Below are positions 1-34,110 of a stretch of DNA of 34,110 nucleotides, piece after piece (within the stretch, counting starts at the first letter, position 1; each line of letters starts with the position of its first letter). The DNA lies in contig JAQVNZ010000001.1 of NCBI GenBank assembly GCA_028702895.1, forward strand, positions 2,125 through 36,234, in the 5' to 3' direction. This stretch comes from Candidatus Iainarchaeum sp. (lineage in GTDB: Archaea > Iainarchaeota > Iainarchaeia > Iainarchaeales > JAAZKV01). The position numbers and the translations under genes are program-made. The notes beneath the pieces were generated by a model, which searched no databases, had not been told where the DNA came from, and saw only the letters and a list, made by a program, of their open reading frames with translations.

Positions 1-2
1 CT

Positions 3-200
3 AATGGCTCAGGAAAAGTTTGTAGTTGTGCAGCAAAAGACTCAAAAGGCGATGAAATTTCAGTAACCCTTTGGAATGAACAATGTGCACAAGTAAATGA
101 AGGCGACAAAATAAAAATTACTAACGGATGGACAAGCGAATTCCAAGGACAATTACAAATAAGCACTGGAAAAATGGGAACATTAGAAATATTAAAATAG
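3..200 (+). CDS. Partial OB-fold ssDNA-binding protein (SSB/RPA-like), 5' truncated by window edge
   Basis: Frame 3 translation NGSGKVCSCAAKDSKGDEISVTLWNEQCAQVNEGDKIKITNGWTSEFQGQLQISTGKMGTLEILK* ; resembles the OB folds of the RPA at 22537..23796 (e.g. LTLWNDQ). Confidence 0.7.
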   Translation, partial: NGSGKVCSCAAKDSKGDEISVTLWNEQCAQVNEGDKIKITNGWTSEFQGQLQISTGKMGTLEILK

Positions 201-271
201 AACTTTTAAAAAATAGAAATTATAATAGAGGCCAATGGCCTCAATAATTTCATCAAACTAATTTTTTTTAT

Positions 272-460
272 TTAATCTAAAAGGCTTACTTCGTCTTTTA
301 CTCTATTTCTACCAAAATTAGCGTATTTTCGAAACTTTGTTTTAGTCCAAGCTTCGGGTTGTTTTGATCTTAATTTTTGTTCTTCTGCGAGAAGTTTTAA
401 TCGCATTTTTTCGTCTACTCCAAGATCTAGTAATACGTTACTCATTAGCTCACCCCACAA
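272..460 (-). CDS. Small hypothetical protein (62 aa)
   Basis: ORF MWGELMSNVLLDLG...; no recognised domain. Confidence 0.45.
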   Translation of the reverse strand: MWGELMSNVLLDLGVDEKMRLKLLAEEQKLRSKQPEAWTKTKFRKYANFGRNRVKDEVSLLD

Positions 461-685
461 ATATTTTTGAAAATCTCAAAAAAAAAGCTCCATAAGTATT
501 GTCTCTTAAGTAATATATAAACCTTGCTTTATATAGAAAACACTCTAAAATAATAAATAAATTCAAAGTAAAATTCATTTTTTATATTTTTGTTTATATC
601 TTTTCTAAAATACACAAAATATTGATTAGACTAACTAAACTTTGTTAATTTAATTAATTAAAAATAAGTTACTAATTTAAAAAAA

Positions 686-988
686 TCATTTTTTTATTGT
701 CTTTAGTTTTTTTATTTTATTAATTTTTTTAACAGCTTTTTTTTCCACTTTTATCTTATCGTTCACTACTTTATCGTTTTCATCTAACAATTCTTCTGGT
801 TCATCTTCAGAATCATCATTTTCCATTTCTTCAAATTCAGCTAATTCATCATCATCCAATCCAAGAGCCTTTAATTTAGCTAAATGCTCTTCTCTTGTCA
901 TAGATTCAAATTCTTCTCGCCATGCGTCCATTGCTGGAGTATTAGGAAGTGTTTTTCCTTCTGCTGGTTTTTTTAAAATCTTAGCCAT
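686..988 (-). CDS. Hypothetical protein, acidic middle and Lys-rich C-terminal tail
   Basis: Start probably at internal MAKILKKPAEGK (988) rather than 1054; low-complexity acidic then basic tail. Confidence 0.5.
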   Translation of the reverse strand: MAKILKKPAEGKTLPNTPAMDAWREEFESMTREEHLAKLKALGLDDDELAEFEEMENDDSEDEPEELLDENDKVVNDKIKVEKKAVKKINKIKKLKTIKK

Positions 989-1073
989 GAAAAATTTATG
1001 TCTATCCCGCTTAAAAACCTTACTTTTAAAAAATAAAACAAGTATATAAACCACAATAAACTAAACTTATTAA

Positions 1074-1919
1074 ATGAATGAAAATAAAATAAATTTTGAA
1101 AACTATTTAAAAGAATTCAGACAAGATCTTATTATTGCAGGATATTCCCAAAAAACATTGAAAATGTATTTATCATATACAACAGAAGTATTAAATTATA
1201 TTAATAAAAAACCAGAGTTAATTGAAGTTAGGGATATTATTGGATATTTAGCCCAAAAAAAAGATTCTGGTTGTAGCAATGCTACTTTAGCATTAATTCA
1301 TGCCGCGTTAAAATATTTTTTCAAAAATTATTTAAAAATGAACATAATTGATGAAATAAAAACACCTAAAAAATCTAAAAGTTTACCTAAAATTCTTAAT
1401 AAAGACGAAATAAAATTATTATTTAATGCGACAAAATTTGGTAGAAATAGATTAATATTAAAATTTATTTATGGTTCAGGATGTCGAGTAGGAGAAGTCG
1501 TAAAATTAAAAGTAGATGATATTAATATTAAAGAAAGAACGGCCATGATTAGAAGTGGAAAAGGAAATAAAGATAGATTAATAATATTATCAAAAAATTG
1601 GATAATTGATTTAAAAAAATATTTGAAAAAAAAGAAAATTAAAAGTGAATATGTTTTTTCTAAAAAAAATGGAACACCAATTTCATCAGATACTATACAA
1701 AGAATAATTAAAGAAAGTGCGAAAAAAGCAGGGATTACTAAAACAGTTACACCCCATTGTTTAAGACATAGTTATGCTACACACTTATTAGAAGCGGGAA
1801 CTAATATTAGATATATTCAAACTTTATTAGGACATTCTAATTTGAATACAACTCAAATTTATACTAATGTTGCAAATGAACAATTAAAAAAAGTAAAAAG
1901 CCCATTAGATAATTTATAA
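1074..1919 (+). CDS. xerA: Tyrosine recombinase/integrase, XerA-like
   Basis: Motifs GSGCRVGEVVKL, HCLRHSYATHLLEAG, LGHSNLNTTQIYTNV (R..HxxR..H..Y). Confidence 0.92.
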   Translation: MNENKINFENYLKEFRQDLIIAGYSQKTLKMYLSYTTEVLNYINKKPELIEVRDIIGYLAQKKDSGCSNATLALIHAALKYFFKNYLKMNIIDEIKTPKKSKSLPKILNKDEIKLLFNATKFGRNRLILKFIYGSGCRVGEVVKLKVDDINIKERTAMIRSGKGNKDRLIILSKNWIIDLKKYLKKKKIKSEYVFSKKNGTPISSDTIQRIIKESAKKAGITKTVTPHCLRHSYATHLLEAGTNIRYIQTLLGHSNLNTTQIYTNVANEQLKKVKSPLDNL

Positions 1920-1964
1920 AAAATATTTATTAATATAAAAATATATTATTGAAAAAAACCAGTA

Positions 1965-1984
1965 ACCCAACACTTCCACTAATA
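1965..1984. repeat. Left arm of 20-nt perfect inverted repeat
   Basis: acccaacacttccactaata; reverse complement identical to 2685..2704. Confidence 0.9.
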
Positions 1985-2206
1985 ATTTCAAACTGAATAA
2001 AATATTTTACAAAACCACAAAATAATTAAAAAAATAGTAATTTTTTGATTTTTTAAATTAAATAATCTAAAAAAAACCAAACAATAATTATGTATAATTA
2101 ATATTTTTTAAATAATTAAAAATAATATTATGTATAAATATATTTATTTTCGACAATAACTTTAAATATGTCTTTGTCGTTTATTTGTTAAAAAGGAGGA
2201 ATTAAT

Positions 2207-2518
2207 ATGAGTGTAAAATTATCAAAATTATTTGGAATGGATATTTATGATGCGCAAGCAGGATATAAAGGAAAAGTTTATGATATAATTATTAATCTTG
2301 AAAAAGGAAAATTAGAAACTATAACAACAGAACCATTAAAAGTAAAAACAAAATCTGATGCAAAAAAAATACTTGCTGAAAAAAGTATACCTTATAGAAA
2401 TGTTCAATCAGCAAACGATATTTTAATTGTTTCAAACAATCCAGTACAAGCTGTTGAAAAAGAAGAAGAATCTAGAGTTCCATATAAAACAAATACAAGA
2501 TATAGATATAAGAGATAA
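2207..2518 (+). CDS. PRC-barrel domain protein
   Basis: MSVKLSKLFGMDIYDAQAGYKGKVYDIIINLEKGKLETI; SD aaaggagga upstream of ATG. Confidence 0.75.
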   Translation: MSVKLSKLFGMDIYDAQAGYKGKVYDIIINLEKGKLETITTEPLKVKTKSDAKKILAEKSIPYRNVQSANDILIVSNNPVQAVEKEEESRVPYKTNTRYRYKR

Positions 2519-2684
2519 AATTATTTTTTATATCTAACTTTTATTAATTAATATAAGTTTAAAATATAATAAAATAAACACTAATTCTAGGACAATAATA
2601 TAAATAAATAGTAATCTTTTAATATAAGTTATAATAATTATTATATTATTATACATAAATTAGTTTTATAATTTAGTATAAGTA

Positions 2685-2704
2685 TATTAGTGGAAGTGTT
2701 GGGT
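2685..2704. repeat. Right arm of 20-nt perfect inverted repeat; overlaps GTG start of next ORF
   Basis: tattagtggaagtgttgggt. Confidence 0.9.
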
Positions 2705-3283
2705 GTGTCTGTAAGAGGTTATTTTGTTCAATATAAATTTATTTTACCTGATAATATAAAACATTCATCTTATACCTATCAAAAATTATTTAGAGCAATT
2801 TATGGTTATACTCAAGCAGTCTATAAATCAAATGGTAAAACTTATCATTATTATCGACCAGGTGTATTGTCAAATGTTCCATTTATACGCCCTGGAAAAA
2901 ATTGTGTTATAATTCCACAATCAGCATTTCAAAAATTACAAGAATTTTTTAAAACGGGACAAAATCCAACCCATGAATGGTCAGTAAAAGGAGATTGGAA
3001 ATGCACTTATTTTTTAAATGAAAAAGATATTTCTGAAAAAGATATTATTATTGCAGTTGAAGAATTATTATCACGAAAATATATTGAAGGTAATGAAGGA
3101 TTAGTTAAATTAAGTAGTGAAATTGATCGAATTTTAAACTTAACAGAAATTAACGAATCTTATAAAAATTTAATTATAAACGAAGCTCAAAAAATAATAG
3201 AAAATATTTGGTTTAAAGAAATTTATTCAAGTTCACCTGTTTTATTGAGTTTTTATCAAAATTTTAAAAAATTGACTAACTAA
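2690..3283 (+). CDS. Hypothetical protein (197 aa)
   Basis: Long ORF with coding-like composition, GTG start inside the inverted-repeat arm; family not recognised. Confidence 0.6.
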   Translation: MEVLGVSVRGYFVQYKFILPDNIKHSSYTYQKLFRAIYGYTQAVYKSNGKTYHYYRPGVLSNVPFIRPGKNCVIIPQSAFQKLQEFFKTGQNPTHEWSVKGDWKCTYFLNEKDISEKDIIIAVEELLSRKYIEGNEGLVKLSSEIDRILNLTEINESYKNLIINEAQKIIENIWFKEIYSSSPVLLSFYQNFKKLTN

Positions 3284-3410
3284 CTGTTGATTTTTATTAA
3301 AATTTGTTTTTTATCTAAATTTTTAATTTAAACAAACTAGTGTCCTAGAATTTGAGATTTTTGTTTATTATTTTTTTATAAAATTTATTTTTTTATTTGT
3401 GTTTTTTAGT

Positions 3411-3848
3411 TTAATTATTTGTTAAAATTTTATTTTTTTGTTTTATTTCTTCTTTTAGTTTTTTTTCTTGATCTATTTTAATTAATAAGTCTTTTTTTCT
3501 CCATTTTCGTTTTCCGCCAATGTTTCCAGTTTCTATTATTCCTAAATCTACCATTGTTTTTAAATAAGGGTATAAGCTTCTATCATTTTTATATTCTATT
3601 TGAAAAAAATCCCAAATTCGTCTTTTAATTTCATTCATATCTATCCATTCATCAAAAGGGATCACATTTACTAAATGATATGCTTGTGTATGTTCAGTAC
3701 AATTAATTACATCCCACACCGAAATAATGGTTTTTTGAATAGTTTCTTTATTTTCTGTATAAATTTGTGTTTCTTCACTATTTATTTTATTTGTATTAAT
3801 ATTTGTTTTTTTATTAAACAAATTTTTTAAAATTTTTATTAAACCCAT
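3411..3848 (-). CDS. Hypothetical protein, possible winged-helix DNA-binding protein
   Basis: IDMNEIKRRIWDFFQIEYKNDRSLYPYLKTMVDLGIIETGNIGGKRKWRKKD looks wHTH-like; start may be MGLIKILKN (3848) instead of 3860. Confidence 0.5.
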   Translation of the reverse strand: MGLIKILKNLFNKKTNINTNKINSEETQIYTENKETIQKTIISVWDVINCTEHTQAYHLVNVIPFDEWIDMNEIKRRIWDFFQIEYKNDRSLYPYLKTMVDLGIIETGNIGGKRKWRKKDLLIKIDQEKKLKEEIKQKNKILTNN

Positions 3849-3864
3849 CATTATAATCATGATA

Positions 3865-3986
3865 GTAATTACTTAAAAACATTACTGTAATGATGGTTAA
3901 TGATTGTAATGATTGGTAATTACTAGTTTTGTTAATTTGCCTAATAAGTTAGTATTACTTTTAATAATTTTATCTGGTAATTACCA
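3865..3986. promoter_or_regulatory. Cluster of palindromic GTAATTAC elements (candidate operators)
   Basis: gtaattac at 3865-3872, 3915-3922 and 3977-3984; cattac-t-gtaatg at 3880-3892; tggtaattacca palindrome at 3975-3986. Confidence 0.5.
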
Positions 3987-4236
3987 AAATTTATTTTTTT
4001 TATATTTTTTATTTTAAAGTGATTGGTTTATTTGTTTGCTTTTTTAATTTTTTATTATATTTGTATTTTTTTTATATTTGTGAGTACTGGAATTGTTGGG
4101 ATATTTAGTTAATGTTATATTTTTTTATTTTATTTGTTTATTTTTAATTAATGAGTGTGTATAAGTGGTGTTTTTTTTGCTTTAAATTCAAAATTAGCTT
4201 GTTTTTGTTTATTTTGGTCTTATTTTTAATAAATAG

Positions 4237-4311
4237 TAGTGGGGAGAGGATTTGAACCTCCGACCTTCGGGTTATGAGCCCGACGGGCACTCCAGGCTGC
4301 CCTACCCCACT
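4237..4311 (-). tRNA. tRNA-Met (CAT), initiator-like
   Basis: Minus strand AGTGGGGTAGGGCAGCCTGGAGTGCCCGTCGGGCTCATAACCCGAAGGTCGGAGGTTCAAATCCTCTCCCCACT; three G-C pairs flanking the anticodon loop and A1:U72 as in archaeal initiators. Confidence 0.93.
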
Positions 4312-4487
4312 TTTAATGGTTTAAATAAAAAATAAGGTTTTTTTATTGAATAAATTTTGAATTTATCTAATTTTTTAACTTATTTTTTTATTTTAAACAA
4401 TTTTATTGTTTATTTTTCGATTTCTTGCTTTTTTTATGTTTTTTCTATTATGTTTTTTGTTAATTTTCTGTGTCCAACATTTTGTGT

Positions 4488-5024
4488 TTATTCTTTAATT
4501 TTTTCTAATATTATTAATTCTTCTTCTATTTTTTTTATTTTTTTAATTGTATCTTTTTGCATTTGTGGGTCATTTAAGGTATCCATCTTGCCTCCGCATG
4601 CTGGGCAAATAAACCTATATTCTGCAGCTATTTCAAAAGGTAATCTTTCTGAACATTTTTTACAATCAAAAAAATAATATTCCGCTTCTAAGCTTTTTTT
4701 TTCATTTAATTTTATTAAATATTCTTTTTGTTTTTCAATTATTAATTCGGCAATTCTTGGTTTATTTAATTCCCAAGTATAATTGTACCATCCTGTTTTT
4801 TGATTTCTGCTTTTTTGATATGTTGCAATACCTCTAAAATGTAATTTATTTAAAATTGCTCTGATTTCGGTTACTTTTTTATTCATTTTTTTTGAAATTT
4901 CTTCATCTGTAAAAGCTTTTCGTTTTCTTTCACAAATTTTTATTAATTCTATTGTTTCTTTCCCGCCTACTATATCAAAAAAATCTTGTACAACAAACAA
5001 TTCAGTTATAGATTTTTGAGACAT
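4488..5024 (-). CDS. tfe: Transcription factor E (TFIIE alpha homolog)
   Basis: N-terminal winged helix (TDEEISKKMNKKVTEIRAILNKLHFRGIATYQKSRNQKTGWYNYTWEL) and C-terminal zinc ribbon (CKKC...CPACGG). Confidence 0.9.
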   Translation of the reverse strand: MSQKSITELFVVQDFFDIVGGKETIELIKICERKRKAFTDEEISKKMNKKVTEIRAILNKLHFRGIATYQKSRNQKTGWYNYTWELNKPRIAELIIEKQKEYLIKLNEKKSLEAEYYFFDCKKCSERLPFEIAAEYRFICPACGGKMDTLNDPQMQKDTIKKIKKIEEELIILEKIKE

Positions 5025-5045
5025 ATAGTATCTTTTTGTAGAAAA

Positions 5046-5585
5046 CTATTTTAAATCAATTACTTGTTTTCCTATTTTTGATGGTATTATTTGTTTTTTT
5101 GCGTTTTTAAATTGTATATTGAATTCATTTCCTTTTTGTATTCTATCTAATGTTATTGCTAATGCTGCGATTTCGCTGTGTGGTTGTTTAGTTACAGATA
5201 TGTTGTAATTTGAAATATGGTATACTTCTTTTTCAACTTTTTGAGAGCCAATGATTATACATATTTTTTTATTTTTTGAAATCTCCTCTTCTTTTTGTAG
5301 TATTTCTTCTCCATACATGGTTAAATGAACTAAAATGTATCCTTTTTTTTTTAATTTTAATAATTCTTCTTTCCAATCTTTAACAAATTCAACTTTAAAT
5401 GGTCCACCCCAACGTTGTGTTACATCATCAACACTTTTTTTCATATTTTTGTCTGGTTCTCCACAAATAATTATTTTTTTAGCGCCCAGTGCTCTTGAAA
5501 CTAGTGAACAATGGCTTGTTACTCTATAGTCTCTTATTTCACGATGACCATATCTAAAAACAATAATTTCTTTAGTCATATTCAT
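5046..5585 (-). CDS. tRNA (cytidine(56)-2'-O)-methyltransferase, Trm56 family (SPOUT)
   Basis: IIVFRYGHREIRDYRVTSHCSLVSRALGAKKIIICGEPD...WGGPF; gene adjacent to tfe. Confidence 0.85.
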   Translation of the reverse strand: MNMTKEIIVFRYGHREIRDYRVTSHCSLVSRALGAKKIIICGEPDKNMKKSVDDVTQRWGGPFKVEFVKDWKEELLKLKKKGYILVHLTMYGEEILQKEEEISKNKKICIIIGSQKVEKEVYHISNYNISVTKQPHSEIAALAITLDRIQKGNEFNIQFKNAKKQIIPSKIGKQVIDLK

Positions 5586-5731
5586 TTAATTCTACTATTG
5601 ATTATTATTCTTGTTGTTTTTTAAGGTTAATTTGTTGTTTTGCAATCGTTTAAAAAGATTTGCTGTGAAATTTTAATTAACCAATCATAATAAAATTAAA
5701 TAAATTAATTTTTAATTTATTTTAATTTGTT

Positions 5732-5804
5732 GGTTCCGTAGCTCAGTTGGTAGAGCACTGGACTTTTAATCCAGGTGTCCGGGGTTCGAATCCCCGCGGA
5801 ATCG
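5732..5804 (+). tRNA. tRNA-Lys (TTT)
   Basis: GGTTCCGTAGCTCAGTTGGTAGAGCACTGGACTTTTAATCCAGGTGTCCGGGGTTCGAATCCCCGCGGAATC; cloverleaf complete. Confidence 0.95.
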
Positions 5805-5960
5805 CTTTTTATTTTGCAATATATTTTATTTTAAAATAATTTTTTTTGTTTTTAATATTTTTTTTACTTAATTTTTTTGAGCGGGTCATTTTAATAATAA
5901 AAAATTATTTTTAAAGTATGCAAACTATTATAAAATCTTTTTTGAAGAATTTTTAATATT

Positions 5961-6033
5961 GGTCCCGTAGCTCAGTTGGTAGAGCACCAGACTCTTAATC
6001 TGGGAGTCCAGGGTTCAAATCCCTGCGGGATCG
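5961..6033 (+). tRNA. tRNA-Lys (CTT)
   Basis: GGTCCCGTAGCTCAGTTGGTAGAGCACCAGACTCTTAATCTGGGAGTCCAGGGTTCAAATCCCTGCGGGATC. Confidence 0.95.
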
Positions 6034-6239
6034 CTTATCTAATTTATTTTATCCTTGCTCTGGTCGTTTGTTTGTGTAATTTTTAAATAATTTAAAATTA
6101 GGTGGGGTTAGGTAGTATTTTTAAACAAAAAAAGTTAAGGGCTATTATATTTTTTTTATTTATTAATATTCTTTTATAATATTTTTTTTGTTGAAGTGAT
6201 TATTAAAAAGCTTTGCGTTAACAAATTATTTTATCTTGG

Positions 6240-6313
6240 GGGACTGTAGCTCAGCCTGGGAGAGCAATCGGCTGAAGACCGGTGTGTCGCGGGTTCAAAT
6301 CTCGCCAGTCCCA
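6240..6313 (+). tRNA. tRNA-Phe (GAA)
   Basis: GGGACTGTAGCTCAGCCTGGGAGAGCAATCGGCTGAAGACCGGTGTGTCGCGGGTTCAAATCTCGCCAGTCCC. Confidence 0.95.
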
Positions 6314-6410
6314 TTTTATTATTTTAAATTTAATTATTTTTTTTATAAAAATCTAATTTATTGATTTTATAAATTTTTTTTTAATATATTTTTATTTTTA
6401 AAAAAACTAG

Positions 6411-6433
6411 GTGAAGGGATTTTACCCCTTCAC
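6411..6433 (-). terminator. Hairpin terminator followed by T tract (minus strand)
   Basis: Minus strand GTGAAGGGGTAAAATCCCTTCAC-CTAG-TTTTTTT, downstream of the 30-aa ORF at 6472..6564. Confidence 0.65.
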
Positions 6434-6471
6434 AATTTATTTGACAAAAAACAGTTTGTTATTTTTTTTAT

Positions 6472-6564
6472 TTATTTCTTTTTCTTTACAACTTTTTTCT
6501 TTACTGCTTTTTTTACAACTTTTTTCTTTACTGCTTTTTTTACAACTTTTTTCTTTGCTGCCAT
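6472..6564 (-). CDS. 30-aa lysine-rich repeat peptide (below ORF-track size cut-off)
   Basis: Translation MAAKKKVVKKAVKKKVVKKAVKKKVVKKKK*; SD-like ggaggt upstream, terminator-like hairpin downstream. Confidence 0.6.
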   Translation of the reverse strand: MAAKKKVVKKAVKKKVVKKAVKKKVVKKKK

Positions 6565-6627
6565 TTTATATCGACCTCCATTTTTTTATTTAAAAGAATA
6601 AACATTTTCTTGTATTTAAACTTTTGT

Positions 6628-6756
6628 TTTTTTTTAATTTTAAAAATTATTTTTTTATTTAATTTTATTTTTTTTAAATTATTTTTTTATGTTGTTAAAA
6701 GTTTATTTTTTTAATTTTAAAAATTATTTTTTTATTTAATTTTATTTTTTTTATTA
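6628..6756. repeat. AT-rich imperfect tandem duplication (about 46-nt unit, spacing about 75-78 nt)
   Basis: ttttttaattttaaaaattatttttttatttaattttatttttttt occurs twice. Confidence 0.6.
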
Positions 6757-6856
6757 TTAATTTTTTTAAATTTATTATTTTAATATTTTATTTTTTTAAA
6801 ATTAGTTTTTATATTTAATAATTATTTTAATGTTTTATTTTTTTTAAAATTAGTTT

Positions 6857-7591
6857 TTAAATATTATAATCTTCATCTATGCTATGAACTTTTATTCCGT
6901 TTTCGCTTATTTCCATTGGGTGTAAATCTTCTGAATGTTTTGTTGCTCTCATTTTTCGTATGTGTAATGTTCTATTGCTTTGTGTTCCCATTCCCATGTA
7001 ATGTAATACTATTACGCCGTCTGCTACAAATTCTTCTACTCCATATTTTCCTAATTGTTTTGATTCTGGATCTATTTCTGTTGTTAATACTGTGGTAACT
7101 CCTGCTCGGGATAATAAATAAACTGTTTTTAAAATTGCTTTTCGAATATCGTGTTGTTTTTCAAAGTTCATTCCAAGTGCTGGTATTGAATCAATCACTA
7201 CGCGTTTTGCTTTAATTTTTTTTATTGCTTTCATTAATTCTAATAGTAATTTATCTAAATCAAATCCTGTCATTGGTAATGAAAATTCTTCATCGCTTGG
7301 TATTCCTATTTTTGATATTGTTCCATCTATTATTTTTACTAAATTATTATCTTCTAATTTTCGTATATTCCAACCAAATCGTAACATATCTTCTCTTATT
7401 AAATCTGGGCGTTCGTCTAATGTTAAATATATTCCTGGTTCATTTAATTCTGCCCCATTAAGTAAAAATTGCATTGCAAATATGGTTTTTCCCGTTCCTG
7501 TTCCACCACTTATTAAAAAACTTCGTCCTTCGGGAAATCCGCCTTCAATTAATTTATCAAAACCTGATATTCCTGTTTTTACCCTATTCAT
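6857..7591 (-). CDS. KaiC-like RecA-superfamily ATPase
   Basis: Walker A GGTGTGKT, TGISGFDKLIEGGFPEG, Walker B VVIDSIPAL. Confidence 0.88.
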   Translation of the reverse strand: MNRVKTGISGFDKLIEGGFPEGRSFLISGGTGTGKTIFAMQFLLNGAELNEPGIYLTLDERPDLIREDMLRFGWNIRKLEDNNLVKIIDGTISKIGIPSDEEFSLPMTGFDLDKLLLELMKAIKKIKAKRVVIDSIPALGMNFEKQHDIRKAILKTVYLLSRAGVTTVLTTEIDPESKQLGKYGVEEFVADGVIVLHYMGMGTQSNRTLHIRKMRATKHSEDLHPMEISENGIKVHSIDEDYNI

Positions 7592-7616
7592 ATTATCATC
7601 TACTTCTTTGTTATTT

Positions 7617-8828
7617 TTAATTCTTTTTGTTTTTGATTTTTATATTATATCCTTTCCAGACTATTATTGTAATAATTATAATAACAATTATAATAATTAT
7701 TCCTTGAAATGGATTATTTCCTTGTTTTTGTTCCCAGTCTTGTATTGAATATGTTTGTATTGGGATTTCAATTATTTTTGTTTTAATTGTTGCGTCAGTA
7801 TCTTGGTATTCTATTATTGCTTTTATTTTTTCAACATGTGTTGTTATGTCAGAATTTACTATTATGTCTGTTTTAATAGAATCCACATCATTTGGTGTTA
7901 GTGTTCCAATAAATTGTTTTGGTTTTTCAATTTTTCCAATGGCGGTTTCTAATTTAATTATTATGAATTCTGCTTTTCCTGCGCCTTTGTTAAATAATTC
8001 TAGTGCAATAGTTTGTTTTTTTCCTGCGATTAATTCAATATTTTCTCTTAAACTAATATCAAAATCAACTTCACCAGAAACCTTAAATCCAATATTAGTT
8101 ATTTGTTCTTTTCTTTCTCCTGCGCTATTTGTGTTTGATATTGTTATGGGTAGAGTATAATTTTTTAGGGTTGCTTCACGATTAACACTGACTTTTATCA
8201 TTCTTGTTGTTTCTTGTTTTGGTTCTAATTTTTCAATAAATGCAATTGCTGATCCAAGCGGAGTTATTTCTCTTTCTGTTACTATTCCACTTTGTGATAC
8301 TGTTCTATCTTCTTTTAATTCTAAATAAATATCGTATGCTGTACTAGTGCCAATATTTTTTACTGTGAAAATAATTTCTTGTTCTTGTCCTGGAACTAAT
8401 TTTTGAATTGATGTTTCAATCACTTTTAATAATGGTTCTTTTCCAGCAACTTTTATTGGGTTATTGGTTATTTTTCCATTTGGTTGTTCTTTAGAAGTTA
8501 TTTTTATTGGTAAGGTATATGTTAAATTTTCTGCACTAGGGTCAACATAAACTTTGAATTGTGTTAAAGCTAACCCATATTTGTTAATTGTTCCTATTTC
8601 TTTTATTATATCTTCTTTTATTTCAAAAGGGTATGTGTTTTCTAATTCTATTGTGACTTGTGTTTGGGGAATAGTTTCATTATTTTCTATTTGTATAAAA
8701 ACTGTTATCATACTTCCGGGTATTGCTGGGCTTGGATTATAGCTTATTTGGGTTATTTGCGGGGGGGATGCAAAAGCACCCATTGTTAAAACTAAAAGTA
8801 TTAATATTATTAAAAATTGTTTTTTCAT
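7617..8828 (-). CDS. Exported/membrane-anchored protein with CARDB-like beta-sandwich repeats
   Basis: N-terminal signal peptide MKKQFLIILILLVLTMGAFAS, repeated beta-rich NPSPAIPGSMITVFIQIEN / VPGQEQEIIFTVKNIG segments, C-terminal TM helix IIIIIVIIIITIIVW. Confidence 0.7.
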   Translation of the reverse strand: MKKQFLIILILLVLTMGAFASPPQITQISYNPSPAIPGSMITVFIQIENNETIPQTQVTIELENTYPFEIKEDIIKEIGTINKYGLALTQFKVYVDPSAENLTYTLPIKITSKEQPNGKITNNPIKVAGKEPLLKVIETSIQKLVPGQEQEIIFTVKNIGTSTAYDIYLELKEDRTVSQSGIVTEREITPLGSAIAFIEKLEPKQETTRMIKVSVNREATLKNYTLPITISNTNSAGERKEQITNIGFKVSGEVDFDISLRENIELIAGKKQTIALELFNKGAGKAEFIIIKLETAIGKIEKPKQFIGTLTPNDVDSIKTDIIVNSDITTHVEKIKAIIEYQDTDATIKTKIIEIPIQTYSIQDWEQKQGNNPFQGIIIIIVIIIITIIVWKGYNIKIKNKKN

Positions 8829-8959
8829 CTTTTATTCCCCCTAATTATTAAAAGATACATTTGCTTATTAAATTATTTGTTAATTTTTAATAGTTTGATT
8901 TTATTAATAATATTTTTTTATTAAATTTATTATTATTAGTTTATTTTTTTAGTTGTTAT

Positions 8960-10750
8960 CTATTGTCGTTCAATGCTTTGTATTGAATTAATTTCTTGTA
9001 GTTTTTTTATTAATTTTTCTAATGTTTGAATATTTTTAACATCAATTTCAAATACTGCTTCGACATATCCACTAGTTTTTATTTTAAAATTACTAGATCT
9101 TAATTTTATTTTATTTTTTTTAAATTCTTCTAATATTTCTCCGAGTAGTCCTATTCGATCTATCGCATTTATTTTAAGTTTTGTAGTCCCTTTGGTTTTT
9201 TCAAATGATATTTCAATTAATTTGTTTTTGTTAATTTTTTTTATGTTTGGACAATCTTTTTTATGAATTATTATTTTTCTTTTAGTAGTTTTTACTCCTA
9301 TTACATCTTCTCCTGGTAAGGGATTACAACATTCAGCCATTTTAATTTTTTTTTCTTGTTGGATTAGTGGTTTTTTGGTAGTTTGTGTTGTTTTTATTCC
9401 AAAATAATTTTTTATTCGTGATTTTGCTTTTTCACTTTTTACTATCATTAACCAGTTTTGTTTTATTGTATTTTTTTTATCAATAATAATTTCAAGTCTG
9501 TCAAGATTTTTTAATTTTGTTTCAAGCGCACATAATTCTCCGTTAATTTTTGCTTGTTTTGCTTTGTTTCCAATATCAGTGTGTACTGCAAAAGCAAAGT
9601 CTAGTGCGGTTGCGTTTTCGGGTAAAGATATTATTTCGTTTTTTGGAGTAAATATAAATATTTTTTCTCCTGCGATTTTTTTAGTTTTATTTTCTTCGCC
9701 AATGCTTTTTTGCCATTCAATTAATTGCCTTTCCCAACTTAATTTGTTATCAAAGTATTTATTTTTTCTAAGTCTTTTGTATTCCCAATATATGCTAGAT
9801 TCAGTTTTTAGGTGTTGTTGCCAAGTTCTTATTTGGATTTCAATTATGTCATTGTTTCGTGTTACTGCAGTGTGAATACTTTGATAATCTTTTTTACCAA
9901 TCCCTTTTCCTTCTTTTGCAATATAATCATCGAATGCTTCTTTTATAAAATTGTATTTTGAATGTATTTTTCCAAGTATTTCATAACATTCTTGTTCTTT
10001 GTTACAAATTATTCTTATTCCATAAATATCATACATTTGTTTGAAAGGAGTTTTTTTCATTTTTTCGTGAATAGAAAAAAAGTTTTTTGGTCTGCCAAAT
10101 ACTTGTGTTTTTATTTTAGTGCCCAATATTATTTCAATTTCTTTAATCATTTCTTTGATTATTTCTTCTCTTTCTTCTCTGCTTTTGTTTACAAGTTTTT
10201 TTATTTTTTCATAGCCTAGTGGATTTTCTAATTTAAAACAATTATCATTGATTCGCCAATTTATATCAGATATTCCTAATTTTGTTGTTAGGGGGGAATA
10301 AATATTTTTTGAAATAAATATTAATTTTTTCGTATTTTTTTCTATTTTTGTTTGTAATAAATCATTTGTTTCAATAATTTTTATTATTATTGTTTGTAAA
10401 TTAGTTGATAAGGATAATATTAGGGAGGTTAATGTTTCTGGTGGAAGGATGGAATAATTTTTATCTAATATTTCTTGTATTTGTATACATTCACTTATTA
10501 TTTTTAGTGTTGTTTCATTAATGTTTTCTTCTTTTTCAAATAATTTTTGGTCTTCATTTTTTAAATTTAACATTAACCAAGCAATTATTGTTTCAAAATC
10601 CATGTTTTTTTTTAAAAGTTCGTTTAATACTCTCGTGGCGTGTTCTATTTTTTCTTTTTCGTTATTTGCTTTAATTTTTTCAAATAATTTTTGAATAGTG
10701 TTTTTTGAAGTTTCTTCAAGTATTAAGTTGTCAATGTTAGACATTTCCAT
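8960..10750 (-). CDS. Long RelA/SpoT homolog: degenerate HD, ppGpp synthetase, TGS, Cys-motif and ACT domains
   Basis: GRPKNFFSIHEKMKK, DIYGIRIIC, AFDDYIA...YQSIHTAV, EIQIRT (synthetase); IFIFTPKNEIISLPENATALDFAFAVHTDIG (TGS); AECCNPLPGEDVIG...HKKDCPN; C-terminal ACT-like. Confidence 0.9.
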   Translation of the reverse strand: MEMSNIDNLILEETSKNTIQKLFEKIKANNEKEKIEHATRVLNELLKKNMDFETIIAWLMLNLKNEDQKLFEKEENINETTLKIISECIQIQEILDKNYSILPPETLTSLILSLSTNLQTIIIKIIETNDLLQTKIEKNTKKLIFISKNIYSPLTTKLGISDINWRINDNCFKLENPLGYEKIKKLVNKSREEREEIIKEMIKEIEIILGTKIKTQVFGRPKNFFSIHEKMKKTPFKQMYDIYGIRIICNKEQECYEILGKIHSKYNFIKEAFDDYIAKEGKGIGKKDYQSIHTAVTRNNDIIEIQIRTWQQHLKTESSIYWEYKRLRKNKYFDNKLSWERQLIEWQKSIGEENKTKKIAGEKIFIFTPKNEIISLPENATALDFAFAVHTDIGNKAKQAKINGELCALETKLKNLDRLEIIIDKKNTIKQNWLMIVKSEKAKSRIKNYFGIKTTQTTKKPLIQQEKKIKMAECCNPLPGEDVIGVKTTKRKIIIHKKDCPNIKKINKNKLIEISFEKTKGTTKLKINAIDRIGLLGEILEEFKKNKIKLRSSNFKIKTSGYVEAVFEIDVKNIQTLEKLIKKLQEINSIQSIERQ

Positions 10751-10808
10751 ATTAACATTTTTTTGAGAAGTTTTTTTAATAACTTCCTTTATTATTTTAG
10801 TAATAGGG

Positions 10809-11123
10809 GTGGTTTTTTTGAGAATTCTTAAAAATATTGAATTAATTAAATTTCCTGAATTAGATGAAATTGATGCGGGAATATTAGAAAATAATTTAAG
10901 TAGGTTTTTAGACCGATTACAATTGGGTGATAATGATGTTTTGTCTCTTTCTTATAAAGAATATTCTAAAGGTGGATTGCGAAAACAACATGAAATAAAA
11001 GCAAAATTAGTTTTTAGTGGAAAAACATTTTCTGCTTCTGAAACCGATTGGAAATTTTTAGAAACAATTCAAACAGTTTTGAAAAAAATTGAAAAAGAAG
11101 TGCTAAAAAGCACTTCTAAGTAA
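10809..11123 (+). CDS. Putative ribosome hibernation factor/S30AE (HPF)-like protein
   Basis: LENNLSRFLDRLQ...HEIKAKLVFSGKTFSASETDWKFLETIQTVLKKIEKEVLK resembles HPF-like beta-alpha-beta-beta-beta-alpha; remote similarity judged by eye. Confidence 0.45.
   Translation: MVFLRILKNIELIKFPELDEIDAGILENNLSRFLDRLQLGDNDVLSLSYKEYSKGGLRKQHEIKAKLVFSGKTFSASETDWKFLETIQTVLKKIEKEVLKSTSK
11097..11116. terminator. Hairpin at convergent gene ends
   Basis: gaagtgc-taaaaa-gcacttc followed by a T-rich tract. Confidence 0.5.
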
Positions 11124-11357
11124 TCATTTTTTCTTTTTTGTTTTTATTGTTTTTTTCTTTACTGTTGCTTTTGCTGTTTTTTTCTTTACTATTGTTTTTT
11201 TCTTTACTGTTGCTTTTGCTGTTTTTTTCTTTACTGTTGCTTTTGCTGTTTTTTTTGTTGGTGTAATTGTTTCTACGGGTTTGTTTTTTTCATTTTTTAA
11301 TTCTTTTCGCATTTGTTCAATAAGGTCTTTAACAGACATCTTTTTTTCAAAAACCAT
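11124..11357 (-). CDS. Small basic protein with Lys/Thr/Ala-repeat tail (histone H1-tail-like)
   Basis: KKTAKATVKKKTAKATVKKKTIVKKKTAKATVKKKTIKTKKKK; T-rich nucleotide repeats 11141-11250. Confidence 0.6.
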   Translation of the reverse strand: MVFEKKMSVKDLIEQMRKELKNEKNKPVETITPTKKTAKATVKKKTAKATVKKKTIVKKKTAKATVKKKTIKTKKKK

Positions 11358-11439
11358 TTTAATCCTCCGAAGTACTTTGCAAAAATCAATGTTTTAATTC
11401 TATAAAAACGTTTTGTTTGAAAAATAGTTTATTTTTTTA

Positions 11440-11707
11440 GTGGACGTGCCAAAAAATGGAGTTTTATTTAACTTGTTTGTATCACAAAACAAACTCCACT
11501 CCGTTACCCTTCAGCGCTCTAAAATAAAATTACCGTTGCTCTGTTCCCAGCCTGGCGGGTTTCGTTTTGTTTTAGGGCCTGTAAGGACAGAGTTTCGACG
11601 CTTGTATTATGGCAATCAAATTAACATCTACCCTCTTTTTTGGCTTTGACTCCAGCATAAAGCGGGTTTCTGGTTACAAGCCACCGCTAACGGCCCAGTC
11701 TAGTCCA
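11440..11707 (-). ncRNA. ffs: Archaeal SRP (7S) RNA
   Basis: Minus strand has Alu-domain TGTAAC...AAACC segment and helix 8 GCCAGGCTG-GGAA-CAGAGCAACGG (GGAA tetraloop, AGCA internal loop); terminal TGGAC/GTCCA pairing; locally high GC; no good coding ORF. Confidence 0.85.
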
Positions 11708-11730
11708 ATATATTCTTGTTACAAAATACT

Positions 11731-11738
11731 TATATATA
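11731..11738. promoter_or_regulatory. TATA box possibly shared by the divergent SRP RNA and tgt
   Basis: tatatata located about 25-30 nt upstream of the SRP RNA 5' end (11707) and about 20-27 nt upstream of the tgt ATG (11758). Confidence 0.5.
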
Positions 11739-11757
11739 ATTGTGATTTATTTTTGTT

Positions 11758-12882
11758 ATGTCTTGTTTTAAAGTTTGTTTTAAAAGTGGTGGTGCGAGGA
11801 CTGGGAGGTTGAGTACTGCCCATGGTAAAATTAACACTCCTTTTTTCATGCCTGTTGCAACAAAAGGTGCTGTTAAAAATATTATTCACTCGGACTTAAA
11901 AAAAATGGGTTTTGAATGTCTTATTTCTAATGCGTTTATTAATTATTTAAATCCTGGTCTTTCATTGATTGATTCTGCTATGGGGTTGCATAAATTTATG
12001 TCTTGGGATAAAGCGTTGTTTACTGATTCGGGTGGGTTTCAATTAATTTTAGATCATTTTTCTCCAAAAATAAATGATGCTGGAGTTTCTATGATTAATC
12101 CGTTTAATAAGAGTAGAGAATTAATTTCTCCAGAAAAATCAATTAGTATTCAAAATAGTCTTGGTTCCGATGTTGCAATGTGTCTGGATCATCAACCAAT
12201 TTTTGGGAAGAGTCGTGTTGATTATTTAGAATCAACAATTAGAACTATTGAATGGGCGAAACGTTGTATTGTTTTTCATAACTCTAATGAAAATAAAATT
12301 AATCCTAATCAATTACTTTTTGGTATTGTTCAAGGGGGTAATCATATTGATCTTAGAAAGAAATGTGCGTTAGCACTTTTGCAATTAGGTTTTGATGGTG
12401 TTGCTTTGGGTGGCTTTGGAATTGGCGAAGCGCAAAATGATATGTTTAATATTATTAAACAAACAAAAAAAGTTTTGCCCGAAAATAATTGTACTTATGT
12501 TATGGGGATTGGTTCGCCTTTAGAAATTCTTAATTGTGTTTCTGTTGGTGTTGATTGTTTTGATTCTGCTTATCCTACTAGGATGGCGCGACATGGTTTA
12601 ATTTTTACTTCTGTGGGAAACATTCAAATTGATAAAAGCATTAATAAAAATTCTTTTTTACCACTGGATGATTCTTGTGATTGTTTTGTTTGTAAAACTT
12701 ATTCTAGAGCGTATTTGCACCATTTGTTTAAGACTCATGAACAAAATGCACATATTCTTCTTTCATATCATAATATTTATTTTATTCAAAACTTAATAAA
12801 AAATATTAGGGTTTCTATTAAAGAAAATAATTTTAATATTTTTAAAAAAGAGTTTGAATTAAAATATATAAAAAAATTTTGA
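11758..12882 (+). CDS. tgt: tRNA-guanine transglycosylase, bacterial (Tgt) type
   Basis: TPFFMPVATKGAVKNI, TDSGGFQ, LFGIVQGG, FDSAYPTRMARHG, zinc motif CDCFVC...H with SRAYLHHLF; no PUA extension. Confidence 0.9.
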   Translation: MSCFKVCFKSGGARTGRLSTAHGKINTPFFMPVATKGAVKNIIHSDLKKMGFECLISNAFINYLNPGLSLIDSAMGLHKFMSWDKALFTDSGGFQLILDHFSPKINDAGVSMINPFNKSRELISPEKSISIQNSLGSDVAMCLDHQPIFGKSRVDYLESTIRTIEWAKRCIVFHNSNENKINPNQLLFGIVQGGNHIDLRKKCALALLQLGFDGVALGGFGIGEAQNDMFNIIKQTKKVLPENNCTYVMGIGSPLEILNCVSVGVDCFDSAYPTRMARHGLIFTSVGNIQIDKSINKNSFLPLDDSCDCFVCKTYSRAYLHHLFKTHEQNAHILLSYHNIYFIQNLIKNIRVSIKENNFNIFKKEFELKYIKKF

Positions 12883-12935
12883 TAAGTTTTATATTTATTA
12901 AAAAAGTTAATATTTTTTTTATATTAAATAAAAAA

Positions 12936-12975
12936 ATTGGTTAACAAAATAGTTTTTTTTATTTTATTAACCAAT
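12936..12975. terminator. Long hairpin between convergent tgt and radA
   Basis: attggttaacaaaata...tattttattaaccaat. Confidence 0.55.
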
Positions 12976-12984
12976 GTTCTTTTT

Positions 12985-13932
12985 TTAAACGTCTTCTATT
13001 CCGTTTTCGGTTATTCTATATAGTGCTTCTCCATCTGGCAGTGATGGTGAATCCACTAATTTTGCAACTCTTTTATCTTCTTTACTTTTTCTTAAATATA
13101 GTCTAGTTTTTGTTGCGTGTCCAACAATGTTTCCTCCAACTGGGGTTGTTGGATCTCCAAATAAGATGTCTGGCCTTTCCATTACTTGGTTTGTTACTAG
13201 TACTACAATATTATACATTTCTGCAACTTGTTGTAATGTTCGCAAATGTTTGTTTAACTTTTTTTGTCTTTCAGATAAAGTTCCACGTCCAATATATTCT
13301 GCTCTAAATTGGGCCATTAGTGAATCTACTATCAGTAATTTAATGTTTTTTTCTTTTATCATGTCTTTTGATTTTTCTGCGAGAATCATTTGGTGATCTG
13401 CATTATATGCTCTTGCTACATGAATATTTTTTAATGTTTCTTCAACATCTAATCCTAATTTTTTTGCTACTTGTATTATTCTTTCTGGTCTAAAAGAATT
13501 TTCAGAATCAATATACAAACAACCGCCTTCTAATCCACCTAATTCTTTTGGTAATTGTACTGTTACTGCGGTTTGAAAACACCATTGGCTTTTTCCTGAT
13601 GCCATTTTTCCATAAACTTCGGTGATAGATTGTGTTTCTATTCCTCCACCAATTAAGGTGTCTAATTCTTTTGATCCTGTAGTTATTCTTCCGACTAATT
13701 TTCTTTTTTCAGCTAAAATATCTGCTGATTCAAATCCCATTTCAAGCGCGTCTCTTGCTGCTTTAATTGCTTTGTCTGCTGTTCCGTCTCCTAATCCCGC
13801 GATTTCTTTTAATTCCATTGGGGATGCTATTGCCATGGATTCTAATGTTTTAAAACCTGCATCCATTAATTTTTTTGCTGCTGCTTCACCCACTCCTGGT
13901 AAATCGTTAATTGTTTCTATTTTTTTCGCCAT
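12985..13932 (-). CDS. radA: DNA repair and recombination protein RadA
   Basis: HhH N-terminal domain (LPGVGEAAAKKLMDAGF), Walker A GKMASGKSQ, VTNQVMERPD, GGNIVGHATKTRLYLRK. Confidence 0.95.
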   Translation of the reverse strand: MAKKIETINDLPGVGEAAAKKLMDAGFKTLESMAIASPMELKEIAGLGDGTADKAIKAARDALEMGFESADILAEKRKLVGRITTGSKELDTLIGGGIETQSITEVYGKMASGKSQWCFQTAVTVQLPKELGGLEGGCLYIDSENSFRPERIIQVAKKLGLDVEETLKNIHVARAYNADHQMILAEKSKDMIKEKNIKLLIVDSLMAQFRAEYIGRGTLSERQKKLNKHLRTLQQVAEMYNIVVLVTNQVMERPDILFGDPTTPVGGNIVGHATKTRLYLRKSKEDKRVAKLVDSPSLPDGEALYRITENGIEDV

Positions 13933-14295
13933 TTAATCACCTCATGTAGAACACATTGAAAACATAATTGGCGCAATATATTCCCTTGCGTTCTTTAGTA
14001 ATTCTTCTGCTATTGTTATTTATAAATAAGTGTTAGGTTTAATGCCGTTGAATATTTTTTAAAAAAATTTGTCCTAGTTTGTGAGATTTTAGTAATTAGC
14101 TTTATTAATCTATTATTGCTTGAATATAAAATGCCGATTTTTTTAGAATAAAAATTATTATTTTAACACAATACTTTGTTGTGAATTTATTTAATATTTT
14201 TTTCTAAATGAAATAATTTTTTGTGATAAATTGTTTTATTATGGCGTAAGCATCGTATATGATTTTTATCATTTTTAAATTTTTGAAGTGTTATT

Positions 14296-14451
14296 ATGGA
14301 TTGTAAATGTAATGAATTGCGAGTTTGGTTAAAAAAAGAAATTTCGCATCTTGAGGAAGTAAAACAAGATGTTTCTTTTGAAAGTACGCTTGGGAAAATA
14401 ATTGATGCGAAAATATTTTCTTATTTAACAGTTTTAAATGGTCTGGAATAA
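14296..14451 (+). CDS. Possible small ORF (51 aa), hypothetical
   Basis: MDCKCNELRVWLKKEISHLEEVKQDVSFESTLGKIIDAKIFSYLTVLNGLE*; below track cut-off; no homology claim. Confidence 0.4.
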   Translation: MDCKCNELRVWLKKEISHLEEVKQDVSFESTLGKIIDAKIFSYLTVLNGLE

Positions 14452-14493
14452 TTGGTTTTAGTTTAAATTTTTTTTTGTTATTTTTTGTTTTTT

Positions 14494-15828
14494 TCATTTT
14501 CCAAAATAACCATATTTTTTTCTCATTTCGATTATTTTTCCACAAGTTAGTGTTCCTTCTGGGCAAATTCCTTTTGTACAGGGTGGTCCAGCTTGATCAT
14601 AAATAATTGGCGCGGTTTGTTTGAGTAATTCTAATTTTTTGTTATAAAGATTTCGTATTTCCCATTGTGCGTTATTACAAGTTCTTTCTGATAAAATATC
14701 ATTGTCCATTCTTGCGTTTGTTGAAGAAATTAATTTTATTATATCGCAATTTAACAATAAATAATTTGCTGTTGTTTGTAATTTTTTTTCAATTAGTTTT
14801 TTTCTAAATTCTTTTATTTGTTTTATTTTATTTTCAAATTCTTTTAATATTTCATTATTTTGTTGTATTGATTCTGGAATTATAACATTTCTTTGTAAAG
14901 GAATATTCTCAAATTGTTCTCTAATGTTCGATGGTAATCTATGTCTTTCAAACTGATGATAACATGTTAGTGACATCATTAAACCAAAATTTGTTCTTGC
15001 GTGTTCTATTATTGAAGTGTGTCCGTATCCCATTACTCTTTGAGTTATTCCCTTTGATTTTTCTAATGCGTTTTCACTCCAATCTAGTTTTATTTTAGAA
15101 GGAGTATCTTCGCTAGTGGATGTTATTGCACCTAATGCACTTCGGATGATGGAATTTTCAAAATTATTTATTAATATTACGTTATTTTCTTCATTAATTT
15201 TTTCAAATTGTTTTTTTTCAAATTCAATAATTTGTTCTTCTTGGATTCTATTTTCTGAAAATTTTTCAATTAACATTATAATTTTTTCTTTTCCAATAAC
15301 CTGTTTTATTTTTTCTAACAATTCTTTGCTTTCAGCATTATCTAATCTTTTTATAGTTTTAAAAAAATTTATTATTTTTGAAAAGTTTAATGTTACAAAA
15401 ACATTGGTGGTAGTTGCTAATGGTAAAATATATCTTCCATCTTCAATTTTTATTCCATATAAATAATCTTTTGTTGTTGCTTTTCTTCCACAAAATCCTT
15501 CGTTTACTTGTGTTATTTTTCTATAAAAATCAATTAATTCTAAAACATTTTTCTTGTATTCATTTTCTAATTCGTTTCCAATTATTTCATTAGGTACAAT
15601 AAAAGAAGTTTCACCCATTTTTACATATCTTTGACTTTGTTGAGTATAACTGTCCAGCCCTTCACAAATATGGTGGCTTAATAATCTTGAACAATTTTCT
15701 ATGCTAAAAGAAAAATTAATTATTTTTGCGAGTTCGTTAAAACTTGCTTCGTTAAGATTGTGAGTTTGCAAATATTTTTCTAATTCCTCGATAAATTCGT
15801 CGTTTTTTTCAACAAGGGTTATTTCCAT
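14494..15828 (-). CDS. thyX: FAD-dependent thymidylate synthase ThyX, two-domain (duplicated) form
   Basis: N-half SYTQQSQRYV; C-half QFERHRLPSN and RTCNNAQWEIR. Confidence 0.85.
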   Translation of the reverse strand: MEITLVEKNDEFIEELEKYLQTHNLNEASFNELAKIINFSFSIENCSRLLSHHICEGLDSYTQQSQRYVKMGETSFIVPNEIIGNELENEYKKNVLELIDFYRKITQVNEGFCGRKATTKDYLYGIKIEDGRYILPLATTTNVFVTLNFSKIINFFKTIKRLDNAESKELLEKIKQVIGKEKIIMLIEKFSENRIQEEQIIEFEKKQFEKINEENNVILINNFENSIIRSALGAITSTSEDTPSKIKLDWSENALEKSKGITQRVMGYGHTSIIEHARTNFGLMMSLTCYHQFERHRLPSNIREQFENIPLQRNVIIPESIQQNNEILKEFENKIKQIKEFRKKLIEKKLQTTANYLLLNCDIIKLISSTNARMDNDILSERTCNNAQWEIRNLYNKKLELLKQTAPIIYDQAGPPCTKGICPEGTLTCGKIIEMRKKYGYFGK

Positions 15829-15956
15829 TATGAAATAATTATCGCAATTGTTTTTTATAATTAATTGAATTAATTTTTTTATTTTTATTAGTTTACTTTT
15901 TTGTTATGTTGTATTCTATTACTTAGTTTTAAAATAAGTTGTTACTAATTTTTTGT

Positions 15957-16523
15957 ATGCTTGTTGGAATTGTTGGTTTGAATGGCTCTGGAAAAGACGC
16001 GGTTGCTAATATTTTAAAAGAAAAATATTCTTTTTTACATTATGACTTGGGCCAAACCATAAGGGATGAACTAAAAAAAATAGGTAAAAATTATTTAGAT
16101 CGAAATGAAATGATTGTATTGGGTAATTCTCGTAGAAAAGAATTTGGTTCAAATTATTGGGTTAAATTATTACTTAAAGATTATTCTCCTCAAAAAAAAT
16201 TCGTTTTAACTTCTATTAGAAATCCCCTTGAAGCCGAAGAAATAATTTCTAAAAACGGTATTATTATAGAAGTTTTTTGCGATGTTAAAACAAGGTTTAA
16301 TCGAACTGTAGATAGAGTGAAAAATAATTCTAACGCGCATGGTGATGTAATAAGTTTTGAAGAGTTTGCTGTTAAAGAAAAAGTAGAATTAGAAAGTACT
16401 GATCCTACAAAACAACAATTGTTAAAAAGTATTAGTTTTGCTAAATATAGGATTAATAATAATGGGTCTTTAAAAGAATTAGAAGATCAAATAAATATTA
16501 TAGCAAAGGAGTTAGTGTTTTAA
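15957..16523 (+). CDS. P-loop NMP kinase-like protein (AAA/dephospho-CoA-kinase-like)
   Basis: MLVGIVGLNGSGKDAVANIL P-loop; start refined to 15957; 3' neighbour dCMP deaminase. Confidence 0.7.
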   Translation: MLVGIVGLNGSGKDAVANILKEKYSFLHYDLGQTIRDELKKIGKNYLDRNEMIVLGNSRRKEFGSNYWVKLLLKDYSPQKKFVLTSIRNPLEAEEIISKNGIIIEVFCDVKTRFNRTVDRVKNNSNAHGDVISFEEFAVKEKVELESTDPTKQQLLKSISFAKYRINNNGSLKELEDQINIIAKELVF

Positions 16524-16524
16524 C

Positions 16525-17067
16525 ATGGATTATTTTAGGCCGAGTAAAGATGAATATTATTGGAATATTGCTAAAGCAGTTGCTGAACGTACTACTTGTA
16601 TGTCTGTTAAGGGTGGAGCTTTAATTGTTAGAGATGATCAAATTATTTCTGCGGGTTATGTTGGAGCTCCGCGTAATACAAAAAATTGTTTTGAAATAAA
16701 AACTTGTTTGCGTCGCGAATTAAATGTTCCGTCTGGTCAAAGATATGAGTTGTGTCGTTCTGTTCATGCTGAACAAAACGCGATTATTAATTCTGCTCGT
16801 TCCGGATCGTCTTTGTTAGGTGGTACAATGTATTTGTATTTTGCTAAGCGAACTGAGAATGGGGAAAAATTTGTTCTAGCATATCCTTGTTTTATTTGTA
16901 AAAAAATGATTATTAATGCTGGACTAAATCGTTTTGTTGGAAACGATGAAAGTGGTAAACTTGTTTCTTATAATATTGCTGATTGGGCAAAAGATTGGCA
17001 AGATCATGATATGCTTTATGATTCAATTAAATATGATTCTAAATATGATACGAATGTGGTTAAATGA
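16525..17067 (+). CDS. Deoxycytidylate deaminase family
   Basis: HAEQNAI and YPCFICKKMI zinc-binding motifs. Confidence 0.88.
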   Translation: MDYFRPSKDEYYWNIAKAVAERTTCMSVKGGALIVRDDQIISAGYVGAPRNTKNCFEIKTCLRRELNVPSGQRYELCRSVHAEQNAIINSARSGSSLLGGTMYLYFAKRTENGEKFVLAYPCFICKKMIINAGLNRFVGNDESGKLVSYNIADWAKDWQDHDMLYDSIKYDSKYDTNVVK

Positions 17068-17729
17068 GAGGAAAATTAATTGTTTTAGAAGGAACGGATA
17101 GTAGTGGTAAAACCACACAATATAATAAATTAATTGAACGATTAGAATCTGATGGTAAAGAAATTGTTAGGTACCATTTTCCAAAACATGGTAATCTTTT
17201 TGGTGAAGTGGTTGATGATTATTTAATGGGAAAATTTGGTAGAAAAGAAGATTTGTCTCCAGAATTTATTGCCATGCTTTATATGACGGATTTTTATAAT
17301 TCAAAAAAAGAAATGGAATTAGTTTTAGATCAAGGAAAACATATTATTCTTTCGCGTTTTTTTTCATCTACTCTGACTTATCAAGTTGCTCTAACTCCAA
17401 GTGATAAAAAAGAAATTGTTTGGAATTGGATTACAAAAGTTTGTGATTTATTGCCTAAGCCAGATTTAACTTTGGTGTTAACAGTGGATCCAGAAATTTC
17501 TAAAAAATTATTGGATAATCCAAATAATGCTGATGCTTACAAAAAAGGTGCAATTAAAGATCAACATGAAGATGATTTTGAATTTCAAAAAAACGTGTTT
17601 AAAGAATATGCGCGAAATATTGATTTGCTTGGTTGGAAAAAAATTGATTGCGTTAAAAATAATTCTTTAATGTCTATAGATGAAATTCATGAAAAAATTT
17701 ATTCTATTGTAAAAAATATTTTTGATTAA
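17064..17729 (+). CDS. tmk: Thymidylate kinase
   Basis: LIVLEGTDSSGKTTQ P-loop; ATGA overlap with the deaminase. Confidence 0.85.
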   Translation: MRGKLIVLEGTDSSGKTTQYNKLIERLESDGKEIVRYHFPKHGNLFGEVVDDYLMGKFGRKEDLSPEFIAMLYMTDFYNSKKEMELVLDQGKHIILSRFFSSTLTYQVALTPSDKKEIVWNWITKVCDLLPKPDLTLVLTVDPEISKKLLDNPNNADAYKKGAIKDQHEDDFEFQKNVFKEYARNIDLLGWKKIDCVKNNSLMSIDEIHEKIYSIVKNIFD

Positions 17730-17752
17730 TATTATTATTTTGGGGGATTAGA

Positions 17753-18994
17753 ATGTTTGAAAACTTGAAAAAAAATGATTTGGTAATTGCTAATTTGATT
17801 TTAGCAGAAAAAGAAAGACAAATGAATGGTTTAGAATTAATCCCTTCTGAAAATCTTGTTTCAAAATCAGTTTTAGAAGCTCTTGGTTCTTATCCTGTTA
17901 ACAAATATTCTGAAGGTTATCCTGGTAAAAGATATTATGGGGGTAATGAATTTATTGATGAAATAGAACAATTGGCGATTGATAGATTAAAACAATTGTT
18001 TAATGCGGAGCATGCTAATGTTCAACCAAATTCGGGTTCGCCTGCGAACATGGCAGTATATTCTGCACTGTTATCTCCTGGGGATAAAGCACTTGGATTA
18101 AAATTAACTGAAGGTGGACATTTAACTCACGGTCATAAAGTAAATTTTTCTGGTAAAACATATAACTTTTTACAATATGGCGTGGATAAAGAAACTGAAA
18201 TGTTAGATTATGATGCTATTCTAGACCTGGCTAGAAAAGAAAAACCAAAATTAATTCTGTCGGGTTTTACAGCGTATCCTCGTAAAATTGATTTTAAAAA
18301 ATTTAGAGAAATTTGTGATGATGTAGGCGCATTTGCAATGGCTGATATTTCGCATATTGGTGGGTTATGTGCTACGGGAGTTCATGAAAATCCAGTTCCT
18401 TATTTTGATGTGGTTACAACAACAACGCATAAAACATTACGTGGGCCTAGAAGTGCTGTTATAATGTGCAAAGAAGAATTTGCAAGTAAAATTGACAAAG
18501 CAGTTTTTCCTGGTTTACAAGGTGGTCCTCACGAACATGTTATTGCTGCCAAGGCAGTTGCTTTCAAAGAAGCTCTTGAACCAAAATTCAAAGATTATAC
18601 TATTCAAATAGTTAAAAATGCTAAACAATTAGCTTCATCTCTAACTGATTTAGGATATCGCTTAGTTACTGGTGGTACTGACACACATTTGTTATTAGTA
18701 GATGTTCGTTCTAATGGTATTTCTGGGATTGATGCGGAAAAAGCTCTTGAGAAAGCGGGTATTTATTGTAATAAAAATACCATTCCTTTTGAAATTGGTT
18801 CTCCTTGGGATCCTAGCGGGGTACGAATTGGCACTCCCGTTCTTACAACTAGAGGGATGAAAGAAAGTGAAATGAAACAAGTAGCTGAATTTATTCATAA
18901 TGCATTACAAAACCGGTTGGATGATTTTAAATTAAAAGAAATAAAATTTAATGTAAAAGAATTTTGTAAAGATTTTGATTTTTACAAAGATTAG
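17753..18994 (+). CDS. glyA: Serine hydroxymethyltransferase
   Basis: GLELIPSENLVSKSVLEALGS, KYSEGYPGKRYYGG, VTTTTHKTLRGPR. Confidence 0.97.
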   Translation: MFENLKKNDLVIANLILAEKERQMNGLELIPSENLVSKSVLEALGSYPVNKYSEGYPGKRYYGGNEFIDEIEQLAIDRLKQLFNAEHANVQPNSGSPANMAVYSALLSPGDKALGLKLTEGGHLTHGHKVNFSGKTYNFLQYGVDKETEMLDYDAILDLARKEKPKLILSGFTAYPRKIDFKKFREICDDVGAFAMADISHIGGLCATGVHENPVPYFDVVTTTTHKTLRGPRSAVIMCKEEFASKIDKAVFPGLQGGPHEHVIAAKAVAFKEALEPKFKDYTIQIVKNAKQLASSLTDLGYRLVTGGTDTHLLLVDVRSNGISGIDAEKALEKAGIYCNKNTIPFEIGSPWDPSGVRIGTPVLTTRGMKESEMKQVAEFIHNALQNRLDDFKLKEIKFNVKEFCKDFDFYKD

Positions 18995-19305
18995 TTTTTT
19001 TATATTAATTTTTTTATTTAAATTTATTTTCTTCAAATTTGTTTTGTTGTGTTATCTTTTAATTTATTTATTATAATTTACAAAATTTTTGTTTATTTTT
19101 TTATTCATTTTAATTGAATTTATTAAGTTTTTTTAATTATATTATTTTTAAAAATTTTATTCGTAAAAAAATTGAACTATTTTTATTGTTTTTTTTCGTT
19201 TTCCAAATTAACTTTTTGTAGTTTTAACATTTTTTCTTATTTTTATCCTAGTTTTAATTGTTTTTTGGTTCGGATTTTGTCTTATGTATATTGTCCGGAT
19301 AAACT

Positions 19306-19316
19306 TTATAAACTTC
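19306..19316 (+). promoter_or_regulatory. TATA-like box upstream of nrdD
   Basis: aactttataaact about 45 nt upstream of nrdD ATG. Confidence 0.45.
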
Positions 19317-19357
19317 TAAATCTTTCATAATTTTATAAATGAAAAAAGTGATATTTT

Positions 19358-21403
19358 ATGCCTAGATTTGTAATTAAAAGAGACGGTTCGAAAGTTGCGT
19401 TTAGTGAAAAAAAAATTCAAGTTGCTATTTGGAAGGCTGTTAAGAGTGTTGGTGGGACTGATGAAAAAAAAGCAACTCATGTTGCGCAAGTAGTTATTGA
19501 AAGAATAAATAATCGTTTTATGTTAGAAGATGTTCCAACAGTTGAACAAATTCAAGATGTGGTTGAAGAAGTTTTAATTAAAGCTGGTCATGATAAGGTT
19601 GCAAAATCCTATATTTTGTATCGTCATCAACACGAATTAATGAGGGCTAGGGAAGAAATGCTTTCTGATTTTGATGTAATTGATTCTTATGTTACTCAAG
19701 AAGATTGGCGTGTTAGAGAAAATTCTAATATGGCTTATTCTTTACAAGGTTTAAGAAATCACATTTCATCTAATTTAGTTTCAAATTATTGGTTAATGAA
19801 AATTTATCCTGCTGAAATTGCTAACGCGCATAAAGAAGGAATTTTTCATATTCACGATTTAAGTGAATTAAGTGTTTATTGCGTTGGTTGGGATTTAAAG
19901 CAATTATTAATTGAAGGTTTTAAGGGTGTTCGGGGAAAAATAAGTTGTGCTCCTGCTAGACACTTTCGTTCAGCATTAGGTCAAATAGTAAATTTCTTTT
20001 ATACTCTTCAAGGAGAAGCAGCGGGTGCACAAGCGTTTTCTAATTTTGATACTTTACTTGCACCGTTTATAAGATATGATAATTTAACTAGAAAAGAAGT
20101 TAAACAAGCTTTACAAGAATTCTTGTTTAATTGTAATGTTCCGACAAGAGTTGGATTTCAAACTCCGTTTGAAAATATTACTCTTGATTTAGTTGTTCCA
20201 AATAAAATGAAAAATTTGCCGGTAATAATTGGTGGTAAACCAATGGAAGCAACTTATGGTGATTTTCAAGATGAAATTGATTTGTTTAATGATGTTCTTG
20301 CAGAAGTAATGGTTGCAGGAGACGCTGATGGAAGAATTTTTACTTTTCCAATTCCAACTTATAATATTACAAAAGATTTTGATTGGGATAATAAAAAATT
20401 AGATCAAATTTGGGATATGACTGCTAAATATGGGATACCATATTTTTCTAATTTTGTTAATAGTGATATGGATGTTGATGATGCAAGAAGTATGTGTTGT
20501 AGATTAAGGCTTGATAATAAACAATTAGAAAAACGTGGTGGGGGATTGTTTGGTAGTGCACCTATGACTGGTTCTATTGGAGTTGTAACAATTAATTTGC
20601 CTAGAATTGGTTACTTGGCCGATAATGAAGAAGAATTTTTTAACATGCTTGTTTCTGCAATGGATTTGGGAAAAGAATCTCTTATTATTAAAAGAAAAAC
20701 TTTAGAAAATTTAACTCAAAATGGATTATATCCATATTCCTCTTTTTATCTTCGCGGGATTAAAGAAGACACAGGTCAATATTGGAAAAATCATTTTTCT
20801 ACTATTGGTTTAATTGGAATGAATGAAGCATTATTAAATTTTATGAATAAAACTCTTTTCCAAGAAGAAGGAATCGCGTTTGCTAAAAAGGTAATGCTTT
20901 TTATGCGAGATAAATTAGTAAAGTATCAAGAAGAAACTGGGGATTTATTTAATTTAGAAGCTACTCCTGGTGAGGGGACATCTTATAGGTTAGCAAAAAT
21001 GGATAAGAAAAAATATCCTGATATTATTGTTGCTAATGAATCTAAAGCAAAACAAGGTGTTGCCCCATATTATACTAATTCCACTCAATTGCCAGTAAAT
21101 TATACTCATGATTTGTTTGATGCGCTTGATAAGCAAGATGATTTACAATCTTTGTATACTGGTGGAACAGTATTTCATGTTTTTATTGGAGAAAAACTTC
21201 CTTCGGGGGAAGCTGCAAAAAATCTTGTTAGAAAAATAACAGACAATTATAAATTGCCGTATGTTTCGTTAACGCCAACATTTAGTATTTGTCCAATACA
21301 TGGATATATTTCTGGCGAACACGAATATTGTCCGATTTGTGATAAAGAAGATTCTGTTAGTAAAGTAGTTCCAAGAATTTTTGATAAAAAGGAGGCGAAT
21401 TAA
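19358..21403 (+). CDS. nrdD: Anaerobic (class III) ribonucleoside-triphosphate reductase, catalytic part, lacking the glycyl-radical C-terminus
   Basis: N-terminal ATP cone (MPRFVIKRDGSKVAFSEKKI), NrdD core; ends CPIHGYISGEHEYCPICDKEDSVSKVVPRIFDKKEAN* with no RVxGY motif. Confidence 0.93.
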   Translation: MPRFVIKRDGSKVAFSEKKIQVAIWKAVKSVGGTDEKKATHVAQVVIERINNRFMLEDVPTVEQIQDVVEEVLIKAGHDKVAKSYILYRHQHELMRAREEMLSDFDVIDSYVTQEDWRVRENSNMAYSLQGLRNHISSNLVSNYWLMKIYPAEIANAHKEGIFHIHDLSELSVYCVGWDLKQLLIEGFKGVRGKISCAPARHFRSALGQIVNFFYTLQGEAAGAQAFSNFDTLLAPFIRYDNLTRKEVKQALQEFLFNCNVPTRVGFQTPFENITLDLVVPNKMKNLPVIIGGKPMEATYGDFQDEIDLFNDVLAEVMVAGDADGRIFTFPIPTYNITKDFDWDNKKLDQIWDMTAKYGIPYFSNFVNSDMDVDDARSMCCRLRLDNKQLEKRGGGLFGSAPMTGSIGVVTINLPRIGYLADNEEEFFNMLVSAMDLGKESLIIKRKTLENLTQNGLYPYSSFYLRGIKEDTGQYWKNHFSTIGLIGMNEALLNFMNKTLFQEEGIAFAKKVMLFMRDKLVKYQEETGDLFNLEATPGEGTSYRLAKMDKKKYPDIIVANESKAKQGVAPYYTNSTQLPVNYTHDLFDALDKQDDLQSLYTGGTVFHVFIGEKLPSGEAAKNLVRKITDNYKLPYVSLTPTFSICPIHGYISGEHEYCPICDKEDSVSKVVPRIFDKKEAN

Positions 21404-21410
21404 TTTTATT

Positions 21411-21429
21411 TCAAACATTTATTGTTTGA
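21411..21429. other. Small hairpin between nrdD and the glycyl-radical ORF
   Basis: tcaaaca-tttat-tgtttga. Confidence 0.5.
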
Positions 21430-21458
21430 TTTTATTTTTAATATTGGGGTGATAATAA

Positions 21459-21614
21459 ATGGTTAAAACAAAATGTGAAGTGTATAGTAGAGTTGTTGGG
21501 TATATTAGGCCAGTTGAACAATGGAATGATGGAAAACAAGCTGAATTTCATGATAGAAAAATGTTCTCTGATAAAACAAATCCAGCTAATAATAATCAAT
21601 CTAGCATTTGCTAA
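21459..21614 (+). CDS. Stand-alone glycyl-radical domain of class III RNR (51 aa), split from NrdD
   Basis: MVKTKCEVYSRVVGYIRPVEQWNDGKQAEFHDRKMFSDKTNPANNNQSSIC*; SD ggggtgat 5' of ATG; missed by the 60-aa ORF cut-off. Confidence 0.88.
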   Translation: MVKTKCEVYSRVVGYIRPVEQWNDGKQAEFHDRKMFSDKTNPANNNQSSIC

Positions 21615-21769
21615 ATAATTTTTTTAAGTTAGTATTTGATAGATTATAATTATTTATTAAATTCTAACTTTTACTATGTTTTAGCAATTGTTAGTTTTTT
21701 TAAATTTAATATTTAGTATTTTAAAAGTTATTAGTTTTAATTTTTTAATTTAATTAAGGGGTAATAAAA

Positions 21770-22465
21770 TTGTTTATTGGTGGATTAGAAAAAACGACTC
21801 TTATTGATTTTCCTGGAAAAATCGCTTGTATTGTTTTTCTTGTGAATTGTAATTTTAAGTGTCCTTATTGTTATAATAAAGAATTAACTGCGTTTAAATT
21901 ATTTAAAAAATCTGGTCGTCAATTAATCCCTGAAGAAGAATTTTTTTCTTTTCTTAAAAGTAAGAAAAATATATTAGATGGTGTTGTTATTACTGGTGGT
22001 GAACCGACTTGTTCTCCTGGAATAATTTTGTTTGTTGAAAAAATTCGGTCAATGGGATTTGCTGTTAAATTTGATTCAAATGGTAGTAATCCAAAAATTT
22101 TAAAAGAATTAATTGATAAAAAATTAGTTGATTATTTTGCAATGGATCTAAAAGCTCCATTATCAAAATATAAAGAAATTACGCGTAGTGCTGTTACTAA
22201 AAAAAATATTTTAGATTCTATTGAATTATTAGTTAATTCTAATATTCCTTGTGAATTTAGAACAACACTTTTTCCAAAATTATTAGTAAAAGATTTTGAA
22301 GAAATGGCATTGTTAATTCCTAATCAAAAATGGTTTTTACAAGAAATGGATCCTAAACATGCTTATGAAGCTAAGGTTAGGCGAATGAAACCAATGAAAA
22401 AAACTAAGATTGATAAAATAATTAAGTTGGCTAAATTGACAACTAAAATTGAATTAAGGAATTAG
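21770..22465 (+). CDS. nrdG: Radical SAM anaerobic RNR-activating protein
   Basis: TTG start; LEKTTLIDFPGKIACIVFLVNCNFKCPYCYN (CxxxCxxC), GGEPT. Confidence 0.9.
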   Translation: MFIGGLEKTTLIDFPGKIACIVFLVNCNFKCPYCYNKELTAFKLFKKSGRQLIPEEEFFSFLKSKKNILDGVVITGGEPTCSPGIILFVEKIRSMGFAVKFDSNGSNPKILKELIDKKLVDYFAMDLKAPLSKYKEITRSAVTKKNILDSIELLVNSNIPCEFRTTLFPKLLVKDFEEMALLIPNQKWFLQEMDPKHAYEAKVRRMKPMKKTKIDKIIKLAKLTTKIELRN

Positions 22466-22536
22466 TTTTTTAAAAAATGGGTTTTCTTATTTTTTATTTG
22501 TAGTATTATTAATAGTTTTTATTTTTTGTTTGACTT

Positions 22537-23796
22537 TTATATTATTTCTCTAACATTAAATTCATTTTCATTATTGTATGAATTAGTTTTTTCATAACCA
22601 AATAATTTTAATTCGTGTCCTTTTAATTTTTCGTTTAATTCTTCAATTATTGTATTAGAACTTTTTGTATTTATTTCTTTTTCAAATTCTTCTTGGCTTA
22701 AATTTATTGCTTCAAGAGCAGTGTTTCCAAAAAATGTTGCGCTTATCTCGCTAGTGTCATCTTCTATAATTATGTTAATAACTGCTTTTTTAATTTCTTT
22801 TACTTCTCCGCAAATATCACAGATATTATTATTACTTTTTTTCCCACATTTGTCACAAGCGTTAAAATATAATATTCCTTGTTTTATTTCTTTGATTTTT
22901 GCTTTTATTATAGTATTTTCATTTTGAGTTAATTGATTAATTGTTTTTTCATTAATATTTTCTTTTAATATTTCTATTGTTTTTGGAACAGTTTTTTTAG
23001 AATTATTTATTATAGAATTATATCCTAAATGTAATTCTATCCCGTACATTCCTTGTTTAGTGTAAGCATTTTTAATTTCTATTGCTTGGCCGTCTTCAAG
23101 TTTTTGTAATTCTTCTGCCTTTTCATTCCAAGCAGTTGCTCTTAGAATTGCGGTTTCGTCTCCAAATTGAAAATTACAAATTTTTCCTTTTTTATCATTA
23201 CTTTCAAATTCTTTACAAGGGAATTTTCGCAGTATTCTTCCAAGTACATTAATACTATTTAATCCTGATTTTAATTCACTAATTTTTTCAAACTCTTCTT
23301 CTTTTTTGTTTATTATTTCAATACTTCCATTATATCCTAAGCTTAATTGTTTTCTTTCATTATAACTTGTTATGAATCCATTAATTATTTTTATTTCGCT
23401 TCCTTGTGTTAAATTATAATTATCTATTTGATCATTCCATAATGTTAGTCTAATTATTCCAGTTTCATCTTCTATTAGTATTGAATTAGTTTTCCCAATT
23501 TTCCCGTTTTTTTCAAATTCTTTTATTGGATAAATTGTTTTAATATTCCCTCTTGTCTCAAAATCTTTCATTCCTTCTTGTAAATCATTTATTTTTAATT
23601 CTGGGCCAATATCTTTTTTTAACCCTAATTCTTTTTGAACCATAAATGTTGCGCCTTGTCTTGTTAGTAATCCTGAAAATTTTTCTCGTTTAATATCAAT
23701 TAATTTGTTTATTTCATCTATTTGTTTGCCTGTTTTTTGACTCATTTCAAGTATAAGAGTTTCAATATTTTCTTCCATATTCATTAATTCTAACAA
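22537..23796 (-). CDS. rpa: Replication protein A (multi-OB-fold, zinc finger)
   Basis: Repeated OB folds (IRLTLWNDQ, ILRATAWNEKAE), zinc finger CDKCGKKSNNNICDICG. Confidence 0.85.
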   Translation of the reverse strand: MLELMNMEENIETLILEMSQKTGKQIDEINKLIDIKREKFSGLLTRQGATFMVQKELGLKKDIGPELKINDLQEGMKDFETRGNIKTIYPIKEFEKNGKIGKTNSILIEDETGIIRLTLWNDQIDNYNLTQGSEIKIINGFITSYNERKQLSLGYNGSIEIINKKEEEFEKISELKSGLNSINVLGRILRKFPCKEFESNDKKGKICNFQFGDETAILRATAWNEKAEELQKLEDGQAIEIKNAYTKQGMYGIELHLGYNSIINNSKKTVPKTIEILKENINEKTINQLTQNENTIIKAKIKEIKQGILYFNACDKCGKKSNNNICDICGEVKEIKKAVINIIIEDDTSEISATFFGNTALEAINLSQEEFEKEINTKSSNTIIEELNEKLKGHELKLFGYEKTNSYNNENEFNVREII

Positions 23797-23890
23797 AACC
23801 CTTTTTAAATAAATGAATTTTTTTATTTTGGTTTATTAACCTTTTTAAAAAAACAATGCCTTTTTATATTTGTTTTTTCTATTGTTTTGT

Positions 23891-24667
23891 ATGAATTCTG
23901 GTAAAGTTTATTCAAAATTATTATCTCAATTAAAAGAAGAAGCTGGAGCATTATTTTTAGTTATTGATCCTCCTAATCAATCGCCTCTTCAAGCGGGTAA
24001 ACTTGCAAAAATTGCTGAGGATTCTGGTGCTAAAGCAATTGCTGTTGGGGGTTCTCTTGGTGCACAAGGAAAATTATTAGATGATACTTTAATTGCAATA
24101 AAAGATTCTTGTTCTATTCCAACAATATTATTTCCTGGAAATATTGCAACACTTTCTCATGTTGCTGATGCAATTTATTTTATGTCAATGTTAAACAGTA
24201 ATGATCCTTATTATATTTCAGGTGCACAAGTAGCATCTTCTTTTCCAATAAAAAAATTAGGTTTAGAGGTTATTCCAACAACATATATTATTGTTGAACC
24301 TGGTAGAGCTGTTGGGTTTATGGGTAGAGCACAATTAATTCCTAGGAATTTAAATTATTTAGCAGCAGCGAATGCACTTGCTGGTGAATTTATGGGTTCA
24401 AAATTAGCTATTCTTGAATCTGGTGGCGGTGCAGATATGCCTGTTACAAAAGAAATGATTTCTTATACAAAAAAAACTATTTCAATTCCATTATTAATTG
24501 CAGGTGGAGTAAACAAGCCAGAGTATGCGTTTGATTGTATTTCTTCCGGTGCTGATATTATTCATGTTGGGTCTGCAATAGAAAAAGCTGGTTCAGAAAA
24601 AGAAGCAGCGAGTAGATTAAAAAAAATGTGTGCTGCAGTTAAACAAGGTGCTAAAGCAAAAGAATAA
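23891..24667 (+). CDS. Geranylgeranylglyceryl phosphate synthase family
   Basis: LFLVIDPPNQ, AIAVGGSLGAQG, IPTILFPGN, TYIIVEPGRAVGFMGRA, LESGGGADMPV, AGGVNKPE; likely start 23891. Confidence 0.9.
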   Translation: MNSGKVYSKLLSQLKEEAGALFLVIDPPNQSPLQAGKLAKIAEDSGAKAIAVGGSLGAQGKLLDDTLIAIKDSCSIPTILFPGNIATLSHVADAIYFMSMLNSNDPYYISGAQVASSFPIKKLGLEVIPTTYIIVEPGRAVGFMGRAQLIPRNLNYLAAANALAGEFMGSKLAILESGGGADMPVTKEMISYTKKTISIPLLIAGGVNKPEYAFDCISSGADIIHVGSAIEKAGSEKEAASRLKKMCAAVKQGAKAKE

Positions 24668-24713
24668 TTTTTATTTTTTTTAATAATCTAGTTTTTATTT
24701 TTTGATGAATATC

Positions 24714-24902
24714 TTATTTTTTGTTTTTTTTGTTAATAAAAAATTTTGTTAATAAAATATGAGTTATTCCAAAAGCAATTGTAAATAGAATTGCCGTTAA
24801 AAAATCTAGTTCTCCTGAAAAAATATATTTTACTATTAAAAAAGCAAGTCCTCCAAAAATCGCGCCTATGATTCCTGCAGAATATTCATTTCTTTTTATC
24901 AT
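24714..24902 (-). CDS. Small membrane protein, hypothetical
   Basis: 62 aa with two hydrophobic segments. Confidence 0.5.
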   Translation of the reverse strand: MIKRNEYSAGIIGAIFGGLAFLIVKYIFSGELDFLTAILFTIAFGITHILLTKFFINKKNKK

Positions 24903-24976
24903 AAAATAAAGTAATATTTAACGTGTTATAAATGTTTTGCAATATGCGTTGTGTAGAATATTTGTTGATTTATTAA

Positions 24977-25849
24977 TTATTTTTTAATTTCTCTCACTAC
25001 GCTTTGTATTGATTCGTCAATAGAATATTTATGTTTAAATCCAATTGAATTTATTTTATCTAAATTATAATTTCTGTGTTTTGATAAGTGTCTAATATTA
25101 TGGTTTGTTAAAATTTTTATTTTAAATATTCTTCCAATTAATATTGCAAGTTGTGTTGGTATTGTAAGCATTATTTCTTTTTTGCCTAATTCCTTTTTTA
25201 TTTTTTTACAAAAATCTTTTAATGTTAGTTTTTCTTTTCCTGCGACTAAATATATTTCGCTAGGTTGTCCATTTTCTAAAACCGTTATTATTCCATTAAC
25301 TAATTCGTCAACACATATTATTTGAAAAATATTTTTTCCATTACAAGGTAAGGGTGTATTTTTTTCTAATAATTTTATTAGATTTTTCCAATAATTATTA
25401 TTTCCAAATATCATTGCACTTCTAATAATATTAATGTGAATTTCTTCTTGGCGGTTTAAAATAATTTGTTCGCCTTCTAATTTACTTTTTTCATAAAGTG
25501 TTTCTGGCATTGTATCTGAGTTTTCATCAATAATTCCTTTTGTTAATCCGTATACTCCGGTACTGGATAAAAAAATAAATTTTGTTACGCGTGCATTAAT
25601 ACTTTCTTCTATTAAATTTCTTGTTCCTTCAACATTAATTTTCCACAAATCTTTGTTTTCATCATCAATTATCCCTGCTAAATGTATTACTACATCAATT
25701 TTTTTTAAATTAGATTTTAGTTGTTTTGCGTTTAAAATATTTTGCCCGTTTGTTTTATCAAATCTGATTACGTCAAAACCTTTTTTTTCTAATTCTATTG
25801 TTAATTTTTTTCCAACTAATCCTTCTGATCCGGTAATAAGTATTTTCAT
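24977..25849 (-). CDS. NAD-dependent epimerase/dehydratase family (extended SDR)
   Basis: MKILITGSEGLVGKKL, DVVIHLAGI, YEKSKLEGE. Confidence 0.88.
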   Translation of the reverse strand: MKILITGSEGLVGKKLTIELEKKGFDVIRFDKTNGQNILNAKQLKSNLKKIDVVIHLAGIIDDENKDLWKINVEGTRNLIEESINARVTKFIFLSSTGVYGLTKGIIDENSDTMPETLYEKSKLEGEQIILNRQEEIHINIIRSAMIFGNNNYWKNLIKLLEKNTPLPCNGKNIFQIICVDELVNGIITVLENGQPSEIYLVAGKEKLTLKDFCKKIKKELGKKEIMLTIPTQLAILIGRIFKIKILTNHNIRHLSKHRNYNLDKINSIGFKHKYSIDESIQSVVREIKK

Positions 25850-25887
25850 AATAGATTATTGTTAGTTTTTTATTTTAATGCTTTCGT

Positions 25888-26685
25888 TTATAAAAAAAGT
25901 GTTAAAATTAATTCTGGATAAAATAATGCTATTATTGTCCCAATAAAAATAAAGGGTCCGAATTTTGGCAAATTTCTTAAAACAATTATATTTGTTATTT
26001 TATTTTTTAATAATAATTGTTTTTCAAATTCCCCTATTAATGATTTTCCTTTTAAAATATTTTTTATGATTTCATTATTTGTTTCGCCTATTAATTCGTC
26101 TTCTTCTAAATCTTTTACTTTTATTTTTTGTTCAAAAAATTCTTGTTTAATTCCGCGTTGTAGTGCAAAATAAATTAATCCAGTTATTAAAGGTAATATT
26201 AGTAGCAAAACAAAATTTAATTTTATTATCGTGGCAGTAGTCATTATTATAAAATAAAAAATTAGTATTATGCTAATTATTATTGCATTAAAAATTCCTT
26301 TTTTTTCGCGTTTTAAATTTATTCCTAATCTATAATATTTAATCGTATAATAAATTGAATAAAACATCATTGCAATAAGTGCTGAAAAGAAAAAAAGCGT
26401 TATTAAAAAATCTATTTTGTTAAATGGGTTAAGCAATGCGATTCCTGTGAATAATTTCACATCTCCTCCACCAATTTTACCAAATTTATATGTAATTAAT
26501 AATAAAATAAAAATAATTATTCCACTAAAAAGATTGAATAATTGAAATTGCATTATGCTAAAAATTCCTCCGAGAATAATCATTGGGATTGTAATCCAAT
26601 CATAAATATAACCTGTTTTTGCGTCGGTTATTCCGCCCAGTAAAATGCCAATAAAAAGAATTGCTTGTTGAATAATATTTATCAT
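25888..26685 (-). CDS. A24 family prepilin/preflagellin peptidase
   Basis: TDAKTGYIYDWITIP and GGGDVKLF aspartate motifs; multiple TM segments. Confidence 0.85.
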   Translation of the reverse strand: MINIIQQAILFIGILLGGITDAKTGYIYDWITIPMIILGGIFSIMQFQLFNLFSGIIIFILLLITYKFGKIGGGDVKLFTGIALLNPFNKIDFLITLFFFSALIAMMFYSIYYTIKYYRLGINLKREKKGIFNAIIISIILIFYFIIMTTATIIKLNFVLLLILPLITGLIYFALQRGIKQEFFEQKIKVKDLEEDELIGETNNEIIKNILKGKSLIGEFEKQLLLKNKITNIIVLRNLPKFGPFIFIGTIIALFYPELILTLFL

Positions 26686-26818
26686 TTTATCCCTCTTTTT
26701 AAATTATATTATTTTTAATTTATTTTTTTAGTTATGTCTTTTGATTGAATTTAGGTATGATTATTATTTTAATTTAAATTTTATTTGATTAAATTATTTT
26801 TTCGCGTTTTTTTTTTAT

Positions 26819-28168
26819 TTATTTTAATCTAAACTTTTTTTTCATTGATTTTCTTCCTTGTAATCCTTGCATTAATTTGCCAATATCGCGTTCGCCCATT
26901 TTAGTCATTGTTTGTTCATTCATTCCTTTGAATTGTTTAAACATTTTTTTCATTTTTTTAAATTGTTTTATTAATTCTCTTATTTCTTTAATATCTTTTC
27001 CAGCTCCTTTTGCAATTCGTTCTATTCTGCTCCTGTTTAATAGGTCAGGTTCAATTCGTTCTTGTTCTGTCATTGAATCAATTATTATTTTAAATGATTC
27101 CATTTTTTCTTGACCTATTTCCATCGCTTCTTTGGGTAATTTGTTTCCCATTCCTAGCATTTCCATTACTTTATTTAATGGCCCAAGTTTTTTTGTTGCT
27201 TTTAATTGTTCATAGAATATTTTAAAATTAAGATTTCCTTTCATCATTTCTTCTGGTGAAAGATTGTCCATTTCAATTTCTTTTACTTTTTCTAATAATC
27301 CTTCTAAATCTCCATATCCCATTATTTTTGATAAATACCTGTTTGCATCAAATGCTTCAAATTCATTTATTTTTTCTCCTGTTGAAATAAAATATACGCT
27401 TGAGCCTGTTTCGTTACAAGCTACTATTGCCCCCCCACCTTTTGAACTTCCATCCATTTTGGTTATTATTACTCCGTTTACTCCTATTGCATTGTGAAAT
27501 GCTTGTGCTTGTTTTTTTGCTAGATTCCCAATGTCTGCACTTATAACCAACCATTTTTCATCTGCGTTAAAAGTTTTATCAATATCTTGTATTTCTAATA
27601 CTAGTTCTTCATCTAATCCAGATCTTCCTGCAGAATCACAAATTATTAAATCGTGAGTTTCAAATTTTTTTAATGCTTCTTTAATTATTTTTGAAGGGTT
27701 TTTTTCTTTTTTTATTCCAAAAAAATCTATTCCTGCTGTTTTTGCATTAGTTTCTAATTGTTCGTATGCTGCTGGTCTATAAGTGTCTGCTGCAATTACT
27801 CCAACTTTTCTACCTCGTTTTTTATACCATAATCCTAGTTTTCCTGTAGCAGTAGTTTTTCCAGAACCAAATAATCCACATAATAATATTTTTTTAGGTT
27901 CTTTTGGATATTCTTTTCCGCCTAGCATTTCTATTAATTCGTCATAAATTACTTTTGTAATGTGTTCTTTTTGGCTTAAGTTTCCGCTTGGTTTTTCTAA
28001 TGCTTTTTTTTCTATTTTTTTAGATAAGTTTAGCACGGTGTTTATTTCAACATTTGAATTTATCAGTGCTCTTTGGATATCTTTTATAGATTCTTTTACT
28101 ATTTGCTCATTTATTATTCTCGCACCTGAAATTTTGTCTATTGCACTTCTTAATTTTTCTCCAAGCAT
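26819..28168 (-). CDS. srp54: Signal recognition particle protein SRP54
   Basis: GLFGSGKTTATGKLG, DTYRPAAYEQL, CDSAGR, TKMDGSSKGGG. Confidence 0.97.
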   Translation of the reverse strand: MLGEKLRSAIDKISGARIINEQIVKESIKDIQRALINSNVEINTVLNLSKKIEKKALEKPSGNLSQKEHITKVIYDELIEMLGGKEYPKEPKKILLCGLFGSGKTTATGKLGLWYKKRGRKVGVIAADTYRPAAYEQLETNAKTAGIDFFGIKKEKNPSKIIKEALKKFETHDLIICDSAGRSGLDEELVLEIQDIDKTFNADEKWLVISADIGNLAKKQAQAFHNAIGVNGVIITKMDGSSKGGGAIVACNETGSSVYFISTGEKINEFEAFDANRYLSKIMGYGDLEGLLEKVKEIEMDNLSPEEMMKGNLNFKIFYEQLKATKKLGPLNKVMEMLGMGNKLPKEAMEIGQEKMESFKIIIDSMTEQERIEPDLLNRSRIERIAKGAGKDIKEIRELIKQFKKMKKMFKQFKGMNEQTMTKMGERDIGKLMQGLQGRKSMKKKFRLK

Positions 28169-28365
28169 ACTAATTTTTTGTGGAAAAGTCTTTTAATTTT
28201 GTTTTATTTGTTTTTTGTTGATTATTTGTTAAAAAATAGTATTGTTTGCTAGGTTATTATTTTTTTTATTAATTTATTTGTCATAGTTTTTATTTTAACT
28301 ATTCGAAAATTTATTTTGGGTAATAGCAAATCTTTTTAATAACATATTTAACAAATATATTAAAG

Positions 28366-28950
28366 GTGATTTTTTTGATTGAGTTAATGTTATGGGGTTT
28401 AGTAATTTTATTAGTAATATTAGTGTTATGGTTTGTTTTAACATACAATAATCTAATTTCTTCTGAAAAAAAGGTTGAGAATGCTTGGGCACAAATTGAT
28501 GTGCAATTAAAAAGACGTGCGGATTTAATACCAAATTTAATTGAAACAGTTAAGGGGTATGCTAAGTTTGAACAAAAAGTTTTGACTGATGTTACAAAAG
28601 CAAGAACAGCTATTCTTTCAGCAAAAACTCCAAAAGATGCTGCTAAGGGAGAAAACATGCTTTCTGGAGCTTTAAAAAGTATTTTTGCTGTTGCAGAAAG
28701 TTATCCTACATTAAAAGCTAATGAAAATTTTAAAGCTTTACAAGAAGAACTTTCTAGTACGGAGAATAAGGTTTCTTTTGCTAGACAATTCTATAATGAT
28801 ATGGTAATGAATTGGAATACAATGATTTTACAATTTCCAACAAATATTGTTGCAAATATTTCTGGTAGAAATAAGAATAAAGAATTTTTTGAAGCAGAAA
28901 TTTCTGAAAGAAAAAGTGTAAAAGTAGATTTTTCTGATTTAAGTAAATAA
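28366..28950 (+). CDS. LemA family protein
   Basis: N-terminal TM then NNLISSEKKVENAWAQIDVQLKRRADLIPNLIETVKGYAKFE. Confidence 0.93.
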   Translation: MIFLIELMLWGLVILLVILVLWFVLTYNNLISSEKKVENAWAQIDVQLKRRADLIPNLIETVKGYAKFEQKVLTDVTKARTAILSAKTPKDAAKGENMLSGALKSIFAVAESYPTLKANENFKALQEELSSTENKVSFARQFYNDMVMNWNTMILQFPTNIVANISGRNKNKEFFEAEISERKSVKVDFSDLSK

Positions 28951-29023
28951 GTTTAAACAAATAATATTTTTTTAAAATGAAATTTGTTTGTTTAATCTTT
29001 TATTTTTTTAGAAATAATTTTAG

Positions 29024-29959
29024 TTGGGTGATTTGATGGATTTTTATACACAAATTTCTAATAACAAAAAAATGACTTATGTGTTGTTTTTAATGTTTTT
29101 TTTATTAATTGGGTTCCTTTCTTTTATTTTTTCTTTTGTTTTAGATATTTATTATGGTTCTGGTTTTATATTATTTTTTTCTATTTTTGGGGTTCTCACA
29201 ATTTTATTTTCAGTAGTGTCTTATTATAATTCTGATAAAATTGTGACTAGTATTACTGGTGCTAAAGAAGCTTCTAGAGAAGAGTTTAAACAATTATATA
29301 ATATTGTTGAAGAACTTTGTTTAGCTTCTGGTTTGCCTATGCCAAAAATTTTTGTTATAAATGATATTGCTATAAATGCGTTTGCTACTGGTCGTGACCC
29401 AAATCACGCAGTTGTTTGTTTTACGATGGGGTGTTTACAAAAATTAAATAGGGAACAATTACAAGGTGTTGCTGCGCATGAGTTAAGTCATATAAAAAAT
29501 TATGATGTTAGAACAATGACTCTGGCGACAGTGCTTGTGGGGATAACGGTTTTACTTTCGGACTTGTTGTTAAGAATGTTTATTTTTGGTTCAATTAGGA
29601 ATAATAGTAATTCAAAAGATAATAATGGATTGATTGTGGTTATTGCAATAGTAGTTTCTATTGTTCTTGCTTTAATTACACCTATTGTTGCAAGGATGAT
29701 TACATTTGCGATTTCTAGAAAAAGAGAGTTTGTTGCAGATGCTTCTGCGGTTGAAATGACTCGTAATCCTCATGGTTTAGCTTCTGCTTTAGAATTAATT
29801 TCAAAAGATTCTAGTAAATTAATTTCTGCTAATAAAGCTACTGCCCATTTATATATTTCTAATCCTCTTAAAGGTCAAAAGATTTTTTTAAGTAATTTGT
29901 TTTCTACTCATCCTCCTATTGAAGAACGGATTAATGCTTTGAAAGGAATAAAAAATTAG
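29024..29959 (+). CDS. htpX: M48 zinc metalloprotease HtpX
   Basis: AAHELSHIKNYD HExxH motif, TM segments, FVADASAVEMTRNPHGLASAL. Confidence 0.93.
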   Translation: MGDLMDFYTQISNNKKMTYVLFLMFFLLIGFLSFIFSFVLDIYYGSGFILFFSIFGVLTILFSVVSYYNSDKIVTSITGAKEASREEFKQLYNIVEELCLASGLPMPKIFVINDIAINAFATGRDPNHAVVCFTMGCLQKLNREQLQGVAAHELSHIKNYDVRTMTLATVLVGITVLLSDLLLRMFIFGSIRNNSNSKDNNGLIVVIAIVVSIVLALITPIVARMITFAISRKREFVADASAVEMTRNPHGLASALELISKDSSKLISANKATAHLYISNPLKGQKIFLSNLFSTHPPIEERINALKGIKN

Positions 29960-30651
29960 GTTGAAAAACTAATTGGATCATATATTAAAATAGTTTTTGT
30001 TTTAAAATGATAAAATGCATTGTGTAAACCTATATCATTTATTCCATTTTTTTTAAGTAAACTTCCAACGTTTGCAAATGTTTGTAGGGCTTCAACTGGA
30101 ATCTTTTTTTTTGGTTTTATAACATTTTCAAATAAATTTATTGCTTCTTTTCTATCAAAATAATCTGTTACAATAATTCCTTTATTTCTTCCAACATTAG
30201 TGTATATTATGTGTGGTGTTATTACTTGTACTTTTATTTTTTTTTGTTTCCATTTATGTTTTATTATTTTTTCTGCGTGAATAATTCCTACTATGTTTAG
30301 TGTTGTTGCTAAATTAGTTGCGTATTTTACGAAAAACTTTTGTTTATTGATTTTGACTGAATATACTCCTTGGTTTTGACTGCCTTTGGTTATTCCATTG
30401 TATTCGCTTTTAATTATTGCGCCTGTTTGTTTACAAGTAATTGTTTTATTCATTGCTAGTTTAAGTCTATTTTTGTTAAGTGTTTTATATATTTGTAATG
30501 TTGAACCAGTGTTAATTTTTCCAAAATCACGTGCTTTTTTATTAGTGCCTCGAATCCCAGTTTTTCTTTTTTGTAATTCTAGTATTTTTGGGAATTTTAA
30601 TATTGAAGTTCTTTTTTTTATTTTTGTTGAAGGTAAACTCATTTTTATCAC
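29956..30651 (-). CDS. Uncharacterised kinase-fold-like protein, paralog A
   Basis: NQGVYSVKINKQKFFVKY, HIIYTNVGRNKGIIVTDYFD, DIGLHNAFYHFKTKTILIYDPI; similar to 30716..31381. Confidence 0.6.
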   Translation of the reverse strand: MIKMSLPSTKIKKRTSILKFPKILELQKRKTGIRGTNKKARDFGKINTGSTLQIYKTLNKNRLKLAMNKTITCKQTGAIIKSEYNGITKGSQNQGVYSVKINKQKFFVKYATNLATTLNIVGIIHAEKIIKHKWKQKKIKVQVITPHIIYTNVGRNKGIIVTDYFDRKEAINLFENVIKPKKKIPVEALQTFANVGSLLKKNGINDIGLHNAFYHFKTKTILIYDPISFST

Positions 30652-30715
30652 GCATTTATTATATTATTTTTTTTATTCATATTTTTTTCATTTATTTTTT
30701 TTTGTGTTATTTTTT

Positions 30716-31381
30716 TTATTCATATCCGTTTATATCAAAAAGTAAAATATTTTTTGTTTTGAAATGATAAAATGCATTGTGTGAATAAACATCTGATGTG
30801 TTTTCTAAATGTAGTATTTTTTGTGCTCTATTAAAATTATTTATTGCTTGTTTGGGTATGGGTGGGTTTTTATTTACAAGTGCGTCGTATAACGAAACTG
30901 CTTCGTGTAAATTAATATAATTGCTTACTAATATTCCTCTTTTTTTTGTTGAATAAATAATGTGTGGAGTTATTACTTTAACACTGTGTGTGGGTGATTT
31001 AAAATTTTTTCTAATTATGTTCGCGGCTTTTTTGATTCCAATCATGTTGAATTCAAGCATAGTTGGAGTTGAAAATTTTACAAAAAATTTTTTATTGTTG
31101 GTTGTAACTGAATATACTCCTTGATTATTTTTTCCAGGGTGACTACCATTATGTTCTTTTAGTATTACTGCGCCACTTTTTTTACAAATTACTTTTTTTT
31201 TATTAGAAAGATTTTCTAAATTGTGCACAATTGTTTTGTATATTGCAATTGCTGTTTTTGGGTTAACATGTTTAATTTCTTTACTTGTTCCAAGAAGTCC
31301 TGTTGGCCTTTTTTTGTATTGTAATCTTTTAGGGAAATGAATAAGCTCTTTTTTTTGTAAGATTCTTTTAATAGGGCCCAT
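30716..31381 (-). CDS. Uncharacterised kinase-fold-like protein, paralog B
   Basis: NQGVYSVTTNNKKFFVKF, HIIYSTKKRGILVSNYIN, DVYSHNAFYHFKTKNILLFDIN; tandem paralog. Confidence 0.6.
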   Translation of the reverse strand: MGPIKRILQKKELIHFPKRLQYKKRPTGLLGTSKEIKHVNPKTAIAIYKTIVHNLENLSNKKKVICKKSGAVILKEHNGSHPGKNNQGVYSVTTNNKKFFVKFSTPTMLEFNMIGIKKAANIIRKNFKSPTHSVKVITPHIIYSTKKRGILVSNYINLHEAVSLYDALVNKNPPIPKQAINNFNRAQKILHLENTSDVYSHNAFYHFKTKNILLFDINGYE

Positions 31382-31510
31382 TATATCGCTAATAAACTAG
31401 TGTTAATTCTTTTTAATTATAATGTTGTTTAAGCAAAAATTATTTTTGCGTTTTGAAATTTTTTAATAAAATATAAATTACAATTATTTTCTTAGTTGAA
31501 TTATTTTTAA

Positions 31511-32803
31511 TTATATAATTCTATTCAAAATAAATTCTGGCGTGAAATTTTCTAAATTAGAATATTCTTGTCCTGTTCCCACAAATAATATTGGTTTTTT
31601 TAATTTGTATAATAGTGAGATAGTTGTTCCGCCTTTTGCATCTGCATCAATTTTTGTTAAAATAAATGCATCTATTCCTACTTTTTCATTAAAATCTTTT
31701 GCCATTTCTAATAATCCTTGGCCGGTATATGCTTCTCCAACATATATTTTCAAATTTGGTTTTATTACTCTTTCAATTTTTTTTAATTCTTCCATAAGAT
31801 TTTTGTTTGTTTCTTGTCTTCCTGCGGTGTCAATTAATATTACATCATTTTTATTTGCGTTTGCGCTTTGTAAAGCATCATAAGCAACTGCTGCTGGGTC
31901 TGCGCCATATTGTTGTTTGATTACTTTCACATTTAATTTTTCTGCGTGCTCATTTAATTGATCTATTGCTCCACTTCTAAAAGTATCACTAGCTGCCCAA
32001 ACACAACTCAAATTATGTTTTTGTAATAGGTATGTTATTTTTGCAATAGATGTTGTCTTTCCTGCTCCGTTTGGACCTAAAACAAGTATTTTGTATGGCT
32101 TTTGTGATTCTTTTATTTCTTTTATTAAGTCAATAGTTTTTGTTTCCATCATTTCTTTAAGTATTTCTTTTATGCTGTCTTTTAGATAATCGTTTATGTT
32201 TTTTGTAGAGATTTTTTTTCCAATAATCCTTTTTTTTATTTGTTCTATTATTTCTTTTGCTGTGTCTTGTTCCACATCACTTTCTAATAAACTTAATTCT
32301 AATTCGAAAAGTAGGTCTTGGATTTCGTTTTCATTTATTTCTATTTGTTTTGTAAAAAAACTTTTTATTTTTCCACTGGTCCCTATTTTGGCTTTTAATT
32401 CTCGTTTATCTTCATCAACTTTTTTTACAATTATTTTTTCTTTTGATTCTTGTTTTGTATTTTCGTTAAGGTCATTTTCAAAATAAGTTTTTTTTTTAAT
32501 TTGTGCGATTTTTATTTCTTTTTCAATAAAATTTTCGTTTAAATTATTGTTTGTTTTCTTTTCTTTTATACTGTCTAATTGTGTTTTTGGTTTATTTTTT
32601 TCTATTTGAAAATTAGTTTTTTTTATTTCTTTTTTGTTTAATTCTTTATTTTTTTTATATATTTCTTTTTTATTAACTTGTTTTTTTGTAGGTGGTATTT
32701 CTTTTATTTCTTCTTCGTCTTTGGTTGGTTTTTCTTTTAATTCAACATTTTTTTTTAGTTTTTCACTAAAATTTTCTAATTTTTTTTTAAGAAATCCGAA
32801 CAT
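31511..32803 (-). CDS. ftsY: SRP receptor FtsY
   Basis: LGPNGAGKTTSIAKI, DTFRSGAIDQL, DTAGRQETN, TKIDADAKGG; long charged N-terminal region. Confidence 0.95.
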   Translation of the reverse strand: MFGFLKKKLENFSEKLKKNVELKEKPTKDEEEIKEIPPTKKQVNKKEIYKKNKELNKKEIKKTNFQIEKNKPKTQLDSIKEKKTNNNLNENFIEKEIKIAQIKKKTYFENDLNENTKQESKEKIIVKKVDEDKRELKAKIGTSGKIKSFFTKQIEINENEIQDLLFELELSLLESDVEQDTAKEIIEQIKKRIIGKKISTKNINDYLKDSIKEILKEMMETKTIDLIKEIKESQKPYKILVLGPNGAGKTTSIAKITYLLQKHNLSCVWAASDTFRSGAIDQLNEHAEKLNVKVIKQQYGADPAAVAYDALQSANANKNDVILIDTAGRQETNKNLMEELKKIERVIKPNLKIYVGEAYTGQGLLEMAKDFNEKVGIDAFILTKIDADAKGGTTISLLYKLKKPILFVGTGQEYSNLENFTPEFILNRII

Positions 32804-32804
32804 T

Positions 32805-33233
32805 TTATTTCACACTAACATTTTTGTTTTTGTCTATTTGTATTTGTTGTGCTATGTTAATCATTTCGTTTATTTTTTGTTCTGTTTTAAATAATTCTGT
32901 TTGTATTTTTCCTGCTTGCGTTTCTAAGTTAATTTTTCTTTTTTCTAACCATTTAATTGTGTCTTCTATTTTTTCTTCTTTAAATCCAGTTTCGGAAAAA
33001 GCTCTTTTACATTTTCCACTATTTTTTAGTTCTGCTTCTATTAAAACGCCTATTCCTAATTTGAAGAAAATTTTTTGGGGTTTGTTTTGTATTTCTTTAA
33101 GTGATTCAATTGTTTCATGTGTTTCTCGTAAGGTTGTTTTTATATTTTGGAAGAATTGTTGTTGGCTTTGTAGTATTGATTCTTCTCTTTGAATTAATTG
33201 TATTAATTGTTGTTCGCTTATTTGTTGATTCAT
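32805..33233 (-). CDS. pfdA: Prefoldin alpha subunit
   Basis: Coiled-coil ends with central KIFFKLGIGVLIEAELK; position between ftsY and L18Ae. Confidence 0.8.
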   Translation of the reverse strand: MNQQISEQQLIQLIQREESILQSQQQFFQNIKTTLRETHETIESLKEIQNKPQKIFFKLGIGVLIEAELKNSGKCKRAFSETGFKEEKIEDTIKWLEKRKINLETQAGKIQTELFKTEQKINEMINIAQQIQIDKNKNVSVK

Positions 33234-33433
33234 TTCGTTTCAACCTCTTTTACTTCTAATATTGTTATATTCCTTCGTATTATTCTTTGTTTTCCTCCTA
33301 TTAGAGAAAATACTTTTTCTTTTGCTGTTTCTTCATTTTCTGAATTAACATTTTTTGTGAATTTTTTTTCAGCATCTTTTTGTTTGTATGATCCTGGTTG
33401 TTTGTATGTTCCGGTTATTTCAAATTTTTTCAT
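33230..33433 (-). CDS. Ribosomal protein L18Ae (LX)
   Basis: MKKFEITGTYKQPGSYKQ...FTKNVNSENEETAKEKVFSLIGGKQRIIRRNITI; standard neighbour of aIF6. Confidence 0.82.
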   Translation of the reverse strand: MKKFEITGTYKQPGSYKQKDAEKKFTKNVNSENEETAKEKVFSLIGGKQRIIRRNITILEVKEVETK

Positions 33434-33446
33434 TTTTTATTCCTCC

Positions 33447-34097
33447 TTATTCTAATGCTTCTTCTATTCTTGTCATTTCGTGACCAGTTGTTTGTTCTCC
33501 AACAAGTATTCCTTTACTATTAGCTAGTACTGAATTTCTTATTAGTGCATCTCCTGTGTTTGCTGTTGATGCGCCACCTTTGATATTAAGTGTTTTTTCA
33601 ATATTTTCTATTTCTTCTTTTGTTGCGTTTGGATTTATTAAGAATGCTTTATTTGTTAATATTATTGCTGATCCTATTACGTCTGTTCTTGCAATATTTG
33701 TTTGTAGTAGTTCTAATCCTGTTTTTTTGATTTGTTTTACATCATTTTCATTTAACGTTTTTGATACTATAATATGTGTGTCATTTAATTCTATTAAATT
33801 TCCTAGTGCGTGTTCTGTTTCTATTATTCTTACTTTTATTTCTTTTTCAATTTGTTCTATTTCTTTTTTTAATATAAAACTTGGTAAAATTATTTCTTTA
33901 TTATTCATTTTTGCAAAAACTGCTAATAATGAACTGTCATAAATATTAGTTTTAATAGTTTTTACATCTAGAGTTTCCTCTATTGTTTTTAATGCTCGTT
34001 CGTCTATTGAATTTGGTACAAAGCATATATTGTCATTTGTTATAGTAAACAATCCAATATAATTTGAACCAAGAACCTTTAATTTTTTGAGTTGCAT
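33447..34097 (-). CDS. Translation initiation factor aIF6
   Basis: SNYIGLFTITNDNICFVP...GNLIELNDTHIIVSKTL...IGSAIILTNKAFLINPNATKEE...RNSVLANSKGILVGEQTTGHEMTRIEEAL. Confidence 0.93.
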   Translation of the reverse strand: MQLKKLKVLGSNYIGLFTITNDNICFVPNSIDERALKTIEETLDVKTIKTNIYDSSLLAVFAKMNNKEIILPSFILKKEIEQIEKEIKVRIIETEHALGNLIELNDTHIIVSKTLNENDVKQIKKTGLELLQTNIARTDVIGSAIILTNKAFLINPNATKEEIENIEKTLNIKGGASTANTGDALIRNSVLANSKGILVGEQTTGHEMTRIEEALE

Positions 34098-34110
34098 AAT
34101 TCTAAATATT

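Follow-up and report, generated by a model that had tools for sequence, protein, structure and literature searches.

The window (the whole 34,110-nucleotide stretch of Candidatus Iainarchaeum sp. DNA that was analysed) contains, on the reverse strand at positions 14494–15828, an intact open reading frame with an ATG start, encoding a 444-aa protein in which two stretches match the ThyX profile Thy1 (PF02511; E = 4.6e-50, 170.5 bits against a cut-off of 24.8). The protein also matched TIGR02170 (97.6, curated cut-off 87.9), and a six-frame search of the genome placed two separate Thy1 domains inside this frame. Based on the alignment of 57–74 double ThyX proteins (doublets), the N-half spans approximately residues 1–215 (15184–15828, reverse strand), with a predicted role at the dUMP phosphate and active-site loop, and the C-half approximately residues 216–444 (14494–15183, reverse strand), with predicted roles in FAD binding and dUMP activation. 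Divergent from thyX, the forward strand carries a deoxynucleoside-monophosphate-kinase-like gene (15939–16523; PF21448, E = 3.3e-08), a dCMP deaminase-like gene, whose product makes dUMP (16525–17067; PF00383, E = 2.8e-15), a thymidylate kinase, which uses dTMP (17064–17729; PF02223, E = 2e-25), a serine hydroxymethyltransferase, which recharges the methylene-folate-type donor (17753–18994; PF00464, E = 3.4e-161), and the anaerobic ribonucleotide reductase NrdD (19358–21403; PF13597, E = 2.2e-181). Most of this neighbour set, assigned by resemblance to the window genes, also lies near thyX in another genome (G004). Elsewhere in the window, the gene at 11758–12882 (forward strand) encodes a bacterial, queuosine-type tRNA-guanine transglycosylase (TIGR00430, 376 bits against a cut-off of 307), where an archaeon would be expected to carry the archaeosine enzyme TgtA.

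As the window lies on a single contig of a metagenome-assembled genome (MAG), two tandem thyX genes might have been fused by misassembly or a frameshift. The frame is open and free of stops, and full-length relatives with the same architecture and 60–62% identity to the window protein are present in two other genomes; the fusion is therefore no artefact of this kind, an explanation to which we assign a negligible probability and which these intact relatives refute.

The original prediction held that the two halves keep complementary parts of the ThyX motif, and its account of each half agreed with the translated frame and with an alignment to 32 single-domain ThyX proteins. The N-half reads SRLLSHHICEGLDSYTQQSQRY and keeps SxRY while lacking RHR; the C-half reads CYHQFERHRLPSNIREQFEN and keeps RHR while lacking SxRY, and it also retains RTCNNAQWEIR, including the counterpart of T. 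maritima R174. The finding that the prediction itself had named as its refutation, a complete motif in one half after alignment, was looked for against the same 32 proteins and was absent from both halves. Thus no single domain of the window protein has a contiguous RHR...SxRY, which is made up only by the two halves jointly, and yet the full set of catalytic contacts in T. maritima numbering (R78, H79, R80, S88, R90, Y91, R147 and R174) is present, shared out between them.

The published structures assign these residues to different subunits. In the M. tuberculosis ThyX site, R95-H96-R97 and R199 come from subunit A, S71 and R190 from B, and R87, S105, R107 and Y108 from C (PMC6514825); in PBCV-1 ThyX, Q75 and R182 are contributed by one monomer, and S88 and Q89 by another (PMC3498832). 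The N-half of the window protein carries the subunit-C role and no A-role residues: R48...S65-x-R67-Y68 (15625–15687, reverse strand), without RHR in between, aligns with M. tuberculosis R87/S105/R107/Y108, and R132 (15433–15435, reverse strand) corresponds to T. maritima R147. The C-half carries no C-role residues, combining instead the A and B roles. Its A-role residues are R295-H296-R297, which together with Q292 (14938–14955, reverse strand) align with T. maritima R78-H79-R80 and Q75, and R382 at the start of RTCNNAQWEIR (14653–14685, reverse strand), which corresponds to the dUMP-activating R174 of T. maritima (PMC8316439). The B role is represented by S272 in GHTSIIEH (15001–15024, reverse strand), a motif lacking from the N-half and equivalent to the third-subunit FAD contact S71 of M. 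tuberculosis, and by R373 in N371-A372-R373 (14710–14718, reverse strand), equivalent to the FAD contact R190.

To see how general this division is, we searched 87 genomes of the phylum for Thy1 and found ThyX in 56, mostly in the double form; with archaea of other phyla, phages, viral contigs and bacterial plasmids, the Iainarchaeota proteins made up a set of 74 distinct doublets, including that of the window. Equivalents of S88, R90 and R147 (T. maritima numbering) were present in the N-half of all 74 and Y91 in 69, while equivalents of R78 and R174 occupied the C-half of all 74; at least 66 also keep the final residue of RHR. The window protein itself shows this split in full (two Thy1 domains, S88/R90/R147 equivalents in the N-half, R78/R174 equivalents in the C-half). 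Conversely, among the 33 doublets entered into a table of residue roles, R174 was found in no N-half and R147 in no C-half, and no reversed polarity or other exception to the split occurred among the 74. In the 32 single ThyX proteins, all of the split residues were found in one domain, barring a few substitutions at weaker positions, and a profile HMM of the fusion matched ordinary single ThyX genes piecewise (residues 251–305 of the C-half, 42–160 of the N-half, and 387–436 of the C-half). The doublets fall into several deep classes with a mutual identity of approximately 15–20%, and identical polarity in 74 of 74 is far beyond chance; the split characterises double ThyX in general and is not peculiar to the window protein. 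A viral scan with the class-C alignment returned a single virus, already in the set, and a scan of genome contigs returned only the two known relatives from class A, to which the window protein belongs.

The half-specific residues are those that come from different subunits in the published structures, and their split thus predicts a composite site; since the crystal structures bring both residue sets together at a subunit interface, one such site per pair of halves is the natural reading. The part of the original prediction that proposed a composite site agrees with the published subunit assignments, but its count of roles needs amending: three subunit roles have to be placed, not two, and the residues of the third, the FAD clamp, lie in the C-half of the window protein. 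Two chains would assemble as a pseudo-222 tetramer, bringing S65, R67, Y68 and R132 of an N-half up to RHR and R382 of a C-half. This arrangement would give two complete sites per two chains and leave the remaining two sites of the usual ThyX tetramer dead. With the third-subunit FAD contacts S272 and R373 also located in the C-half, both C-halves of a class-A protein should face one another across the FAD-AMP axis, one N-half completing each. The chemistry would be the usual ThyX reaction, with the methylene carried by reduced FAD to dUMP activated by R382.

Since neither half by itself has all the residues known to matter, one of them could in principle be a relic, leaving catalysis to the other half and retained as a structural or regulatory remnant. 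We regard this as very improbable. Taken alone, the class-A C-half is without S88, R90, Y91 and R147, and the N-half without R78 and R174, and a relic would not be expected to hold exactly the residues missing from its partner, with not one exception among 74 proteins that have diverged deeply. We consider it likely that the protein is a functional, FAD-dependent thymidylate synthase in which two ThyX domains have been fused and subfunctionalised.

The predicted structure was consistent with the ThyX fold. AlphaFold2 with 14 aligned doublets gave a single-chain model with a pLDDT of 79.4 and a pTM of 0.78, and the best 50 matches listed in a Foldseek search of this model against the PDB were all ThyX (probability 1.00). 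Among viral proteins, several of the best matches were phage proteins of 461–508 aa, the top three spanning at least 436 alignment columns. A preceding model built on three sequences only was of poor quality (pLDDT 48), and deepening the alignment with single ThyX proteins cut into pieces produced a mixed alignment, which was set aside.

Genome content also bears on function. In the window genome, a MAG of 88% completeness, we found no profile match to ThyA (PF00303), no DHFR and no second ThyX, leaving the doublet as the sole thymidylate synthase candidate; the genomes in this comparison being MAGs, the absence of ThyA is no proof. Together with neighbours that make or use dUMP and dTMP, these absences make it likely, from gene content, that the double ThyX serves as the only thymidylate synthase of this organism. 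Across the phylum, ThyA was matched in 1 of 41 genomes with doublets versus 8 of 31 genomes without ThyX (p = 0.004, Fisher test, relatedness ignored), and the single match in a doublet genome was weak, covering a 213-aa frame with a stop. A congener of the window genome (G002) has ThyA in place of ThyX, and two members of the same family (G003 and G005, proteins L077 and L078) carry a single-domain ThyX with RHK replacing RHR. The family thus varies between class-A doublets, doublets of class D, atypical singles and ThyA.

A ThyX relative could also have come to catalyse another reaction, either a different nucleotide methylation or some unrelated flavin chemistry, with thymidylate salvaged or made otherwise. 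Deviations from RHR in some doublet classes (RNR, RQR, RHD) fit such a change, and these classes may have some other activity; moreover, in the genome of L073, a single-ThyX fragment apparently accompanies the class-E doublet. For the window protein, however, this is unlikely: every catalytic residue is kept in its class, its own genome offers no other candidate, doublets and ThyA almost exclude each other, and its gene sits among those of dUMP and dTMP metabolism. The class-E doublets (L065, L067 and L069–L074), in which RNR replaces RHR and the C-half is strongly altered (TVAAQG, GEGDKGYR), may have another function. In a further class (L125, L130, L131 and L136), the C-half has RQR and the N-half SLRR replacing SQRY, with the polarity of the split unchanged.

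The placement of the FAD clamp divides class A from all other classes. The motif GHxS, which contains the third-subunit FAD contact, lies in the C-half in 4 of 4 class-A proteins (the window protein among them), whereas each of the 29 other doublets tested has it in the N-half. In a 222 tetramer, provided that the tetramer is retained, this opposite placement implies that the halves are differently arranged: two C-halves would share the FAD-AMP axis in class A, and a C-half and an N-half in the other classes. The position of the third-role residues in class A points to an assembly unlike that of the other classes, and perhaps to an independent origin. In line with the latter, the free tree placed the class-A C-half among archaeal single ThyX proteins, while the other C-halves formed one clade (99/97, starred). 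A single ancient fusion, ancestral to all doublets and with the window class as a diverged member, has about even odds in our estimation. The identical polarity in all classes favours it, and the AU test rejected neither a tree with all C-halves forced together (p = 0.589) nor one with all N-halves forced into one clade (p = 0.365). Against it stand the isolated position of the class-A C-half in the free tree, the location of the FAD-clamp residues in the opposite half, and the result obtained after removal of the motif columns, when the C-halves needed 5 changes and a forced C-half clade cost 31 log units, although at p = 0.157. One fusion or several are thus both possible. We put forward more tentatively the view that obligately asymmetric fused ThyX arose at least twice, class A from an archaeal single-domain ThyX, with the same residues lost from the same halves each time but the halves differently placed around the tetramer: in class A the two C-halves would face each other across the FAD axis, and elsewhere a C-half would face an N-half.

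The window protein shares its fold with the homotetrameric ThyX of T. maritima (TM0449), M. tuberculosis and PBCV-1, and all of their catalytic residues are present over its two halves. The canonical site lies between subunits, as would that of the window protein. In contrast, canonical ThyX has one domain per chain, a complete motif and four identical sites, whereas the window protein has two domains with complementary losses and a predicted two sites per two chains. Double-domain proteins are already annotated in RefSeq as FAD-dependent thymidylate synthases, and their kind is therefore known; WP_009276148.1 of Parabacteroides and gp50 of Tunturiibacter phage Tunturi_5, for example, have two Thy1 domains with the same split polarity. 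Plasmid, phage and archaeal doublets are approximately 20% identical to the window protein, those outside class A differing from it in the half that bears GHxS. A class-A doublet from another archaeal lineage (G284, protein L082, 460 aa) is split as in the window, with an N-half lacking GHxS and a C-half bearing GHHSVIEH and RHRLPA, and is strongly diverged, with a different gene neighbourhood. The ThyX of Chlamydia trachomatis, a long form, may share the split and would then be an experimentally handled example of a split double ThyX. This enzyme has been assayed and is active (PMC3498832).

We found no description of the split in the searchable literature on long or fused ThyX, a search that excluded most subscription journals, and within that scope neither the uniform split nor the unusual location of the third role in the window class appears to have been described. 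ThyX is a studied antibiotic target, and the contributions of each subunit of the homotetramer are hard to separate. If half of the sites are naturally deleted in the doublets, each role could be mutated separately, and the need for four sites could be tested. The split is also a simple sequence rule that would set many database entries labelled ThyX apart as a distinct architecture, and doublets would be missed by motif scans requiring a contiguous RHR...SxRY.

Further variation in ThyX architecture was seen among the genomes and viral contigs searched. One genome (G056) carries two different class-B double ThyX genes (L041 and L076). Three archaeal genomes (G113, G246 and G298) have ThyX genes of 547–582 aa, in which the matches are single-domain but interrupted, in an intein-like manner. 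Three viral contigs (L018–L020) encode a 340-aa ThyX-like protein with a C-terminal extension, in which VRKRIGAAYMIKTGRI replaces RHR..SxRY; this protein shows 45% identity to residues 377–433 of the window C-half.
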